DNA from: Devosia sp. 67-54
GTDB taxonomy: Bacteria > Pseudomonadota > Alphaproteobacteria > Rhizobiales > Devosiaceae
DNA length: 64,000 bases
NCBI RefSeq assembly: GCF_001899075.1
Contig: NZ_MKVA01000005.1
Span: 124,001-188,000, forward strand
Direction: 5' to 3'
The translations under genes were made by a program, and so were the position numbers. Below are positions 1-64,000 of the stretch, piece by piece; positions within the stretch are counted from its first letter, which is position 1, and the number at the start of each line of letters is the position of its first letter. The notes beneath the pieces are model-generated. The model searched no databases. It had not been told where the DNA came from and worked only from the letters and a program-made list of their open reading frames with translations.

Positions 1-383
1 CAGCTGTCGTTGCACTCGGCGTAATAATACATGCGGCCGGCGCCGGCCGCGCCCGACCCGAAGCCGGTGATCAGCAGCCGGGGCTTGCCGTCCGGCGTCA
101 CGCCGATCTGGACGCCGATGGGCCGGCTGACCTCAAGGCTCGCCTCTCGCCAATTGCTTTCGGCTTCGCAGGCGGCGGCGCAGTAGCGATAGTACACGAC
201 GTCGCCGGTCGGCTTGTCGTAGCCGGTGAAGGCGGCGTGCAGCCCGCCCCTGGAGTCGGCGGCGATGTTGGCACTGGCCGATTCCTGTGCCGGGGCGAGG
301 TAGCGGGCGCCGGCGAGGGCGGGCAACGCACAAAACAGGGACATCGCAGCGAGCGCGGCTGCGAAAAGACGAGTCAGACGCAT
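1..383 (-). CDS. Secreted protein of unknown function, 3' end outside the window
   Basis: An open frame starts at an ATG at 383 and runs off the left edge, so only about 127 residues are visible. It begins MRLTRLFAAALAAMSLFCAL and has a hydrophobic stretch ending in ALAG, a typical Sec signal peptide. The mature part has phrases such as SANIAADSRGGLHAAFTGYD and VGVTPDGKP-like segments (seen as IGVTPDGKPRLLITGFG), which resemble the repeated strands of beta-propeller or BNR-like exported proteins. Two cysteines lie in CAAACEAE. The fold is an inference from style only; no enzyme motif is visible. Confidence 0.6.
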   Translation of the reverse strand, partial: MRLTRLFAAALAAMSLFCALPALAGARYLAPAQESASANIAADSRGGLHAAFTGYDKPTGDVVYYRYCAAACEAESNWREASLEVSRPIGVQIGVTPDGKPRLLITGFGSGAAGAGRMYYYAECNDS

Positions 384-705
384 GGGTTGGAGGCAGTCCT
401 TCGGGCGGGGAGACAAGAGCGCGCGCCCGCTAGCATCGGCTGCCTGAACCGAAACTGACTGGGAGCCATCCGCGAGGTGTTCGATTGTGACACTAAATTC
501 GTGGGGGCGGCCGGCGGCGGTTAAGATGTTTTTAACAATCGAAGCGGGATCATCCACAGAAGAAAGCCGCGATCGCGCCGCCGGGGGATTCCCCTGACTC
601 AGTCCCCTATCTAGGTTGGCTGCAAGGCACGATTCGTAGGCGACCTGCGTGCGTAAGTTCCTTTGAGTACAGCGTTTTTCTTTCACGCTCACCCAGCGGG
701 ACCAG
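384..705. other. Divergent intergenic region with a CtrA-type site
   Basis: About 320 bases separate the leftward secreted-protein gene from the rightward ybjN gene. The only clear signal is the TTAA-N7-TTAA element at 521-535. No coding frame with a ribosome site is convincing here, and the minus-strand frames are antisense to ybjN. Confidence 0.5.
521..535. promoter_or_regulatory. Candidate CtrA binding site
   Basis: The sequence is TTAA, seven bases (GATGTTT), then TTAA followed by C. This matches the full CtrA consensus known from Caulobacter and rhizobia. TTAA is rare in DNA this GC-rich, so two halves with exact spacing are unlikely by chance. The site lies about 170 bases before ybjN and 138 bases before the leftward secreted gene, so either could be the target. 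Confidence 0.45.
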
Positions 706-1209
706 ATGACACATCTTCACCAGTTCGAGCCCGATCGTACCGTCCATCCTGTCGACATCATCGAGCATATCGCGGCCATCAACGACTGGAGCTTCGAGCG
801 CCAGGATACCGACGAAATCTCGATTTCGGTGCGCGGCTCGTGGAGCGACTACCACGTGTCGTTCAACTGGATGGAAGACCTCGAGAGCCTGCACATCGCC
901 TCGGCGTTCGACCTCAAGGTGCCCGAAGCGCGGCGGCCGGAGGTGAAGCAGCTGATCGCGCAGATCAACGAGCAGCTCTGGATCGGCCATTTCGACATGT
1001 GGAACAATGAAGGCGTGGTGCTGTTCCGCAATTCGCACCTGCTGAGCGGGGGCGCCGACGTGTCGCCGCAGCAATGCGAGGCGCTGCTGAGCTCGGCCAC
1101 CGAGAGCTGCGACCTCTATTACCAGGCGTTCCAGTTCGTGGTGTGGGCGGGCAAGTCGGCCAGCCAGGCGCTCGAGAGCGTGCTGTTCGAGACCGTGGGC
1201 GAAGCTTGA
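706..1209 (+). CDS. YbjN domain-containing protein
   Basis: The 167-residue cytoplasmic protein begins MTHLHQFEPDRTVHPVDIIE and shows the YbjN (DUF1790) pattern: a paired alpha-beta fold with INDWSFERQDTDEISISVRG, a WIGHFDMWNNEGVVLFRNS strand-turn-strand, and a C-terminal helix. The family resembles type III secretion chaperones in fold and is linked to motility and stress, but its biochemical role is unknown. Its TGA overlaps the presumed TTG start of proC, so the two are probably cotranscribed. Homologs sit directly before proC in many Hyphomicrobiales. Confidence 0.88.
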   Translation: MTHLHQFEPDRTVHPVDIIEHIAAINDWSFERQDTDEISISVRGSWSDYHVSFNWMEDLESLHIASAFDLKVPEARRPEVKQLIAQINEQLWIGHFDMWNNEGVVLFRNSHLLSGGADVSPQQCEALLSSATESCDLYYQAFQFVVWAGKSASQALESVLFETVGEA

Positions 1210-2021
1210 GCCTCAACGACATCGGGCCGGTGGTCCTGGTCGGCGCCGGCAAGATGGGACTGGCGCTGGCCAGGGGGTGGATCGCCGGCGGGCTGCCGCC
1301 GAGCCGGCTGGTGCTGGTCGATCCGTTCCCCAGCGATGCCGCGAAGGCCTTTGCGGCAGAGGTTCAGGTGCGCCTCCTGAAGAGCACGGAACATGTGCTG
1401 ACGCATGTGCTGGTGCTTGCGGTAAAGCCGCAGTCGATGGCCGAGGCCATGGCGCAAGTCCAACCCAGCGTAGGGCGGCAGACGCTGGTGATCTCGATCG
1501 CGGCCGGAATCTCGCTGAAGACGCTGAGCCAGGGGCTGGGCACCGCGCGGGCGGTGCGCTGCATGCCGAACACGCCGGCGCAAATCGGCAAGGGCATCAC
1601 CGGTGCGGTGGGACTCGAGATCAATGCCGCCGACCGCGAGGTGACGCAGGCGCTGCTGGGCGCGGCGGGCGACCTCATCTGGTTCGACGACGAAAGCAAG
1701 CTCGATGCGGTGACGGCGGTGTCGGGGTCCGGGCCGGCCTATGTGTTCTATCTGGTCGAGGCGCTGGCCGTGGCCGGGATGCGGCAGGGACTCGAGCCGG
1801 GGCAGGCGATGCAGCTGGCGCGGCAAACGGTGGTCGGGGCGGCCTCGCTGATGGAGGCCGATACGCAGTCGGTCTCGATTCTGCGCGAGAACGTGACGTC
1901 GCCGAAGGGGACGACGGCGGCGGCGCTGGCGGTGCTGATGGCGCCGGACGGGCTCGAGGCGCTGATGGACCGGGCGGTGCTGGCGGCGCGGATGCGTTCG
2001 GAAGAGCTCGGCCGTGGCTGA
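1206..2021 (+). CDS. proC: Pyrroline-5-carboxylate reductase
   Basis: This enzyme reduces pyrroline-5-carboxylate to proline with NAD(P)H, the last step of proline synthesis. The N-terminal dinucleotide fold shows [17 protein letters not shown]. The family signature follows, with [15 protein letters not shown] and the C-terminal [16 protein letters not shown] and [14 protein letters not shown] segments. I place the start at TTG 1206, which gives 271 residues, the usual length. The frame is open further upstream, but that part is out-of-frame ybjN. The start overlaps the ybjN stop, and the 3' end overlaps the csaA-like gene by 8 bases, so the three genes look like one operon. Confidence 0.95.
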
Positions 2022-2355
2022 ACAGGTGACCTATGACGATTTCGTCGCCGTCGACATCCGGGTGGGGACGGTGGTCGAGGCGCGGCCGTTTCCGGAGGCG
2101 CGGAAGCCGGCGATCATCCTGATCATCGATTTCGGGCCGGAGATCGGGGTGAAGAAATCCTCGGCGCAGATCACCGTGCACTACACGCCGGAGACGCTGG
2201 TCGGCCGGCAGGTGCTGGGCGTGGTCAATTTTCCGCCGCGGCAGATCGGGCCGTTCCGCTCCGAGGTGCTGACGCTGGGCTTCGAGGACGAGGCCGGCGC
2301 GATCGTTCTGGCGCAGCCGGAGCGACCCGTGCCGAACGGCAAGAAGATGCTGTAG
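2014..2355 (+). CDS. csaA: CsaA-like tRNA-binding domain protein
   Basis: This 113-residue protein is one OB-fold of the tRNA-binding type found in CsaA and in the C-terminus of methionyl-tRNA synthetase. The core [20 protein letters not shown] and the closing [20 protein letters not shown] are diagnostic. CsaA proteins bind tRNA or unfolded protein as dimers. The length equals the stand-alone family. The GTG start at 2014 overlaps the proC end, which implies translational coupling. Confidence 0.9.
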
Positions 2356-2442
2356 CGGCCGCCGCATTTCGTTCGGCCGCCGTTCATCTGCGATCCCTTA
2401 TCTGCCATGCTGCAGTTTTGCAGCACGGGATTGGGGACCGAC

Positions 2443-2709
2443 ATGAAGACCATTGCTCTCGCCGTTTTCGCCGCCGCCTCGCTGGTGGCGCTGCCGAGTG
2501 CCGCCATGGCGGCGTCGTGCTACGACCTCTGGTACGCCCGCAACGCCATCTACGATGCCAACGGCTTCTGCTTCTCCACCGATCTCGGAATGGAGACGTT
2601 CGACAATGACGATTGCTGGACGACGCACCCGAAGCTGTCGAAAAAGGAACAGAAGCTGGTGGCGCAGATCCAGGCGCAGGAAAAGCTCAAGCGCTGCCAC
2701 GTGAACTGA
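2443..2709 (+). CDS. YARHG-domain secreted protein
   Basis: An 88-residue exported protein. I start it at ATG 2443 (MKTIALAVFAAASLVALPSA), because the upstream extension lacks signal-peptide character. The mature part begins ASCYDLWYARNAIYDANGFC, the YARHG motif with paired cysteines, followed by a helical tail LSKKEQKLVAQIQAQEKLKR. YARHG domains are small extracellular modules of unknown function. The gene stands alone between the csaA-like gene and the convergent MarR gene. Confidence 0.8.
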   Translation: MKTIALAVFAAASLVALPSAAMAASCYDLWYARNAIYDANGFCFSTDLGMETFDNDDCWTTHPKLSKKEQKLVAQIQAQEKLKRCHVN

Positions 2710-2730
2710 GGCGGCGGCGCCCGCGGGGCG

Positions 2731-3249
2731 CTACAGGTCCTCGGTCAGCTTCAGGCGGTCGAGGGTCGGGCGGTCGCGGGGCTCGACCATGCCGACGAAG
2801 AATTTGAGCACGGTGCGCTTGCCGTCAGGCGGCAGCGCGGCGATGGCGGCGTCGATGCGGCTGGTCTGGGTAGCCGACAGCACCTCGAACAGGTCGCGGC
2901 CCTTCTGGGTGGCGTAGAGCAGGCGCTGGCGGCGGTCGGCGTCACCGGTCTTCTGCTCGATATAGCCGTTGTCGATGAGCTGGCGCAGGACGCGGGCGAG
3001 GCTCTGCTTGGTGATCTTCAGGATGTCGAGAATGTCGGCGACCGGCATTCCCGGCTTCAAATTCACGAAGTACAGCACGCGGTGGTGGGCGCGACCGAAG
3101 CCCTGGCGTTCGAGCAGCGCGTCGGCATCGCCGACGAAGTCGCGATAGGCGAAGAAAAACAGGCCCATGACGTCGAGCGGCATGGCGTCCGGGGTCGGCA
3201 GCTCCGAATTTATGTCAGTAGTGTTGACATTTATTTTGCCGAGTGCCAT
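2731..3249 (-). CDS. MarR-family transcriptional regulator
   Basis: The 172-residue protein has the MarR winged helix: HHRVLYFVNLKPGMPVADIL, then recognition helix KITKQSLARVLRQLIDNGYI and wing GDADRRQRLLYATQKGRDLF. The start could be ATG 3249 or the internal ATG at 3183 (MPLDVMGLFFF). A perfect palindrome at 3212-3230 lies inside the longer version, which favours the shorter start with the operator upstream. It is divergent from the branched-chain aminotransferase gene, its most likely target along with itself. The ligand is unknown. Confidence 0.88.
   Translation of the reverse strand: MALGKINVNTTDINSELPTPDAMPLDVMGLFFFAYRDFVGDADALLERQGFGRAHHRVLYFVNLKPGMPVADILDILKITKQSLARVLRQLIDNGYIEQKTGDADRRQRLLYATQKGRDLFEVLSATQTSRIDAAIAALPPDGKRTVLKFFVGMVEPRDRPTLDRLKLTEDL
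3212..3230. promoter_or_regulatory. Palindromic operator candidate between MarR gene and ilvE
   Basis: ATGTCA, seven bases, then TGACAT form a perfect inverted repeat. The right arm is part of a TTGACA that could be a plus-strand -35 box for ilvE, although no strong -10 follows at the usual distance. The location at the divergent start fits MarR autoregulation. Confidence 0.4.
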
Positions 3250-3381
3250 TGTTTTCCCATCGCAGTGTTTCGAAGCGTTAGCCCAGCCGCCTCTGGTTTG
3301 CCAAGGCCGGGACTGGGGTGCAAGATCGGGACACGGGGATGCGGCCTTGCGAGGGCCGGTAGGGACAGGCGAGAGGACATC

Positions 3382-4269
3382 ATGGCTATTCCTATGGACC
3401 AGCGCGATGGCTGGATCTGGTTCGACGGCGAACTCAAACCCTGGAAGGACGCCAAGATCCATGTGCTGACGCACGGGCTGCACTATGCCAGCACGGTGTT
3501 CGAAGGCGAGCGCGCGTATGGCGGCGAAATCTTCAAGTCGCGCGAGCATACCGAACGACTGATCCGGTCGGGCAAGCAGCTCGATTTCACCATCCCCTAT
3601 TCGGCCGACGAGATCGAGGCGGCCAAGCGCCTGGTGCTCGAAAAGAACGGGCTGACCGATGCGTATGTCCGCCCGGTCGCCTGGCGCGGGTCGGAGGAGC
3701 TTTCCGTTCCCGGCCGCAACAACAAGGTGCACCTCGCCATCGCCTGCTGGGTGTGGCCGTCGTATTTCTCGGTCGAGGAGAAGCTCAAGGGCATCCGGCT
3801 CGAATGGAGCAAGTGGAAGCGCCCGAGCCCCGAGACCATTCCGTCGCACGCCAAGGCTGCCGGGCTCTACATGATCTGCACGCTGAGCAAGGACGCGGCG
3901 ATGGCCAATGGCTATGCCGACGCGCTGATGCTCGACTATCGCGGCTACGTCGCCGAGGCGACCGGCGCCAACGTGTTCTTCGTCAAGGGCGACGAAATCC
4001 ACACGCCGACGCCGGACTGCTTCCTCAACGGCATCACGCGGCAGACGGTGATCGGGCTGGCCAAGGAGCAGGGCTACAAGGTCATCGAGCGGCACATCAT
4101 GCCGGACGAGCTCAAGGGCTTCGACGAGTGCTTCCTGACCGGCACCGCCGCCGAGATCACGCCGGTGTCGCTGGTGGGCGAAAACAGCTTCAAGCCGGGC
4201 AAGGCCTGCGAGGCGCTGATCAATGCGTTCAACGCCGCGGTGATGCCCAAGAAGGTCGCGGCGGAGTAG
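3382..4269 (+). CDS. ilvE: Branched-chain amino acid aminotransferase
   Basis: A fold-type IV PLP enzyme of 295 residues that transaminates leucine, isoleucine and valine with 2-oxoglutarate. Visible family features are IHVLTHGLHYASTVFEGERA near the N-terminus, the PLP lysine region IPSHAKAAGLYMICTLSKDA, the phosphate-binding VAEATGANVFFVKGDEIHTP, and CFLTGTAAEITPV. The start ATG 3382 has GAGAGGA just upstream. It is transcribed away from the MarR gene and followed by a strong terminator. Confidence 0.95.
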   Translation: MAIPMDQRDGWIWFDGELKPWKDAKIHVLTHGLHYASTVFEGERAYGGEIFKSREHTERLIRSGKQLDFTIPYSADEIEAAKRLVLEKNGLTDAYVRPVAWRGSEELSVPGRNNKVHLAIACWVWPSYFSVEEKLKGIRLEWSKWKRPSPETIPSHAKAAGLYMICTLSKDAAMANGYADALMLDYRGYVAEATGANVFFVKGDEIHTPTPDCFLNGITRQTVIGLAKEQGYKVIERHIMPDELKGFDECFLTGTAAEITPVSLVGENSFKPGKACEALINAFNAAVMPKKVAAE

Positions 4270-4298
4270 GGCGCCGCTGCTTTCTCAAAGTTGCCGAA

Positions 4299-4323
4299 GC
4301 CCCGCCCGTGTGGCGGGGCTTTG
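4299..4323 (+). terminator. Intrinsic terminator after ilvE
   Basis: AGCCCCGCC, loop CGTGT or similar, GGCGGGGCT then TTT form a 9-bp GC-rich hairpin with a short T run, 30 bases after the ilvE stop. It also lies at the 3' end of the convergent VOC gene and may serve both. Confidence 0.75.
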
Positions 4324-4324
4324 T

Positions 4325-4768
4325 TCATCTGGCGCGGCCGTCGGGATAGACTGCGGGGCCCTTGAGCTCGAGCTTGTTGCCCCAGGGGTCGAGCACGTAG
4401 AACGAATTGCCCATGCCGCGGGCGCCGCCGTGAAAGGCTTCGCGCTCGATGGCGACGCCGTGGGCGGCGAGATGGGCGCGCATTGCGGTCTCGTCGAAGG
4501 GCGAAAGCGCGATGCAGAGGTGGTCGACATTGCGACCGCCGGCGACCGGGGGAACGGCGCTGGCAGCACCGGGATGCGTAATGTCCCACAGCACGATCAG
4601 CGCGGCGCCGCACCAGAGCTGTTCCATGCCGAGCGCCGGATAGGAATAGCCGGGCCGGCAGCCGAGCACGTCCGAGTACCAGCGCACGGCCCGGTCGAGG
4701 TCGTCGACGAGGAACACGACATGGTCGATGCCGACCAGGGTGAAGGGCGGCTTGCTCGGCTCGGTCAT
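4325..4768 (-). CDS. VOC-family protein (glyoxalase/dioxygenase fold)
   Basis: This 147-residue protein has two paired VOC modules. The first begins LVGIDHVVFLVDDLDRAVRW with a metal-ligand histidine. The second contains VDHLCIALSPFDETAMRAHL and ends in GNSFYVLDPWGNKLELKGP, the usual metal-binding glutamate strand. VOC enzymes include glyoxalases, dioxygenases and resistance proteins; the substrate cannot be told from sequence. Its ATG overlaps the moaE stop by 4 bases, so it is the last gene of the pgsA-moaD-moaE operon. Confidence 0.85.
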   Translation of the reverse strand: MTEPSKPPFTLVGIDHVVFLVDDLDRAVRWYSDVLGCRPGYSYPALGMEQLWCGAALIVLWDITHPGAASAVPPVAGGRNVDHLCIALSPFDETAMRAHLAAHGVAIEREAFHGGARGMGNSFYVLDPWGNKLELKGPAVYPDGRAR

Positions 4769-5217
4769 CGTTGCTCCCAACGGGTCCTGGCCCGGTCGTC
4801 GTCGCTGTTGTGCCCGACCCAGCGATCGCCGGACGAGGCGGCTTCGCGCTTCCAGAACGGCGCGTCGGTCTTGAGGTAGTCCATCAGGTATTCGGCCGCC
4901 TCGAAGGCGGCGCGGCGATGCGGCGCGAGCGTCATCACCTGAACGATGGGCTCGCCCGGCAGCAGGTGCCCGTAGCGATGGATGATGGTGGCGCGCAGCA
5001 GGCCGAAGCGGGAAATTGCGATGGCTTCGATGTCGCCGATCTGGTTGATCGCCAGTTCGGGATAGCATTCGAGCGTGAGGGCGGTGACCGGATCGCGCGG
5101 GTCGGAGCGGACGAGGCCGGTGAAGGTCACGGCGGCGCCGGCGCCGGCCGCGGCTTCGAGGAACAGGTTCGTCTCCCCGCCGGGGTCGAAGGGCTCGGTC
5201 TGGATGCGGATCGCCAT
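4765..5217 (-). CDS. moaE: Molybdopterin synthase catalytic subunit MoaE
   Basis: MoaE uses sulfur from the MoaD C-terminal thiocarboxylate to convert precursor Z to molybdopterin. The 150-residue protein shows ALTLECYPELAINQIGDIEA, IIHRYGHLLPGEPIVQVMTL, PHRRAAFEAAEYLMDYLKTD and APFWKRE, which carry the conserved active-site arginine, histidine and lysines. It follows moaD with one base between them. Confidence 0.95.
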   Translation of the reverse strand: MAIRIQTEPFDPGGETNLFLEAAAGAGAAVTFTGLVRSDPRDPVTALTLECYPELAINQIGDIEAIAISRFGLLRATIIHRYGHLLPGEPIVQVMTLAPHRRAAFEAAEYLMDYLKTDAPFWKREAASSGDRWVGHNSDDDRARTRWEQR

Positions 5218-5218
5218 T

Positions 5219-6342
<1,124 letters not shown>

Positions 6343-6360
6343 GATCGTACGGCCCTCAGC

Positions 6361-6410
6361 GCGCCTCGCCGGCGCGAGGCACCCTCTCCCCGGCGGGGAG
6401 AGGGGAGGCT
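6361..6410. repeat. Intergenic palindromic element (CCCTCTCCCC family)
   Basis: GCCTCGCCGGCGCGAGGC is followed by CCCTCTCCCCGGCGGGG and AGAGGGG, giving two adjacent hairpins. Similar elements lie at 14926, 29747 and 44968. It sits just after the DAHP synthase 3' end and could end transcription there. Confidence 0.6.
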
Positions 6411-6420
6411 GACTGCGGAG

Positions 6421-7491
6421 TCAGGCGACCTGCTGCGCGCAGTTGCGGCGCCGGGTGACGGCCGCGGCCAGTTTTTCCAGCGTTTCGACGGTCGTGTCCC
6501 AGCCGATGCAGCCATCGGTGATGGACTGGCCGTAGACCAGCTCGCGGCCGGGCACCAGGTCCTGGCGGCCGGCGACGAGGTTGCTTTCGATCATGACGCC
6601 GAAGATGCGGCGGTCGCCGGCGGCGAGCTGGGCGCCGACGTCGTCGAGGACCTGCGGCTGATTCTCCGGCCGCTTGGACGAGTTGGCGTGGCTGGCGTCG
6701 ATCATGATGGCCGGGACGATGCCGCAGCTGACCGATGCGGCGGCCGCCGCTTCAACGCTGGCGGCATCGAAATTGGGCGCCTTGCCGCCGCGCAGGATGA
6801 TGTGGCAGTCGTCGTTGCCGGCGGTCGAGGCAATGGCCGAGCGGCCGTCCTTGGTGACGGCCAGGAAATGATGCGGCTGGCTGGCCGATTTCACCGCGTC
6901 GAGGGCGATGCGGACATTGCCGTCGGTGCCGTTCTTGAAGCCGACCGGGCAGCTCAGGCCCGAGGCGAGCTCGCGATGCACCTGGCTCTCGGTGGTGCGC
7001 GCGCCGATGGCGCCCCAGCTCACCAGATCGGCGAAATATTGCGGCGTGGTCATATCGAGAAACTCGCAGCCGGCCGGCAGGCCCATATCGGCGATGTCGC
7101 GCAGCAGCGCGCGGGCGATGCCGAGGCCCTGGTCGATCTTGAAGCTGCCGTCGAGGTCGGGGTCGTTGATCAGGCCCTTCCAGCCGACGGTGGTGCGGGG
7201 TTTCTCGAAATAAACACGCATGACGATCTCGAGCCGGTCGGCGAGGCGTTCGCGCATGGCGAGCAGGCGGCGGGCGTAGTCGAGGGCGGCGGCGGGATCG
7301 TGGATGGAGCAGGGGCCGACGACGACGGCGAGGCGGTCGTCGCTGCCATGCAGGATGTTGTGCAGCGCGTGCCGGGCGGCGAGCACGGTGCGGGTGGCGG
7401 CGTCGGTGCGCGGGAACTCCTGCATCACCTCGGCGGGCGTTCGGAGCTCCCTTATGTCCCGGATGCGCAGGTCGTCGGTGGATTTGAGCAT
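6421..7491 (-). CDS. aroG: 3-deoxy-7-phosphoheptulonate synthase, class I
   Basis: DAHP synthase joins phosphoenolpyruvate and erythrose 4-phosphate at the start of aromatic amino acid synthesis. The 356 residues match the AroF/G/H class: LAVVVGPCSIHDPAAALDYA, MRVYFEKPRTTVGWKGLIND, VGFKNGTDGNVRIALDAVKS and the metal-binding IMIDASHANSSK. The N-terminal part that carries feedback inhibition in E. coli paralogs is present, but which amino acid inhibits it is not readable. It is preceded by an aromatic-rich leader peptide and terminator, which indicates attenuation. Confidence 0.95.
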   Translation of the reverse strand: MLKSTDDLRIRDIRELRTPAEVMQEFPRTDAATRTVLAARHALHNILHGSDDRLAVVVGPCSIHDPAAALDYARRLLAMRERLADRLEIVMRVYFEKPRTTVGWKGLINDPDLDGSFKIDQGLGIARALLRDIADMGLPAGCEFLDMTTPQYFADLVSWGAIGARTTESQVHRELASGLSCPVGFKNGTDGNVRIALDAVKSASQPHHFLAVTKDGRSAIASTAGNDDCHIILRGGKAPNFDAASVEAAAAASVSCGIVPAIMIDASHANSSKRPENQPQVLDDVGAQLAAGDRRIFGVMIESNLVAGRQDLVPGRELVYGQSITDGCIGWDTTVETLEKLAAAVTRRRNCAQQVA

Positions 7492-7530
7492 TTTCGCTGG
7501 TCCTTTTCGGCTGGGGTTTGGACCGGCGAC

Positions 7531-7555
7531 AAAAAAGCCGCCAGTCGCTGGCGGC
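7531..7555 (-). terminator. Attenuator terminator upstream of DAHP synthase gene
   Basis: On the minus strand GCCGCCAG, loop CGA, CTGGCGGC is followed by six T residues, ending 40 bases before the aroG start. The left arm plus loop (GCCAGCG, 7552-7546) can instead pair with CGCTGGC at 7615-7609 in the leader, which is a ready antiterminator. Together with the leader peptide at 7584-7667 this forms a classical ribosome-mediated attenuator. Confidence 0.8.
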
Positions 7556-7583
7556 TTCGGGAAAACTCTGCGGTTCGCTTATG

Positions 7584-7667
7584 TCAGATCGAACGCACCC
7601 CTCCGGCTGCCAGCGGGCATCGGCTGCTAAAGTACCAATACGAGAACGTGGCACGGACGAGGGTCAT
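7584..7667 (-). CDS. Aromatic leader peptide of the DAHP synthase attenuator
   Basis: A 27-codon frame begins MTLVRATFSYWYFSSRCPLA. Residues 8-13 are Phe-Ser-Tyr-Trp-Tyr-Phe, so five of six consecutive codons are for all three aromatic amino acids. This is what a ribosome-stalling leader for the common aromatic pathway should look like. It lies about 30 bases before a terminator hairpin that competes with an antiterminator pairing. GGCGG stands before the ATG as a weak ribosome site. It is inferred that shortage of charged aromatic tRNAs lets transcription continue into aroG. Confidence 0.85.
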   Translation of the reverse strand: MTLVRATFSYWYFSSRCPLAAGGVRSI

Positions 7668-7698
7668 GCCGCCTGTGTAGCGCAGCTTTGGCGGCTTG

Positions 7699-8157
7699 TC
7701 ACGAGGCCTCGTCGGCGCGCGCCGCGGCGCTCTCGATGGTCCTGAAGACGCGAAGGGCGGCTTCGGCGTCCTGGCGCGGGGTGTCGGCAAAGACGTCCAG
7801 CCGCAGGCGAATCAAGGTGTCGTTGACCTCGCCGACCACAATGCGGCCGCGCGCGGTGAGGTTGACGGCGTTGGCGCGGCGGTCGGTCGGATCCTGCTCG
7901 CGGGTGATGAGGCCGGACGCCTGCAATTCGTCGAGCAGGCGGACGAGCGAGGCGCCTTCGATGCCGACGGCGTCGGCGAGCGCGGTCTGGCGGACGTTCT
8001 CGCCGAGCCGCTCGATCCACAGCAGCGGCGCCGCTGCCGCCTCGGAGACGCCATGGGCGGATGCGGCATGCCGGGCCATCTTGCGCCAGAGGCGGCCCGC
8101 CAGCAGCAGGTCGCGCGTCAGGTCGCGCAGCAGGTATGCATCGTCATCCGTTGCCAA
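7699..8157 (-). CDS. MarR-family transcriptional regulator
   Basis: A 152-residue winged-helix protein with ALADAVGIEGASLVRLLDEL as the recognition region and the wing DPTDRRANAVNLTARGRI. The start is TTG 8157 with AGGA nine bases upstream; no in-frame ATG exists nearby. It is divergent from an efflux transporter, the usual arrangement for a drug- or solvent-responsive MarR repressor. A palindrome at 8157-8176 covers its own start region. Confidence 0.88.
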   Translation of the reverse strand: MATDDDAYLLRDLTRDLLLAGRLWRKMARHAASAHGVSEAAAAPLLWIERLGENVRQTALADAVGIEGASLVRLLDELQASGLITREQDPTDRRANAVNLTARGRIVVGEVNDTLIRLRLDVFADTPRQDAEAALRVFRTIESAAARADEAS

Positions 8158-8176
8158 TAGTTAGTATCCTAATTAT
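8157..8176. promoter_or_regulatory. MarR operator candidate
   Basis: ATAGTTAG, four bases, CTAATTAT is an AT-rich inverted repeat with 7 of 8 positions matching, in otherwise GC-rich DNA. It overlaps the MarR start codon and lies 54 bases before the efflux gene, where a repressor would block both. Confidence 0.6.
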
Positions 8177-8229
8177 ATGGTTCGGCGCTTCAGGGGCGGA
8201 TCTGGCCGCCCCGTACCCGGATTGCAGTT

Positions 8230-9918
8230 ATGCCCACTGAAATGAAAAATCACAAATGGATGGTGCTGAGCAACACGACGCTCGGCATGCTGGCGGCGAC
8301 GATCAATGCGTCGATCGTGCTGATCAGCCTCCCCGCGATCTTCCGCGGCATCGGCCTGCATCCGCTCGACCCCGGCAACACCAACATCCTCTTATGGACC
8401 ATCATGGGCTACATGGTGGTGACCTCGGTGCTGGTGGTGAGCTTCGGCCGGCTGGGCGACATGTTCGGACGGGCCAAGATCTACAATCTCGGCTTTTTGA
8501 TCTTCACGCTGGCCTCGGTGGCACTGAGCTTCATGCCGACCGGCGACGGCGCCGGCTGGTATCTGGTGGGCATGCGCGTGGTGCAGGGCGTGGGCGGCGC
8601 CATGCTGACGGCGACGTCGACGGCGATCCTGATCGACGTGTTTCCGCACGAGCAGCGCGGGCTGGCGCTCGGCATCAACATCATGGCGGCGATCGCCGGG
8701 CAGTTCCTCGGCCTGGTGCTGGGCGGCCTGCTGGCCGACCTCGACTGGCGGCTGATCTTCTGGATCAACGTTCCGATCGGGGTGATCGGCACGATCTGGG
8801 CCTATGTCAGCCTCAAGGACGTCGGGGTCGAACGCAAGCACGGCCGGCTCGACTGGTGGGGCAACATCACCTTTGCCATCGGGCTGGTGCTGGTGCTGGT
8901 GGGCATCAATGACGGCATCCAGCCCTATGGCCGCGACCTGATGGCGTGGGGCAGCCCGCGGGTGCTGGGCGAATTGCTGGTCGGCATCGTGTTCCTGGTG
9001 ACGTTCCTGATCATCGAGACGCGGGCCGAGGCGCCGATGATCGACCTCAGGCTGTTCCGTATCCGGCCGTTCACCACGGGCGTGCTGGCAACGCTGCTGG
9101 GCTCGATCGGGCGTGGCGGGCTGCAGTTCATGCTGATCGTCTGGCTGCAGGGCATCTGGCTGCCGCTGCACGGCTATTCGTTCGAATCGACGCCGCTGTG
9201 GGCCGGCATCTTCATGCTGCCGCTGACCGTGGGCGTGCTGCTGATCGGGCCGGTGTCGGGCTGGCTCAGCGACCGCTACGGGCCAAAACTGTTCGCGGCG
9301 GGCGGCATGATCCTGGGGGCGCTGACCTTCCTCGGGCTGATGCTGCTGCATGCCGATTTCGACTACTGGATGTTCGCTGGCCTGCTGTTCCTCAACGGCG
9401 TCGGCTCGGGGCTGTTCTCGGCGCCCAATGCGACGCAGACGATGAATTCGGTGCCGGCGCAGGAACGTGGCCAGGCCTCGGGCATCCGCGCCACGGCGAT
9501 GAATGCCGGGCAGGTGCTGTCGATCGGCGTGTTCTTCACGCTGATGATCATCGGCCTCGCGCTCAGCCTGCCGCAGGCGATGGAGACGCACCTGATCGCG
9601 CAGGGGCTGCCGCAGGCGGTGGCGGTGCAGGTGGCGAACGAGCCGCCGGTGGCCAGCCTGTTCGCGGCGTTCCTCGGCTACAATCCGATGGGCGAGCTGA
9701 TCCCGCATGCGGCGCTGCTGGCGCTGACGCCGGCGCAGCAGGCGACGATCACCGGGCCGCATTTCTTCCCCGAGCTGCTGAGCGGGCCGTTCATGGTGGG
9801 CATCAAGATCGCCTTCACCATCTCGCTGGTGCTGTATCTGGGCGCGGCGCTGGCCTCGTGGCTCGGGGCGTCGAGGCGGAAGAAGGATCCGGTGCCTGAG
9901 GCCGTGCCGGCCGAGTAA
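8230..9918 (+). CDS. DHA2-family MFS multidrug efflux transporter
   Basis: A 562-residue inner-membrane protein with the 14-helix layout of the DHA2 drug:proton antiporters. Motif A appears as GRLGDMFGRAKIYNLGF after helix 2. The motif C region is near MAAIAGQFLGLVLGGLLADL, and WRLIFWINVPIGVIG is characteristic of the family. The long loop before the last helix is common in this group. No fusion partner or outer-membrane channel gene lies nearby. It is probably repressed by the adjacent MarR protein. Confidence 0.92.
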   Translation: MPTEMKNHKWMVLSNTTLGMLAATINASIVLISLPAIFRGIGLHPLDPGNTNILLWTIMGYMVVTSVLVVSFGRLGDMFGRAKIYNLGFLIFTLASVALSFMPTGDGAGWYLVGMRVVQGVGGAMLTATSTAILIDVFPHEQRGLALGINIMAAIAGQFLGLVLGGLLADLDWRLIFWINVPIGVIGTIWAYVSLKDVGVERKHGRLDWWGNITFAIGLVLVLVGINDGIQPYGRDLMAWGSPRVLGELLVGIVFLVTFLIIETRAEAPMIDLRLFRIRPFTTGVLATLLGSIGRGGLQFMLIVWLQGIWLPLHGYSFESTPLWAGIFMLPLTVGVLLIGPVSGWLSDRYGPKLFAAGGMILGALTFLGLMLLHADFDYWMFAGLLFLNGVGSGLFSAPNATQTMNSVPAQERGQASGIRATAMNAGQVLSIGVFFTLMIIGLALSLPQAMETHLIAQGLPQAVAVQVANEPPVASLFAAFLGYNPMGELIPHAALLALTPAQQATITGPHFFPELLSGPFMVGIKIAFTISLVLYLGAALASWLGASRRKKDPVPEAVPAE

Positions 9919-9947
9919 GCCGCAGGCCGGCGGCCCGACTAGTGGCC

Positions 9948-10062
9948 GTGGCCCCCACCCCCATCCCCCTCCCCGCAAGGGGGAGGGGGCCTGACTGAGA
10001 CGTTTTAGAATGTTGTTCTAATGTCTCCCTCCCTTGCGGGGAGGGACCGAGGGTGGGGGCCG
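9948..10062. repeat. Pair of intergenic palindromes in inverted orientation
   Basis: CCCCCTCCCC-GCAA-GGGGGAGGGGG and CCCTCCCTTGCGGGGAGGG are set about 35 bases apart, flanked by GCCCCCACCC on the left and its complement GGGTGGGGGC on the right. The whole unit can fold into one long structure. It separates the efflux gene from the convergent uvrC gene. Confidence 0.65.
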
Positions 10063-10094
10063 CAACCAGCGGATTTTCGTCTCCTCAAAGACAC

Positions 10095-11972
10095 TCAGTC
10101 CGACCTGTTGAAGTGGTCGTAGACGAGCTGGGCCATGGCGTTCGAGATGCCGGGGATGGCGGCGAGGTCGGCGAGGGAGGCGCGGCTGACGGCCTTGGCC
10201 GAGCCGAAATGCTGCAGCAGCGCGCGCTTGCGCGTCGGGCCGATGCCGTCGATCTCGTCGAGCGGGTTCTTGACGATGTCCTTCTTGCGGCGGGCGCGAT
10301 GCGTGCCGATGGCGAAGCGGTGGGCCTCGTCGCGCAGGCGCTGCACGAAGTAGAGCACCGGATCGCGATGCGGCAGCATGAAGGGCTCCTTGCCCTCCAT
10401 GAAGAATTTCTCGCGGCCGGCGTCGCGCTCCTCGCCCTTGGCGATGCCGATGAAGGTGACCTCGCGCTGCAGGTCGAGCTTGCCGATCACCTCGCGCACG
10501 GCGTTGAGCTGGCCCTGGCCGCCGTCGATGAAGACCACGTCGGGCCAGTCGGGCATGCCGGTCTGCTCGTCCTCGGCTTCGGGATCGCTCTCGCTGGCAA
10601 GGCGCGAGAAGCGGCGGGTCAGCACCTCGCGCATCATGCCGAAATCGTCGCCGGGGGTGATCTCGGTCGAGCGGATGTTGAAGGTGCGGTAGTGCTTCTT
10701 GGAGAAGCCCTCCTCGCCCGAGACGATCATGGCGCCGACGGCGTTGGTGCCGGAGATGTGCGAATTGTCGTAGACCTCGATGCGGCGCGGCGCCTCGTCG
10801 AGGCCGAAGAGCTCGGCGACGCCTTCGAGGAGCTGGCGCTGGGTGGCGCCTTCGGCGAGCTGGCGGCCGAGCGCCTCGCGGGCGTTATTGAGAGCGTGGT
10901 TGACGAGGTCGCGCTTTTCGCCGCGCTGCGGGATTTCGACGTGCACGCGCGCGCCGAGGCGCGAGGTGAGCGCTTCCTCGAGCACGGCGCGGTCGGAGGG
11001 CTCGTGGCTGAGGAGGACGAGGCGGGGCGGCTGCCGGTCCTCGTAGAACTGGCCCATGAAGGCCTCGAGCACTTCGGTGTCGGTGAGGGTGGGGTCGGCC
11101 TTGGGGCGGTAGGCGTAATTGCCCCAGTTCTGGTGGGCGCGGAAGAAGAACACCTGGACGCAGAACTGGCCGGCCTCGTGGGCGATGGCGAAGACGTCGG
11201 CCTCCTCGATGCCGCGGGCGACGACATCGCCCTGCGACTGCACGAGGGCGAGGGCGCTGAGGCGGTCGCGCAGCAGGGCGGCGCGCTCGAAATCGAGCGC
11301 TGCGGCGGCCTGGTTCATTTCGGCCTGCAGATGGTCCTGCACCGATTTGCTGCGGCCGGAGAGGAACTGGCGGGCCTCGCCGACCAGCTCGGCATAGGCG
11401 GCGAGCGAAATCTCGCCGGTACAGGGGGCGGAGCAGCGCTTGATCTGGTGCAGCATGCAGGGGCGGGTGCGGGCCTTGTAGAAGCTGTCCGAGCAGGTGC
11501 GCAGGAGGAAGGCCTTCTGCAGCGCGGTGATGGTGCGCTTGACGGCGAGGGCCGAGGCGAAGGGGCCGAAATAGTGACCCTGGCGGCGGCGGGTGCCGCG
11601 ATGCTTCATCAGCTCGGGCGCTTCGTGCTCGGTGGCGATGAGGATGTAGGGGAAGCTCTTGTCGTCGCGCAAGAGCACGTTGAAACGCGGTTTCAGCCGC
11701 TTGATGAGGTTGGCCTCGAGCAGCAGCGCCTCGGCCTCGGTCTCGGTGCGCACGAACTCCATGGTGCGCGTGGCGGCGATCATGCGCTGCAGGCGGACCT
11801 CGAGGCCCTCGGGGCGCGTGTAGTTGGTGACACGCGCCTTGAGGCTGCGGGCCTTGCCCACATACATGACCTCGCCGGCCTCATCGATCATGCGATAGAC
11901 GCCGGGCGCGGAGGGCAGGGTCTTGACGAAGGCGCGGATGATGTCGGCGCCGGTCTCCATGGCGGAACTCAT
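10095..11972 (-). CDS. uvrC: Excinuclease ABC subunit C
   Basis: UvrC makes the dual incisions in nucleotide excision repair after UvrB has bound the lesion. The 625-residue protein has the N-terminal GIY-YIG nuclease ([20 protein letters not shown]), a UvrB-interacting UVR motif ([17 protein letters not shown]), the RNase H-like C-terminal nuclease ([20 protein letters not shown] and [14 protein letters not shown]) and a tandem helix-hairpin-helix end ([19 protein letters not shown]). The ATG at 11972 overlaps the SDR stop in an ATGA. Confidence 0.96.
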
Positions 11973-12757
11973 GGCGCCGGCCTCCGCGGCGTCGGGCCGC
12001 GCTGCGCCGGGAAGTCGAGCGACTTGCCGCCGTCGATGGCGAGCATCTGGCCGGTGACGGCGCGGGCGTCGAGCAGATAGAGCAGGGCGGCGCAGACGTC
12101 GGCGGCGCCGGCGCCGTAGCCGAGGGGCGCCGCCGCCTGCGAGCGGGCGAAGGCGGCGTCGGACTGGCCCTTTTCCTTGAGGGTGGGGCCGGGGCCGATG
12201 GCGTTGACGCGGATGCGCGGCGCCAGCGACTGCGCCATGGTGTGCGTCATGATGCGCAGCGTGGCCTTGCTGAGGGTGTAGCTGAAATAATTGGGCGTCA
12301 GGTGCAGGACGCGCTCGTCGATGATGTTGACGATGTTGCCCTGCACGCCGGCGGGCAGCTGCGCGGCGAAATCGCGGGCGAGGAAGGCGGGGGCCTCGAC
12401 GTGGACGGCGAAGTGGCGGTCCCACAGGGTCTCGTCGAGGTCGGCCAGCGAATCGGGCTCGAAGGACGAGGCGTTGTTGACGAGCACGGTCAGCGGACCG
12501 AAGGGCTTGCCGGCCTTGCCGACGAGGGCGGCGCGCTGGCGGCGCACGGCGAGATCGGCCTTGAGCGCGGCGGCCCGGCCGCCGGTGGCGATGATCTGCT
12601 CGACCAGAGCGCGCGCGTCGGCCTCGCCGCCGCGATGGTGGACGACAACGGCGTAGCCGCGCGAGGCGAGGGCCTGCGCCATGGCGGCGCCGAGCCGGTT
12701 GGCGGCGCCGGTCACCAGGGCAATGGCGGTGGGGGTGCGATTCGGCTCAGATGGCAT
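11969..12757 (-). CDS. Short-chain dehydrogenase/reductase
   Basis: The 262-residue protein has a Rossmann start [24 protein letters not shown] in the middle strand, and the catalytic YTLSK (Tyr-x3-Lys) after YFS. The TGAANRLG form resembles pteridine or dihydromonapterin reductases (FolM/PTR1), so a folate- or pterin-related role is possible but unproven. It is cotranscribed with uvrC by a 4-base overlap, an arrangement seen in other rhizobial genomes without a clear functional link. Confidence 0.85.
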
Positions 12758-12911
12758 GGCAGGCTAGAAATAGGACGCCGAGGGCGCGGTCGAAAGGGCG
12801 ATCATGGCCGGTTGACAGGCGGCAATTTGGCCTTCCGGCGCAGCCGTGCGGGGCATAGTGTTTTACGGGCGAACGGGGGCGCGCCCCGTCTTTGGGAAGG
12901 AGTGCAATACT

Positions 12912-13196
12912 ATGGATCTGGTAGGCATTATCATCCAAATCGTCCTGGGTGCGATCGGCGGCTACGGCACCGGACGGGTCGCCAAGCAGGTGAGCATCAA
13001 TCCCACGGTCGACGCCATCGTCGGCCTGATCGGCGGCGTCGGCGGCACCTGGCTCGCCGGCCTGATCCCGGGCCTTGCCGGGATGGTGGCCGGCACCGGC
13101 GGCGGCGCCTATGCCGGACAGGGCGTGACGGGCCTGGTGGCCGGCGGCATCCTGACGGCCATCGTCGGCGCCATCAAGAACGCCACGGCGAAGTAG
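12912..13196 (+). CDS. Small glycine-rich membrane protein
   Basis: A 94-residue protein with AAGGAG well placed before the ATG. Nearly all of it is hydrophobic and glycine-rich (VGLIGGVGGTWLAGLIPGLA and GMVAGTGGGAYAGQG), with glycine spacing typical of tightly packed membrane helices. Similar short proteins occur in related bacteria without assigned function. Confidence 0.7.
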   Translation: MDLVGIIIQIVLGAIGGYGTGRVAKQVSINPTVDAIVGLIGGVGGTWLAGLIPGLAGMVAGTGGGAYAGQGVTGLVAGGILTAIVGAIKNATAK

Positions 13197-13259
13197 GACA
13201 AACGCGCTCGACCGGGCCGCGGTGGCGCGGCCCGGTGCTGCGACGACGGATGCATCGAC

Positions 13260-14183
13260 ATGACGGACTCGGCGGCGGGCGCCCGGCACGACAATGTGGG
13301 GCGCGGCATCTTCCTTGCGCTGGTCGCGATCCTGATCTTTGCGACGCAGGATGCGATGAGCAAGTTCCTGGTGCAGTCGGTGTCGCCGTTCCAGATGACG
13401 ATGATGCGCTTCTGGGCGTTCGGGGCGTTCTCGGCGTTCCTGGCGCTGCGCCAGGGCTCGGTGCGCGAGACGCTGCGCACCCGGCAGCCGGTGGCGCAGG
13501 TGGCGCGCGGCGCACTGCTGATCGCCGACATCTGGATGTATGTGCTGGCGCTCAAGACCGTGCCGCTCGCCGCGGTGCAGTCGATCACGCTGGTCTATCC
13601 GCTGCTGGTGACGCTGTTCGCCATTCCGCTGCTGGGCGAGACGGTGGGGGTGTTCCGGGCGACGGCGGTGGCGGTGGGCTTCATCGGCGCGCTGATCATC
13701 GTGCGGCCGGGCGGGGTGCCGCTCGATCTGGGCGTGCTCTACGCGGTGGGGTCGGGGGCCTGCTACGGGCTCTACATCGTGCTGACGCGGAAGGTGTCGG
13801 CGACCGACAGCGCCACCACCAGCATGGCCTATGTGGGGCTGGTGGGGCTGGTGATCAGCACCGCGGTGGGGGTGTTCTTCTGGGCGCCGCTCGACCTCAA
13901 TACGGCGCTGCTGATCGGCTACATCATGGTCACCGGCGTCGTGGCGCACGGCATGATGATCGTGGCGCTGGGGCTGGCGCCGGCGAGCACGCTGCAGCCG
14001 TTCAACTATACGTCGCTGCCGTGGTCGATCCTGTTCGCCTATGTGATCTTCCACGAATGGATCGACCCGATCTCGCTGCTGGGCGCCGGCATCATCGTGG
14101 CGGCGGGGCTGGTGGTGATGGCGCGCGAACGCATCAAGAAGGTCCCGACGGCCGCCGAAGCAGCGCTGCCAGGAAAAGAATGA
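13260..14183 (+). CDS. DMT-superfamily (EamA) transporter
   Basis: A 307-residue inner-membrane protein with ten predicted helices in two EamA repeats. The first ends near SITLVYPLLVTLFAIPLLGE and the second near LPWSILFAYVIFHEWIDPIS. The GE-containing helix ends are typical for drug/metabolite exporters. The substrate is unknown. Its last 50 bases overlap the convergent small membrane protein gene. Confidence 0.88.
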   Translation: MTDSAAGARHDNVGRGIFLALVAILIFATQDAMSKFLVQSVSPFQMTMMRFWAFGAFSAFLALRQGSVRETLRTRQPVAQVARGALLIADIWMYVLALKTVPLAAVQSITLVYPLLVTLFAIPLLGETVGVFRATAVAVGFIGALIIVRPGGVPLDLGVLYAVGSGACYGLYIVLTRKVSATDSATTSMAYVGLVGLVISTAVGVFFWAPLDLNTALLIGYIMVTGVVAHGMMIVALGLAPASTLQPFNYTSLPWSILFAYVIFHEWIDPISLLGAGIIVAAGLVVMARERIKKVPTAAEAALPGKE

Positions 14184-14364
14184 GGGCGGCGAGGAGGCAG
14201 AGGAGACCAAGGGGCGCAACGGACAGGCTCAGCATCACCGGAATCAAGGGATCGATGCCGGTGAGTATAGTCGCCGTCAGAGCAACGGGGATAAGTCCGA
14301 CGCCGAGCAGCACAAAACCGAGGCGCAGGAACAGCTTGGTCCAGATCCACAATGGCTCGTTCAT
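14134..14364 (-). CDS. Small membrane protein of unknown function
   Basis: A 76-residue frame, MNEPLWIWTKLFLRLGFVLL onward, with two strong hydrophobic segments (about residues 12-35 and 40-68) and a basic end LLRRPSG. The membrane-like pattern over its full length argues that it is real, even though the end overlaps the EamA gene by 50 bases on the other strand. Confidence 0.5.
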   Translation of the reverse strand: MNEPLWIWTKLFLRLGFVLLGVGLIPVALTATILTGIDPLIPVMLSLSVAPLGLLCLLAALILFLAALLRRPSGPS

Positions 14365-14451
14365 GCTGCTCCCGCGGTGCCGGCGCCCTTGAAAGCCAAG
14401 CGCCCGATGGGCACTTTTATCCGCATCGGCTGATCCGGGAAGGGACTTCAA

Positions 14452-14892
14452 ATGGGTGTGGTGCTCGAGTTCGGGCTGGTGCTGGTGCTCGTGGGGCTGG
14501 CGGTGAGCTATCTGTTCCGCGGCCGCGCCGCGGCGGCCAAGCAGGCGATGACCGAGCGGCGGGTCGAGGCCTATATGGAAACCATCCGGCGCGAGCGCGG
14601 CAATCCCGAGCTCGCGGCGATGAGCGACACCGAGTTGCGCGACCTGCTGCTGTCGAGCGCGCACAACCTCAAGGTGCAGCGCGACCGGCGGCTGTACCTG
14701 TTGTTCGGCGGCGTGGTGGTGGCGGTGATCGGCGCCATCCTGGTGGCGACCGAGGACGGCTCGCGCGGCTTCGGCGTGGCGCTGCTGGTGGGAGCGCTGG
14801 TACTCTACGGCATCAACGAGATTCTCGGCCGGCAGATGGTGGCGCCGCTGCTCGCCAAGGGCATCGACGTCGAGCGGCTGCGGGTGGAGTGA
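14452..14892 (+). CDS. Membrane protein of unknown function
   Basis: The 146-residue protein has an N-terminal helix (residues about 5-22), a charged cytoplasmic helical stretch containing MTERRVEAYMETIRRERG, and two further helices around residues 82-125. The layout suggests a small scaffold or sensor, but there is no recognisable domain. Confidence 0.65.
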   Translation: MGVVLEFGLVLVLVGLAVSYLFRGRAAAAKQAMTERRVEAYMETIRRERGNPELAAMSDTELRDLLLSSAHNLKVQRDRRLYLLFGGVVVAVIGAILVATEDGSRGFGVALLVGALVLYGINEILGRQMVAPLLAKGIDVERLRVE

Positions 14893-14925
14893 GCGGGGCG
14901 GCGTTCGACCCGACAGCGGTGGGTG

Positions 14926-14970
14926 TGGCTCCCACCCCCGGCCTCTCCCCGCAGGGGGGAGGGGAGGCCG
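14926..14970. repeat. Intergenic palindrome (CCCTCTCCCC-like family)
   Basis: GGCCTCTCCCCGCAGGGGGG and AGGGGAGGCC form a hairpin like those at 6361 and 29747. It lies between two convergent membrane-protein genes. Confidence 0.55.
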
Positions 14971-14993
14971 ATTGCGGGCGGCGGTGCGGGTGG

Positions 14994-15218
14994 CTAGAGC
15001 CGCCGGACTTTGCCGACGATGAAGACGACGGCGCCGGCGGCGATCAGCAGCAGCGGGGCGAGGACGAGCAGCGACAGCACGGTGCCGTCGAGATGCACGG
15101 AGCGGGCGGGGCCTTCGAGCTTGCCGAGGCCGTATTGCTCGAGGCTGAACAGGCCGGTGCCGACCAGCACCAGGCTGGAGGCGAGCTTGAGATAGGGCTT
15201 CATGCCCGGGGCGGCCAT
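14994..15218 (-). CDS. Small two-helix membrane protein
   Basis: The 74-residue protein starts MAAPGMKPYLKLASSLVLVG, with GGAGGA six bases before this ATG, so I prefer it to the longer frame. Hydrophobic segments lie at about residues 9-25 and 47-68, with a basic C-terminus. The function is unknown. Confidence 0.6.
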   Translation of the reverse strand: MAAPGMKPYLKLASSLVLVGTGLFSLEQYGLGKLEGPARSVHLDGTVLSLLVLAPLLLIAAGAVVFIVGKVRRL

Positions 15219-15326
15219 GCGCGATCCTCCCGGCGGCTGCATCGGCGCCTGAGATAGGCACCGGCGCGGACAAAGGCAACGCCGGCCTCCCTGGGGAGAC
15301 CGGCGCGGCGAAGACGGGCGGCGAGG

Positions 15327-15674
15327 TCAGAGGCAGACGTAGCCGAACGGGCCGTACATGCAGCCATGCGGACCATAGGGCGGGAACGGTCCGGGGCCAG
15401 GGCCAGGGCCCGGGCCGGGGCCGGGGCCGCTGAAATCGATGGTCCACTTCTTCACGTAGCCCTTGTCGCCGTCATATTTGACCAGGCAGTAATTGGGGCC
15501 GCAATTGAGCACCTTCACGTAGTCGCCGGCATCGGCGTAGGAAATGGTGCTGGCCCATTTGCTGGGGCCATCGACGAGCTTGGTGTCGGTGTTGAAGTGC
15601 GCCGCGAAGGCGCCGCTGACCGAGGCGACGAGCATGACACCGGCAATCGCGGCGGTTTTGAGGGACGAGGACAT
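15327..15674 (-). CDS. Secreted SH3-like protein with Gly-Pro repeat
   Basis: A 115-residue exported protein: signal peptide to about residue 24 (ending AFA), then a bacterial SH3-like domain (VDGPSKWASTISYADAGDYV with CGPNYCLVKYDGDKGYVKKW). Seven consecutive Gly-Pro pairs then lead to a short aromatic tail with two cysteines. Its CGxxxC-VK-GYV pattern matches the other SH3-like proteins at 15839, 34042 and 34777, so the genome appears to have expanded this type. Confidence 0.75.
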   Translation of the reverse strand: MSSSLKTAAIAGVMLVASVSGAFAAHFNTDTKLVDGPSKWASTISYADAGDYVKVLNCGPNYCLVKYDGDKGYVKKWTIDFSGPGPGPGPGPGPGPFPPYGPHGCMYGPFGYVCL

Positions 15675-15838
15675 CGGGGGTTCCTTTCGGGTTTCACATG
15701 GGCAATCGCTTGCCTTGACCCGAACGCTAGCGGCGGCCGGCTGAACCGAAGCTGAGCGCGGCGTTTAGCCGGCTGTGTGCGGAGTGGCGTTCTTGCGCGT
15801 GGCGGCGGGGCGGGGCCGCCTGGCCCCGGATGCCGACG

Positions 15839-16174
15839 CTAGCGGCGGCGGAAGAAACCGCCGGGATCGAGCGGATCGAAGCTGAACTCGAACGGCGTTA
15901 CGGCGTTCTTGGCGGCGGAGCCGACGAGGTAGCTGCCCGGCACCCAGCCGGAGGGGCCGCCATCGAGCTGGTGCACGAGGCACCAGCGGGCAAAGCGGGT
16001 GCAGGACGCGACGGTGACGCGCTCGTCCTTCGCCAGCCGGTCGACCCGCGGATACATGTCGCCGGGGCCGGCGCGCATCACCAGCACGCCGCTGGCGCGG
16101 GCGATGGGCGCCGCGGCGGCCGGGGTGGCGAACGCGGCGGCGGCGAGCAGCGCGGCAAGCAGCAGTTTCGGCAT
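15839..16174 (-). CDS. Secreted SH3-domain protein
   Basis: The 111-residue protein starts MPKLLLAALLAAAAFATPAA (signal peptide), then shows the SH3b pattern: VLVMRAGPGDMYPRVDRLAK, DERVTVASC, WCLVHQLDGGPSGWVPGSYL. Such domains bind peptidoglycan or proteins in the periplasm. The start at 16174 is chosen because it begins directly at the signal peptide. Confidence 0.75.
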   Translation of the reverse strand: MPKLLLAALLAAAAFATPAAAAPIARASGVLVMRAGPGDMYPRVDRLAKDERVTVASCTRFARWCLVHQLDGGPSGWVPGSYLVGSAAKNAVTPFEFSFDPLDPGGFFRRR

Positions 16175-16233
16175 CGGGGCGCTCCGGGCGGCAGACGATG
16201 GCGATGCGGACGTGGACGCGGGCATGGCGGGGC

Positions 16234-16497
16234 TCACAGCGTTTCGATGACCGGCGGGCCCTTATCGGAATCGGGGAAGGCGCCGGGCTCGGTGGGGTCG
16301 TCGACATGCGGCAGCGGCGTCAGATCGAGCTCGTTGTCGATGGCGCGATCGACGAGGCCGATGGCGGTTTCGACGCGGGTGAAGCGCTCGAGCGCGGCAT
16401 CGACATCGGGGTCGGCGGCGGCGGCGCGGCGGGCGTCGACCAGGCGCTGGCGGAAGCGGCGCAGCGATTTGACGTGCTGGGATTCGGGGCGGGCCAT
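16234..16497 (-). CDS. Hypothetical hydrophilic protein
   Basis: An 87-residue soluble protein, helical in the first 60 residues (SLRRFRQRLVDARRAAAADP, VDAALERFTRVETAIGLVDR) with an acidic, proline-rich tail. CGGAG lies six bases before the ATG at 16497, which supports this start over the ATG two codons earlier. No family is recognised. Confidence 0.55.
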   Translation of the reverse strand: MARPESQHVKSLRRFRQRLVDARRAAAADPDVDAALERFTRVETAIGLVDRAIDNELDLTPLPHVDDPTEPGAFPDSDKGPPVIETL

Positions 16498-16772
16498 GGG
16501 CATCTCCGTGTGGAGGCAGAATGACCGGCGGCGGCGCGGGGTTGCATCGCGGCCGGTGGCGGTGCGTCCCCGGGGGAAGAAAATCCCCCCGGAGCTCCCA
16601 TCCAGGGGGATTGTCGGACGCTGACAGCGTGACGAAGAGGCGCTGGCCCCGCCCTCACCCTCGACAGCCATCAGGCTAGCACGCGGGCAGCCGGAAGTCG
16701 CCCCGCAATGTCCCGGCGGCGCGCGGGCAGGCGGACGGGCCCGGACGCCAGCGGCGCCGGGGGATTGGCCTG

Positions 16773-16914
16773 CCGCGGACACAACCGGTCCGCGGACGGA
16801 GAGCGCCGGGCGCCTCCGAGGAGTTTTGGGTGTGAACGAGACACCCAGCGCTCTCGCGTGACGGGATTTTCGGCCCGGCCGGGCGGATATGGGGGGAAAA
16901 GAGATGCCCCATAG
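16773..16914. other. Hairpin-rich, possibly structured RNA region
   Basis: Four inverted repeats follow each other. CCGCGGAC/GTCCGCGG (16773-16795) has a 7-base loop. GAGAGCGC/GCGCTCTC (16799-16855) encloses GGGTGT/ACACCC. GCCCGGCCGGGC is at 16873-16884. TATGGGG/CCCCATA spans 16888-16913. No protein frame with a ribosome site fits the 16498-17047 gap. It lacks a T run on either strand and the signatures of RNase P, tmRNA, 6S or SRP RNA, so its nature is open. Confidence 0.3.
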
Positions 16915-17047
16915 CGACCCACTGCCGGGCCCGGGGCGGCGCGACCGCCACCCCGCCCGCCGCGGCCGCCGGCCCCTCGTCAGGACCCCGCGTGTTGGCG
17001 GCCGCGGGCAGAGTGTAAGCCGGCCCGAAACCCCCGTGGATAAGTTT

Positions 17048-17449
17048 TCAGCGGATTTCGTTCAAGCCATTGAGTTTGGACAGATATTTCTCGACGCCGG
17101 GCGTGCGCCAATAGCCGCGCAGGCTGGCCCGGTCGATGTCGCGATAGGCGCGCTCGAAGCGGCCGAAGGCGGCCTGCGCGAAGGCGAGGCTGGCGGCGAG
17201 CCCGGCCCAGTCGAGCGGCTCGCGCAGTTCGAGCAGGCCGCGGCCGCCGGGCTCGCGCGAGACCAGCCGGCGCGCGGTGGCGAGCAGCGGGCGCGCCGCG
17301 GCGACGAGGCCGGGCGCCGCCGGCTCGCACGGGCGCCGGCTCGCGTGCGGCGCGACCAGCTCGACCAGCGCCCGGAGCGCCGGGCGGGTGGCGGTGTAGA
17401 GATCGACCAGGCGGACGCTGGTGGTGAGCGGGTCGTCGAAGCTGGACAT
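17048..17449 (-). CDS. Hypothetical protein
   Basis: A 133-residue alanine- and arginine-rich helical protein, MSSFDDPLTTSVRLVDLYTA onward, ending LRGYWRTPGVEKYLSKLNGL. GGAG lies seven bases before the ATG. There is no signal peptide, membrane segment or known motif. It marks the left edge of the lower-GC island that follows. Confidence 0.5.
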   Translation of the reverse strand: MSSFDDPLTTSVRLVDLYTATRPALRALVELVAPHASRRPCEPAAPGLVAAARPLLATARRLVSREPGGRGLLELREPLDWAGLAASLAFAQAAFGRFERAYRDIDRASLRGYWRTPGVEKYLSKLNGLNEIR

Positions 17450-17880
17450 GGCAAACTCCGTGGGGGTGGGGGACGGAGTTTACACCGGGTGCGGGAGGGG
17501 GTGGATAAGTCGGGCGGGTGGAACGGGGTTATAGGAGGCGGACCAGAGGACGCCGCAGATGTTGCTGGGGGGTGGTCGAGCATCCGCGCGTGGACGAGAG
17601 GGAGCCCGAGAAGATCGAGGAATTTCGCGAGGGATTTTGGGGGCAACTGGCCCGAGGGTGAGCGAAGAACTCTTACGGCAGGTTGGCCGAGCACCTCAAG
17701 ACCGCTGTTTATCGTGTCTTATCCACAAGATGTTGGGTCAAGAAAAAAACAGCAATACCAGTGCCTTATCTGTATGCAAACGCCACGTGATCTTACTGTT
17801 CCAGTTCAATCACGAGACGTTCTTGCTACGTACTCCTCGGGAGAGATAATCTAGCATCGTGATCCGCCCGAGGAAAAGCT
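17450..17880. other. Gene-free boundary of a lower-GC island
   Basis: No frame here has both a start signal and plausible composition. From about 17690 the sequence becomes visibly richer in A and T (for example AAGAAAAAAACAG) than the surrounding chromosome. This marks the entry to the TIR-like gene. No tRNA end or direct repeat that would define an integration site was found. Confidence 0.45.
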
Positions 17881-18990
17881 ATGGCGAAAGCACACCCAGC
17901 CGCATTGGATAAGGAAGACGCTAAGCCATCGAGAGTCAGTCAGGCAGATATTCCAAGTTTGACCCTGCAGAACTCCGAGAAGGTTGCGTTCGCGATATGG
18001 GATAACTTTGCCGGGAAGGGGGCCGCACCACACAACGTCGCCTTGGCACTGGGACTTAGTCCCACTAGTGGCGGTTGGAGAATGCTTTGTGGCGCATCAA
18101 TTGCGTATGGCCTCACGGATGGCGGATACAATGCCGCTATGATCACGTTGACAGAGTTGGGCCGGCGGATGGTTGCCCCAACATTAGAGGGCGATGACGC
18201 CGCTGCACGGCAAGAAGCTGTGCTGAGGCCAAAGCTTCCTCGAGAGTTTTTCAAGCAATATGACCGGGCAAAATTCCCGCGAGATGAGATTGCTGCGAAC
18301 GTGCTTGTAGGAATGGGCATGCCAAAGGAGCGCGCGTCGGACCTTGTCTCGCTGCTAAGGCAGAATGGGACATATGTCGGGTTCATCCGGGAAACCAAGA
18401 CAGGCCCATTTGTTGCTTTGGACGGTGCTAACCAACCCACTCCGGCGGCTGCTGATCCGGAGGATGCAAGCGATGGAACCGTCGCTCCGGCAGAGCGTGT
18501 AAACGTCGTTGATTCCATTCCGACGGGTGAGGTCAGGCAGACAACGGCCCTGGCGACGCCTCAAACCAACAAGGTGTTTATCACACATGGAAAGAACACC
18601 AAGATAATGGAGCAGATTAAGAAGCTTGTGACGTTGGGCGGCTTCGACCCTGTTGTTGCCGTGGAACAACAAACAACAGCGAAGCCGCTTCCGTCGAAAG
18701 TAATGGATGCGATGCGGGGGTGCTCGGCCTCAATCATCCACGTCGGGTCAGAAGGCATACTCACCGATGTAAATGGGATACCCCACCCCCAAATCAATCC
18801 CAACGTGCTGATAGAGATCGGGGCATCCATGGCGCTATACGACAACAAGTTCATTTTAGTTGTCGAAGATGGGGTTGACCTGCCCTCCAATCTGCAGGGG
18901 CTATATCAGTCGCGCTATCAGGGCGACTCAATTGAACTCGATGCGGGCATGAAGATACTTGAAGCCCTTAGGGGCCTAGGAAAGCCTTAA
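17881..18990 (+). CDS. Winged-helix/TIR-like domain protein, putative defence gene
   Basis: A 369-residue cytoplasmic protein. Residues about 25-180 look like a winged-helix module of the kind seen at the N-terminus of defence proteins (VAFAIWDNFAGKGAAPHNVA; ITLTELGRRMVAPTLEGDD). Residues 181-230 are a low-complexity linker. Residues 231-345 match the TIR-like nucleotide-binding fold (PF10137 type): KVFITHGKNTKIMEQIKKLV, then CSASIIHVGSE, and NPNVLIEIGASMALYDNKFI, which holds the likely catalytic glutamate. Such domains cleave NAD in CBASS-type and related systems. The gene has lower GC than its neighbours, which suggests transfer. No cyclase or SIR2 partner is nearby, so it may act alone. 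Confidence 0.75.
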   Translation: MAKAHPAALDKEDAKPSRVSQADIPSLTLQNSEKVAFAIWDNFAGKGAAPHNVALALGLSPTSGGWRMLCGASIAYGLTDGGYNAAMITLTELGRRMVAPTLEGDDAAARQEAVLRPKLPREFFKQYDRAKFPRDEIAANVLVGMGMPKERASDLVSLLRQNGTYVGFIRETKTGPFVALDGANQPTPAAADPEDASDGTVAPAERVNVVDSIPTGEVRQTTALATPQTNKVFITHGKNTKIMEQIKKLVTLGGFDPVVAVEQQTTAKPLPSKVMDAMRGCSASIIHVGSEGILTDVNGIPHPQINPNVLIEIGASMALYDNKFILVVEDGVDLPSNLQGLYQSRYQGDSIELDAGMKILEALRGLGKP

Positions 18991-19050
18991 GTAGTGCGAA
19001 TTTAGAACGGCATTGCGTTCGGCGCGCAGAGAGCGCGGCGTGGGAGACAT

Positions 19051-19436
19051 ATGGTGGGGAAAACACTACTCGAAATCGGGCAGGTTGCTGTCGCCGCAGG
19101 CGGCGTCCCATACGACGATGCTGCTCGTGCAAGACTATCTAAGCAACTCGACTACGCGGCGTCCCGCTTCGATAGCTACGAAGGTGAGCGAGCCAAACTA
19201 CTAAAGCTTGCGTTGTCCATACTAGGATTCGGCGGCCTGTCGAGGTTGCGCCGTTCGACCTCCTCAGCATGTGTGACATCCTCTTCGAACTCTCGGAAAT
19301 GCTACAAGCGGCAAATGGGCGGGCGCGGATAGATTCGCGGAAGATGGTCTTCATGTTCAGTCGGATATTCGCATACAAGCGGCGTCTCAATGCCCTGCAA
19401 CGACTTGGTGAGGCGATCGCAGTTGCCCGCTCCTGA
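19051..19436 (+). pseudogene. Frameshifted small gene in the low-GC island
   Basis: One frame from ATG 19051 gives MVGKTLLEIGQVAVAAGGVP through LKLALSILGFGG. Around 19235-19245 the protein-like sequence passes to another frame, giving VAPFDLLSMCDILFELSEML and continuing to RLNALQRLGEAIAVARS with a stop at 19434-19436. A single deleted base would explain the switch, restoring about 128 residues of a helical protein. No family is recognised. It could be the remnant or error-carrying partner of the upstream TIR-like gene. Confidence 0.45.
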
Positions 19437-19610
19437 GTTCTGCAGTTGTGTCCGACTTGGGTCGAATTGATGAGCGAAGGGGTGCGCTAGTTTGGACGAG
19501 GTGAGGCTGGTTAGCGTGGCCGCCGCTCTTCGAAGGCGGCGCCGTCGCGGGGAGGAGTCCTCTTCGCAGTCGAAGGGTGCCGGCCAGGAGTCCGTGCGTT
19601 GAGAGAGGCG

Positions 19611-19634
19611 GATTCCCGCCTTCGCGGGAATGAC
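19611..19634. repeat. REP palindrome, ATTCCCGC family
   Basis: ATTCCCGC, a short centre, GCGGGAAT and a trailing GAC. This is a single half unit on the 3' side of the GIY-YIG gene; the other side carries a full inverted pair. Confidence 0.8.
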
Positions 19635-19669
19635 GTTGTGGAGAGGTTGGTGCCTTGAGAGGGGGGCGG

Positions 19670-19966
19670 TCAGGGGACGATCAAGGGGAAGAGGTCGTCC
19701 CAGTTGGGGTTCATTTGTTCGATGAGCCTGATCTTCCAGGCGCGGTTCCATTTCTTGAGTTGTTTTTCGCGGGCGATGGCCGGTTCGGCGAATTCGAGCC
19801 ATTCGTACCAGACGAGGCGGTGCACGCCGTAGCGGCGGGTGAAGCCCGGCACCAGGTCGTCGCGGTGGATGGAGATGCGCGTGACGAGGTTGCTGGTGAC
19901 GCCGATGTAGAGGGTGCCGTTCGGCTTGCTCGCGAGCATGTAGACGAAGAAGTGCTTCCCGCTCAT
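19670..19966 (-). CDS. GIY-YIG nuclease family protein
   Basis: A 98-residue single-domain nuclease: KHFFVYMLASKPNGTLYIGV holds the two-part GIY-YIG motif (VYM and YIG). The conserved arginine and glutamate follow in RISIHRDDL and AIAREKQLKKWNRAWKIRLI. The family includes YhbQ/UPF0213-type proteins with weak or structure-specific nuclease activity. The gene is enclosed by REP palindromes of one family on both sides, which suggests mobility or recombination with those repeats. The start at ATG 19966 is chosen over a longer frame without support. Confidence 0.85.
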   Translation of the reverse strand: MSGKHFFVYMLASKPNGTLYIGVTSNLVTRISIHRDDLVPGFTRRYGVHRLVWYEWLEFAEPAIAREKQLKKWNRAWKIRLIEQMNPNWDDLFPLIVP

Positions 19967-19980
19967 GGTACACACACTAC

Positions 19981-20059
19981 GTCATTCCCGCGCAGGCGGG
20001 AATCCAGAGCCTGGCACCGTGCGTGGGGAGAGGTGGATTCCCGCCTGCGCGGGAATGAC
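19981..20059. repeat. REPIN-like inverted pair, ATTCCCGC family
   Basis: GTCATTCCCGCGCAGGCGGG with AATCC at the left is mirrored by GGATTCCCGCCTGCGCGGGA with ATGAC at the right, separated by about 30 bases. Two REP palindromes in inverted orientation form a REPIN. It lies between the GIY-YIG start and the uvrB stop. Confidence 0.85.
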
Positions 20060-20096
20060 GTTGTGGGTGAGGCGAGGATGACAGGCGGGGGGCGGA

Positions 20097-22802
20097 CTAG
20101 TCCTCTGCCCCCTCTAGCGTATCCAGTTCCATCTCCCGCAGCCGCTTGATTTCGTCGCGGAGCCTTGCGGCGCGTTCGAACTCCAGATTCGTGGCGGCCT
20201 CTCGCATCTGCGTCTCCAGGTCCTTGATGACGGCGGCGAGGTTGGCGCCGACCTGGATTTCTTCTTTCCCGGACTTGTCCTTGCCGATGGAGATGGTGAC
20301 GTGGTCTTTTTCGTAGACGCTGTCGACGATCTCCTTGATGTTGGATTTGACCGATTGCGGTGTAATGCCGTTCGCCTGGTTGTAGGCGAGCTGCTTCTCG
20401 CGGCGGCGGTTGGTTTCGGCGAGGGCGCGGGCCATGGAGCCGGTTTCGCCGTCGGCGTAGAGGATGACGCGGCCGTCGACATTGCGGGCGGCGCGGCCGA
20501 TGGTCTGGATCAATGAGGTTTCCGAGCGCAGGAAGCCTTCCTTGTCGGCATCGAGGATGGCGACGAGGGCGCATTCGGGGATGTCGAGGCCTTCGCGCAA
20601 GAGGTTGATGCCCACCAGCACGTCGAAGGCGCCGAGGCGGAGGTCGCGGATGATCTCGATGCGCTCGATGGTGTCGATGTCGGAGTGCATGTAGCGGACG
20701 CGGATGCCCTGCTCGTGCATATATTCGGTGAGGTCCTCCGCCATCTTCTTGGTGAGCACGGTGACGAGGGTGCGGTAGCCGGCTTTGGCGACCTGGCGGA
20801 TCTCGTCGACCACGTCGTCGACCTGGGTCTTGGCCGGGCGGATCTCGACCGGCGGATCGGTGAGGCCGGTGGGGCGGATGACCTGCTCGGCGAAGACGCC
20901 GCCGGCCTGCTCCATCTCCCAGGCGCCGGGGGTGGCGCTGACATAGACGGTCTGCGGGCGCATGGCGTTCCACTCCTCGAAGCGGAGCGGGCGGTTGTCC
21001 ATGCAGGAGGGCAGGCGGAAGCCGTATTCGGCCAGCGTCGCCTTGCGGCGAAGGTCGCCGCGATACATGGCGCCGAGCTGGCCGATGGTGACGTGGCTCT
21101 CGTCGACGAAGACGAGGGCGTTGTCGGGCAGGTATTCGAACAGCGTCGGCGGCGGCTCGCCCGGCTTGCGGCCGGAGAAATAGCGCGAATAGTTCTCGAT
21201 GCCGGCGCAGGAGCCGGTGGCCTCCATCATCTCGAGGTCGAAGAGCGAACGCTGTTCCAGCCGCTGCGCCTCGAGGAAGCGGCCGGCGCCGTTGAGCTCC
21301 TGCAGGCGGCCGGCCAGCTCCTTCTTGATCTCGCGGATGGCGCCGGTGAGGGTGGCGCGCGGCGTGACGTAGTGCGAATTGGCGAAGACGCGGATGAAGA
21401 GCAGGTCGGAGCTTTTCTTGCCGGTGAGCGGATCGAATTCGGAGATGGATTCGATCTCGTTGCCGAACAGGGTGATGCGCCAGGCGGCGTCCTCGTAGTG
21501 GGCGGGGAACAGCTCGATGGTGTCGCCGCGCACGCGGAAGGTGCCGCGCACAAAGCCGGTGTCGCCGCGCTTGTACTGCAGCTGGGTGAGGTTGCGCAGC
21601 AGGTCGCGCTGGTCGATGGTCTGGCCCTTCCGCAGGTCGAAGGTCATGGCGGTGTAGTCTTCGACCGAGCCGATGCCGTAGATGCAGCTCACCGAGGCGA
21701 CGATGATGACGTCGTCGCGTTCGAGCAGAGCGCGCGTCGCCGCGTGGCGCATGCGGTCGATCTGCTCGTTGATGGTGGATTCCTTCTCGATATAGGTGTC
21801 GGTGCGCGGCACGTAGGCTTCGGGCTGGTAGTAGTCGTAATAGGAGACGAAGTACTCCACCGCGTTCTCGGGGAAGAACGATTTGAACTCGCCGTAGAGC
21901 TGGGCGGCGAGGGTCTTGTTCGGCGCCAGGATGAGGGCAGGGCGCTGCGTGCGCATGATGGTCTGCGCCATGGTGTAGGTCTTGCCCGAGCCGGTGACGC
22001 CGAGCAGCACCTGGTCGGTCTCGCCATTGCCGACGCCCTCGACCAGTTCGGCGATGGCGGTGGGCTGGTCGCCGGCGGGGGCCAGCGGCGACATCAGCTT
22101 GAACGGGATGCCGCCCTCGGATTTTTCGCGCGGCGCCGGGCGATGCGGCATCCAGGCGGTGTTGCCCTCGACCTCCTTGCGGCCGTGCAGGATGATGTCC
22201 TCGAGGGCCTTCACCGTGGCGGAGATGCCGACGGTCTGGGCGTTGCTGAGGTCCTGGCCGGGGAGCTTCACCTTGCGGCCCGAGCCGGAGCCGGGAACTT
22301 TGGCCTTCGCGGTCGTCGTCGCGGTCTCGAGGGCGCCGCGCATCTGCGCCATCACCGCCGGGTCCTTGGCGGCGGCGCGGGAGAGGTCGCGGGCGGTCAG
22401 GGCTTTTTGCGAGGGCATGTGGCCGAAGCCGGCCTGCTGCTGTTCGCCGAAGCCGTCGAGGTTGGTCGGGCGGATGACGGAGTTGGCCTTCGACTTGGGC
22501 GATTTGAGGCTCATGCCGGTGGCGGCGGAGCGCTTGCCCTTGCCGGTGTCGACGATGAGGCCTTCGGCTTCGGCCTGTTCGAGCGCGGCGCTCTTCTGCG
22601 CCTTCAGTTTCTGAGGCGTGAGCTTGCCGGGATTGCCGGCGGCTTCGGCGGCGCGGCGGGCGGCGTTGTCGAGGGCGCGCTTGTTCTTCAGCCGCTCCTG
22701 CGGCAGGCGCTTGCCCAGCCGCTCGTCCTCGGCCTTCTCGATCTCGCCGATGAAGTCGTCGATGGAAAAGGCGGACTGGTTCTCGGACTTGCTGGACGGC
22801 AT
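20097..22802 (-). CDS. uvrB: Excinuclease ABC subunit B with N-terminal extension
   Basis: UvrB is the DNA-scanning helicase-like subunit of nucleotide excision repair. From ATG 22802 the product has 901 residues, about 230 more than E. coli UvrB. The extra N-terminus is charged and low complexity, as in other Hyphomicrobiales. The core starts near residue 233 ([18 protein letters not shown]), with Walker A GVTGSGKT at 268-275, the beta-hairpin [20 protein letters not shown], the DEAD-like [11 protein letters not shown], motif [21 protein letters not shown] and a C-terminal UVR motif [21 protein letters not shown] at 22838 could start it 12 codons earlier; neither start has a clear ribosome site. 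Confidence 0.95.
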
Positions 22803-23020
22803 GCGGAGCGCTCGCGGACGGTCTTTCGGTGCAGGCACCTTAGATAGGTACCCCGCCAGAAAATGTCAGTGGGACGATGAGTCCCCCCTCCTAGCACAGG
22901 CGGAACGGAGAGGGAACGGGAGTCTCGCGTGTCGCGGGCAACGCCGCCAAGCGGCAATAGAGCGCGTGATATACTTGACACATCGTGCGGCCGGCGGGAC
23001 ACAGGTGGCAGGGAGACTTT

Positions 23021-24121
23021 GTGACTATTTCCGACGATATTGTCGATCGCATCTACGAGGCTGCCGCGATCCCGGAATTGTGGCCGCAGGTCTTGCGCAG
23101 CATGGCCGACGAGACGCACGCGCCGGCGGCGGCGCTGCTGGCCTTCGGGGCCGACGGAGCGCGCTACATTTCGACGCCGAACTACGTCGAGGCGCTCGAT
23201 GATTTCGCGCACCGCGGCGCGACGTACGAGAACCGCCGGCCGGCGCGGCAGATCGCCAGCGGGCATGTCGGCTTCCAGCACGACCTCGAACTGTTCACGC
23301 AGGACGAGCTCGACGCCGACCTGATCTATCGCGACTTCATCACCAAGCACGGGTTCAAATGGTCGGCGGGGTCGGTGATCCTGACGCCGAGCGCCGACAT
23401 GCTGGTGTTCGACCTGACCAAGCGGCTGGCGGACGGGCCGTTCGTGCGCGCCGAGATGGAGCGGCTCGACCGCTACCGGCCGCACCTGGCGCGGGCGGCG
23501 CTGCTGGCGCACCGGCTGGGGCTGAAGGCAGCGCGGGCGGCGACCGATGCGCTCGAGATCATCGGCTTGCCGGCGGCGCTGGTCGGCGGCGGGGGGCGGG
23601 TGCTGAGCGCCAATCCCGGATTCGCGCGGCTGGCGCCGCGGGTGCGCATCGGAGCGCTCGACCGGGTGTCGTTCGGCACGCCGCGCTCGGACCAGCTGCT
23701 GGTCGAGGCGCTCGGCCAGCTCGGCGGGCCGCAGGCGACCAGCGTGCGCTCCATCCCGATCCCGGCCAGCGCCGGCGCCGATGCGCTGATCGCGCATCTG
23801 GTGCCGGTGCGGCGGGCGGCCAACGACGTGTTCGCGCGCGCCGCGGGGCTGCTGATGATCACCAGCGTGACGCGGCCGGAACTGCCGATGGCCGACGTGC
23901 TGACCGGGCTGTTCGACCTGACGCCGGCGGAGGCGCGCGTGGCGCGCGGCGTGGCCTCGGCGCTGGGGGTGGACGAGATGGCGGCGGCCTACGGGCTGTC
24001 GCGCGAGACGGTGCGCACGCAGCTCAAATCGGTGATGGCCAAGACCGGCACCAGCCGGCAGGCCGAACTGGCGCTGCTGCTGAGCGGCGCCAGCGGGGTG
24101 CACACGCCGACGCTGGGGTAG
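23021..24121 (+). CDS. LuxR-family transcriptional regulator
   Basis: A 366-residue regulator with a large N-terminal sensor region of unknown ligand, beginning VTISDDIVDRIYEAAAIPEL, and a C-terminal LuxR helix-turn-helix (LTPAEARVARGVASALGVDE, MAAAYGLSRETVRTQLKSVM, AKTGTSRQAELA). GGGAGA lies four bases before GTG 23021, which I take as the start. No inducer synthase or two-component partner is adjacent. It is similar in plan to the regulator at 51353. Confidence 0.85.
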   Translation: MTISDDIVDRIYEAAAIPELWPQVLRSMADETHAPAAALLAFGADGARYISTPNYVEALDDFAHRGATYENRRPARQIASGHVGFQHDLELFTQDELDADLIYRDFITKHGFKWSAGSVILTPSADMLVFDLTKRLADGPFVRAEMERLDRYRPHLARAALLAHRLGLKAARAATDALEIIGLPAALVGGGGRVLSANPGFARLAPRVRIGALDRVSFGTPRSDQLLVEALGQLGGPQATSVRSIPIPASAGADALIAHLVPVRRAANDVFARAAGLLMITSVTRPELPMADVLTGLFDLTPAEARVARGVASALGVDEMAAAYGLSRETVRTQLKSVMAKTGTSRQAELALLLSGASGVHTPTLG

Positions 24122-24148
24122 GGGCGAGACGTAGAAGCCGGTTCTTGT

Positions 24149-24212
24149 GGCCGCCCCCTCCACCATGCTTCGCACGGTCCCCCTCCCCCGTAGACGGGAG
24201 AGGATCGCCGAC
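24149..24212. repeat. Intergenic repeat, CCCCCTCCACC family
   Basis: GGCCGCCCCCTCCACCATGC, TTCGCA, then CCCCCTCCCCCG and CGGGAGAGGATCGCCGA. Two more copies lie at 25207 and 33363. The arms fold into two small hairpins. Confidence 0.7.
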
Positions 24213-24355
24213 CGGGAGACGGTGCGGCGCAACGCGGCGTGTCAGTTTCGAGCGATGCCGTTCACCGGGCGTTAGGAGCAGCGGCGGAGTTCGGTTGCGC
24301 GGGCGCGAGGCCGCCCTTACGCAGGGATGCGTAGATTTTGGGGCTTGGCGCGACG

Positions 24356-24853
24356 ATGAAGGCTGCGGTTCTCGGGGTGATGGCACTCACGCTCATGGCG
24401 CTGCCGCTCGGCGGCTGCAGCTCGATGCTGGGCAGCAGCTACGGCACGAGCGGCAAGGTGGCGTCGGCCGACCTGCCGAGCATCGGCGACATGACCGCCG
24501 ACGCGGCGCTGGTGGATGCGCGCAGCCATTTCAGGAACAACGATTTCGGCTACTCGGCCGCCCTGTACAAGAAGGTGGTGGAGCTGAGTCCGAAGGATCC
24601 GCAGGGCTATGTGGGGCTGGGCGCCTCGTATGACCGGCTCGGGCGGTTCGATCTGTCGGACCGGGTGTATGCGTCGCTGTACCGGCTGTCGGGCGGCACG
24701 GCGCAGTACTACAACAATCTCGGCTATTCCTATCTGCTGCGGGGCAACCTGACGCAGGCGCTGGCCAATTTCCGCCAGGCCAAGGCGCTGGCGCCGGACA
24801 ATGCGGTGGTGGCGAACAACCTCGCGATGCTGGCGAACGCCAGGGCGACGTGA
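24356..24853 (+). CDS. tadD: TPR lipoprotein, TadD-like
   Basis: A 165-residue lipoprotein with signal MKAAVLGVMALTLMALPLGG followed by Cys (lipobox LGGC). Tetratricopeptide repeats cover about residues 50-160 (NNDFGYSAALYKKVVELSPK; GYVGLGASYDRLGRF; YNNLGYSYLLRGNLTQALAN). In Tad pilus loci TadD is such a lipoprotein and helps assemble the secretin. The nearby cpaC and cpaB on the other strand support that reading, but a general TPR lipoprotein is possible. It is on its own strand, not in their operon. Confidence 0.75.
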   Translation: MKAAVLGVMALTLMALPLGGCSSMLGSSYGTSGKVASADLPSIGDMTADAALVDARSHFRNNDFGYSAALYKKVVELSPKDPQGYVGLGASYDRLGRFDLSDRVYASLYRLSGGTAQYYNNLGYSYLLRGNLTQALANFRQAKALAPDNAVVANNLAMLANARAT

Positions 24854-24981
24854 GCGCGGCGGCGAGACTCCCGGCGACGTGATCGGGCGGCCGGATTTTC
24901 AGGTTTCATTGCCGGAGTGCATTGCGTAGCCTCCCCAGGGCGCGACGGCAAAGCCGCGCTGCAGGTCAAAGGAGAGCCACC

Positions 24982-25176
24982 ATGCTGAAGGTCATCGAAG
25001 TCCTCGCCGAGTCCGACAAGAGCTGGGAGGCGGCAGCGGCCAACGCGGTTGCCGACGCGGCCAAGACCGTGCGCGGGATCAAGTCGATCAACGTGAAGAA
25101 TTTCCAGGCCACGGTCGAGAACGGCAAGATCACCAAGTACCGGATCAACGCGAAGATCGCGTTCGCGCTGGAGTAG
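24982..25176 (+). CDS. Dodecin-family flavin-binding protein
   Basis: A 64-residue protein with GGAGAG upstream, beginning MLKVIEVLAESDKSWEAAAA and containing the dodecin core VRGIKSINVKNFQATVENGK and YRINAKIAFALE. Dodecins form dodecamers that store and photoprotect flavins. The length and the single beta-alpha-beta-beta pattern fit exactly. Confidence 0.93.
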   Translation: MLKVIEVLAESDKSWEAAAANAVADAAKTVRGIKSINVKNFQATVENGKITKYRINAKIAFALE

Positions 25177-25206
25177 GGGAGGCGCGGGCGGCCCCACGTT
25201 CAGTGT

Positions 25207-25276
25207 TTGTGGCCGCCCCCTCCACCATGCTTCGCATGGTCTGTCTCCCCCGCAAGCGGGAGAGGATCGCCGAGTG
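25207..25276. repeat. Intergenic repeat, CCCCCTCCACC family
   Basis: A second copy of the element at 24149, again with a GCTTCGC hairpin and CCCCCGCAAGCGGGAGAGGA. It separates dodecin from the convergent pilus lipoprotein gene. Confidence 0.7.
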
Positions 25277-25323
25277 CGGGATCGTGCCGCGGCCCTCTCC
25301 CGGAGGGGACGACGACTGATGTT

Positions 25324-25566
25324 CTAGTCGGCGGCGGAGCTTGCCGGGGCGGCGAGGACGTTGCCGTTCCTGCCGAGGCCGGCGGTGGAGAGCATCGAGC
25401 GCTTCGAGGGGTTGATGGTTTCGGCCTCGAGATTGGCGGCGACGGCGTTGCCGGCGCGGAAGGAGACGCGGTCGGTGTGCTGGGCGTAGTCGTAGGCGCA
25501 GCCGGCGAGCGGCGCGGTGGCGACGGCCATCAGCAGGAAGGCGGCGGCGGTGAGAGTGGGTTTCAT
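25324..25566 (-). CDS. Tad pilus locus lipoprotein
   Basis: An 80-residue protein with signal MKPTLTAAAFLLMAVATAPL, lipobox LAGC, then YDYAQHTDRVSFRAGNAVAA and NPSKRSMLSTAGLGRNGNVL. Small lipoproteins with this kind of sequence sit after cpaC in rhizobial pilus loci, in the place of CpaD. It is far shorter than CpaD (about 220 residues), so equating them is uncertain. Its ATG overlaps the cpaC TGA by one base, which shows it is the third gene of the cpaB-cpaC operon. Confidence 0.65.
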   Translation of the reverse strand: MKPTLTAAAFLLMAVATAPLAGCAYDYAQHTDRVSFRAGNAVAANLEAETINPSKRSMLSTAGLGRNGNVLAAPASSAAD

Positions 25567-26957
25567 CAATTGGTGCTGGTCCCGTCGCCGAGGTCGATGA
25601 TGTAGCCGTAGGGGCCGACGGCGCCGGCGCCGGACCGGAAAGCCTTCAGCATTTTCGGCGTCACCTCCATCTGGCCGAGGGCGAAGAACTCGGCGTCGTT
25701 GGCGGGCACGGTGCCGTCGAGGGGCGTCGCCAGCACCTGGCCGGGCGGGCTCGGCTGCACCAGGCGCGGCGTGACGATGACGACGAGCTCGGTCTCGTGC
25801 TTCTTGAAGCTCGAGGATTTGAACAGCGAGCCGAGGATGGGCACGTCGCCGAGCCAGGGCAACTGGTTCTGGCTGAGCTGGGTGTCGTTCTGGAGGAGGC
25901 CGGCGACCGAGAAGGACTGGCCGTCGCGCAATTCGACGGTGGCGTCGAGCGTGCGGGTGTTGAACACCGGATCGCCGGTGGCAGTGAAGCCGTTGATGCC
26001 GCTGACCTCGGGGGTCAGGTGGATCTGGATGCGGTCGCCGTCGAGCACCATTGGGGTGAAGACGAGGCGGACGCCGAAATCCTTGTAGCTCAGCGCCGCG
26101 GTGCCGTTGGAATCGGTGGTGCGGATGGGCACCTGGCCGCCGGCGAGGAAGCTCGCATTGACGCCCGAGAGGGTGGTGAGGTTGGGGTCGGCGAGGGTGC
26201 GCACGACGTGCTTGGCCTCGAGCGCGTTGATGGTGGCGTTGAGGCTGATGCCGCCGGAAATGACGCTGGTGATGAAGGACGAGAAGGAGGCGGCGTCGCC
26301 GGCGGGATTGGACGGGCCGCCATTGATGCTGGCGTTGAGCGGGCCGGCGCTGCCGCCCCACTGGATGCCGAGGTCGCGGCCGGCGTCGCGCTGCGCCTCG
26401 AGGATGCGGACCTCGAGATTGACCTGCTGGCCGCCGGTGAGGGTCATGGTGTTGATGACCGCCGGGCTGCCGTACTGGGCGACGATGTCGAGCACCTTCT
26501 GCATCGAATTGGCGTCGCCGACGGTGCCCGAGAGGGCGACGCGGCCGTTGACGGTGCGCACCTTGACGGCGGAGCCGGGCACGGCGGCCTTGATCGAGCG
26601 CTGCATGTCGGCGGTATCGGCGCCGACTTCGACGGCGAGCAGGCCGACCGGCGTGCCGGTGGCGGAATAGAGGTTGACGGTGGTGGTGCCGAAGGCGCGG
26701 CCGACGACATAGACCGAGCGGTCGGTGATGGGCTGGGCGTCGGCGATGGTGGGGTCGGCGGCGACGACCTTGCCGACCGGACCGGAGATGACCACGGTCA
26801 CCGCCTGCGACACCGGCAGGTTGATGCGCATCACCGAGGTGGTCGAGAGGTCGTAGGTGACGGTCTGCGCCGCGGCGGGCAGGGTGGCCAAGGACAGGAC
26901 GAGCAGGGCCCAGAGCAGGGCGAGGGGACGTCCGGTGAGGAAGCGGTGAGCGGTCAT
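25566..26957 (-). CDS. cpaC: Tad pilus secretin CpaC/RcpA
   Basis: The outer-membrane secretin channel of the Flp/Tad pilus. The 463-residue protein has a signal peptide ending LPAAAQ, a pilus-secretin N-terminal domain (VMRINLPVSQAVTVVISGPV), a BON-like module (VNGRVALSGTVGDANSMQKV) and the secretin core (VNLEVRILEAQRDAGRDLGI; FGVRLVFTPMVLDGDRIQIH; VPILGSLFKSSSFKKHETEL; VVIVTPRLVQP). It overlaps cpaB by 4 bases. Confidence 0.92.
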   Translation of the reverse strand: MTAHRFLTGRPLALLWALLVLSLATLPAAAQTVTYDLSTTSVMRINLPVSQAVTVVISGPVGKVVAADPTIADAQPITDRSVYVVGRAFGTTTVNLYSATGTPVGLLAVEVGADTADMQRSIKAAVPGSAVKVRTVNGRVALSGTVGDANSMQKVLDIVAQYGSPAVINTMTLTGGQQVNLEVRILEAQRDAGRDLGIQWGGSAGPLNASINGGPSNPAGDAASFSSFITSVISGGISLNATINALEAKHVVRTLADPNLTTLSGVNASFLAGGQVPIRTTDSNGTAALSYKDFGVRLVFTPMVLDGDRIQIHLTPEVSGINGFTATGDPVFNTRTLDATVELRDGQSFSVAGLLQNDTQLSQNQLPWLGDVPILGSLFKSSSFKKHETELVVIVTPRLVQPSPPGQVLATPLDGTVPANDAEFFALGQMEVTPKMLKAFRSGAGAVGPYGYIIDLGDGTSTN

Positions 26958-28012
26958 TTGATCCAGAAGGGGCTGGAGAGCCGGATGGCGGCGTTGGTGG
27001 CGCGCTCGGCATCGGAGGCCTGCTCCGAGGCGGCGGCGGAGTCGGCGGCGGGACGCAGGACCAGCGACAGCCGGCCCAGCGTGGTGGCGTTGATGATCAC
27101 CTCGGACTGCGTCGGGTCGAGCTCGAGGGTGGCGATGGCGCGGTCGGAGAAGGCCTGCGTGCTCGGGTCCTGGCTCTCGGCGTCGGCCGCGGCGGGGCCG
27201 GTGCCGAGCCGGGTGTTGATGGCGAGCACGCGGACATCGCGCAGGATGATGTGCGATTCCTGTGTCGCCGGGTCGCCATTGGCGGAGCGGGTCAGCACCA
27301 CGTCGACGTGGTCGTTGGGGACGACGAAGCCGCCCGACGCCGCCTCGGCGGCGATGGTGACGGAGACGGCGCGCATGCCGCTGGCGAGGATCGAGGAGAG
27401 GAAGCCGCCGCCGGCGGGCGCGAGCTTCTGCGCGACGATGGGGTCGCCGGCGACGAAATCGACGCGGGCGACGGCGCCTTCGGTCCTGGCGAGGGCGTCG
27501 GGGTCGGCCGTGGCGGTGATGAAGTCGGGCCGCAGCGCGGTGTCGGGCCAATCCTGCCATTGCAGCGACTTTTCGGTGAAGCGCTGGCCGGTGCCGATGG
27601 ACTGGGCGGCGACGAGGATGCGGGTGGTCGGGGCGGCCTGCTCGACCGGCATGACGGCGGTGGCCGCCGCGGCGGGCGTCGGCTGCTCGTACTGGCTGGC
27701 GAGGAAGGCGGCGGCACCGGCGGCGAGCACGGCGACGCCGATCAGCACGAGGCGGCTGGGCGGGATGGCGCGCGGCCAGTGCAGGCGGTCGCGCAGGCCG
27801 TTGAAATTGCGGTCCTCGACGCGGGCGATGACCGATTGCAGCGCTTCGGCGCGCAGCCGGTCCATGCCGCGCCGTTCGGTCTGGCGGCGGTCGGTGGATT
27901 GCCGGCGGTCGAGCGACGAGCCCGACGCCCACTCGACGTCGTAGCGCGCCGGCTGCGGCGGTCCGCTCTCGGATTTGGCAGCAGCAACAGTCTCAGTCCG
28001 CCGAAGCAACAA
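26954..28012 (-). CDS. cpaB: Tad pilus assembly protein CpaB/RcpC
   Basis: CpaB is an inner-membrane-anchored periplasmic protein of the Tad pilus. From TTG 28012 it has 352 residues: an unusual basic cytoplasmic segment with repeated Arg-Arg (about 1-85), one membrane helix (SRLVLIGVAVLAAGAAAFLA), then the SAF domain (ILVAAQSIGTGQRFTEKSLQ; GGFVVPNDHVDVVLTRSANG). Most CpaB proteins start close to the helix. An internal ATG at 27865 would shorten the extension, so the true start is uncertain. It heads the operon with cpaC. Confidence 0.85.
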   Translation of the reverse strand: MLLRRTETVAAAKSESGPPQPARYDVEWASGSSLDRRQSTDRRQTERRGMDRLRAEALQSVIARVEDRNFNGLRDRLHWPRAIPPSRLVLIGVAVLAAGAAAFLASQYEQPTPAAAATAVMPVEQAAPTTRILVAAQSIGTGQRFTEKSLQWQDWPDTALRPDFITATADPDALARTEGAVARVDFVAGDPIVAQKLAPAGGGFLSSILASGMRAVSVTIAAEAASGGFVVPNDHVDVVLTRSANGDPATQESHIILRDVRVLAINTRLGTGPAAADAESQDPSTQAFSDRAIATLELDPTQSEVIINATTLGRLSLVLRPAADSAAASEQASDAERATNAAIRLSSPFWIK

Positions 28013-28188
28013 TCCCTCGCTCGCAGCTCGTTCGCCCCACCAATCCGGCGGCTGCGCAGGCCGGTTCCGGCCAACCCGTCCTGTCTAGCGCGCAACAATG
28101 ACTGTCGTGGTTCCAAAGCCATGACAGTTTGAGGGATTGCGGAAAGGGGTGGTTAAGGGAGGGGAGGGGGGCATGGTCTTTCCCGATC

Positions 28189-28214
28189 GTCATTCCCGCG
28201 CAGGCGGGAATGAC
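28189..28214. repeat. REP palindrome, ATTCCCGC family
   Basis: GTCATTCCCGC, centre GCAG, GCGGGAATGAC is a perfect palindrome. A partial unit ACGGGAATGAC follows 20 bases later. It lies between cpaB and the oxidoreductase gene, which converge on nothing else here. Confidence 0.8.
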
Positions 28215-28283
28215 GATGTGGAGAACGGGAATGACGATATGAAAGAACCCGAGATGCGAGCGCCGGTGGCTTGACTGCGGGGG

Positions 28284-29657
28284 TCAGGCGTCGGCTGGAG
28301 CGATGTTCTGGTTGAGGCGGAAGAGGTTGGTGGGGTCGTATTGGCGCTTGACCAGGCGCAGGCGGTCCCAGATGGCGCCGGGATAGGCGCTGCGGATGCG
28401 CTCGTGGCCCTCGGCCATGAGGAAGTTCACATAGGCGCCCTGCGTCTGCTGGGTGAGGTCGGCGCGGAAGCGGTCGACCCAGGCCTGCTGCTTCGCCTGG
28501 TCTTCGGGCGTGGTCCAGAAGGCCGCGAGGTTGACCATGATGGCGGCCTCGCGGTGGCCGTAGGCGGTGGCGTCGGCGGGCACGCGGGCAGACGCGCCGC
28601 CGAGGACGCGGATCTGGGCGACACGGAACACGGCGTCGCTCTGGTCCAGCCGGTCGATGATGGTTCGGGCTTCGCTGAGACCGATGTGGTCCATGAACAT
28701 GTTCCGCGCCACCGCCGTCGGATGATAGTCGGGGTCCTCGGGCGGATACATCTGGGTGTAGGGGCCGGGCTTGACGAAATCGGCGTAGGGCCTGGCCAGC
28801 GCGCGGAACGGGGCGAGGGCGCGCTGCGCGTCGGCGTCGGGGCCGGCGAAGGCCAGCATGCCGAGGATCACCAGCTTGCCGTGCAGCTCGGGCGGCAGGA
28901 ACGGCATGGGCGGCGCCGGCATGACGTTGGCGATGGTCGAAAGCTCGTCGGGCGCGTTCTCGGCGGCGGCGACGAAGCCGGCGAGGGTCTCGGCGGTGGC
29001 GGGCAGGCAGAGCATGCCGCCGGTGAATGCGGGCAATTCGGCGAGCGCGTAAGTGAGGCTGGTGACGACGCCGAAATTGCCGCCGCCGCCGCGCAGGGCC
29101 CAGAACAGCTCGGGATTGTCGGTGGCGCTGGCGGTGAGCCGGCGGCCGTCGGCAATGACGATCTCGGCGGCCAGCAGGGAGTCGATGGTCAGCCCCCATT
29201 TGCGCACCAGATAGCCGACGCCGCCACCCAGCGTGATGCCGCCGATGCCGACGCTGCCGGCGTCGCCGAAGCCGACGACGAGGTCGTGCGCGAGGGCGGC
29301 CCGGGTGACGGCGATGGCGGTGGCGCCGGACTCGGCGGTGAGGGTCTTTTGCGCCGGATCGACGGCGATGGCCGTCATGTCGCGCAGATCGAGGACGAGG
29401 CCGCCTTCGGTGGTGGAGTGGCCGGCATTGGAGTGGCCGCCGGAGCGGACGGCGAGTTCGATGCCGGTGTCGCGGGCGACATCGACGACGCGCTGCACGT
29501 CGGCGACGGTGCGGGCGCGGGCGATGAGGCCGGGATGCCTGTCGTAGCCGCCGTACATGACGGTGCGGGCGGTGTCGTAGGCCGCATCGGCGGGGTGGAT
29601 GAGGGTGCCGGAGAAGCCGGTGCGCAGCGCGGCGATGACATCATCGATCTTGGTCAT
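28284..29657 (-). CDS. FAD-linked oxidoreductase, berberine bridge enzyme-like
   Basis: A 457-residue flavoenzyme with the PCMH-type FAD domain (residues about 40-210: VRSGGHSNAGHSTTEGGLVL; GSVGIGGITLGGGVGYLVRK) and a C-terminal BBE end (YPGAIWDRLRLVKRQYDPTN; LFRLNQNIAP). The histidine in GGHS can bind FAD covalently. The cysteine that forms the second link in many relatives is absent: the segment reads FGDAGSVG. Relatives oxidise sugars or aromatic alcohols. The substrate is unknown and there is no pathway context. Confidence 0.88.
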   Translation of the reverse strand: MTKIDDVIAALRTGFSGTLIHPADAAYDTARTVMYGGYDRHPGLIARARTVADVQRVVDVARDTGIELAVRSGGHSNAGHSTTEGGLVLDLRDMTAIAVDPAQKTLTAESGATAIAVTRAALAHDLVVGFGDAGSVGIGGITLGGGVGYLVRKWGLTIDSLLAAEIVIADGRRLTASATDNPELFWALRGGGGNFGVVTSLTYALAELPAFTGGMLCLPATAETLAGFVAAAENAPDELSTIANVMPAPPMPFLPPELHGKLVILGMLAFAGPDADAQRALAPFRALARPYADFVKPGPYTQMYPPEDPDYHPTAVARNMFMDHIGLSEARTIIDRLDQSDAVFRVAQIRVLGGASARVPADATAYGHREAAIMVNLAAFWTTPEDQAKQQAWVDRFRADLTQQTQGAYVNFLMAEGHERIRSAYPGAIWDRLRLVKRQYDPTNLFRLNQNIAPADA

Positions 29658-29746
29658 GGTCGTTCCTTCGTGGTCGTTCGTGGATACGACGCACGGGGAG
29701 GGGGCAAATCGACAAAGCGGGAGATTTTCGTGAGATCGTGCGACGG

Positions 29747-30000
29747 CCCCTCACCCGCCTCGCTGCGCGAGGCACCCTCTCCCCGGAGGGGAGAGGGGAG
29801 GCCGGGGTGACTGCAGGATTCTCTTGCGCTCTGGCCGAGCGATCCCGAGGGGGCTCGTTCGGCCAACCGCCGGGCTCCCCGGAGGGGAGAGGGGAGGCCG
29901 GGGTGACTGCGGGATTCTCTTGCGCTCTGGCCGAGCGATCCCGAGGGGGCTCGTTCGGCCAACCGCCGGGGGCTCCCCGGAGGGGAGAGGGGAGGTCGGG
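29747..30000. repeat. Compound palindromic repeat block
   Basis: The block holds CTCGCTGCGCGAG, then three CCCGGAGGGGAGAGGGGAGG units, alternating with two copies (29829 and 29925) of a 42-base hairpin that starts CTCTGGCCGAGCGATCCCGA and ends TCGTTCGGCCAACCGC. The unit is duplicated head to tail with a period of about 96 bases. It fills the 355-base gap between two leftward genes. Confidence 0.8.
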
Positions 30001-30012
30001 TGATTGCGGGGG

Positions 30013-31170
30013 TTACTCGAACCAGGTGGTGCCGGGGTATTGGTGGGCGCGGGCGACCTCTTCGTCGAGCTCGAGGCCGATGCCGGGGCGGTCGGTGAGG
30101 GCGATGCGGCCGTTGCGGATGATGTCGCGCTTGTCTGTGATGATGGTGCTCCAATAGTCGCGGTGGAACCAGTGGAATTCGAGCACGAGGAAATTGGGCA
30201 CGCTGGCGCAGACATGGGCGGAGGCCATGGTGCCGATGGGCGACGACACGTTGTGCGGCGCGAAGGGCATGTAATAGGTCTCGGCCAGGTTGGCGATCTT
30301 GCGGCATTCGCTCAGCCCGCCGCATTTGGGGATGTCGGGCATGATGATGTCGACGGCGTGCTTTTCGATGAGGTCGCGGAAGCCGTGGCGGAGGTAGAGG
30401 TTCTCGCCGGCGCAGATGGGGGTGGCGGTGGCGGCGGTGATCTCGCGCATGGTGTCGACGTTCTCGGGCGGCACCGGCTCTTCGAGCCACATCAGCTTGA
30501 GCGGCTCGAGGTCGCGGGCGAGGCGGATGGCGGAGTGCTTGTCGAGGCGGGTGTGGAGGTCGGCGGCGACATCGATCGAGGGGCCGGCGGCGGCGACGAC
30601 CATCTCGGCGAGGCGGACCATGCGGTCGTGCTCCCAGCGGCTGGGCGTCATGTTGAAGCGGTCCTTCTCGAAGCCTTCGACCTCGCTGCCGTGGTGGCCA
30701 TAGGCGAAGATGTCGAGGTCGATCTTGAGGGCGGTGAAGCCGGCCTCGAGCACCTCGTCGATGACGCGGCGGATCTCGTCCATGTCCATGCCGGGCTCGA
30801 CCTCGCAGTCGCAATAGACGCGGACGTCGTCGCGGAACTTGCCGCCGAGCAGCTCGTAGACCGGCGTTCTGAGAGCCTTGCCCTTGACGTCCCACAGCGC
30901 GATCTCGATGCCGGTGAGGGCGGTGATGAGGGCGCCGGCGAAGCCGCCCTCGAAGACGAGGCCGCGGCGCAGCTCCTCGAACAGGGCGTCGATGGCGAAG
31001 GGATCGCGGCCGACCAGTTTTGGCGCCAGCTCGTTGATGATGGCGATCGCCTGGTGGCCGCCATGCACGCATTCGCCCAGCCCGGTGATGCCGGCATCGG
31101 TCTCGATGCGGACCCACAGATGCATGCAATGGCCGCTGCTGGCGGCGGTCTTGACCGATGTAATCTGCAT
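30013..31170 (-). CDS. Enolase-superfamily acid-sugar dehydratase
   Basis: The 385-residue protein has the enolase-type capping domain and a barrel with three metal ligands: Asp in IDVAADLHTRLDK, Glu in LMWLEEPVPPE and Glu in TPICAGENLYLRHG. A histidine in PFAPHNVSSPIGTMASAH is placed as the general acid of galactonate/mannonate-type dehydratases. The most probable role is dehydration of a sugar acid, though annotation tools will call it mandelate racemase/muconate cyclase family. The substrate cannot be fixed. No transporter or aldolase gene is adjacent. Confidence 0.87.
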   Translation of the reverse strand: MQITSVKTAASSGHCMHLWVRIETDAGITGLGECVHGGHQAIAIINELAPKLVGRDPFAIDALFEELRRGLVFEGGFAGALITALTGIEIALWDVKGKALRTPVYELLGGKFRDDVRVYCDCEVEPGMDMDEIRRVIDEVLEAGFTALKIDLDIFAYGHHGSEVEGFEKDRFNMTPSRWEHDRMVRLAEMVVAAAGPSIDVAADLHTRLDKHSAIRLARDLEPLKLMWLEEPVPPENVDTMREITAATATPICAGENLYLRHGFRDLIEKHAVDIIMPDIPKCGGLSECRKIANLAETYYMPFAPHNVSSPIGTMASAHVCASVPNFLVLEFHWFHRDYWSTIITDKRDIIRNGRIALTDRPGIGLELDEEVARAHQYPGTTWFE

Positions 31171-31258
31171 TGTCGCCCCTCCCGCCGCGATGTTTCCGCG
31201 GCCGCACGGAGCTTAGAGTGAGGTACGTACCTCCGTCCAGTGCGGCGATGCCGGCGCG

Positions 31259-31504
31259 CTATCGGCCGCGGCCGTCGAGGTTTTCGGTGGTGAGCGACAG
31301 GGACAGGCGGACGGGGCCTTCGCCGTGGTCGCGGACGAGGATTTCGAGGCCCTGGTCGCCGCCATGCGCCAGGGCGTCGCGGTTCATCTCGGCCAGGGTG
31401 CGGCGGGCTTCCTGCACGGCGGTCTGCAGATCCGGAAATTCCAGCCCCGTATCGTCGCGGTGCAGGCCCTGATCATCGCGAATGTCGAAGAAGTAGATCG
31501 GCAC
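31259..31504 (-). CDS. DUF6894-type small protein
   Basis: An 81-residue protein beginning MPIYFFDIRDDQGLHRDDTG and continuing FPDLQTAVQEARRTLAEMNR, a form common in short rhizobial proteins of unknown role. It ends with a strand pair LEILVRDHGEGPVRLSLSLT. It lies directly after a Crp/Fnr gene on the same strand, 7 bases away, so it is probably cotranscribed with that regulator. Confidence 0.8.
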   Translation of the reverse strand: MPIYFFDIRDDQGLHRDDTGLEFPDLQTAVQEARRTLAEMNRDALAHGGDQGLEILVRDHGEGPVRLSLSLTTENLDGRGR

Positions 31505-31511
31505 GACGTCC

Positions 31512-32243
31512 TCATCGCGGTTCTTGCTGGAGATGCAGGTAACGGGAATCGAACTCGGCGCGCCGCTGCAGGCGCGGCCAGTCGAGGACGTGAATCTTGT
31601 GGTTGTGCCAGGTCAGCAGGTTCTCGCTGCGCAGTTCCTGCAGCACGCGGTTGACGTGCACCGCCGAGATGCCGAGCGCGTCGCCCAGCTCGACCTGGGT
31701 GATGGGCAGCACGAAGCTGTCGCCGTCGATCAGGCCGACGACGCCCAGGCGGACATAGAGCTCGCAGACGAGGTGCGCGAGCTGGGCGCTGGCGGAGCGG
31801 CGGCCCATGGCGACGATCCATTCGCGATGGATGGCGCTGTCGAGCAGCGTCATCAGCCACAGCACGCGCGTCAGGTGCGGGAAGCGCTCGGTGATCTCGG
31901 TGAGGCCGCGGTGCGGAAAGGTGACGATGCGGCAGGCCGAGAGCGCGCCGACGGAGTGATCCATCTCCTTGAGCACGAAGCTGTGCAGGTCGACGAAGTC
32001 ACCGGGGACGTGGATGGCGGTGATCTGGCGCTGGCCGTCGCTCAGCACGCGGTAGCGGGTGGTGAAGCCGGAGACGACCAGCGTCGAGCGGTCGGGGCGG
32101 TCGCCTTCGCGCACCAGATCGGCGCCGGCGGGAATTTCGGCCTCGCCGCCGGCCGCGGCGGAGAGCGCGTCGCGCTCGGCGGCGGAGATGACGTCGCGCA
32201 GCGCCAATTTGCGGAAAAACCGGTCGAGGGACGGGTGGGTCAT
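31512..32243 (-). CDS. Crp/Fnr-family transcriptional regulator
   Basis: A 243-residue regulator: cyclic-nucleotide-binding-like barrel (ADLVREGDRPDRSTLVVSGF; ITAIHVPGDFVDLHSFVLKE), long dimer helix, and C-terminal winged helix (LPITQVELGDALGISAVHVN followed by RVLQELRSENLLTWHNHKI). There are no Fnr-type cysteines, so oxygen sensing through an iron-sulfur cluster is unlikely. This subtype is abundant in Hyphomicrobiales and mostly uncharacterised. Confidence 0.88.
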   Translation of the reverse strand: MTHPSLDRFFRKLALRDVISAAERDALSAAAGGEAEIPAGADLVREGDRPDRSTLVVSGFTTRYRVLSDGQRQITAIHVPGDFVDLHSFVLKEMDHSVGALSACRIVTFPHRGLTEITERFPHLTRVLWLMTLLDSAIHREWIVAMGRRSASAQLAHLVCELYVRLGVVGLIDGDSFVLPITQVELGDALGISAVHVNRVLQELRSENLLTWHNHKIHVLDWPRLQRRAEFDSRYLHLQQEPR

Positions 32244-32331
32244 CCGCCGTCGAACGCGAGAACGGCGCGTCCCGTTCCGCGGCGCTAACATTGTTAAGTG
32301 TGCCCGGCGCGGGCGGCGGGCATGCCGGGGC

Positions 32332-32958
32332 ATGGACAACGGCAACGATCGAGACGAGCCGCGCCGGCGCACGCTGTCGGAGGCGACGACGGCGGCGCGC
32401 GAGGCGGGGCGGCTGGTCCGCGACATCAACGACAGGATCGGGCGGTGGCAGGCCGAAAGCGTGCGCCTCGCCACGACGGCGGAGCGCCTGCGGCGGAGCG
32501 GGCGGTCCGATCCGGGCCTGGTCGAGGCCATCGACGTGCTGGCCGCGCTGGTCGAGGGGCAGCGGCGGAATTTCGCCGCGACGCTGCAGACGCTGCCGGG
32601 CAGCGTGGTGCAGCACAGCCGGGTGCGCGACACCGAGCGGGCGCTGCGGATGGTGCTCGAGCGGCTGCAGGCGGCGCGGGGGGAAACGGGAACGGCCGCC
32701 ACCGCGTTGAGAGCGCAGCAAGGAGCAGCCGATGGTTGGCACACGACACAAGGACGAAACGGCGATCCGGCAGCGCGCCCACCAATTGTGGGAGCAGGCG
32801 GGTCGGCCGGAGGGACGCGACATGGAGTTCTGGACGCGGGCGGAGGTGAGCCTGGCGGCGCCGGAGCAGATGCAGGAAGTCAACGCCCCGCCGCCGAAGC
32901 CAGGCGCGACGGCGGCGCGGGCGAAGAAGCAATAGAGCCGCCCCCGCGCCTCTGCTAA
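32332..32958 (+). CDS. Hypothetical helical protein, 3' part overlaps another gene
   Basis: The frame begins MDNGNDRDEPRRRTLSEATT and shows a believable helical region to about residue 130 (AGRLVRDINDRIGRWQAESV; ALRMVLERLQAARG). After 32732 the same frame becomes glycine-alanine filler while a different frame encodes a clear DUF2934 protein. Either the gene truly extends through that overlap, or a frameshift has removed its natural stop. The function is unknown. Confidence 0.45.
   Translation: MDNGNDRDEPRRRTLSEATTAAREAGRLVRDINDRIGRWQAESVRLATTAERLRRSGRSDPGLVEAIDVLAALVEGQRRNFAATLQTLPGSVVQHSRVRDTERALRMVLERLQAARGETGTAATALRAQQGAADGWHTTQGRNGDPAARPPIVGAGGSAGGTRHGVLDAGGGEPGGAGADAGSQRPAAEARRDGGAGEEAIEPPPRLC
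32732..32935 (+). CDS. DUF2934 domain protein
   Basis: A 67-residue protein with AAGGAG seven bases upstream, containing the DUF2934 core DETAIRQRAHQLWEQAGRPE and GRDMEFWTRAEVSLA, then a basic alanine-proline tail. DUF2934 proteins are small, helical and common in alphaproteobacteria, often in stress contexts. It overlaps the 3' half of the preceding frame. Confidence 0.82.
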   Translation: MVGTRHKDETAIRQRAHQLWEQAGRPEGRDMEFWTRAEVSLAAPEQMQEVNAPPPKPGATAARAKKQ

Positions 32959-32982
32959 GCAGGCGCGTCGGAGGGGGCGTCG

Positions 32983-33330
32983 ATGCTGCGGTCGCTGCGC
33001 CAGGGCAATCTGCTGCTGGCCTTCATCCTGGAACTGGGCATGCTGGCGGCGTTCTGTTTCGCCGGCTGGAGCGTGGGCACGGTGCTGTGGCTCAAACTGG
33101 CGCTGGCGCTCGGCCTGCCGGCGGTGGCCATCGTGCTGTGGGCGGTGTGGGCGGCGCCGCGGGCGGGCAAGCGCCGGCTGAAGATGCCGGCGCTGCTGGT
33201 GTTCAAAATGGCGATGATGCTGGCCGCGACGGCCGCCTGGGTGGTGGCCGGGCAGGCCTTCATCGGCTCGATCTTCTGCGCGCTGGTGGCGATCAACGTG
33301 CTGGGGATGCTGGGGTTCAGGCAGTTCTGA
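32983..33330 (+). CDS. YrdB-family (DUF2568) membrane protein
   Basis: A 115-residue protein with four membrane helices, for example LAFILELGMLAAFCFAGWSV and MPALLVFKMAMMLAATAAWV, with the basic turn APRAGKRRLK between the second and third. Length and helix layout match YrdB/DUF2568 proteins, whose function is unknown. Confidence 0.8.
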   Translation: MLRSLRQGNLLLAFILELGMLAAFCFAGWSVGTVLWLKLALALGLPAVAIVLWAVWAAPRAGKRRLKMPALLVFKMAMMLAATAAWVVAGQAFIGSIFCALVAINVLGMLGFRQF

Positions 33331-33362
33331 GGGGGTTGCGCCGCTGGAATCGGTCGTGTCGT

Positions 33363-33422
33363 GCGTGGGGCCGCCCCCTCCACCAGCTTCGCTGGTCCCC
33401 CTCCCCCGCAAGCGGGAGAGGA
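33363..33422. repeat. Intergenic repeat, CCCCCTCCACC family
   Basis: A third copy of the element at 24149: GCCGCCCCCTCCACCAGC, TTCGCTGG, CCCCCTCCCCCGCAAGCGGG and AGAGGA. Here it sits between convergent yrdB and msrB. Confidence 0.7.
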
Positions 33423-33432
33423 GTCCCGACTG

Positions 33433-33843
33433 CTAGTTCGTGGTGGCGGGGGTGAAGTTCAGGGCGACGCCGTTGATGCAGTAGCGCAGGCCGGTGGGCG
33501 GGGGACCGTCGTTGAAGACGTGGCCGAGATGGCTGCCGCAGGTGGCGCAGTGGACTTCGGTGCGCAGCATGCCGTGGCTGCGGTCGGAGGTGGTCTCGGT
33601 GGCGCCGGGAATCGGCTCGTTGAAGCTGGGCCAGCCGGTGCCGCTCTCGAACTTCACCTTGCCCTCGAACAGCGGCGTGTCGCAGCCGGCGCAGGAGAAG
33701 GTGCCGGGGCGCTTCTCGACCAGCAGAGCGCAGGTGCCGGGACGCTCGGTGCCGTGCTCGCGCATGATGTAGTACTGCTCGGGGGTCAGGCGGGCGCGCC
33801 ACTCGGCGTCGGTGTGGGTGACGGGATAGGTCTTGGCGTCCAT
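33433..33843 (-). CDS. msrB: Peptide methionine-(R)-S-oxide reductase MsrB
   Basis: MsrB repairs oxidised methionine (R form) in proteins. The 136-residue protein has two zinc CxxC pairs (SCAGC and HCATC), the substrate-pocket FESGTGWPSFNEPI, HLGHVFNDGPPPTGLRYCIN with the catalytic cysteine, and GVALNFTPA. There is no signal peptide, so it is cytoplasmic. The length matches stand-alone MsrB. Confidence 0.95.
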   Translation of the reverse strand: MDAKTYPVTHTDAEWRARLTPEQYYIMREHGTERPGTCALLVEKRPGTFSCAGCDTPLFEGKVKFESGTGWPSFNEPIPGATETTSDRSHGMLRTEVHCATCGSHLGHVFNDGPPPTGLRYCINGVALNFTPATTN

Positions 33844-33984
33844 CGCGGAATCTCCGTTGCGTTGCCGCCAATGTAGGAAGTTCCGGGGCAAATAAAAACG
33901 CCGTGCGGCGAACACGGCGGTTCAGGATGTCGGGAGGCGGCGGTGAGGCGGGTGCTGACGGCACCGGCAGGAATTTTTCCCGGG

Positions 33985-34026
33985 CTCTGGCCGAGCGAGC
34001 CCGGGAGCGCTCGTTCGGCCAACCGC
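33985..34026. repeat. Single copy of the 42-base hairpin repeat
   Basis: CTCTGGCCGAGCGAGCCCGG, AGCGC, TCGTTCGGCCAACCGC: the same family as in 29747-30000 and 45627-45806, here alone between msrB and an SH3/crystallin-like gene. The stem is about 15 bp with a short loop. Confidence 0.75.
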
Positions 34027-34041
34027 GGTAGGGGTAGGGGG

Positions 34042-34626
34042 TCAGTAGACCCGGATCGAGGAGATGGCGCCGCTGAGCAGGCCTTCGAGGCGGGGCTTCG
34101 ATTGATTGAGGATGACGCAATAGCTGCGGAAATTGCGGTCGCGGCAGGCCAGCGCGCTGCCGGTGCCGGTGATCCTGACCGAGCGGAAGGCGTTGTCGGC
34201 GCCGGCGAGGTAGAGGTCCTTCACGGTGTGGCCGGCGCCGTAGCAATAGGCGGCACCGGTGTAGTTGGTGCCGGTGTAGAAGCAGACGCCGCCGCCATAG
34301 GTGACGGGGAGCTTCGGCACGTTGACGAAGGCGCGCCAGGGGCCCTGGCCGAAGCTGATGTTGTCGAGCGACATCCAGCCGATGTCGGATTTGGTGTGGA
34401 TCAGGCACCACAACTGGCTGCAGCGGTCGACGCGGATGCGGATGCCGGCCTCGACGTGGCCGGTGACGGGGTATTTGACGCCGGGGCCGTGGTAGAGCAC
34501 GCCGCTGTAATTGGTCCAGCCATCGGTGGTCCAGCCGGCGCTGCCGCGAGGCTGTACGGCCGCGGCGGGCAGAGCGAGCGAAAGCGCCAGGATGGCGCCG
34601 GCGACGAGACGGGCAAGAACAGACAT
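34042..34626 (-). CDS. Secreted SH3 plus beta/gamma-crystallin-like protein
   Basis: A 194-residue exported protein: signal peptide to about residue 24, an SH3-like domain (VLYHGPGVKYPVTGHVEAGI; CSQLWCLIHTKSDIGWMSLD), then a beta/gamma-crystallin-type (peptidase inhibitor I36-like) Greek-key domain (VCFYTGTNYTGAAYCYGAGH; ADNAFRSVRITG; SGAISSIRVY). Paired cysteines suggest disulfides outside the cytoplasm. It is the shorter paralog of the next gene. The ligand is unknown. Confidence 0.78.
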   Translation of the reverse strand: MSVLARLVAGAILALSLALPAAAVQPRGSAGWTTDGWTNYSGVLYHGPGVKYPVTGHVEAGIRIRVDRCSQLWCLIHTKSDIGWMSLDNISFGQGPWRAFVNVPKLPVTYGGGVCFYTGTNYTGAAYCYGAGHTVKDLYLAGADNAFRSVRITGTGSALACRDRNFRSYCVILNQSKPRLEGLLSGAISSIRVY

Positions 34627-34776
34627 CGGACCCTCGGTAACCGCAATCACGGCAAACCCTAGCGGGTCGGGGCGGAGGCCGGAAGGGCCCAGTTGCCACA
34701 GTTCCCAAAAACCAGAGGGGCGCCGCGCAAATCGCGCAGCGCCCCATCTCGTCAAACGTGCCAGATGTGGAGGTCC

Positions 34777-35631
34777 CTACCTGACGCGGATGGACGAGAT
34801 GGCGTCGTTGAAGCTGCCCAGCGACGAGGCGCTGGTGGTGTATACGCGGCAGTTGCGGTAGCCGGGATCGCGGCAGACCGTGACCTCGAGGCCGCGCTGG
34901 TTGCGGATCGACGAGATGCGGTTGTCGACGCTGCGCGGCAGCGCGGAGTAGCGGTCGCCACGGTCCATGCAGAAGCGGGGGCCGTCGTAGCCACGCTCGA
35001 GATAGAAGCAGACGTCGCCAAAGCCGCCGGGACCGCCAGGGCCAGGGCCGGGGCCGCCAGGACCACCGGGTCCACCCGGCCAGCCCGGACCATGTCCGCC
35101 AGGACCACCCGGTCCACCCGGCCAGCCGGGACCGTGTCCGCCAGGACCGCCGGGACCACCGGGACCAGGGCCACCAGGACCGCCCGGGCCACCGGGGCCG
35201 CCGGGACCACCCGGGCCGCCGGGACCACCGTGACCGCCACCCGGGGGCGGCGGCGGGGGCGGCGGCGTGCCGATGCCGATGGAGACACCGCCGGTGCCGA
35301 TCGAGAACGAGCCCTGCGGGAAGTTGAAGTTGAGGTTGAAATTGGGCTGGAGGGCCGCGCCGCCGGAGCGCAGCGCGTTGGCGCCAACGAAGCCGCGCTC
35401 GGGGCTGGTGATGTAGCACCAGCCTTCACGGCAGCCGCCGACATCGACCGCGGTGCCGGCCGACAGATGGCCGACGGGCCGGCCGCCGGGCCGGGAGTAG
35501 ATGTCGGTGGCGCCACTGGTGGTGGCGGGCGCCGCCGACGCCGCGGCCGGCAGGAAGACAGCGGCCGCGGCGCAGGCGACGGCCACGGTGGTGGCAGCCC
35601 GGAGCAGGGTTCGCTTGGTCCGATTGTGCAT
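34777..35631 (-). CDS. Secreted SH3/crystallin-like protein with collagen-like linker
   Basis: A 284-residue exported protein with the same ends as its neighbour: SH3-like module (DIYSRPGGRPVGHLSAGTAV; CREGWCYITSPERGFVGANA) and C-terminal crystallin-like domain (VCFYLERGYDGPRFCMDRGD; FNDAISSIRVR). Between them lie a run of eight prolines and roughly 85 residues of Gly-Gly-Pro and Gly-Pro-Gly units, including two copies of GHGPGWPGGPGGPG. Such linkers are extended and may span the envelope. The repeat may vary in length between strains. Confidence 0.78.
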   Translation of the reverse strand: MHNRTKRTLLRAATTVAVACAAAAVFLPAAASAAPATTSGATDIYSRPGGRPVGHLSAGTAVDVGGCREGWCYITSPERGFVGANALRSGGAALQPNFNLNFNFPQGSFSIGTGGVSIGIGTPPPPPPPPGGGHGGPGGPGGPGGPGGPGGPGGPGPGGPGGPGGHGPGWPGGPGGPGGHGPGWPGGPGGPGGPGPGPGGPGGFGDVCFYLERGYDGPRFCMDRGDRYSALPRSVDNRISSIRNQRGLEVTVCRDPGYRNCRVYTTSASSLGSFNDAISSIRVR

Positions 35632-35714
35632 GAAGATAATCCCTCGGAAATGAGTAAGCCGGCACCAGACAACGCGCGCCGCACCGTGCCGGTTCCGGTG
35701 ACGATGGCGCGGCG

Positions 35715-36101
35715 TCAGGTGGGCGGCAGTACGCGCTTCAGGCCGTCCTCGCCGAGCGCGACGTAGACGAATCGGCCGGCGGTGACCTTGACGCGGTCGT
35801 CGAGGCGGTTGCGGCGGGCCCAGGCCTCGATGGCGACGGTGATCGAGGTGGTGCCGACGCGCTCGATCGAGGTGTAGACGCACAGGATGTCGCCGACCTT
35901 GACCGGCGAGATGAAGGTCATGGCCTCGACCGCGACGGTGACGACGCGGCCCTGGGCGCGCTCCACCGCGGCGATAGCGCCGGCGATGTCCATCTGGCTC
36001 ATCACCCAGCCGCCGAAGATGTCGCCGGCAGGGTTGGTGTCGGCGGGCATGGCGAGGGTGCGGACGGTGAGGGCGCCTTTCGGCTCGGACAATGTGGTCA
36101 T
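35715..36101 (-). CDS. Acyl-CoA thioesterase, YciA-like hotdog fold
   Basis: A 128-residue single hotdog protein: RTLAMPADTNPAGDIFGGWV has the catalytic Asp-containing turn, followed by MDIAGAIAAVERAQGRVVTV and FISPVKVGDILCVYTSIERV. It hydrolyses acyl-CoA esters, in YciA with broad range. It is coupled to tdk by a 4-base overlap; no functional tie is obvious. Confidence 0.9.
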   Translation of the reverse strand: MTTLSEPKGALTVRTLAMPADTNPAGDIFGGWVMSQMDIAGAIAAVERAQGRVVTVAVEAMTFISPVKVGDILCVYTSIERVGTTSITVAIEAWARRNRLDDRVKVTAGRFVYVALGEDGLKRVLPPT

Positions 36102-36703
36102 GGTGCAGGTCCCAGAACCGGCCAGCGGCCGATCTCTTCTTCCCAGTGCTTGCGGCAGAGCGAGACGTAGATGGATTTTTCGATCGACACCTGGCTGCCT
36201 TCGGTGATGACGCGGCCGTGCTCGTCCTTGCGCACCACCATGGTGGCCTTGGCGCCGCAATAGCAGATGGTGCGGATCTCGCGCAGGCTGTCGGCGATGG
36301 CGAGCAGCGCTTCGGAGCCGGGGAACAGCCTGCCCTGGAAATCGACGCGCAGGCCGAACGCCATCACCGGGATGCGCAGGCGGTCGGCGACGCGGGCGAG
36401 CTGCCAGACCTGCTCCTCGGTGAGGAACTGCGCCTCGTCGACCAGCACGCAATCGACCTTGCCGGCCTGCTGCGCCTCGCGCACGCGGTCGAACAGGTCG
36501 TCGCCGGCGTTGAACAGGTCGGCCTCGGCGGAGATGCCGATGCGGGATTCGATGCGGCCGGTCGTCCGCCCCGGCGCGGCGTAGAGGCCGGAGGTGAACA
36601 GCAGCGTGCGCATGCCGCGCTCGCGGTAGTTGTAGGAGGCCTGCAGCAGCAAGGTGGACTTGCCGGCATTCATGGTCGAGTACGAAAAATACAGCTTGGC
36701 CAT
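36098..36703 (-). CDS. tdk: Thymidine kinase
   Basis: This enzyme phosphorylates thymidine for dTMP salvage. The 201-residue type II kinase has the P-loop MNAGKSTLLLQ, the Walker B-like CVLVDEAQFLTEEQVWQL, the lasso/zinc region ICYCGAKATMVVRKDEHGRV, and KSIYVSLCRKHW with further zinc ligands. It is the first gene of a tdk-thioesterase pair with a long upstream region. Confidence 0.94.
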   Translation of the reverse strand: MAKLYFSYSTMNAGKSTLLLQASYNYRERGMRTLLFTSGLYAAPGRTTGRIESRIGISAEADLFNAGDDLFDRVREAQQAGKVDCVLVDEAQFLTEEQVWQLARVADRLRIPVMAFGLRVDFQGRLFPGSEALLAIADSLREIRTICYCGAKATMVVRKDEHGRVITEGSQVSIEKSIYVSLCRKHWEEEIGRWPVLGPAP

Positions 36704-36778
36704 CGGCGTTCCGCGACACGAGCGTCCTTCATGCCCGAGGCGGGGGCGCGGGCACAAGCGGGGAAGCTGGCGGCGAAC

Positions 36779-36912
36779 AAAAAACGGCCGCCGGCGAGGG
36801 CGGCCGAGGGCCGATGGGGATCGGCAGGGCGGCCGGGTTGGAGCGGCGGCCCGAGGCGGTGCGGCGCGTTGCGAAGGCGCCGGAGGTCCGGATCATCGGG
36901 GGCGATCCGGAC
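36779..36912 (-). ncRNA. Candidate small RNA or leader with terminator upstream of tdk
   Basis: On the minus strand a perfect 9-bp hairpin (GTCCGGATC/GATCCGGAC, 36912-36886) is followed by a terminator: GGCCGCC, loop CTCGCC, GGCGGCC, then G and six T (36805-36779). It ends about 75 bases before tdk and no coding frame here is convincing. It could be a free small RNA or an attenuated tdk leader. The 18-base GGGGCGATCCGGACATGG recurs upstream of the TauE gene at 59902. Confidence 0.4.
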
Positions 36913-37047
36913 ATGGGAAAGCCTAGGGCGTGCAGGTGACAGCGCGATGACAAGGCTCTAGGAGTCGTGGCCTTACTTCAGTCCCATTCGGCCCGGCTGA
37001 TGCGGCGGCGAGGGGGGCGCCCAAATGAGCACACAAGGGATCATTCG

Positions 37048-37458
37048 ATGAGCAATCTGTTGCGCACCATTGCAAGCGTCGGCGTCGCGGCGCTGTGCGG
37101 CCTCGCACCGGTCGCGTCCTATGCGGCGACGGCGCAGTCGCTGGGGACCTACCAGACCACCGACCGGAAGATGGATTTCGCGCTGGCGCTGTGCGGCAAC
37201 AGCGGCAAGGAGCTGTGCGTGACGCTGGCCGCCGCCCGCGGCGACGCCGACACGCCGCAGACGCATCAGTTCATCGGCAAATATGTGGTCGACCACGCCA
37301 AGCCATCGGGCAAGAACACCTGGAAGGGCTCGATGACGGTGCAGGGCTACACCATGAACGGCACGCTGACGCTGAAGCCCGGCGTCAACTTCGTGATGCA
37401 TGGCTGCGCCTATGTCGTCGTCTGCAACGACTTCACGCTGATCCCGGCGTTACAATAG
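37048..37458 (+). CDS. DUF2147-like secreted protein
   Basis: A 136-residue exported protein with signal peptide MSNLLRTIASVGVAALCGLA through SYAATA. The mature part has GTYQTTDRKMDFALALCGNS, GKELCVTLAAARGD, NTWKGSMTVQGYTMNGTLTL and VMHGCAYVVVCNDFTLIP, the cysteine and Gly-Tyr pattern of DUF2147 beta-barrel proteins. The last 26 bases overlap the convergent transporter gene. The start is ATG 37048 with AAGGGA upstream. Confidence 0.75.
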   Translation: MSNLLRTIASVGVAALCGLAPVASYAATAQSLGTYQTTDRKMDFALALCGNSGKELCVTLAAARGDADTPQTHQFIGKYVVDHAKPSGKNTWKGSMTVQGYTMNGTLTLKPGVNFVMHGCAYVVVCNDFTLIPALQ

Positions 37459-38344
37459 GCCGCCGCGATCTGAGGGCCGGAACGGCCTCGACGAGGACGA
37501 TGGCGACGAAGATGAGCGCCGCCCCGAAATAGCCGAGGGGCGGCAGCCGTTCGCCGAGCGCGATGGCGCCGCCCAGCGCGGCGAACAGCGATTCCGCCGA
37601 CAGGATGATCGCGGCATTGGCCGACGGCACGTATTGCTGGCCGATGGCCTGCAGCGTGAAGGCGATCGAGGTCGACATCACGCCGGTGTAGAGGATTTCG
37701 ACCCAGCCGGCGGAGACGGCGTTCCAGGTGGGATGTTCGAGCAGGCTCATGCCGACGAGCGAGAACAGCGCCGTCGCGGCGAAGCACAGGGCCGACATGG
37801 TCACCGGCATGCCCGTTTCCTGCACCAGCGGGGCGAGGACGGCGATCTGGATGGCCCAGGAGACGGCGCAGACGACCAGGAGGCCATCGCCGAAGCTGAA
37901 GGCGCCGAGATCGGCGCCGGTGAGGAAGTAGATGCCGACCAGCGCCATCGGCGCGCCCAGATAGATGATGGGGTGCGGGCGGATGCGGGCGAACAGGAAG
38001 GTCACCAGCGGCGTGAAGATCACGTAGAGGGCGGTGAGGAAGCCGCCATTGGTGACGGTGGTGGTCTGCAGCGCCGCCTGCTGCGCCCAGACGCCGGCAA
38101 AGAAGGACAGCAGCAGCACCACGAGCTGGCGCCATTGCCGCGGCGTCAGGCGGCCGACCTTCCGGACCTGGCGGCGGTATTCGGCGATGGCCAGCGGGCC
38201 GACGAGGACGGTGCCGATGGCATAGCGGATGGCGGTGAAGACCAGCGGCCCCATATGCGCCATGGCGCCCTTCTGGAACAGGAAGGCGATGCCCCAGAGC
38301 AGGGTGCACAACAGCAGCAGCAGGGCGGCGACGGTACGCGACAT
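37433..38344 (-). CDS. DMT-superfamily (EamA) transporter
   Basis: A 303-residue inner-membrane exporter with ten helices. It begins MSRTVAALLLLLCTLLWGIA, with the first repeat closing at TALYVIFTPLVTFLFARIRP and the second at ILSAESLFAALGGAIALGER. It directly follows the cysteine-desulfurase-like gene (17 bases apart), so the two may form an operon, possibly exporting a sulfur- or amino-acid-derived product. That link is only an inference. Confidence 0.88.
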   Translation of the reverse strand: MSRTVAALLLLLCTLLWGIAFLFQKGAMAHMGPLVFTAIRYAIGTVLVGPLAIAEYRRQVRKVGRLTPRQWRQLVVLLLSFFAGVWAQQAALQTTTVTNGGFLTALYVIFTPLVTFLFARIRPHPIIYLGAPMALVGIYFLTGADLGAFSFGDGLLVVCAVSWAIQIAVLAPLVQETGMPVTMSALCFAATALFSLVGMSLLEHPTWNAVSAGWVEILYTGVMSTSIAFTLQAIGQQYVPSANAAIILSAESLFAALGGAIALGERLPPLGYFGAALIFVAIVLVEAVPALRSRRPIVTPGSA

Positions 38345-38361
38345 CGGGGCGGGCTCGGGCG

Positions 38362-39588
38362 CTAGAGCTCGGCGTCGAGGGCGGCGATCAGGCGCGTGAC
38401 CTCTTCGGGCGTGGTGTAGTGCACGAAGGACATGCGCAAGACGCCGTGCAGCGGGTTGACGCCCATCGCCTCGAGCACGCGCCAGCCGTAGAAATGGCCG
38501 CCGCCGACCCCGACATTGTGGCGCGAGATCATGCCGGCGACGTGCGCGGCGGGGCGGTCGAGGACGATGGAGACGGTGGGCGCGCGCTTCACCGGATCGT
38601 CGGGGCCGAGCAGGCGAATGCCGTTCTTGTTGCGCAAATAGTCGAGCAGCGGCGCGAGCAGCGTCTGTTCCTGCACGCGCATGGCGTTGTGGGCGATGCG
38701 GAACGGGCCGGCGCCCTGCACGCCGATGCCGGCGATGTCGGCGACCTTTTCGAGATAGTCGACGATGCCGGCGCAGGCCGCGATCTGGGCGTGGTCGGGG
38801 CCGGCGGGAACGAGGCGCTTGCGCGGGTTGGTCTCGTTGAAGAAATGGCCCTGGTTGGGCAGCTCGGCGGCGAGCGAGGGGCGCACGGCCATGACGCCCT
38901 GGTGCGGGCCGTACACCTTGTAGGCCGAGAACAGGTAGATGTCGCAGCCGAGCTGCAGCAGGTCGGGCAGGCCGTGCGGCGCGTAGGAGACGCCGTCGAC
39001 CACGGTCACGGCGCCGAAGGCCTTGGCGCGCTTGACGATGTCGGCGACCGGATTGATCTCGCCGACGATGTTGGAGACGTGCGGGAAGGCGACCAGCCGG
39101 ACCTTGGAATCGAGCAGCCTGTCGAGCTCGGCGAGGTCGAGATGGCCGGTGTCGGGGTTGACCTTCCACTCGCGCAGCTCGACGCCGCGCGACACCAGAT
39201 GGCGCCAGGCGCCGGAATTGGCCTCGTGGTCCTGGTTGGTGACGACGATGGCGTCGGCGGGCTTGAGCCAGGCCTCGAAGGCGCGGCCCAGGGTGTAGGT
39301 GTTGGCCGAGGTCGAGGGGCCGAAATGAATCCAGTCGGCGGCGACGTTCAGCGCCAGCGCCAGGCGGCGGTGCGCCTCGTCCATGGCGTCGCCGGCGGCG
39401 CGCGAGGCGGGGTAGGCGCCGTAGGGCTGGACCTTGGTGTTCCAGTAATAGGCGCGCATGCGGTTGAGCACGGGGGCCGAGGTGTAGGAGCCGCCGGCGT
39501 TCTCGAAGAAGGCGAAGTCCTTGAGGTCGGGCTGCCGGAAGGAAGGGAACTCGGCCCGGATGCGCGCGGGATCGAGGGGCAGGGACAT
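38362..39588 (-). CDS. Cysteine desulfurase-like aminotransferase class V protein
   Basis: A 408-residue PLP enzyme. FFENAGGSYTSAPVLNRMRA opens the family fold. PLP contacts appear in FGPSTSANTYTLGRA and VTNQDHEANSGAWRHLVSRG, the Asp in VTVVDGVSYAPHGLPDLLQL, and the Schiff-base lysine in DIYLFSAYKVYGPHQGVMAV. No cysteine-bearing active loop of IscS/SufS is obvious, so it is better called desulfurase-like (isopenicillin epimerase subgroup). The reaction is unknown. Confidence 0.88.
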   Translation of the reverse strand: MSLPLDPARIRAEFPSFRQPDLKDFAFFENAGGSYTSAPVLNRMRAYYWNTKVQPYGAYPASRAAGDAMDEAHRRLALALNVAADWIHFGPSTSANTYTLGRAFEAWLKPADAIVVTNQDHEANSGAWRHLVSRGVELREWKVNPDTGHLDLAELDRLLDSKVRLVAFPHVSNIVGEINPVADIVKRAKAFGAVTVVDGVSYAPHGLPDLLQLGCDIYLFSAYKVYGPHQGVMAVRPSLAAELPNQGHFFNETNPRKRLVPAGPDHAQIAACAGIVDYLEKVADIAGIGVQGAGPFRIAHNAMRVQEQTLLAPLLDYLRNKNGIRLLGPDDPVKRAPTVSIVLDRPAAHVAGMISRHNVGVGGGHFYGWRVLEAMGVNPLHGVLRMSFVHYTTPEEVTRLIAALDAEL

Positions 39589-39736
39589 GGACGGAGGCCT
39601 TTCGTAGCTGACCTCTCGTAGCGGTTCGGGCCTGCGAAAGAAAGCTCCCGCTGTGGGGGACAGCGGGAGCTCGGGCGGCGAGCGGCGGGCTCGCCGCGGG
39701 GCCGGCAAGAGGGCATGAGCCGGCCCAGGGGAAGCT

Positions 39737-40414
39737 TCAGGACTTCTGCGGCGCGGGCGGCGGGCCGTTGCGGTCGGGGCCGCCCTGCGACATGCCCTTG
39801 CCGCCGTGCTGCATGCCGGGGCCGGCATGGTGCTTGTGCCAGTGGCCGGCGCGCGGCAGCAGATGCTGCTTCTGCTGGTCGGAGAGGCTGTTGTAGAGGG
39901 CCTCGAAATCCGGGAAGACCTCGTTGAGGGCGGTGAGGCGGGCCTGGTCGATGGCGAGGCCGGCCTTGACGCGGTCGAGCAGGTCGGGCCGGGTCTGGGC
40001 GGTGCGGTCGGGCCGGGCGGCCTTGCAGGCGTCGGCGAAGCCGGTTTCAGCGACCAGCGCCTTGGCGCGGAAGGCGTCGAACAGCTTCTGCTGGTCGGCG
40101 CTGAGATCGAGGCGCTTGGCGCTGCGGTCGAGCATCTTTTCGAGGGCGCCGGCGCCCTTGTCGGAGCAGGCGAGCGTCAGCATGGCGAAGGGCCGGCCGG
40201 CGACGCCGCCGGCCATGGGGCCGCGTACGCGCATATGGCCGCGCGGACCGGCGGCGGGACCGTGGTCGGGGGCAGCGGCCGACGGCGCGGCGGGGGCCGT
40301 GGACGCGGGCGGCGGCGGGGTGCTGCTGCTGCCGGCGTCCTGGGCGAAGGCGGGGAGGGCGGAGAGGCTGATCGAGGCGACGACCAGCGCGGCGATGGCG
40401 GTTGGGGTCTTCAT
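39737..40414 (-). CDS. Spy/CpxP-like periplasmic protein
   Basis: A 225-residue exported protein with signal MKTPTAIAALVVASISLSAL, a proline-alanine-rich spacer, then two helical LTxxQ-type segments (LDLSADQQKLFDAFRAKALV and YNSLSDQQKQHLLPRAGHWH) and a His-Gly-rich tail that could bind metal. Spy and CpxP relatives are periplasmic chaperones induced by envelope or copper stress. A metal role here is an inference from the tail. Confidence 0.8.
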   Translation of the reverse strand: MKTPTAIAALVVASISLSALPAFAQDAGSSSTPPPPASTAPAAPSAAAPDHGPAAGPRGHMRVRGPMAGGVAGRPFAMLTLACSDKGAGALEKMLDRSAKRLDLSADQQKLFDAFRAKALVAETGFADACKAARPDRTAQTRPDLLDRVKAGLAIDQARLTALNEVFPDFEALYNSLSDQQKQHLLPRAGHWHKHHAGPGMQHGGKGMSQGGPDRNGPPPAPQKS

Positions 40415-40557
40415 GGGGGCTCCCTTTGGCGAAGGGGATCGTGACGATCCCGGATGACGAGCGAGGCTAGCCGACCCAAGCTGCCCGGGAGATTGCGGCC
40501 GGATGAAGCTTTGGTGAGGTTGGAAAGGTGGCGGGATGGGGCGACCGCGCGGGGGGG

Positions 40558-40981
40558 GATGGAAGCGGAAGCGAAATCGGCCGTTCCATTCACCGGGGGT
40601 CATCCCCGCGAAAGCGGGGACCTCGGTTTGCTGCGGGTGCTGTCGGCAGGGCGGGGACGAGCCGGGCGATGCCCGGCACGATGCTGAGTGCCCTACACCG
40701 CGTTCGGCCAACAGAGGTTCCCGCTTTCGCGGGAATGACCCGGTGGGTGGGTGGAGGGCGCTGGTGAGGGCTTCTATGCCCTTGATGCAGCGTGGGGTGA
40801 TGGAAGCGGAAGCGAAATCGGCCATTCCATTCACCGGGGTCATCCCCGCGAAAGCGGGGACCTCGGTTTGCTGCGGGTGCAGTCGGCAGGCGGGGACGAG
40901 CCGGGCGATGCCCGGCACGGTCCACCGGGGCCATCTCTTGCTCCGCCAACAGAGGTTCCCGCTTTCGCGGGAATGACCCGG
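40558..40981. repeat. Two direct copies of a REPIN-bearing unit
   Basis: A unit of about 190 bases starting ATGGAAGCGGAAGCGAAATC occurs at 40558 and again at 40800. Each carries CATCCCCGCGAAAGCGGGGA, a variable centre with GGACGAGCCGGGCGATGCCC, and the inverted partner AGAGGTTCCCGCTTTCGCGG. Three shorter GCGGGAATGACCCGGTGGG pieces trail to 41035. This fills most of the 686-base gap before the CBS gene; no coding frame there is credible. Confidence 0.85.
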
Positions 40982-41100
40982 TGGGGATGGCGGGAATGAC
41001 CCGGTGGGAAGGACAGCGGGAATGACCCGGTGGGGGTGGCGGGCTCTGCGGCCTGCTCACGCGTGGCCGGCAAAACTACCCCTGTTGCCGCTCCGCGGAT

Positions 41101-41526
41101 TTACGACGCGATGTATTCCTTGAGGGCCAGGGCTTCCTGCTCGGTTTCCTCGATCTTGCGCTTCACCACGTCGCCGATGGAGACGATGCCGACCAGCTCG
41201 CCATTGTCGACGACGGGCAGGTGGCGGATGCGGCGCTCGGTCATGCGCTCCATGACCTCGTCGAGCGAGGCGCGGCGGCCCATGGTGACGACATCCCTGG
41301 TCATCACCTCGCCGACCTTGCGGGTGGCGAGGCCGGCCCAGTCGCTGCCGAGGTGGCGGACGATGTCGCGCTCGCTGAGGATGCCGGCGACCTTGCCGCG
41401 GTCGGTGACGACGACGGCGCCGATGCGGCGGCTGTTCAGGATCTCGACCGCCTCGGCGATGGTGGCGCCGGTCGGTACGGTGTGCACCGCCCGGCCCTTG
41501 GATTGAAGGATATTCTCGACTTGCAT
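41101..41526 (-). CDS. Tandem CBS-domain protein
   Basis: A 141-residue protein made of two CBS motifs: TGATIAEAVEILNSRRIGAV through VAGILSERDIVRHLG, and MTRDVVTMGRRASLDEVMER through HLPVVDNGELVGIVSIGDVV. Paired CBS domains bind adenosine nucleotides and act as energy sensors. The stand-alone form is widespread in alphaproteobacteria with unknown partners. Confidence 0.92.
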   Translation of the reverse strand: MQVENILQSKGRAVHTVPTGATIAEAVEILNSRRIGAVVVTDRGKVAGILSERDIVRHLGSDWAGLATRKVGEVMTRDVVTMGRRASLDEVMERMTERRIRHLPVVDNGELVGIVSIGDVVKRKIEETEQEALALKEYIAS

Positions 41527-41613
41527 CGTACTCTCCTCCTCTCGGACGGGCAGTTTGCGCCGATCACGAAAGCGGGAAAAGACAATCAGGTTGTCCTTTC
41601 CTTGAGGGAGCGA

Positions 41614-41982
41614 TCAGCCCTCGCGGCGGCCGGGCGACCAGCGCACGGCCTGGCGGCGGCGCGGCTCGGGCAGTTCGGGGCTGTGCAGCGCGATGCGGAT
41701 GACCTCGAAGCAGACGGCGAGCACCAGGGCGACGACCGGCATGACGAAGAGCAGGGCACCGATGTCGATGCGGGTCAGCGGGCTGACAGCGTGCAGGGGC
41801 ACCAGCCCGAACAGGATGGCGAAGCTTGCGCCCAGCAAAGTGAGCGAGAAGGAGACGATGGTGGCGGTGGTGAAGGCGTCGCCGCGGCGGCGCTTCGGCG
41901 TGCCGGCCGCGGGAGCAGCGGCCGCGACGGGGGAGTCGGCGGCGGTTTCGGCGATGGATTCGGCGGCGATGGTTTCAGACAT
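41614..41982 (-). CDS. Two-helix membrane protein of unknown function
   Basis: A 122-residue protein with an alanine-rich N-terminus, a basic KRRRGD stop, two membrane helices (TIVSFSLTLLGASFAILFGL and IGALLFVMPVVALVLAVCFE) and a basic tail. No family is recognised. Confidence 0.6.
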   Translation of the reverse strand: MSETIAAESIAETAADSPVAAAAPAAGTPKRRRGDAFTTATIVSFSLTLLGASFAILFGLVPLHAVSPLTRIDIGALLFVMPVVALVLAVCFEVIRIALHSPELPEPRRRQAVRWSPGRREG

Positions 41983-42016
41983 AAGCGACTCACGCACGAG
42001 GTTCACAACGGCGTGA

Positions 42017-43372
<1,356 letters not shown>

Positions 43373-43406
43373 CGGGCCTTTCGGCCGGACACGGAGTCAC
43401 CAGAAC

Positions 43407-43490
43407 GTCATTCCCGCGAAAGCGGGAATCCAGACGGTGTTTTCGGATGTCCGTGCGTTCGGTCTGGATTCCCGCTTTCGCGGGAATGAC
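43407..43490. repeat. REPIN with 29-bp perfect inverted arms
   Basis: The left arm, GTCATTCCCGCGAAAGCGGG plus AATCCAGAC, is mirrored exactly by 43462-43490, with a 26-base spacer. Each arm is itself a REP palindrome. This is the best preserved member of the ATTCCCGC family in the window and may also end aatA transcription. Confidence 0.9.
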
Positions 43491-43523
43491 GATGTGGATG
43501 GGTGAGCCTGTCCTGGGGCAGGT

Positions 43524-44663
43524 TCAGCCGCCCAGATAGCTCGCGAGGTTCATGCTGGTGCTGTTGCCGGCGTCCTGGGCGTTGAGGGTGTCGAGCAGGC
43601 TGAGGGCGGAGCTCTGGCCGGGGGAAGCGGTGGAGTCGCCGAAGATCTGGGCGATGCTGGCGGCGGTGTTGTAGCTCTGGACGGCGGCGGAATAGAGCTG
43701 GTCGGACCAGCCGGCGGCGCTGCGTTCCTCCGGGCTCATCGAGGCGTAGGCGCTGATCAGATTCTTGGCAAAGCTGGCCGGGTCGCTGGCGGCGCTCCTG
43801 AGGCCGGCGAGGATGGTCGAGCTCGAGCGCTGCGCCATCGCCTGCTTGGCGGCGAACACCTCCTGGGGGGAGAATTTGTTGTCCTGGTCGAGGGCGATGG
43901 CGGCGAGCGAGCGGCTGTCGAATTGCGAGAAGTCGACGGGCTGGCCGGATTTCTGCGTGCCGGAGAAGGTCAGGGTTTTGCCGGCCGCCCTGGCGGCGGC
44001 GTATTGGGCGTCGAGCGCGGCGCGGGCATCGGAGGCGACGGCGGAGAAATCGCGCAGCGTGGTCGGGTCGTCGCCGGCGGTGATGCGCTGGATGTAGTCG
44101 GCGACGATGTCGCCATCGACCTGCGGGGTCTTGTCCGGATTGGCGGCGAGCTGCTTTTGCGCCTCGAGCAGGGCGGCGCGCTGGCTGGACCAGGCGGGGG
44201 TGGATTTCTCCTCGGTCGAGGCGCCGTCGAGCCAGGCGAGGGCGGCGGTGTAGATGCCTTCGACATCGTCGGTGACGCGGGCGACGGCGAAGGGGCCGGC
44301 GAGGGTGGCGTCGAGCCGGCGCTGCTGCTCGGTTTTCGCGGCGGCCTGCTCGTCGGCGCTGAACTTGCCCTCGGCATTGGCGGCGACGGCGTAGAGCTGG
44401 CGGCGGTCGAGCTGGCCGAGATCGACATCGGCCGGCTTGGCGCCGTTGGCGAGCAAAGCATCGAGGGTGGAGCGGGCGGCGGCGACGACGCTGGCGAAGC
44501 CGGGCTGGTTCATGGCGGCGAGCGCCGCGTCCGACAGGGTGAGCGTGGTGGCGGCGCTGCTGCCCGAGGTGCCGGAGCCGGTGGCGGTGGCCGTGCCGGA
44601 GGCGCCGTTCGCATAGGTGTAGGTGTAGGGCGAATAGGACGATGTGGCGGAGATGCTGGTCAT
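43524..44663 (-). CDS. Hypothetical protein with duplicated EF-hand-like modules
   Basis: A 379-residue protein beginning MTSISATSSYSPYTYTYANG with a Ser/Thr/Gly-rich N-terminus and no signal peptide. Two similar modules occur: LGQLDRRQLYAVAANAEGKF followed by SADEQAAAKTEQQRR, and FSQFDSRSLAAIALDQDNKF followed by SPQEVFAAKQAMAQR. The second contains a DQDNKFSPQE loop close to an EF-hand calcium site. The style resembles secreted or flagellum-associated proteins, but the function is unknown. Three small RNAs lie upstream on the same strand. Confidence 0.7.
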   Translation of the reverse strand: MTSISATSSYSPYTYTYANGASGTATATGSGTSGSSAATTLTLSDAALAAMNQPGFASVVAAARSTLDALLANGAKPADVDLGQLDRRQLYAVAANAEGKFSADEQAAAKTEQQRRLDATLAGPFAVARVTDDVEGIYTAALAWLDGASTEEKSTPAWSSQRAALLEAQKQLAANPDKTPQVDGDIVADYIQRITAGDDPTTLRDFSAVASDARAALDAQYAAARAAGKTLTFSGTQKSGQPVDFSQFDSRSLAAIALDQDNKFSPQEVFAAKQAMAQRSSSTILAGLRSAASDPASFAKNLISAYASMSPEERSAAGWSDQLYSAAVQSYNTAASIAQIFGDSTASPGQSSALSLLDTLNAQDAGNSTSMNLASYLGG

Positions 44664-44770
44664 CGGCGGGCCTCGGCTGCAGCCGATGCGATGCAAGCGG
44701 CGTGCCGGGTTTTCGCGTGGGAAATCAAGGGCGGCGCCCGGCGCGGGGGCGGCAGTTCCTGCCGGTCGGC

Positions 44771-44880
44771 AAAATGAAAAGGCCTCGCTCGAGGGGATGA
44801 GCGAGGCCTTCAGGTCATCGGCCGAAGCCGGCGACCACGGAGACGCGGCCAAGGAGGAGGAGAGGCCGCAGTTCCCTTGG
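44771..44880 (-). ncRNA. CcsR/cuckoo-like small RNA C
   Basis: A minus-strand transcript inferred from a promoter at 44914-44886 and a 12-bp terminator (AAGGCCTCGCTC/GAGCGAGGCCTT, 44810-44779) followed by TTTTCATTTT. Upstream of the terminator a hairpin GCGGCC/GGCCGC (44869-44845) presents CCTCCTCC in its loop, complementary to a Shine-Dalgarno sequence. This plan is that of the alphaproteobacterial CCUCCUCCC-motif RNAs, here with a single clear loop. Length about 110 bases. Confidence 0.7.
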
Positions 44881-44885
44881 CGCTG

Positions 44886-44914
44886 CTTATGCGGGGCGGC
44901 GCCGAGTCCGACAA
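44886..44914 (-). promoter_or_regulatory. Promoter candidate for small RNA C
   Basis: TTGTCG, 17 bases, CATAAG on the minus strand, placing the RNA start near 44880. Confidence 0.45.
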
Positions 44915-44967
44915 ACGCGAAGTCGGAAGGCGAGCTATGCGGTGATGGTGGTGCTGACTGAGGGGAA

Positions 44968-45042
44968 GGCCCCCTCACCTGGCTTGCTAGGCTCGCGACG
45001 CTCGCCAAGCGCGCCACCCTCTCCCCGGAGGGGCGAGGGGAC
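44968..45042. repeat. Intergenic palindromic element (CCCTCTCCCC family)
   Basis: GGCCCCCTCACCTGGCTTGC, GCGACGCTCGCCAAGCGCGC and CCCTCTCCCCGGAGGGGCGA form the same kind of compound hairpin as at 6361 and 29747. It lies between small RNAs B and C. Confidence 0.6.
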
Positions 45043-45068
45043 CGACTGCGGCGTTTGGGGATGCGGGT

Positions 45069-45241
45069 AAAAAAAGGGCTCCATCCGAAGATGGAGCCCA
45101 TCGAAAGTGGGGCAAACGGACGAGGGAGGAGGAAACGCCGTTTGCCGTTGGACCAAAGCCGAGGGAGGAGGTTCGGCTCAAATCCGGTGTCGGGAAACAG
45201 CCGGACCGAGGGAGGAGGATTCGGTCGGGCGTCTCAGCGAC
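45069..45241 (-). ncRNA. CcsR/cuckoo-like small RNA B with three anti-Shine-Dalgarno loops
   Basis: Reading the minus strand, three consecutive hairpins each expose CCTCCTCCC in the loop. Their stems are GACCGA/TCGGTC (45226-45204), AGCCGA/TCGGCT (45178-45157) and GGCAAACGG/CCGTTTGCC (45146-45111). A 10-bp terminator follows with a TTCG loop (GGGCTCCATC/GATGGAGCCC, 45099-45076) and seven T. CCUCCUCCC loops are the hallmark of CcsR RNAs of Rhodobacter and the cuckoo family of rhizobia, which usually have two such loops. It probably acts by pairing with ribosome sites or binding proteins, under stress control. Confidence 0.85.
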
Positions 45242-45247
45242 AGGCTG

Positions 45248-45277
45248 AATATGTGCGCGACCACCCATTCCAGCAAG
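45248..45277 (-). promoter_or_regulatory. RpoH-like promoter candidate for small RNA B
   Basis: Minus strand CTTGCT, 16 bases, CACATATT. CTTG with a C-AT-T type -10 resembles heat-shock sigma promoters of alphaproteobacteria, the class known to drive CcsR RNAs. The implied start is near 45241. Confidence 0.45.
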
Positions 45278-45375
45278 GCAGGTGCTGACATGTCAGCTAT
45301 GCACCTCGCGCAGGGAAGGTCAGCCTGATTGACCCAAACCCAAACGTTTTGGATGGGCATTTCCGCGGTGGCGGA

Positions 45376-45484
45376 AACAATAAGGCCCTGCTCGAGGGGA
45401 GAGCAGGGCCAAAGTTTGAAAGAGGAAGACCCTCTCGCAAAGGGACGCGGCAAGCGAGGAGGGAGAGAAGTGCTCGCAACGTCC
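45376..45484 (-). ncRNA. CcsR/cuckoo-like small RNA A
   Basis: A minus-strand RNA with a hairpin GCGAG/CTCGC (45477-45454) whose loop and 3' side carry CCCTCCTCG, a second small hairpin AGAGG/CCTCT (45435-45421), and a 10-bp terminator GGCCCTGCTC/GAGCAGGGCC (45410-45384) followed by TTATTGTTT. The terminator loop TCCCCTC is shared with RNA C, which suggests duplication. The anti-Shine-Dalgarno loop is less perfect than in RNA B. Confidence 0.65.
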
Positions 45485-45490
45485 CCGTTC

Positions 45491-45519
45491 GTATAGGTCC
45501 GTTCGGTTACGTGCCTCAA
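45491..45519 (-). promoter_or_regulatory. Promoter candidate for small RNA A
   Basis: Minus strand TTGAGG, exactly 17 bases, CTATAC; the RNA start is near 45484. It is the strongest of the three promoter matches. Confidence 0.55.
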
Positions 45520-45626
45520 CCGGGGCGGCCGCATGGCTGGCATGCGGCCGGCGCATGACCGTTAGGATGCTAGCGATCGGGGTTCGAGCGGGGCAGGTGG
45601 CCGCTCCCCGAGTCGTTTCCTCTGTG

Positions 45627-45806
45627 CTCTGGCCGAGCGATCCCGAGAGGGCTCGTTCGGCCAACCGCTGTGCTCTGGCCGAGCGATCCCGAGAGGGCTC
45701 GTTCGGCCAACCGCTGTGCTCTGGCCGAGCGATCCCGAGAGGGCTCGTTCGGCCAACCGCTGTGCTCTGGCCGAGCGATCCCGGGAGGGCTCGTTCGGCC
45801 AACCGC
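45627..45806. repeat. Four tandem 46-bp hairpin repeats
   Basis: Copies start at 45627, 45673, 45719 and 45765. Each is CTCTGGCCGAGCGATCCCGA, GAGGGC (GGAGGGC in the last), TCGTTCGGCCAACCGC, joined by TGTG. The unit folds into a stem of about 15 bp with 13 matches. Long minus-strand frames across it are artefacts of the period. It lies after corA and before small RNA A. Confidence 0.9.
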
Positions 45807-45812
45807 GGGGGG

Positions 45813-46805
45813 CTAGAGCCAGCCCTTGCGCTTGAAGAAGAGGTAGGGGAGCACGGCGGAGATGATCATCAGCACGATGGCCAGCGGGTAGCCGAAGGGC
45901 AGGTGCAATTCGGGCATGACGTCGAAATTCATGCCGTAGGCCGAGGCGACGAGGGTGGGCGGCAGGAAGACCACGGCGGCGACCGAGAAGATCTTGATGA
46001 TCTGGTTCTGCTCGAGGTTGATCAGGCCGAGCGTGGCGTCGAGCAGGAAGTTGATCTTGCTGCTGAGGAAGGCGGCGTGGTCGGAGAGGGCGGCGGCGTC
46101 GCGCTGCAGCACCTTGAGCTCCTGGCGCAGCTCGCGGGCGGTCTTGGCGTTGCCGTTGTCGTAGGTCTGGTGGAAGCTCGACAGGCGGGCGATGGAGACC
46201 AGGCTTTCACGAGCGAGGGTGAGAACGTCGCCCTTCTTGCCGATGCGCTCGATGATCTCCTGCAGATCGCGCGCCTTGCGGGTGACGTTGCGGGTCTTGT
46301 TGCGGAACACTTCGCGCGAAATCTGGTCGATCTCGTCGCCGGTGGTTTCGAGCAGCTGCGCCAGGCGGTCGATGATGGCCTCGATCAGGCCGAGCATGAC
46401 CTTTTCGCCGGAGGTGTAGACGTTGTTGGTGGGGCGGCTGACCAGGCGCTCGAACAGGCGGAACGGCTTGGGGTCGGCGTAGCGCACCGTGACCAGCAGA
46501 TTGTGGCGCAGAACGAAGGTGATCGGGGTCTTTTGCGGCTCGTCGGTCTCGGAGTTGAACAGCGCGGTGATGGTCATGAACTCGGCCCCGTCCTCGTTGT
46601 AGAGGCGGGCGCTGGGCTCGATGTCGTCCATCTCGGCGCGGGTCGGGATGTCGATGCCGAGGTGCGATTCGACGAAGGCGTCCTCGGCCTTGGTCGGATC
46701 GGTGAGGCTGAACCAGATGGCCTCGCCGCCCATCAGATCGGGCGCGGCCATATCCACATCGGTGGCGACGAGGCGATCGTCCTTACGGATATATGCACGC
46801 AGCAT
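45813..46805 (-). CDS. corA: CorA-type magnesium transporter
   Basis: The 330-residue protein has a large cytoplasmic N-terminal domain and two C-terminal helices. The signature YGMNF follows the first helix (VVFLPPTLVASAYGMNFDVM), and the second is YPLAIVLMIISAVLPYLFFK. The GMN motif defines the selectivity filter of the pentameric magnesium channel. AAGGAG precedes the ATG. The 205-base upstream region has no recognisable magnesium riboswitch. Confidence 0.93.
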   Translation of the reverse strand: MLRAYIRKDDRLVATDVDMAAPDLMGGEAIWFSLTDPTKAEDAFVESHLGIDIPTRAEMDDIEPSARLYNEDGAEFMTITALFNSETDEPQKTPITFVLRHNLLVTVRYADPKPFRLFERLVSRPTNNVYTSGEKVMLGLIEAIIDRLAQLLETTGDEIDQISREVFRNKTRNVTRKARDLQEIIERIGKKGDVLTLARESLVSIARLSSFHQTYDNGNAKTARELRQELKVLQRDAAALSDHAAFLSSKINFLLDATLGLINLEQNQIIKIFSVAAVVFLPPTLVASAYGMNFDVMPELHLPFGYPLAIVLMIISAVLPYLFFKRKGWL

Positions 46806-47010
46806 TTCAGAGGCTCCTTCTTGCGCGCACCGGCTTTGCCGGCACGCCGAGCCTCGGGAGAGACCGGGCCGCCGGCTAGATCGAAGATCGACTTCGACTG
46901 TCGGGGTTCATTGTCCTTGTCCTTTGCTGATGCCCGCATGCCAGAAGCGCGCGGACGCCTTTTCCCTGCGCCACGGGCGCGGCGCGGTCAATGGCTAATT
47001 TGCCGGGAGC

Positions 47011-47529
47011 TCAATAGCCGTCGAAGGCGTGGACGAGGGCGGCGCGCAGGTCGGTGCCGTCGGCGTAGACGACGTTGTCGATGCGCCAGTAGCCGACATC
47101 CATGCCCGCGATCGGGACGCGCTTGAGGATGAGCTCGTCGGTGTAGCCGGCGTCGGGCGCCTGCTTGAAGCCGTACCGGATGTCGACCTTGGCGTCGGTC
47201 CTGCTGAGCGACACCAGCCCGGTCTCGCAGCGGTCGGCGTAATCGGGGCTCGACTGCCAGGGGATGCCGTCGCCGAGCGGCGGCTTTTCGTCGGGCGCCT
47301 TGCTGGCGATGGCGTCGCTGCGCCGCTGCGCGTCGGCGATCGCCGCGGCGAGGCCGGCGGTCAGGATGCCGGAGATGACGGCCTCGTCGTTGCCGAGGCG
47401 GGAAAAGCAGAAGATCTGGCCGATCTCGTTGGCGCGCAGCGCCACCCTCTGGCCGGACTCGTCGTCGGCGGCGGCGGGGAGGGGCGCGAGGCTGGCGGCG
47501 AGGAGCAGGAGAGCGGCAAGGTTACGCAT
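47011..47529 (-). CDS. Secreted protein of unknown function
   Basis: A 172-residue exported protein beginning MRNLAALLLLAASLAPLPAA. The mature part has FCFSRLGNDEAVISGILTAG, a helical region, CETGLVSLSRTDAKVDIRYG and a C-terminal beta region ending LRAALVHAFDGY. The start is set at ATG 47529, directly at the signal peptide; the longer frame adds ten residues. No family is recognised. Confidence 0.6.
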   Translation of the reverse strand: MRNLAALLLLAASLAPLPAAADDESGQRVALRANEIGQIFCFSRLGNDEAVISGILTAGLAAAIADAQRRSDAIASKAPDEKPPLGDGIPWQSSPDYADRCETGLVSLSRTDAKVDIRYGFKQAPDAGYTDELILKRVPIAGMDVGYWRIDNVVYADGTDLRAALVHAFDGY

Positions 47530-47640
47530 GATTTTCCCCAAAACGAGGCGACTGAACATGAACGGCGCGGATCGCCGGCGGCGGCGGATATGACTGCCTG
47601 TAGACCATATCGGCGGCGTTTCGGGAACGGGGCAGAGCTG

Positions 47641-48432
47641 TCAGAGCGGCTGGCCGAGCTTTTCGGCGGTGGCGGCGATCCAGGCGCGCCAGCGCGCGAT
47701 GCTGACGAAATGCGCCGAGCCGCGGCAGTAATCGTTGACCGCGCGGGGCGAGGAGACGCCGATCAGGATGCCGGCCAGGGTCATGGACTTGCCGCGCAGG
47801 GTGAAGGCCGGGCCGCCGGAATCGCCGGTGCACATGCCGGCGCCGCCGGACTGGTCGGCGAGCAGCGCCGGGCCCTTTTCGACGAGCGTCGTGGTGGCGG
47901 CGCGCAGGGTGCGGTCGAAGCCGAGCTGGCTCTTGCCGAAGCCCGCCTGACGCAGGTCGGAGGTGGCGCCATAGCCGGCGATGTGCACGGCGCCGGTGCC
48001 GTCGCCGTCGGTGAGGGTGGCGAGGACGGTGCCGGCGGGCGCCGGCGCGTCGAGCACGATGAGGGCCAGATCGTCGGGGTTGTTGTAGGCGAAGCTGCCT
48101 TTGGCCTCCGGCGTCCTGCCGGCGCGGGCGATGGCGGTGACGCTGCGCAGGCGCTCGGCGGGCACGTCGGTGAGCGAGGTGGCGAAGATCACCCGGATGG
48201 CCGAGGCGCCGCCATCGGTGCAGTGGGCGGCGGTGAGCATCAGGCGCGGGCCGAGGGCCACCGCGGTGCACAGATGCGTGCCGCCCGGCGCCTGGTCGAG
48301 CACGGCGGCCACCGATTTTGCGACGATTTCGCCGGCGCCGACCGGCTTGCCGCCGAACACGGCGGCGGCGGGAGCGGCGAGGGCGGCGAGCAGCGCCAGG
48401 GACGCGGCGATACGGAACACGGAACGAAGCAT
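47641..48432 (-). CDS. Secreted trypsin-like serine protease
   Basis: A 263-residue chymotrypsin-fold protease. It has a signal peptide to about residue 24, the catalytic His in LMLTAAHCTDGG, Asp in YNNPDDLALIVLDAP and Ser in GMCTGDSGGPAFTLRG. Cysteines at the histidine and serine loops fit the usual disulfides. It probably acts outside the cytoplasm. There is no PDZ domain, so it is not DegP-like. Confidence 0.9.
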   Translation of the reverse strand: MLRSVFRIAASLALLAALAAPAAAVFGGKPVGAGEIVAKSVAAVLDQAPGGTHLCTAVALGPRLMLTAAHCTDGGASAIRVIFATSLTDVPAERLRSVTAIARAGRTPEAKGSFAYNNPDDLALIVLDAPAPAGTVLATLTDGDGTGAVHIAGYGATSDLRQAGFGKSQLGFDRTLRAATTTLVEKGPALLADQSGGAGMCTGDSGGPAFTLRGKSMTLAGILIGVSSPRAVNDYCRGSAHFVSIARWRAWIAATAEKLGQPL

Positions 48433-48511
48433 GCGGGGAAGATGTCGGAGGCGGGCGCGCCGCGCAACGGCGCCGGCTGCGACTTTTGGCCGGCGCCGGC
48501 GTTTAGCCGGC

Positions 48512-49219
48512 ATGCCGTTGAGTCCGACCGCGTCCGACCTCGCCCTCCGCATCGTCCTGACCCTCGTGGCGGCGGGGGTGATCGGGTTCGAGCGCGGCGC
48601 GCATGGCAAGGCGGCCGGGCTGCGGACGACGCTGCTGGTGGCGCTGGCGGCGTGCCTCGCGATGATCCAGGTCAACCTGCTGCTGCCGGTCGGCGGCAAG
48701 ACGCCGAGCTCGTTCGGGGTGATGGATCTGATGCGCCTGCCGCTCGGCATCCTGACCGGCGTGGGGTTCATCGGCGCCGGCAGCATCCTCAAGCGCGGCG
48801 CCATGGTGATCGGCGTGACGACGGCGGCGACGCTGTGGTTCGTGACGGTGCTGGGCCTGTTGTTCGGGGGCGGGCAGATCGCGCTCGGCGCCGCCGGCAC
48901 GGTGATCGGCGTGATGGTGATCCAGGGCCTGCGGGCGGCGGAGCGGCTGGTGGCGCGCGACCGGCGGGCGTCGCTGACGGTGCGCAGCGACAGCCATGTC
49001 GTCGAGGGCGGCGAACTCGAGGCGATGGTGGCGGCGCCGTTCCGGGTGACGCGGCTGACCTATGCGCGCAGCAGCGACGGCAGCGAGGAGCGGAGCTTCC
49101 ATCTGCTGTTCCGCCCGCACCCGGGCGAGCCGCGCATTCCGGCGCTGGTGCGCACGATGGCGCAGCGGCCGGGGGTGCTCAGCGTGCGCTGGGACGGCGG
49201 CGAGACCGCCGACGAATGA
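48512..49219 (+). CDS. MgtC/SapB-family membrane protein
   Basis: A 235-residue protein with the MgtC N-terminal membrane part (IVLTLVAAGVIGFERGAHGK; AGLRTTLLVALAACLAMIQV; GILTGVGFIGAGSILKRGAM; VIGVTTAATLWFVTVLGLLF) and a soluble C-terminal ACT-like part. MgtC proteins aid survival at low magnesium and modulate ATP synthase; the environmental members are less understood. It is divergent from the protease gene. Confidence 0.9.
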   Translation: MPLSPTASDLALRIVLTLVAAGVIGFERGAHGKAAGLRTTLLVALAACLAMIQVNLLLPVGGKTPSSFGVMDLMRLPLGILTGVGFIGAGSILKRGAMVIGVTTAATLWFVTVLGLLFGGGQIALGAAGTVIGVMVIQGLRAAERLVARDRRASLTVRSDSHVVEGGELEAMVAAPFRVTRLTYARSSDGSEERSFHLLFRPHPGEPRIPALVRTMAQRPGVLSVRWDGGETADE

Positions 49220-50113
49220 TCAGAACTGCCACTCGCGGGCCTTGCCGACGAGGAAATCGCGGAAGACGCCGACGCGCTTGCTGTTCTTGAGCGCCGGCGG
49301 ATAGACGAAATAGGCCTCGTAGGCGGGGAGCTCGACGCCGGTGAGCACGCGCTTCAGGCCGGTTTCGACCTCGGTGACGTAGTCGGGCAGCATGGCGATG
49401 CCGATGCCGGCGCGGCAGGCCTGCAGCATGCCGAAGATGGCGTTGACCTTCATGGCGGAGCGGCGCGGCGAAGAATCGGGGCGGCCGAGGCGCTCGATGT
49501 AGTTGATGTCGCCCAGATAGGACGGCACCGGGTCGCCGAAGGTGATGATGCGGTGGTTGTCGAGATCCTCGAGGGTCGAAGGCTCGCCGTACTGGTTGAG
49601 GTAGTCGAGCGACAGATAGAAGTGGTTGTGCACCGTGAACAGCTTGCGCTGGATCATCTCGGACTGGTTCGGCCGGTGCAGGCGGATGGCGACGTCGGCC
49701 TCGCGCATGGCGAGGTCGAGCTCGGCGTCGTTGAGCTTAATCTCGATCTGGATGTCGGGATAAAGCAGCAGGAATTCGTGGATGCGGCTCGACAGCCAGG
49801 TGGAGCCGATGCCCACGGTGGTGGTGACGATGAGCTGGCCGATGGGGATGTCCTGGCTCTCGGACATCTGCGATTCGACCTGCTGCAATTCGGCATGCAT
49901 GCGGTGGGCGGTGCGGAACAGGTGCTCGCCCACCTCGGTCAGCACCAGGCCGCGGGCGTGGCGGATGAACAGCTTGAGGTTGAGATCGTCCTCCAGCGCC
50001 GAAATCTGCCGCGACACGGCCGACTGGCTCATGTTCAGCTTTTCGGCCGCATGGGTGAAGCTCCCCGATTCCGCCGCGGTGTGGAATATGCGGAGCTTGT
50101 CCCAGTCGAGCAT
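49220..50113 (-). CDS. lsrB: LysR-family regulator, LsrB/VtlR type
   Basis: A 297-residue LysR regulator. The N-terminus MLDWDKLRIFHTAAESGSFT, AAEKLNMSQSAVSRQISALE and KLFIRHARGLVLTEVGEHLF closely resembles LsrB of Sinorhizobium and VtlR of Brucella, which control envelope, redox and virulence functions and small RNA genes. It follows trxB by 3 bases on the same strand, the conserved context for this regulator. The naming rests on similarity recalled, not on a search. Confidence 0.85.
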   Translation of the reverse strand: MLDWDKLRIFHTAAESGSFTHAAEKLNMSQSAVSRQISALEDDLNLKLFIRHARGLVLTEVGEHLFRTAHRMHAELQQVESQMSESQDIPIGQLIVTTTVGIGSTWLSSRIHEFLLLYPDIQIEIKLNDAELDLAMREADVAIRLHRPNQSEMIQRKLFTVHNHFYLSLDYLNQYGEPSTLEDLDNHRIITFGDPVPSYLGDINYIERLGRPDSSPRRSAMKVNAIFGMLQACRAGIGIAMLPDYVTEVETGLKRVLTGVELPAYEAYFVYPPALKNSKRVGVFRDFLVGKAREWQF

Positions 50114-50116
50114 GAT

Positions 50117-51067
50117 CTATTCCGCCGCTTCCGCGAGGTTTTCTTCGGCGAGGAAGCGCTCGGCCTCGAGCGCGGCCATGCAGCCCATGCCGGCGGCGGT
50201 GACGGCCTGGCGGAAGACGTCGTCGGTGACGTCGCCGGCGGCATAGACGCCCGGGATGTTGGTTTCGGTGCTGCCGGGCTTCACCTTGAGGTAGCCGCCC
50301 GGCTTCATGTCGAGCTTCTCGCGGAAGATGGCGGTGGCCGGGGTGTGGCCGATGGCGATGAAGATGCCGTCGACCGGGAGCGTTTCGGTGTCGCCGGTGG
50401 CGACGTTGCGGAGCACCGCGCCGGTGACCGAGGGCGGCATCTGGCTGCCGGTGATGTCGGCGAGCTCGGTGTTCCAGCGCACCTCGATCTTGGGGTGCTT
50501 GAACAGGCGGTCCTGCAGGATGCGCTCGGCCCGGAACTCGCTGCGGCGGTGGACGACGGTGACTTTGCTGGCGAAATTGGTGAGGAACAGCGCCTCCTCG
50601 ACCGCGGTGTTGCCGCCGCCGACCACGATCACGTGCTTGTCGCGGTAGAAGAAGCCGTCGCAGGTGGCGCAGGCGGACACGCCAAAACCCTGGAATTTCT
50701 GTTCCGACGGCAGGCCGAGCCAGCGCGCCTGGGCGCCGGTGGCGACGATCACGGCGTCGGCGGTGTAGGTGGTGCCGCTGTCGCCCTTGAGGGTGAAGGG
50801 GCGGCGGTCGAAATCGACCTCGACGACGAGGTCGTTGACGATGCGGGTGCCGACGTGCTCGGCCTGCGCCTTCATCTGCTCCATGAGCCAGGGGCCCTGG
50901 ATGACGTCGGCGAAGCCGGGATAATTCTCCACATCGGTGGTGATGGTGAGCTGGCCGCCCGGCTGCGTGCCGTTGATCATGATCGGCTCGAGCATTGCAC
51001 GCGCCGCATAGATGGCCGCCGTGTATCCGGCCGGACCCGACCCGATAATCACAACCTTGGAGTGCAT
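50117..51067 (-). CDS. trxB: Thioredoxin-disulfide reductase
   Basis: A flavoenzyme that reduces thioredoxin with NADPH. The 316 residues show FAD-binding KVVIIGSGPAGYTAAIYAAR, the redox pair CATC in GVSACATCDGFFYRDKHVIV, NADPH-binding VVGGGNTAVEEALFL with HRR, and the closing GVYAAGDVTDDVFRQAVTAA. The start ATG 51067 gives the standard length. It is upstream of and coupled to the LysR gene. Confidence 0.96.
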   Translation of the reverse strand: MHSKVVIIGSGPAGYTAAIYAARAMLEPIMINGTQPGGQLTITTDVENYPGFADVIQGPWLMEQMKAQAEHVGTRIVNDLVVEVDFDRRPFTLKGDSGTTYTADAVIVATGAQARWLGLPSEQKFQGFGVSACATCDGFFYRDKHVIVVGGGNTAVEEALFLTNFASKVTVVHRRSEFRAERILQDRLFKHPKIEVRWNTELADITGSQMPPSVTGAVLRNVATGDTETLPVDGIFIAIGHTPATAIFREKLDMKPGGYLKVKPGSTETNIPGVYAAGDVTDDVFRQAVTAAGMGCMAALEAERFLAEENLAEAAE

Positions 51068-51352
51068 CTGATAGTCCCTCTTACAGGCCGCCAATGTAGG
51101 GGCCGGACCGTGGCGCTTTCAAGTCGAGGCCGGCGCCAGCGGCCCGGTTTGCGGGCCATACTCACCGAAATGTCAGCATCGGGCCGACAATTGCCCAGGC
51201 TTTGGGCAGAAAGGACGGCGCTCGGAGGACGAGCCATGCGCCGGGCGGCGGACAGGGGCCGGCGCGGGCGGTCAGCGACGCCGATTTTCCGGGCCGCATG
51301 CGATAGCCGCATGCCGGCGGCCCGTGCCATGCTCGGGGCGGGGGGAATGCCG

Positions 51353-52321
51353 ATGCCGGAACAGCGGCTGACACCGCAGCAGCGCGAGGTGCTGGCCGTG
51401 CTCGAGGCCGAGCATCGCGCCTTCTGGTTCAAGGATTGGGACGGATACGCGGCCGCCCATGCCCATGCGCCGCATGTGCTGCGCTGGGCGTTCACCCGGC
51501 ATGGCGGGCTGACGCTGCGCCGCGGCTGGAGCGAGATCGGGCCGCGAGCCCGCGCGGAGATGGCCGGCCTGCCACGGCCGCTCAGCGAGTTCGTCGAGGA
51601 TGTGGCGATCGACAATCTCACCATCCGGGTGGCCGGCGACATGGCCTGGGCAAGCTTTCGCCGCACCTACAGGCTGTCGCCGGTGTTCGGCGCCAGCGGT
51701 CCGAACGGCCCTATCGACGAGCTTCGCATCCTCGAACGCTCCGAGGGCGCGTGGCGAATTGTCGTCGTCGCGCTGCTCGATCCGGGACTGGGTGGCGAGC
51801 CGATCGTGCAGGTGTCCGCGGACGGCAGGATCGTATGGGTGAGCGAGGACGCGCAGCGCCTGCTCACCCCAGGCGATGCCTTCGTCGTCCGCGCCGGACG
51901 GCTGCGTTGCCGGGACGGCCGGGCCGATATCCGGCTGCAGGCGGCGATCCGGCGGGCCCATGCCCGGGACAGGGGATTGATGTCGATCCGCACCAGCGTG
52001 CCGATCGCCTACGCCGCTGCCGAGGCGATGCAGCTGTGCTGGGTGACCGGCGAATCCGGCATGGTCGCGGTGACGCTGCAGGATCGGCGCCCGTCGGCGC
52101 TCCGCATCGCGGCGGCCGTCGAGGTCTTCGGGCTGTCGCCGATGCAGGCGGACCTGGCGAGCGCCATCGTCGAGGGGCGTTCGGCCATGGAATTTGCGCG
52201 GGAGCGCGGCATGCGGCCGGCGACGGCCCGCACCCATCTGCGCCGCATCTTCGCAAAGGTGGGGGTCGCGACGCAGACGGGGCTGGTGCGCGTTCTCGTC
52301 TCCATCCAACCGCCCGGCTGA
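51353..52321 (+). CDS. LuxR-family regulator with N-terminal SnoaL-like domain
   Basis: A 322-residue protein from ATG 51353 (GGGGGA about 6 bases upstream; ATG 51347 is possible). Residues about 5-150 look like an NTF2/SnoaL-type domain (LAVLEAEHRAFWFKDWDGYA; LTIRVAGDMAWASFRRTYRL; EGAWRIVVVALLDPGL). The middle is PAS-like (VQVSADGRIVWVSEDAQRLL). The end is a LuxR helix-turn-helix (LSPMQADLASAIVEGRSAME; GMRPATARTHLRRIFAKVGV). The SnoaL-HTH fusion is uncommon. It is followed by a methyltransferase gene that may be its target. Confidence 0.8.
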   Translation: MPEQRLTPQQREVLAVLEAEHRAFWFKDWDGYAAAHAHAPHVLRWAFTRHGGLTLRRGWSEIGPRARAEMAGLPRPLSEFVEDVAIDNLTIRVAGDMAWASFRRTYRLSPVFGASGPNGPIDELRILERSEGAWRIVVVALLDPGLGGEPIVQVSADGRIVWVSEDAQRLLTPGDAFVVRAGRLRCRDGRADIRLQAAIRRAHARDRGLMSIRTSVPIAYAAAEAMQLCWVTGESGMVAVTLQDRRPSALRIAAAVEVFGLSPMQADLASAIVEGRSAMEFARERGMRPATARTHLRRIFAKVGVATQTGLVRVLVSIQPPG

Positions 52322-52397
52322 GGCGTCGCCCGATCGGGGGACAGCGGCGAGGCCGCCTCCGGTCTAGCCTCGCGGCCGAAAGGCAGGGGAGGGGACG

Positions 52398-53384
52398 ATG
52401 GATGCAGCGGCATTCGACATGGTGCGGCAACTGGCCGCCGGGCATTATCTGGTGGGGACGCTGCACGGCGTCGCGCGGCTCGGGGTCGCCGACCGCTTCG
52501 ACAGCACAGCGCAGGTCGCCGACCTGGCGGCGGCGAGCGGCGCCGATCCGGGCGCGCTCAGGCGGGCGCTGCGGCTGCTCGCGTCACGCGGCATCTTCGT
52601 GCTGGCGGGGGAGGAGGTCGGGCACACCGAGGCCTCACGCCTGCTGCGCGAGGACCATCCGGCGTCGTTGAGGCCGCTGGTGCTGATGTTCGCGCAGGAG
52701 GTGCAGTGGCAGGCCGCCGCGGCGGTGCCCGAATGCCTCACGACGGGGGAGGCGGCGACTCCGCGGCGCCACGAGGGCGGGCTATGGGGCTATTACGCCG
52801 GCCGGCCGGACGAAGCGCGCATTTTCGATGCGGCGATGCGCTCGAAGGCCGTGGCGCAGGTCGCCGGAATCCTGGCGTCGTACGATTTCTCGCCCTATCC
52901 GCGCATCGTCGACATCGGCGGCGGGCAGGGCCACCTGCTGCGGGCGATCCTGGCGCGGGAGCCGGCCGCGCGCGGCGTGCTGTTCGACCAGCCGGCGGTG
53001 ATCGAGGCCGCCCGGGCGGCCGGCGAGCCCGGCCGGCTCGCGTTCGAGAGCGGCGACTTCTTCCGCTCGGTGCCGGCGGGCGATCTGATGATCCTGATGG
53101 AGGTGATCCACGACTGGGACGATGCCGCCGCCGGCCGGATCCTGCGCACGGTGCGGGCCGCCGCGCCGGCCGACGCGCGGCTGCTGGTGATCGAGACGGA
53201 GGTGCCAGAGGGCAATGAACCGCACTGGTCCAAGCTGCTCGATCTGGTGATGCTGGCGCAGTTCGCCAGCCTGCAACGGACGCGCGAGGACTACCGGCGA
53301 TTGCTCGCCGCCAACGGCTTTGCCGTCAGCGGCGTGGTCGACACCGGCGCCGACATCTCGATCATCGAGGCGCGGCCGGTGTAG
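52398..53384 (+). CDS. SAM-dependent O-methyltransferase
   Basis: A 328-residue enzyme with an N-terminal winged-helix dimerisation domain (LHGVARLGVADRFDSTAQVA; GALRRALRLLASRGIF) and a Rossmann domain (IVDIGGGQGHLLRAILAREP; MILMEVIHDWDDAAAGRILR; LLVIETEVPEG). The histidine in VIHDWDD is the usual catalytic base of plant-type O-methyltransferases. The substrate is probably a small phenol or polyketide, but no biosynthetic cluster is present. Confidence 0.88.
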   Translation: MDAAAFDMVRQLAAGHYLVGTLHGVARLGVADRFDSTAQVADLAAASGADPGALRRALRLLASRGIFVLAGEEVGHTEASRLLREDHPASLRPLVLMFAQEVQWQAAAAVPECLTTGEAATPRRHEGGLWGYYAGRPDEARIFDAAMRSKAVAQVAGILASYDFSPYPRIVDIGGGQGHLLRAILAREPAARGVLFDQPAVIEAARAAGEPGRLAFESGDFFRSVPAGDLMILMEVIHDWDDAAAGRILRTVRAAAPADARLLVIETEVPEGNEPHWSKLLDLVMLAQFASLQRTREDYRRLLAANGFAVSGVVDTGADISIIEARPV

Positions 53385-53426
53385 CCGGGCGGGCTCATCG
53401 GCCGCGGTGTGTTGGGCGGCGGGCGC

Positions 53427-53903
53427 TCAGACGTATTTGAGGTCGAGGATCTCGTAGCTCTTGGTGCCGCCGGGGGCGGGGACCTCGAAGCTGTCGCCCT
53501 TGGCCTTGCCGATCATGGCGCGGGCGATGGGCGAGGAGATGGAGATGCGGCCCTTGCCGGCGTCGGCCTCGGCGTCGCCGACGATGGTGTATTTGCGCTC
53601 TTCCTCGGAGTCCTCGTCGACGATCTTGACGGTGGCGCCGAACTTCACGGTGTCGCCGCTGAGCTTCTTGACGTCGATGATGTCGGCGAGGGCGAGCAGG
53701 GCTTCGAGCTCCTGGATGCGGCCCTCGTTGAGGCTCTGCTGCTCCTTGGCGGCATGATATTCGGCGTTTTCGCTGAGATCGCCATGGGCGCGGGCCTCGG
53801 CGATGGCGGCAATGATGCGCGGCCGCTCCTCGGCCGTGCGGCGCCGGTATTCCTCGCTCAGCGCGGCATGGCCGGCCGGGGTCATCGGAATCTTGTCGGG
53901 CAT
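53427..53903 (-). CDS. greA: Transcription elongation factor GreA
   Basis: GreA rescues backtracked RNA polymerase by stimulating transcript cleavage. The 158 residues form the N-terminal coiled coil ([20 protein letters not shown] with the acidic DLSENAEY tip) and the FKBP-like C-terminal domain ([29 protein letters not shown]). A terminator-like hairpin ends 17 bases before the start, with GGAGG between. Confidence 0.96.
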
Positions 53904-53919
53904 CGGCGCCTCCGTCGTC

Positions 53920-53960
53920 AAAAAATCAAAGGTCCGCTTCGCCTCGGCGTGGAGCGGACC
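53920..53960 (-). terminator. Terminator between tetR-type gene and greA
   Basis: Minus strand GGTCCGCT, about 14 bases, AGCGGACC, then TTTGATTTTTTG. It can end the upstream TetR gene. Because it lies immediately before the greA ribosome site it could also act as a greA leader terminator. Confidence 0.7.
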
Positions 53961-54065
53961 GCAAGGTTCGGATTTGCGGTGAACCTGCCTGCCCGGCGCG
54001 TTCCGGTCAAGCGGGGCCGCAGCCGGCAGGCGGGCGGGGCCTGGCGGTCCCGCCCGAACCGGGGG

Positions 54066-54677
54066 TTACGGCTTGACCGCCGCCCAGGCCGCGTCGCTCA
54101 TGATCTCGGCGGCGCGCTTGGCGGCGATTCGAGCCCGGCCAGCAGTGGCGAGGCGCAGGAAATTGTAGGCCGGGCCGAGGATCAGCGAATGCGCGGCCGG
54201 CCATGGCAAGTCCTTGACTTTCCTGGCCTTGGCGAATTTCGCGTAGGACGACTGGATGGAGCCCTGGCCCTCGGCGAGAGTGTCGGCGATCTCGGCGAAT
54301 TCGGGGGCGGTGACCGCCAGGGTGCGGATTTCGTCGGTGAAGCGGAACAGCTCGGGATTCTTGAGGCCCCAGGTGACGAGGCCGCCGGCGGCGGCGCGGA
54401 CGACCGCCTCGGCGGTGTCGCTGGAACTCTGCGATTCGCCGGACCAGCCGGCGATGGCATCCTCGAGCAGGGCCATGGCCAGCGCGCCCTTGCCGTCGAA
54501 GAAGTGATAGATGGAGCCGGTGGTGGCGCCGGAGGCCTCACGGATGTCGTTGATGGTGGTGGCGATATAGCCCTTTTCGAGGAAGCAGCCGAGGGCCGCT
54601 TCGAGGATTGATTCGCGACGTTCGTCACCCGTCAAGCGCTTGCGGGGCTTCACTTTTTTGGCAGCGGCGCGAGCCAT
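54066..54677 (-). CDS. TetR-family transcriptional regulator
   Basis: A 203-residue regulator with a basic lysine-rich N-terminus, then the TetR helix-turn-helix (RRESILEAALGCFLEKGYIA; ATTINDIREASGATTGSIYH; HFFDGKGALAMALLEDAIAG) and an all-helical ligand domain. A palindrome 48 bases upstream of the start is a likely self-operator. Neighbouring genes give no hint of the regulon. Confidence 0.9.
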   Translation of the reverse strand: MARAAAKKVKPRKRLTGDERRESILEAALGCFLEKGYIATTINDIREASGATTGSIYHFFDGKGALAMALLEDAIAGWSGESQSSSDTAEAVVRAAAGGLVTWGLKNPELFRFTDEIRTLAVTAPEFAEIADTLAEGQGSIQSSYAKFAKARKVKDLPWPAAHSLILGPAYNFLRLATAGRARIAAKRAAEIMSDAAWAAVKP

Positions 54678-54724
54678 CTGATTCCCTTTCCTAAAAGATT
54701 TCTCTGGAATTTGCTTCCAGCATG

Positions 54725-54745
54725 GACTAGAGCAAAGTTCTAGTC
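54725..54745. promoter_or_regulatory. TetR operator candidate
   Basis: GACTAGA, seven bases, TCTAGTC is a perfect inverted repeat. A second palindrome, CTGGAA-TTTGC-TTCCAG, is at 54704-54720, closer to the gene. Either may be bound by the TetR protein. The rest of the 352-base gap to cspA shows no gene. Confidence 0.5.
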
Positions 54746-54964
54746 GAGCGTTTTGTTTGTCGCAGGGATATAAGCGGTGGGAAAGCTTTGGCCAAGGGCG
54801 ACGGCAGGGCGGCATCGCCGCCGGTTGAAGCGATGGATTAGCATGAGCCGGCTAACCGCTTCGCAGATATAGCCTATCTGTGGCGAAATAATTTCGGGAT
54901 ATCGCGTTATGACGCCGCTGCGCGCAGCGGCGGAGCGGCAGCCGGCGCGTCCGGCGTATTTTCG

Positions 54965-55003
54965 GCAAAACGAAAGGCGCGGCCGGTGGCGGCCACGCCT
55001 TTC
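54965..55003 (-). terminator. Terminator of the cold shock gene
   Basis: AAAGGCG, one mismatch, GGCC, short loop, GGCC, CGCCTTT on the minus strand, followed by CGTTTTGCC, 27 bases after the cspA stop. Confidence 0.7.
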
Positions 55004-55029
55004 TGTTCGGGTTCACGGACTGGCTTTAA

Positions 55030-55242
55030 TCAGCCAGCCATCGAGAGATTGTCGGCAGCGGACTTGCCGGTCCGCTTGTCCTTGACGATCTCGTAATTGA
55101 CCTTCTGGCCCTCATCGAGGCCATTGAGGCCCGAGCGCTGGACGGCCGAGATGTGCACGAACACATCCGCCCCGCCCTCGTCGGGCTGGATGAATCCGTA
55201 GCCCTTCTGCCCGTTGAACCATTTTACAGTGCCGGTAGCCAT
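55030..55242 (-). CDS. cspA: Cold shock protein, CspA family
   Basis: A 70-residue OB-fold RNA chaperone. It has RNP1 KGYGFIQ and RNP2 VFVHI in [20 protein letters not shown], with [20 protein letters not shown] to the end. A long untranslated leader (about 130 bases) precedes it, as in temperature-regulated csp genes. Confidence 0.95.
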
Positions 55243-55381
55243 ATAAGTCCCTCTCGCTGTCTCTGCCGTGGCGAACCACCTCCCGGCGGCAGTTCACCAA
55301 TCGAAATCTCGGTAGTGACGTCAGCAGGCGCGTTCAGGCGTCGCCAGGCACGGACAGTCGGCCGCAATATTCGACGGGAGC

Positions 55382-55410
55382 GTTTTAGCCTGAATTGTTA
55401 ACGGACACAA
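55382..55410 (-). promoter_or_regulatory. Promoter candidate of cspA with long leader
   Basis: Minus strand TTGTGT, 17 bases, TAAAAC; the transcript would start near 55375 and carry about 133 bases before cspA. The remaining 55411-55632 up to the threonine aldolase gene shows no gene. Confidence 0.5.
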
Positions 55411-55632
55411 TATGTCGCAGGCATGACAAATCGCCGGGCCAGTTTCGGGCTGTCCGGAGCCAAATAGCTTCTGCGATGCGACGCGTTCGGCTCTTGTGGA
55501 GCCAAGTCCCACGGTCAGCGGCCACTCGCATGAGTCGCCAGCCGGGGCGGTAAGAGGATTTGACGTTTACGTCACCGATGGGGCAGCGTCCAGTGAAACT
55601 CTGCCCTCTCGCACGCCTGTGACCCCCAGCCC

Positions 55633-56694
55633 ATGACCCAGATCCGCGACGATTTCCGCTCCGACACCGTGACCCGCCCCAGCCCCGCCATGCGGCAGGC
55701 GATGGCCGAGGCGGAGGTGGGCGACGACGTGTTCGGCGACGATCCGACGGTGCAGCGGCTCGAAGCGGTGCTGGCGGAGCGGCTGGGCAAGCCCGCGGCG
55801 GTGTTCATGGCCTCGGGGACGCAGTCCAACCTCTGCGCGCTGCTGGCGCATTGCGGGCGCGGCGAGGGCTACATCGCCGGCATGGACGCGCATTGCTACG
55901 CGCATGAGCAGGGCGGGGCGGCGTGGATCGGCGCGCTGCAGCCGCAGCCGCTGCCGCAGCAGGCGGACGGCACGCTGGCGCTCGCCGACATCGCCGCGGC
56001 GATCCATGGCGGCGACGATACGCACATCGCCGAGACGCGGCTGCTGGCGCTCGAAAACACCTTCGGCGGCCGGGTGATGCCGCTGAGCTGGATGGCCGAG
56101 GCGACGGGGCTGGCGCGGCAGCACCGGCTCGGCACGCATCTCGACGGGGCGCGGGTGTTCAATGCGGCGGTGGCCGGCAATGTCGATGTGGCCGAGATCG
56201 CGCGGCCGTTCGACACGATCTCGGTGTGCCTCAGCAAAGGCCTCGGCGCGCCGGTGGGCACGGTGCTGGTCGGCGAGACCGAACTGATCGGCAAGGCGCG
56301 GCGGTTGCGCAAGGCGGTCGGCGGCGGCATGCGGCAGGCCGGCATCCTCGCGGCGGCGGGGCTTTACGCGCTCGAGCACAATGTGGCGCGGCTGGCCGAC
56401 GACCATGCCAGGGCGCGGCGGCTGGCGGAGGGATTCGGCCGGATCCCGGCGCTGGCGGCGGAAGCGTGCACCAATATCGTCTGGGTCAGGGTGGCGCCGG
56501 ACAGCGCCCGGGCGTTTACCGACTATCTGGCGCGCGAGGGGTTCGGCATCACCGGCGGCTATCCCGGCGCCAGTGGGGCGCAGCAGCGCTGGGTGACGCA
56601 TCTCGACGTCGACGACGCGGCGGTGGAGCGGGCGATCGCGGCGGCGGACCGGTTTTACGAGCGGGCGCGGTTTCTGAGTCCCGGCCAGGGTTGA
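55633..56694 (+). CDS. ltaE: Low-specificity L-threonine aldolase
   Basis: A PLP enzyme that splits threonine or allo-threonine to glycine and acetaldehyde. The 353 residues show FRSDTVTRPSPAMRQAMAEA, VGDDVFGDDPTVQRLEAVLA, ALENTFGGRVMPLSWM, HLDGARVFNAAVA and the PLP lysine in SVCLSKGLGAPVGTVLVGET. The stop codon lies within the -35 box of the next promoter. Confidence 0.95.
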   Translation: MTQIRDDFRSDTVTRPSPAMRQAMAEAEVGDDVFGDDPTVQRLEAVLAERLGKPAAVFMASGTQSNLCALLAHCGRGEGYIAGMDAHCYAHEQGGAAWIGALQPQPLPQQADGTLALADIAAAIHGGDDTHIAETRLLALENTFGGRVMPLSWMAEATGLARQHRLGTHLDGARVFNAAVAGNVDVAEIARPFDTISVCLSKGLGAPVGTVLVGETELIGKARRLRKAVGGGMRQAGILAAAGLYALEHNVARLADDHARARRLAEGFGRIPALAAEACTNIVWVRVAPDSARAFTDYLAREGFGITGGYPGASGAQQRWVTHLDVDDAAVERAIAAADRFYERARFLSPGQG

Positions 56695-56739
56695 CAGGCA
56701 ACTGAGCCCGGCCTATTTGCAGACCGACCGGTTGGTCTG
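56691..56739 (+). promoter_or_regulatory. Promoter with TetR-type operator
   Basis: TTGACA (56691-56696), 17 bases, TATTTG (56714-56719), directly followed by the palindrome CAGACCGACC/GGTTGGTCTG (56720-56739, 9 of 10 matched). The operator covers the expected transcription start, which is ideal for repression by the TetR protein encoded just downstream. Confidence 0.75.
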
Positions 56740-56850
56740 TACATGGGCGGTTATGGAAACTCTCGCAAAATCATCATCGAAAAGCGGCTTCACCGACGGC
56801 GCGATCGGGCTGGCCATGGCTGTGGCGCTCCGGCCGGAGGCGGCGAGGGG

Positions 56851-57402
56851 ATGACAGCACGCGACGCCCTGCTCGATGCCGGGTTCCGGCTGTTTCTTGC
56901 CCGCGGGTTCGATGGCGCCGGGCTGAGCGATATCCTGGCCGCGACCGGACTCTCCAAGGGAGCGTTCTACCACCATTTCGAGAGCAAGCAGGCGCTCTAT
57001 GAAGAGGTGATCGCCCGCTTTTTCCCATCGCCCTTCGAGCGGTTCGACTGGCAAGCCCATGCCGCCCTGACAGCGGCGGCGCAGAAGGCGGCGATTACCG
57101 CCTTCTACGATGAGATCCTGGCGATGGGCGCCAAGGAAGCGGTCGACCTCAACCGCTATTTCGCGCTGTTTTTCGACAGCCTGTCGCGCCTGCCGGATTT
57201 TCGCGAGCGCACGGCAAAAATCTACCGGCAGGCCGCTTCGATCCTGGCCGAGACGCTGGTGCGCGAGGGAGCCGGCAGCGAGGCGGCCGCGCGCGAGGCC
57301 CTGGCCTTTCTCGCCGAGCGAGAAGGGCGGCTGGTTCTTAGGGCGGTGGCCGAACTTGATCCCGAAGCAGCAAGAGAGAGCGAGAATGGACCTTTACGCT
57401 GA
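56851..57402 (+). CDS. TetR-family transcriptional regulator
   Basis: A 183-residue regulator with LLDAGFRLFLARGFDGAGLS, DILAATGLSKGAFYHHFESK and QALYEEVIARFF as the DNA-binding part, then a helical ligand domain. ATG 56851 after GCGAGGGG is preferred to the longer frame. It is cotranscribed with a DUF1295 membrane protein (17-base overlap) from a promoter with a matching operator, so autoregulation of the pair is likely. Confidence 0.9.
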   Translation: MTARDALLDAGFRLFLARGFDGAGLSDILAATGLSKGAFYHHFESKQALYEEVIARFFPSPFERFDWQAHAALTAAAQKAAITAFYDEILAMGAKEAVDLNRYFALFFDSLSRLPDFRERTAKIYRQAASILAETLVREGAGSEAAAREALAFLAEREGRLVLRAVAELDPEAARESENGPLR

Positions 57403-58075
57403 CAAGGCGCCTGCACTGGCGCAGAAGCTGACAACAACCGCGCTGGAACTGGCGATCCTGGCGCTGTCGGGGTGGATACTTTTCGGTCCGGGAGGACTGC
57501 TCCTGGCGCAAATCTTTCACTTTGCGCCACCCGAGGGTATTCCCGCGCGCCGCTACGTGGTCTTCGCATTTTCCGTCGTGGTGCTGGCGCGCATGGCTTT
57601 CACCATGTTCTACCTGATGCACCGCCGCCTGCCATGGGCAGAGGCCGCCTTCGTACCGATCGCCTTTGCGGTCTACTATGTCGGCTTTGCCGTGCTGGTC
57701 CTGCCCGCGGATGCGCCGATCGGGCCCTGGGACTATTTCGGGATCGGGCTTTTCGTGCTCGGCAGTGTGTTGAACAGCGGCGCCGAACTGGCGCGCGATC
57801 GCTTCAAGAAGCGGCCCGAGAACAAGGGCCGGCTTTATACCGAAGGGCTTTTCGGTCTTTCCATGCACATCAATTTCTTCGGCGACGTGCTGTGGATCAC
57901 GGCTTATGCGATCCTGGCGCACACTCTGTGGGCCTTCATCATTCCCTTGCTCATGCTTTGCTTTTTCGCCTTCTACAACGTCCCGATGCTGGACCGGTAC
58001 CTGGCCGGACATTACGGGGACCAGTTCACGGCCTATGCAGGGCGGACCAAGCGGCTGATCCCGTTCCTCTGGTAG
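57386..58075 (+). CDS. DUF1295-like integral membrane protein
   Basis: A 229-residue protein with about six membrane helices and the DUF1295/steroid-reductase-like end: ENKGRLYTEGLFGLSMHINF, FGDVLWITAYAIL, MLDRYLAGHYGDQFTAYAGR and TKRLIPFLW. Relatives include isoprenylcysteine methyltransferase-like and steroid 5-alpha-reductase-like proteins that act on lipids. The substrate is unknown. Regulation by the upstream TetR is indicated by the gene overlap. Confidence 0.82.
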   Translation: MDLYADKAPALAQKLTTTALELAILALSGWILFGPGGLLLAQIFHFAPPEGIPARRYVVFAFSVVVLARMAFTMFYLMHRRLPWAEAAFVPIAFAVYYVGFAVLVLPADAPIGPWDYFGIGLFVLGSVLNSGAELARDRFKKRPENKGRLYTEGLFGLSMHINFFGDVLWITAYAILAHTLWAFIIPLLMLCFFAFYNVPMLDRYLAGHYGDQFTAYAGRTKRLIPFLW

Positions 58076-58115
58076 CAACCCGCCTCCGCGGCGCGACGCA
58101 GCCTCGGCCGTCGGC

Positions 58116-58817
58116 TTACGCCGGCAGGGTGATCCTGGCCCAGATGGGCAGGTGGTCGGAGGCTTCGCGCGACATGGCGGTGCGGTGGACGCCCGCTTCG
58201 GCGATGGCGATGTCCTCGGTGACGATGATGCGGTCGAGCGAGAACACCGGCATCGAGGCGTGAAAGCTCGGGCCGCAGGTGACGATGGTGTGGCGCTGCT
58301 CGAAGGCGCGCAGCACGCCGGATTTGAGGTCGGGCTCGTTGAGGTCGCCCATCAGGATGGTGGGCATGTTGGCCTCGAGCGCGCGCAGCTCGGAGACGAT
58401 GGTTTCGGTCTGCAGCTGCCGCCACTTCTTGGTGAGGCCCAGATGCATGCCGACGACGCGGATGCGGCGGCCGCCGAGGTCGAGGTCGGCGACGGCGGCG
58501 CCGCGCGGCTCGAGATGCGGCAGCGCCATCGGCCGGGCGGCGGCCACGGTGATGGTCTTGCGGGCGAGGATGACGTTGCCGTGAAAGCCGAGGCTTTGCG
58601 GGCGGGGCGAGAAATTGATGGCGCGGTAGTCGGTCTCGCGCTCGATCAGCTCGGGATCGAGGGCGGTGACGCGCGAGCCGAAGCGGCGGTCGACCTCCTG
58701 CAGGGCGACGATGTCGGCAGCCACCTCGTTGAGCACGCCGAGCACGCGCGCCGGCCGGCGCCGCCAATCCAGCCCGACGGCCTTGCGGATGTTGTAGGAC
58801 GCGACCTTGATCTGCAT
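58116..58817 (-). CDS. Endonuclease/exonuclease/phosphatase family protein
   Basis: A 233-residue enzyme of the DNase I-like fold: IKVASYNIRKAVGLDWRRRP, IVALQEVDRRFGSR with the metal glutamate, VVGMHLGLTKKWRQLQ, TILMGDLNEPDLKS and the final SREASDHLPIWARI with the Asp-His pair. No signal peptide is present. Members cleave phosphodiesters in DNA, lipids or inositol phosphates; which one is not readable. Confidence 0.88.
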   Translation of the reverse strand: MQIKVASYNIRKAVGLDWRRRPARVLGVLNEVAADIVALQEVDRRFGSRVTALDPELIERETDYRAINFSPRPQSLGFHGNVILARKTITVAAARPMALPHLEPRGAAVADLDLGGRRIRVVGMHLGLTKKWRQLQTETIVSELRALEANMPTILMGDLNEPDLKSGVLRAFEQRHTIVTCGPSFHASMPVFSLDRIIVTEDIAIAEAGVHRTAMSREASDHLPIWARITLPA

Positions 58818-58894
58818 GCGGGGATAAGACGGAGGCTGGGAAACGGGTTGCGAAGCTAGCGGCTGCGGCAGGCAGGTCCAAGGTTTTTGTTTGT

Positions 58895-59075
58895 GCTCTG
58901 TCCGATCGGTAGCTTGTTTGCGCTCTGTCCGATCGGTCGCGAGGGCGTCCGATCGTCCAACCGCGGTTTTGTTTGTGCTCTGTCCGATCGGCCGCGAGGG
59001 CGCCCGATCGGCCAACCGGGGTTTTATCTTTGCTCTGGTCGATCGGCTGCAAGGGCACCCGATCGGCCAACCGCT
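58895..59075. repeat. Variant tandem hairpin repeats
   Basis: Four units (58895 truncated, then 58922, 58978 and 59032) of the form CTCTGTCCGATCGG, GCGAGGGCG, CCGATCGGCCAACC, linked by T-rich spacers. They are structurally like the 46-bp repeats at 45627 but with diverged sequence (TCCGATCGG in place of GCCGAGCGA). Confidence 0.8.
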
Positions 59076-59077
59076 TT

Positions 59078-59860
59078 CTAGCTCAGCACCAAACGCAGGC
59101 CGACGATGGTGAGGATGCAGGCGAGCAGCCAGCGGATGACGCGCTCGTTGATCAGCGGGGCGAGGCGCGAGGCGACGAGGATGCCGGGGATGGAGCCGCA
59201 GAGCAGCGCGAGCAGGATGTGCCAGTCGACATCGCCGATGGCCCAGTGGCCGAGGCCGGCAACCAGGGTCAGCGGTACGGCGTGCGCGATGTCGGAGCCG
59301 ACGATGCGGTGCACGGTGAGCTTCGGATAGAGCAGCAGCAGCACGGTGACGCCGATGGCGCCGGCGCCGACCGAGGAGACGGAGACGAGGATGCCGAGCA
59401 CGGCGCCGGTGATTACGGTCAGGGCTGCCTGCGGGCCGGGCGGCAGCTCGCGATGGCGGCCGGCGAAGCGGGCGATGGTGCCGCGGAACAGCATGCTGAC
59501 GGCAGTGAGCACCAGCACGCTGCCGAGGACCAGCGCCAGGAGGTGCGCGGCGGCGCTGGTCTGTGCGCCGGTGGCGGCGAGCAGCCAGACGGTGATGGCG
59601 GCGGCGGGCACGCTGCCCAGCGCGAGACGCAGGACGATGCGCCAGTCGACGGTGCGGTTGACGCCGTGCACCAGCGTGCCGACGCTCTTGGTGGCGGCGG
59701 CGTAGAGCAGGTCGGTGCCGACGGCGGTGGCCGGATGGATGCCGAAGAGCAGGATCAGCAGGGGCGTCATCAGCGAGCCGCCGCCCACGCCGGTCAGGCC
59801 GACCACGAAGCCGACGACGAGGCCGGAGAGCGCGTAGAGAACTTCGATCGGTAGAGTCAA
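59078..59860 (-). CDS. TauE/SafE-family sulfite or sulfonate exporter
   Basis: A 260-residue inner-membrane protein with about eight helices in two repeats. The first starts LSGLVVGFVVGLTGVGGGSL and the second VITGAVLGILVSVSSVGAGA, both with the conserved VGxxx-Gly-Gly/Ala turns. The family moves organosulfur anions, but the substrate is unproven. An 18-base motif shared with the tdk upstream region lies 42 bases before the start. Confidence 0.88.
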   Translation of the reverse strand: MTLPIEVLYALSGLVVGFVVGLTGVGGGSLMTPLLILLFGIHPATAVGTDLLYAAATKSVGTLVHGVNRTVDWRIVLRLALGSVPAAAITVWLLAATGAQTSAAAHLLALVLGSVLVLTAVSMLFRGTIARFAGRHRELPPGPQAALTVITGAVLGILVSVSSVGAGAIGVTVLLLLYPKLTVHRIVGSDIAHAVPLTLVAGLGHWAIGDVDWHILLALLCGSIPGILVASRLAPLINERVIRWLLACILTIVGLRLVLS

Positions 59861-60011
59861 ACAGGCCCGCCCAGGCTTCCCGCAATGTGGCGGACCCTAG
59901 TGGGGCGATCCGGACATGGCTAGGGCTTGACGCGAGCAGGAATTGGCGCTCCGGCGCGCGATGGCGCCAATTTGTGCTCCGGCGCGGCCAGGGCGGCGCC
60001 GGAGTCGGGGG

Positions 60012-60812
60012 TCAGATGCGGCCCAGAGCGCGGCGGATGGCGGTTTCCACGGGGCTGTAGGCGCCATCGGACCGCTCGAGCGCGAGCGGCACCGCCGGAT
60101 GCAGCGGCGGCTGCGCCATGAATTTCGGTCGCGTTCCCGCGTGTGGCTGCGCCGCGTGGACGAGGAACGGGTGGCAGAGATAGACGGTGCCCGCGTCGCC
60201 GGTCGCCAGCAGTTCGGGCAGATGCGCCGTCGAGGCATAGCCGCCGGCCGAGATGTCGCGCAGCGACAGGCCGGCGTCGCCGGCGGGCGCGAGCTCGCGG
60301 GCGATCTCGAGGTGCGAGCCGGCGCGGATGCGGGTGGGCGCGTCGTCTTCCCCGACGTCGGAGAAGAGGAACAGCATCAGCAGAGCGCGATCCCTGGAGA
60401 CGATGTTGGCGCGCCACGACATGAAATCGTCGGGGCGCTCCTGCCAGCCGAAGCTGACGTCGATGTGCCAGCCGTCGTCGCCCGGCGCCTCGTGCGAGGG
60501 GAAGCGGATGGGGAAGGTGCCCATGTTGGTGCGCGGCAGCCAGCGGCCGGCGCCGACGAGCTGGTCGTAGGCGGCCTGGAGCCTGGGAGTATTGGCCGCC
60601 GCGCGGAAGGGCGGGTCGTCGCGATAGGCGATGCGCACGACCGGCCTGGTCCAGGTGGCGGGGTCGTCGGGGTCGCAGCCGGTCAGGCGCCAGAGGATGG
60701 CGCGGCAGTCGTCGGCGACGGCGCGGGGGAAGGCGGCGTCGATGCGGACGAAGCCGTCGGCGATGAAGGCGTCGAGCTGAGCCGGGCTCAGCGCAAAAGT
60801 CTCGGCAGGCAT
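60012..60812 (-). CDS. Phytanoyl-CoA dioxygenase family protein
   Basis: A 266-residue Fe(II)/2-oxoglutarate-dependent oxygenase. The HxD pair is in DDGWHIDVSFGWQERPDDFM, and the distal histidine is in YLCHPFLVHAAQPHAGTRPK with the 2-oxoglutarate-binding arginine following. The N-terminal LDAFIADGFVRIDAAFPRAV is typical. The substrate is unknown; it is a lone gene. Confidence 0.88.
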   Translation of the reverse strand: MPAETFALSPAQLDAFIADGFVRIDAAFPRAVADDCRAILWRLTGCDPDDPATWTRPVVRIAYRDDPPFRAAANTPRLQAAYDQLVGAGRWLPRTNMGTFPIRFPSHEAPGDDGWHIDVSFGWQERPDDFMSWRANIVSRDRALLMLFLFSDVGEDDAPTRIRAGSHLEIARELAPAGDAGLSLRDISAGGYASTAHLPELLATGDAGTVYLCHPFLVHAAQPHAGTRPKFMAQPPLHPAVPLALERSDGAYSPVETAIRRALGRI

Positions 60813-60968
60813 GGAATTGATCCGTTGTTCGCAAGCAGGCGCGAGCGGGGCGTCGGCCGCGCTCGGATGAGTGCCCGGGAGGGCGCCGGTCAGGCGCCGG
60901 AGCGGCGGGCTGCGAAGTTGCGGAGCATCATCATTGCGGGGCGCACCATAGCGATGGCGGCCGCGCGG

Positions 60969-61788
60969 TCAACCCTCGGCGCGGCGCCGGCGGTCGCCGG
61001 CGAGGAGCGCGAAGGCGACGCCGCCGAGGATGAGGATGGTGGAGACGGCGAGGCGCAGGGTCAGCGGCTCGGCCGATCAGCAGCACGCCGCCGGCCGCGG
61101 CGATGGCGGGCACGGTGAGCTGCACGATGGCGGCGCGGGTGCGCGACAGGCCGGGTAGAACGGCGTACCAGACGATGTAGCCGAGGCCCGACGCGATGGC
61201 GCCCGAGGCGAGCGCGTAGGCGGTGGCGAGCGGCGAGGGCGCCTGCAGCAGCAGGCCGACGAGGATCAGCACGATGGCGGCCGGCAGGGTGCGGATGAAA
61301 TTGCCGGCGGTGTCGGCGAGCGGCGAGGCGGAGCCGCGGCCGATCAGCGTATAGGCGGCCCAGCCGAGGCCGGCGCCGGCCATCAGCCCGGCACCGAGCG
61401 GCGAGGGGGCGACGAGGCCGGGCGCGACGAGGTAAGCGAGGCCGGCGAGCGCCACCAGCAGGCCGAGCGCTTCGAGCAGGCCGGGGCGGTCGCCCTTGCA
61501 GACGGCCCAGCCGAGAATGCCGACCTGCACGCTGGCGAACAGGATCAGCGCGCCGGCGCCGGCACCGAGCAGCACATAGGCGATGGAGAACAGGATGGCG
61601 TAGCCGAACAGGCTCGCCGCACCGGCCCAGGAGCCGGCGATGGCGAGCCGGCGGTCGCGGACGAGCAGGATCAGCCCGAGGGTGAGGGCGCCGGCGGCGA
61701 GGCGGATGCCGGTGTAGGTCGCCGGCTCGGCGCCGGCGGTGGCGAGGGCCAGGCGGGCGAGGATGGAGTTGGCGGCAAAGGCCAGCAT
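60969..61788 (-). pseudogene. EamA/DMT transporter with a 3' frameshift
   Basis: The reading frame from MLAFAANSILARLALATAGA gives an ordinary ten-helix EamA protein up to AAGGVLLIG near 61075. There the frame breaks into arginine-proline text. One base less restores EPLTLRLAVSTILILGGVAF, ALLAGDRR and a stop at 60969, exactly the expected last helix. So one extra base near 61073 has disrupted the end, by mutation or sequencing error. The start is also unclear: upstream TIRTILLTALS looks coding but has no ATG, GTG or TTG. Confidence 0.75.
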
Positions 61789-61928
61789 GGAGAGCGCGGT
61801 GAGAAGGATGGTCCTGATCGTCGCCGTCTCCCCCGCCCGTGTCGTCGACCGACTAGGCCGGAGCGCGGCTTTGGCGTCAAGGCGAGCGGCCGCGCGATCC
61901 CCCTTGCTTTTGCCGTTGGAAGGAGTAG

Positions 61929-62957
61929 GTGCTCGCCGCCCTCCGAGACCACCCTCCCATGCGCCCCCTGCAAAATTCCTCCGGCGACCTCGTCGTGGAT
62001 CGTCGTGCCGGTTTCGCGGCGGCGCTGGCGCGCGACAAGGATTTTTCGGCGGCGGCAGAGGTGATGGCAAGCGCCATGGAGGAACGGCCGGGCTGGACGG
62101 CCGGCTGGAGCCTGCTCGGCGACTATCGCGCCGAGGCGGGCGACAGCGCCGGCGCCATCGCCGCCTACGAGCAATTGGCGCGGCTCGACGCCGACGGCGT
62201 GTTCGGCGCCGGGCTGAAGCTCGCCGCGCTCGGCGCCACGCCGCCGCCGCGCGGCACCGAGATCGCCTATGTGGAATCGCTGTTCGACGACTATGCGGGG
62301 CGCTTCGACCGCGAGCTGGTGGTGGGCCTCGGCTACACCGCGCCGGCGCGGCTGGCGGCGCTGGTCGAGGCCGAGCTCAGGCGGCGCGGCGTGGAGCAGG
62401 CCGGCCACGCGCTCGATCTGGGATGCGGCACCGGGCTGATGGGCGAGCGGCTGCGGCGGCGGGCGTCGTTCCTCGAGGGCGTCGACCTGTCGGGCGCGAT
62501 GGTGGAGGCGGCGGGGCGCAAGCGCGTCTATGACCGGCTGCACAAGGCGGAACTCACGGCTTTCCTCGCCGGACACGCCGGCGGGGTGGATTTGATGGCC
62601 GCCGCCGACGTGCTGAACTATTGCGGCGCGCTGGCGCCGATCCTCGGCGCGGCGTTCGGGCGGCTGGCGCCGGGCGGGCTGTTCGCGTTCACGCTGGAAC
62701 GGCACGAGGGGCCCGAGCCGATGCTGCTGCAGGCGTCGCTGCGCTATGCCCACAACGAGACGGCGGCGCTGGCGGCGTGCCGCGACGCCGGCTTCGCGAT
62801 CGTCGCCAGCGAGGCGTCGCCCCTGCGCACCGACCGCGGCGCACCGGTGCCGGGCCTGCTGCTGCTGGTGCGAAAGCCGGACCGGGCCATGGCGGAGCTC
62901 AGCGCCGCCGAGGCGGAGCTGGTGGCGGAGACGATGCCGCTGGTGGCGCTGAAATAG
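61929..62957 (+). CDS. SAM-dependent methyltransferase with TPR-like N-terminus
   Basis: From GTG 61929, with AAGGAG three bases upstream, the product has 342 residues; ATG 61959 is an alternative. Residues about 25-100 are helical and TPR-like (ASAMEERPGWTAGWSLLGDY; DSAGAIAAYEQLARLDADGV). The methyltransferase domain follows with YVESLFDDYAGRFDRELVVG, ALDLGCGTGLMGERLRRRAS and APGGLFAFTLERHEGP. This plan matches the predicted TPR-methyltransferases (COG4976). The substrate is unknown. Confidence 0.85.
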   Translation: MLAALRDHPPMRPLQNSSGDLVVDRRAGFAAALARDKDFSAAAEVMASAMEERPGWTAGWSLLGDYRAEAGDSAGAIAAYEQLARLDADGVFGAGLKLAALGATPPPRGTEIAYVESLFDDYAGRFDRELVVGLGYTAPARLAALVEAELRRRGVEQAGHALDLGCGTGLMGERLRRRASFLEGVDLSGAMVEAAGRKRVYDRLHKAELTAFLAGHAGGVDLMAAADVLNYCGALAPILGAAFGRLAPGGLFAFTLERHEGPEPMLLQASLRYAHNETAALAACRDAGFAIVASEASPLRTDRGAPVPGLLLLVRKPDRAMAELSAAEAELVAETMPLVALK

Positions 62958-62962
62958 ATGCG

Positions 62963-62982
62963 TGGTATCCTGTGCGATACCA
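62963..62982. promoter_or_regulatory. Palindromic operator at the antitoxin-like gene start
   Basis: TGGTATC, six bases, GATACCA is a perfect inverted repeat whose last base is the A of the start codon ATG at 62982. Binding there by the encoded helix-turn-helix protein would block both transcription and translation start. Confidence 0.65.
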
Positions 62983-63311
62983 TGGCGCAAAGAATGCCGC
63001 TGACTCGTGAATTCAAGGACACGGTGCAGGCTCGAGCCAAGGCCGATGCGGCTTTTCGCGCGGCCCTGCTGAGCGAGGTCATCGACCTTTTCCTCGCCGG
63101 TGACATGGCAACCGGCAAGTCGGTCCTGCGCGACTACATCAACGCCACGATCGGGTTTGCGACCCTCGCGGACGTGACTGGCGTGCCCGCCAAAAGCCTG
63201 ATGCGGATGGTCAGCGCGTCGGGCAATCCGCGTGCGGACAATCTGTTTGCGATCATCAGCGCGCTACAGGACGCGACCGGCGTGCAGCTCAGCGTGAGCG
63301 CCGCAGCTTAG
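62982..63311 (+). CDS. Antitoxin-like helix-turn-helix regulator, no toxin adjacent
   Basis: A 109-residue protein: MAQRMPLTREFKDTVQARAK, then LAGDMATGKSVLRDYINATI and the helix-turn-helix TLADVTGVPAKSLMRMVSAS with GNPRADNLFAIISALQ. It resembles addiction-module antidote proteins of the HigA/HI1420 type. Toxin genes normally adjoin such genes, but here the left neighbour is a methyltransferase and the right is carB. It may be an orphan regulator. ATG 62982 is preferred because an operator palindrome ends on it. Confidence 0.8.
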   Translation: MAQRMPLTREFKDTVQARAKADAAFRAALLSEVIDLFLAGDMATGKSVLRDYINATIGFATLADVTGVPAKSLMRMVSASGNPRADNLFAIISALQDATGVQLSVSAAA

Positions 63312-63334
63312 AGCGTTTCGGTGAACCGCTCTAA
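63308..63334. terminator. Bidirectional hairpin between two convergent genes
   Basis: TTAGAGCG, eleven bases, CGCTCTAA is a perfect 8-bp inverted repeat that contains both stop codons, TAG of the antitoxin-like gene and TAG of carB. It probably ends transcription from both sides, though the T runs are short. Confidence 0.6.
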
Positions 63335-64000
63335 GCCGCGAAATAGTCCTGCAGCGGGCGGACGGTGAGGTTGCCGTCCTTGTAGCCGATGATGCCTTCG
63401 ACGGCGGCCACGGCGCCGGGGATGGTGGTGTAATAGGGGATCTTGCCCATCAGCGCGGTGCGGCGGATGTCGCGGCTGTCGGAGATCGACTTGGCGCCGT
63501 CGGTGGTGTTGATGACGAGCTGCACGCCGCCGTTCTTCATGGAGTCGACGATGTGCGGCCGGCCCTCGGCCACCTTGTTGACCTTGGTGGCGACGATGCC
63601 GTTCTCGGTCAGGTATTTCCAGGTGCCGGCGGTGGCGACGATCTTGAAGCCGGCGGCTTCGAGGTGGCGCATCGGCTCGATGATCAGTGGCTTGTCGTCG
63701 TCGCGGACGGAGATGAACACGGTGCCTTCGCGCGGCACTTTCGAGCCCGAGCCCATCTGCGATTTGGCGAAGGCCAGCGCGTAGTCGGTGTCGAGGCCGA
63801 TGACCTCGCCGGTCGACTTCATCTCGGGGCCGAGCACGGTGTCGACGCCGGGGAAGCGGTTGAAGGGGAACACCGCTTCCTTGACCGCGATGTGGTGGAG
63901 CGGCGTTTCAGTGAGATGGAAGGAGGCGAGGCTTTCGCCGGCCATGACGCGCGAGGCGATCTTGGCGATCGGCTTGCCGATGACCTTGGCGACGAAGGGC
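63331..64000 (-). CDS. carB: Carbamoyl-phosphate synthase large subunit, C-terminal part
   Basis: About 223 C-terminal residues are visible; the 5' part lies beyond the window. The segment [20 protein letters not shown] followed by [20 protein letters not shown] and [20 protein letters not shown] is the end of the second synthetase half. The allosteric MGS-like domain follows ([60 protein letters not shown]). The enzyme makes carbamoyl phosphate for arginine and pyrimidines. Confidence 0.95.

What the first reader, a model, noticed from the sequence alone, without database searches (positions are those of the whole stretch)
44771..45484. Three tandem CCUCCUCCC-loop small RNAs with separate promoters and terminators
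The minus strand holds three units, each with a promoter-like pair at 16-17 bases, one to three hairpins with CCTCCTCC(C)-like loops, and a strong intrinsic terminator. This fits the CcsR RNAs of Rhodobacter and cuckoo RNAs of rhizobia, which pair with or mimic Shine-Dalgarno partners under stress. Here they lie between corA and an unknown protein gene rather than beside a DUF1127 gene, and they are spaced by a REP element, so this is a divergent arrangement of the family.
Basis: partly seen in the sequence, partly recalled or inferred. Interest (0 to 1): 0.88.

Follow-up and report, generated by a model that had tools for sequence, protein, structure and literature searches.

The report
LsrB-linked array of sibling small RNAs
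Downstream of the gene for the stress regulator LsrB, this Devosia-like bacterium carries three sibling small-RNA genes with the same promoter layout and with exposed loops that could cover ribosome-binding sites; the arrangement is conserved in its family and links three known small-RNA families.

Summary
In detail: three small-RNA-like units on the minus strand (U1 45484-45376, U2 45241-45068, U3 about 44880-44771), each with a 17-bp-spaced promoter pair, hairpins with C-rich anti-Shine-Dalgarno (aSD) loops and a terminator. Stems show compensatory changes across Devosiaceae; a U2 model hits 126 of 136 family genomes. The interpretation needs correcting. The conserved neighbour is not corA or a DUF1127 gene but lsrB/vtlR (49220-50113), which lies upstream and codirectional in 29 of 37 family genomes checked. 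All three promoters share one cassette: a box like the published LsrB site GCAT-N3-TG-N3-T, then TTG at +26 and the -10 at +49, nearly the geometry found before lsrB-adjacent AbcR-type RNAs in 5 of 19 lsrB loci of other families. So this looks like an expanded lsrB-abcR locus: U1 AbcR-like, U3 ar14-like, U2 a triple-loop cuckoo/CcsR-like RNA. Likely function (inferred): LsrB switches on siblings whose loops pair with Shine-Dalgarno regions of transport and metabolic mRNAs. No Rfam gathering score is met in this window; there are no expression or binding data.

The parts
45531..45545 (-). U1 LsrB-type box, near-palindrome GCATGCCAGCCATGC; read forward it starts 49 bp before the -10 with one mismatch to GCAT-N3-TG-N3-T; read on the + strand (45531-45543) it is an exact match
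   Evidence: consensus from PMC8844928 (passage)
45491..45519 (-). U1 promoter TTGAGG-N17-CTATAC
   Evidence: relatives aligned
45376..45484 (-). U1 small RNA, AbcR-like layout: first hairpin with C-rich loop (45477-45454), second hairpin, terminator 45410-45384
   Evidence: (52.8 bits to a model of relatives' U1); start inferred from the -10
45290..45302 (-). U2 LsrB-type box GCATAGCTGACAT, exact consensus, starts 49 bp before the -10
45248..45276 (-). U2 promoter TTGCTG-N17-CATATT
45068..45241 (-). U2 small RNA: three hairpins with CCUCCUCCC in the loops (45226-45204, 45179-45150, 45146-45111), a GUCG/CGAC stem round the first, terminator 45099-45076
   Evidence: start inferred from the -10
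44928..44940 (-). U3 LsrB-type box GCATAGCTCGCCT, one mismatch to the consensus, starts 49 bp before the -10
44886..44914 (-). U3 promoter TTGTCG-N17-CATAAG
   Evidence: relatives
44771..44880 (-). U3 small RNA, ar14-like: hairpin 44870-44844 with loop UCUCCUCCUCCUU, second hairpin, terminator 44810-44779 with loop AUCCCCUCG
   Evidence: (ar14 40.4 bits); start inferred from the -10
49220..50113 (-). lsrB/vtlR: LysR regulator, conserved upstream neighbour and proposed activator of the array
   Evidence: PDB 9HH1, E 4.4e-109; 9HH1 is A. tumefaciens LsrB, passage
45010..45038 (-). REP-like dispersed repeat between U2 and U3, probably unrelated to function
45813..46805 (-). corA, between lsrB and the array in this genome
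   Evidence: TIGR00383, 206.7 bits, cut-off 200.75

Best explanation
This is an expanded lsrB-abcR locus. LsrB, a redox-responsive LysR regulator encoded upstream, is proposed to bind a box starting 49 bp before the -10 of each of three sibling genes and so to switch on three (in some relatives four) separately terminated small RNAs. Each RNA displays C-rich anti-Shine-Dalgarno sequence in hairpin loops, and the loops pair with purine-rich Shine-Dalgarno regions of trans-encoded mRNAs and block initiation, as published for AbcR1/2 and NfeR1. U1 stands at the place of AbcR1 and resembles it, U3 resembles ar14/NfeR1, U2 is a triple-loop cuckoo/CcsR form. Shown by sequence comparison: units, terminators, compensatory stems, promoter cassette, position downstream of lsrB. 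Inferred: LsrB binding, transcription, mRNA pairing, target class.
For: lsrB upstream of and codirectional with the array in 29 of 37 family genomes. Box upstream of U1 in 11 of 24, U2 25 of 27, U3 14 of 24 arrays, against 0.012-0.025 per sequence in mononucleotide shuffles. In U2 a box starts exactly 49 bp before the -10 in 25 of 27; of 24 forward boxes listed for U1 (10) and U3 (14), 23 have TTG at +26. Own U1, U2 and U3 all show 26/49 spacing (coordinates). In 5 of 19 lsrB loci of other families the same box with TTG at +26 and a -10 at +49 or +50 precedes the lsrB-adjacent RNA, among them G058, whose RNA passes the Rfam ar15/AbcR cut-off with 127 bits. Published LsrB site in PabcR1 at -61 to -49 (PMC8844928, passage); LsrB activates NfeR1, whose aSD motifs silence mRNAs (PMC10746234, passages). 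Pairs with changes on both sides: 16 (U2), 13 (U3), 4 (U1), reached by 0, 0 and 8 of 500 shuffles. Siblings: the U1 model finds U3 (46.3 bits) and U2 (23.1) in the window, the U3 model finds U1 (45.2) and U2 (37.7), next window hit 20.9.
Against: No RNA or LsrB-binding data for these bacteria were available. The ar15 model has no match at E<=0.001 in any of 37 family genomes, so the AbcR link of U1 rests on position, promoter and layout. The U1 model hits lsrB-adjacent RNAs of other families only weakly (24.5 bits in L307, over its 3' half; 19.6 in L305; three more at 10.9-11.7) and hits ar14-type loci about as well (21.9 in L036, 19.9 in L035). The U2 and U3 models score ar14-type loci (29.8 and 25.3; 37.2 and 32.0) above the best lsrB-adjacent RNA (11.5; 22.0). 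Own U1 and U3 boxes have one mismatch in the forward reading; 13 of 24 U1 and 10 of 24 U3 lack the consensus. Own U1 has no clear second aSD. U3 of L228, L101 and L123 lacks an aSD loop in its first hairpin. RNAalifold on the wider U1 alignment predicts only the terminator. Target signal is weak: 3 of 10 scanned genes with GGAGGAG-type sites are solute-binding proteins, against one evident by eye among 15 control genes that were not scanned.
Confidence: 0.74

Rival explanations
1. CcsR/cuckoo RNAs under a stress sigma factor (RpoH) that lack the DUF1127 gene; the nearby lsrB is incidental.
For: The U2 model hits 25 of 25 loci tried from Rhodobacterales and Rhizobiales, best 23.8-51 bits per locus, though these were chosen for a triple-loop pattern and their DUF1127 neighbourhood was not checked; U2 to CcsR1 32.5 bits; the U1 promoter resembles both the sigma-70 and the RpoH1 consensus quoted in PMC8844928 (passage).
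Against: lsrB linkage in the family; LsrB-type box at fixed spacing; a promoter and terminator for each unit, whereas CcsR1-4 come from one precursor with ccaF1 under an RpoHI/RpoHII promoter (PMC10253847, passages).
Confidence: 0.15
2. The loops act mainly as decoys of the 16S rRNA tail and damp translation broadly, rather than choosing individual mRNAs.
For: Loops are near-identical and repeated while stems vary; the loop sequence complements the generic Shine-Dalgarno core.
Against: Published relatives repress particular mRNAs through such loops (PMC10746234, PMC8844928, passages); only 61 GGAGGAG-spaced-ATG sites in the genome (13 for the reversed pattern), so a selective target set is possible.
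Confidence: 0.09
3. Relics: a repeat-rich intergenic region with terminators and no function.
For: REP-like and 46-bp repeats in the same region; the strict promoter scan finds none.
Against: Compensatory changes, U2 in 126 of 136 family genomes, fixed promoter geometry.
Confidence: 0.02

Closest known systems
AbcR1/AbcR2 (alpha-r15, Rfam RF02345)
   Same: Position downstream of and codirectional with lsrB; LsrB-type box and promoter spacing; first hairpin with aSD loop, second hairpin, terminator; in several relatives a second aSD-like UUCCUCC linker.
   Different: The ar15 model matches none of 37 family genomes; stems and terminator unlike; three or four units rather than the two of G058.
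ar14 / NfeR1 (Rfam RF02344)
   Same: U3 fits this model best of Rfam (40.4 bits here, 54.9 in G018); NfeR1 has an LsrB-activated promoter and several aSD loops (PMC10746234, PMC7143759, passages).
   Different: Below the gathering score of 58.8 here; terminator loop AUCCCCUCG rather than an exact aSD; in five other-family genomes ar14-type hits lie beside DUF1127 genes.
CcsR1-4 / cuckoo RNAs (Rfam RF02791); SmelA075/SmelA099 models
   Same: U2: consecutive hairpins with exact CCUCCUCCC loops and variable stems (PMC3927594, passages).
   Different: No DUF1127 gene, own promoter and terminator per unit, lsrB-linked.
MmgR/suhB (Rfam RF00519)
   Same: Weak match to U1 (29.3 bits, gathering 41).
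   Different: The same model also matches AbcR of G058 (58.4 bits) and another locus of this genome (C8:191774, 29.2), so it does not discriminate.

Membership tests
AbcR (ar15, RF02345) | Rfam model at or above gathering score | tested here: not met
   0 of 37 family genomes at E<=0.001 (stricter filters that can lose weak matches)
AbcR (ar15, RF02345) | Gene beside lsrB/vtlR | tested here: met
   Downstream on the same strand in 29 of 37 family genomes; 3.7 kb away in this genome
AbcR (ar15, RF02345) | LsrB box at -61 to -49 | tested here: met
   U2 exact, U1 and U3 one mismatch, all starting 49 bp before the -10; start sites are predicted, not mapped
AbcR (ar15, RF02345) | Two aSD motifs, loop CUCCUCCC and linker UUCCCCUC | tested here: inconclusive
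   Own U1 loop CUCUCCCUCCUC, no clear linker motif; several relatives have UGUUCCUCCC
ar14 / NfeR1 (RF02344) | Rfam model at or above gathering score | tested here: not met
   U3 40.4, U2 31.3 bits against 58.8; one family genome passes, G033 with 62.2
ar14 / NfeR1 (RF02344) | Three hairpins, each with an aSD loop | tested here: not met
   U3 has one aSD hairpin and a CCCC-type terminator loop; U2 has three plus a separate terminator
CcsR1 / cuckoo | Rfam CcsR1 at or above gathering score | tested here: not met
   U2 32.5 bits against 65.3
CcsR1 / cuckoo | Repeated hairpins with CCUCCUCCC loops | tested here: met
   U2, three hairpins
CcsR1 / cuckoo | DUF1127 gene beside the RNAs | tested here: not met
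   Own listed DUF1127 hits at C5:623283 and C5:400117, array at C5:168771-169484; a third, weaker own hit was not listed
CcsR1 / cuckoo | RpoH-dependent stress induction | not testable with these tools
   needs RNA data
MmgR (RF00519) | Rfam model at or above gathering score | tested here: not met
   29.3 against 41

The most novel reading that the evidence does not exclude
AbcR, ar14/NfeR1 and cuckoo/CcsR RNAs are one superfamily that multiplies by tandem duplication of an LsrB-box promoter plus aSD hairpins at the lsrB locus, and the Devosiaceae array is a living intermediate: one regulator driving a graded set of one-, two- and three-loop siblings.
Probability: 0.3. Interest if true: 0.72.

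Novelty: new variant of a known kind. Interest (0 to 1): 0.6.

Why it matters
If right, it ties three separately named alphaproteobacterial small-RNA families to one regulator and one locus, gives a testable origin for the scattered aSD-loop RNAs, and offers a family of environmental bacteria in which sibling redundancy (why three or four copies?) can be studied under a single activator.

Tried and rejected
corA as the conserved partner: rejected, since in eight genomes the array follows lsrB within 419 nt, without room for corA. U1 as an MmgR: the suhB model also hits AbcR of G058 and a second locus in this genome, so not used. U1 as a formal ar15: no match. A third exact box in the genome (C5:500920) lies in what reads as a coding sequence (my reading of the frame) and was set aside. 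The exact 9-mer GGGAGGAGG as a target finder: 32 sites against 49 for the reversed pattern; of the 30 sites with loci, one is a persuasive gene start (L235, narG-like by recall of its sequence, not searched). Target class from GGAGGAG sites: 61 sites, 30 loci examined, 11 gene starts kept (at least 90 aa, fewer than 60 open codons upstream), 10 scanned, L357 left out; too few for a test. Coding potential: ORFs of 93, 121 and 525 aa overlap the units; not pursued.

Rows dropped: alignment A1 used 23 of 24 U1 (L016 left out); A3 20 of 24 U3 (L228, L101, L123 left out because they lack the aSD loop, L232 because it is divergent); A4 8 of 24 U1, chosen because they align well, so its pair counts are favourable. 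A2 used all 27 U2 gathered. The arrays gathered are those I could delimit; six outlying family loci (L221-L226) and L229, L230 were left out of the alignments and, and L107 too.

Full report
What is there. The minus strand of 45545-44771 holds three transcription-unit-like modules between corA and a gene of unknown function. U1, U2 and U3 each have a box, a -35/-10 pair with a 17-bp spacer, stem-loops and an intrinsic terminator. The minimum-free-energy folds leave the C-rich loops unpaired and are far more stable than shuffles: z -6.3, -7.8 and -5.8. The genome belongs with Devosia: G008, of the same genus in the tool's kinship, has its array on a contig with the length and hairpin coordinates of a record named Devosia sp. 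isolate Bin1. I call the tool's family f1 Devosiaceae on that ground; the tool does not name it.

More than chance. Rfam gives nothing at gathering scores in the whole window. Below them, in a 1.1-kb search, it gives ar14 for U3 (40.4 bits, E 8.6e-6), CcsR1 (32.5, 7.5e-6) and ar14 (31.3, 9.1e-4) for U2, and suhB/MmgR (29.3, 8.6e-4) for U1. A model of U1 from eight relatives, not including this genome, was searched against the window and 19 lsrB loci of other families: in the window it scores U1 52.8, U3 46.3 and U2 23.1 bits; the next window hit, a terminator-like fragment, has 17.5. The U3 model, which contains the own U3, scores U1 45.2 and U2 37.7, next 20.9. The three units are recognisable siblings, U1 and U3 above all.

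Conservation. In alignments of 27 U2, 20 of 24 U3 and 8 of 24 U1 the named structures form standard pairs in 93.8, 96.4 and 95.8 per cent of cells; 16, 13 and 4 pairs have changes on both sides, against shuffle means of 9.0, 6.5 and 2.0, and 0, 0 and 8 of 500 shuffles reach the observed number. Slid controls give 31-51 per cent paired. The measure 'further standard pair types' does not exceed shuffles in any of the three. The U2 model matches 126 of 136 genomes of the family at E <= 0.001. No U1 was seen beside U2 in G018 (L006) and no U3 in G005 (L007).

The neighbour that matters. The LysR gene at 49220-50113 matches PDB 9HH1 over its full length (E 4.4e-109), which is Agrobacterium tumefaciens LsrB (PMC11975290, passages). 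Among the 37 family genomes of the relatives set the array lies downstream of and codirectional with lsrB on one contig in 29 (my count). In three (G008, G012, G017) the two are on different contigs; in two (G013, G026) no lsrB was found at E <= 1e-60; in G025 the contig ends 134 nt after lsrB; in G027 nothing was seen in 3.7 kb; G036 has a U2 match whose place was not listed and only a 19.6-bit hit downstream of lsrB. In eight (G007, G016, G019, G020, G022, G028, G029, G031) the array's first aSD hairpin is 89-419 nt from the lsrB stop. In this genome U1's first hairpin is 3.7 kb from it, with corA and others between. In other families of the order, of 19 lsrB loci taken (of 20 genomes with a hit among 24), 11 have an aSD hairpin within 470 nt of lsrB by my finder and a twelfth (G050) by eye; in G058 there are two RNAs over the ar15/AbcR cut-off (127 and 119 bits). 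AbcR1 next to vtlR is published for Agrobacterium and Brucella (PMC8844928, passage).

The promoter cassette. The published LsrB consensus GCAT-N3-TG-N3-T lies at -61 to -49 of PabcR1 (PMC8844928, passage), and LsrB activates nfeR1 through TGCA-N6-GCAT at about -72 to -57 (PMC10746234, passages). Upstream of the Devosiaceae units the consensus occurs in 11 of 24 U1, 25 of 27 U2 and 14 of 24 U3, against 0.016, 0.025 and 0.012 per sequence in mononucleotide shuffles. In U2 a box begins exactly 49 bp before the -10 in 25 of 27. Of the 24 forward boxes listed for U1 and U3, 23 have TTG at +26, and the -10 follows at +48 or +49 in most. In this genome box, -35 and -10 begin at 45545/45519/45496, 45302/45276/45253 and 44940/44914/44891, that is 26 and 49 bp in all three; U2 is an exact box, U1 and U3 have one mismatch read forward. 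Five of 19 lsrB loci of other families (G044, G045, G055, G056, G058) show the box, TTG at +26 and a -10 at +49 (three) or +50 (two) before the lsrB-adjacent RNA; a sixth box hit (G046) does not. Exact GCATRGCTGRCAT occurs at three places in this genome, two of them here. With up to two mismatches the genome has 397 hits against 123 for the reversed control, so only close matches mean anything.

DUF1127. In five other-family genomes (G042, G045, G047, G050, G058) ar14-type hits lie within a few hundred bases of DUF1127 genes; in the family none of the listed DUF1127 hits is near an array, the nearest about 34 kb away in G031 (the weakest DUF1127 hits were not listed).

Which family. Position, promoter and layout of U1 are AbcR-like, but the ar15 model does not see it. 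U3 fits ar14 best. The U2 model finds all of 25 loci tried, of the 80 shown of 119 stretches with a triple TCCTCCTCCC pattern; that pattern favours a match, and their DUF1127 neighbourhood was not checked. In a set of 12 lsrB loci and 5 ar14-type loci of other families, the U2 model scores ar14-type loci 29.8 and 25.3 and the best lsrB-adjacent RNA 11.5, the U3 model 37.2 and 32.0 against 22.0, and the U1 model does not separate the kinds (21.9 and 19.9 against 24.5 and 19.6). So U2 and U3 look nearer to ar14/cuckoo RNAs, while U1 is undecided by sequence. I say the units work like these families and are related to them, and file them formally under none.

Mechanism. From published work on the relatives (aSD motifs pair with translation initiation regions; PMC10746234 and PMC8844928, passages) the best reading is LsrB-activated repression of mRNAs with strong Shine-Dalgarno sites. 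In this genome 61 sites read GGAGGAG, 4-9 bases, ATG (13 for the reversed pattern). Of 30 loci examined 11 look like gene starts; of 10 scanned, three are SBP_bac_1 solute-binding proteins, others include a PQQ dehydrogenase-type protein, 6-phosphogluconate dehydrogenase and the CBS protein at 41101-41526 in this window. This agrees with transport and sugar metabolism as the target class but proves nothing.

Literature. The two primary papers on cuckoo and CcsR RNAs that I asked for were not held. Of the papers cited I saw search listings and passages only. Searches for Devosia with sRNA (6 papers), Devosia/AbcR/VtlR/cuckoo (15 of 91 listed) and LsrB/tandem/aSD (8 of 44 listed) listed no account of this array by title or abstract; most subscription papers are not in the library.

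Verdict.

Noticed in passing
window 45619-45802: Four head-to-tail copies of a 46-bp unit between corA and U1; near copies at 29832, 29928 and 33988.
   Followed up: partly
L174:5441-5800 and L150:247-659 (coordinates on the reverse complement): Nine and eight consecutive aSD-loop hairpins ending in one terminator (Oryzibacter; a Proteobacteria MAG): extreme multi-loop forms.
   Followed up: no
L173:5179-6818: Ten similar C-rich hairpins at 173-186-nt spacing just upstream of the array in Devosia ureilytica.
   Followed up: no
L235 (G000:C3:249845): A narG-like gene start (by recall, not searched) carries the 9-base site GGGAGGAGG, a full complement of the U2 loops.
   Followed up: partly
L115, L118, L119, L146, L158, L171: The triple TCCTCCTCCC pattern also occurs in contigs labelled Acidimicrobiaceae, Lachnospiraceae, Hungatella, Acidobacteria, Clostridiales and Planctomycetota; chance, misbinning or coding repeats not distinguished.
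   Followed up: no
L228, L101, L123 (U3): In these Devosia U3 lacks the aSD loop of its first hairpin but keeps the AUCCCCUCG terminator loop.
   Followed up: no
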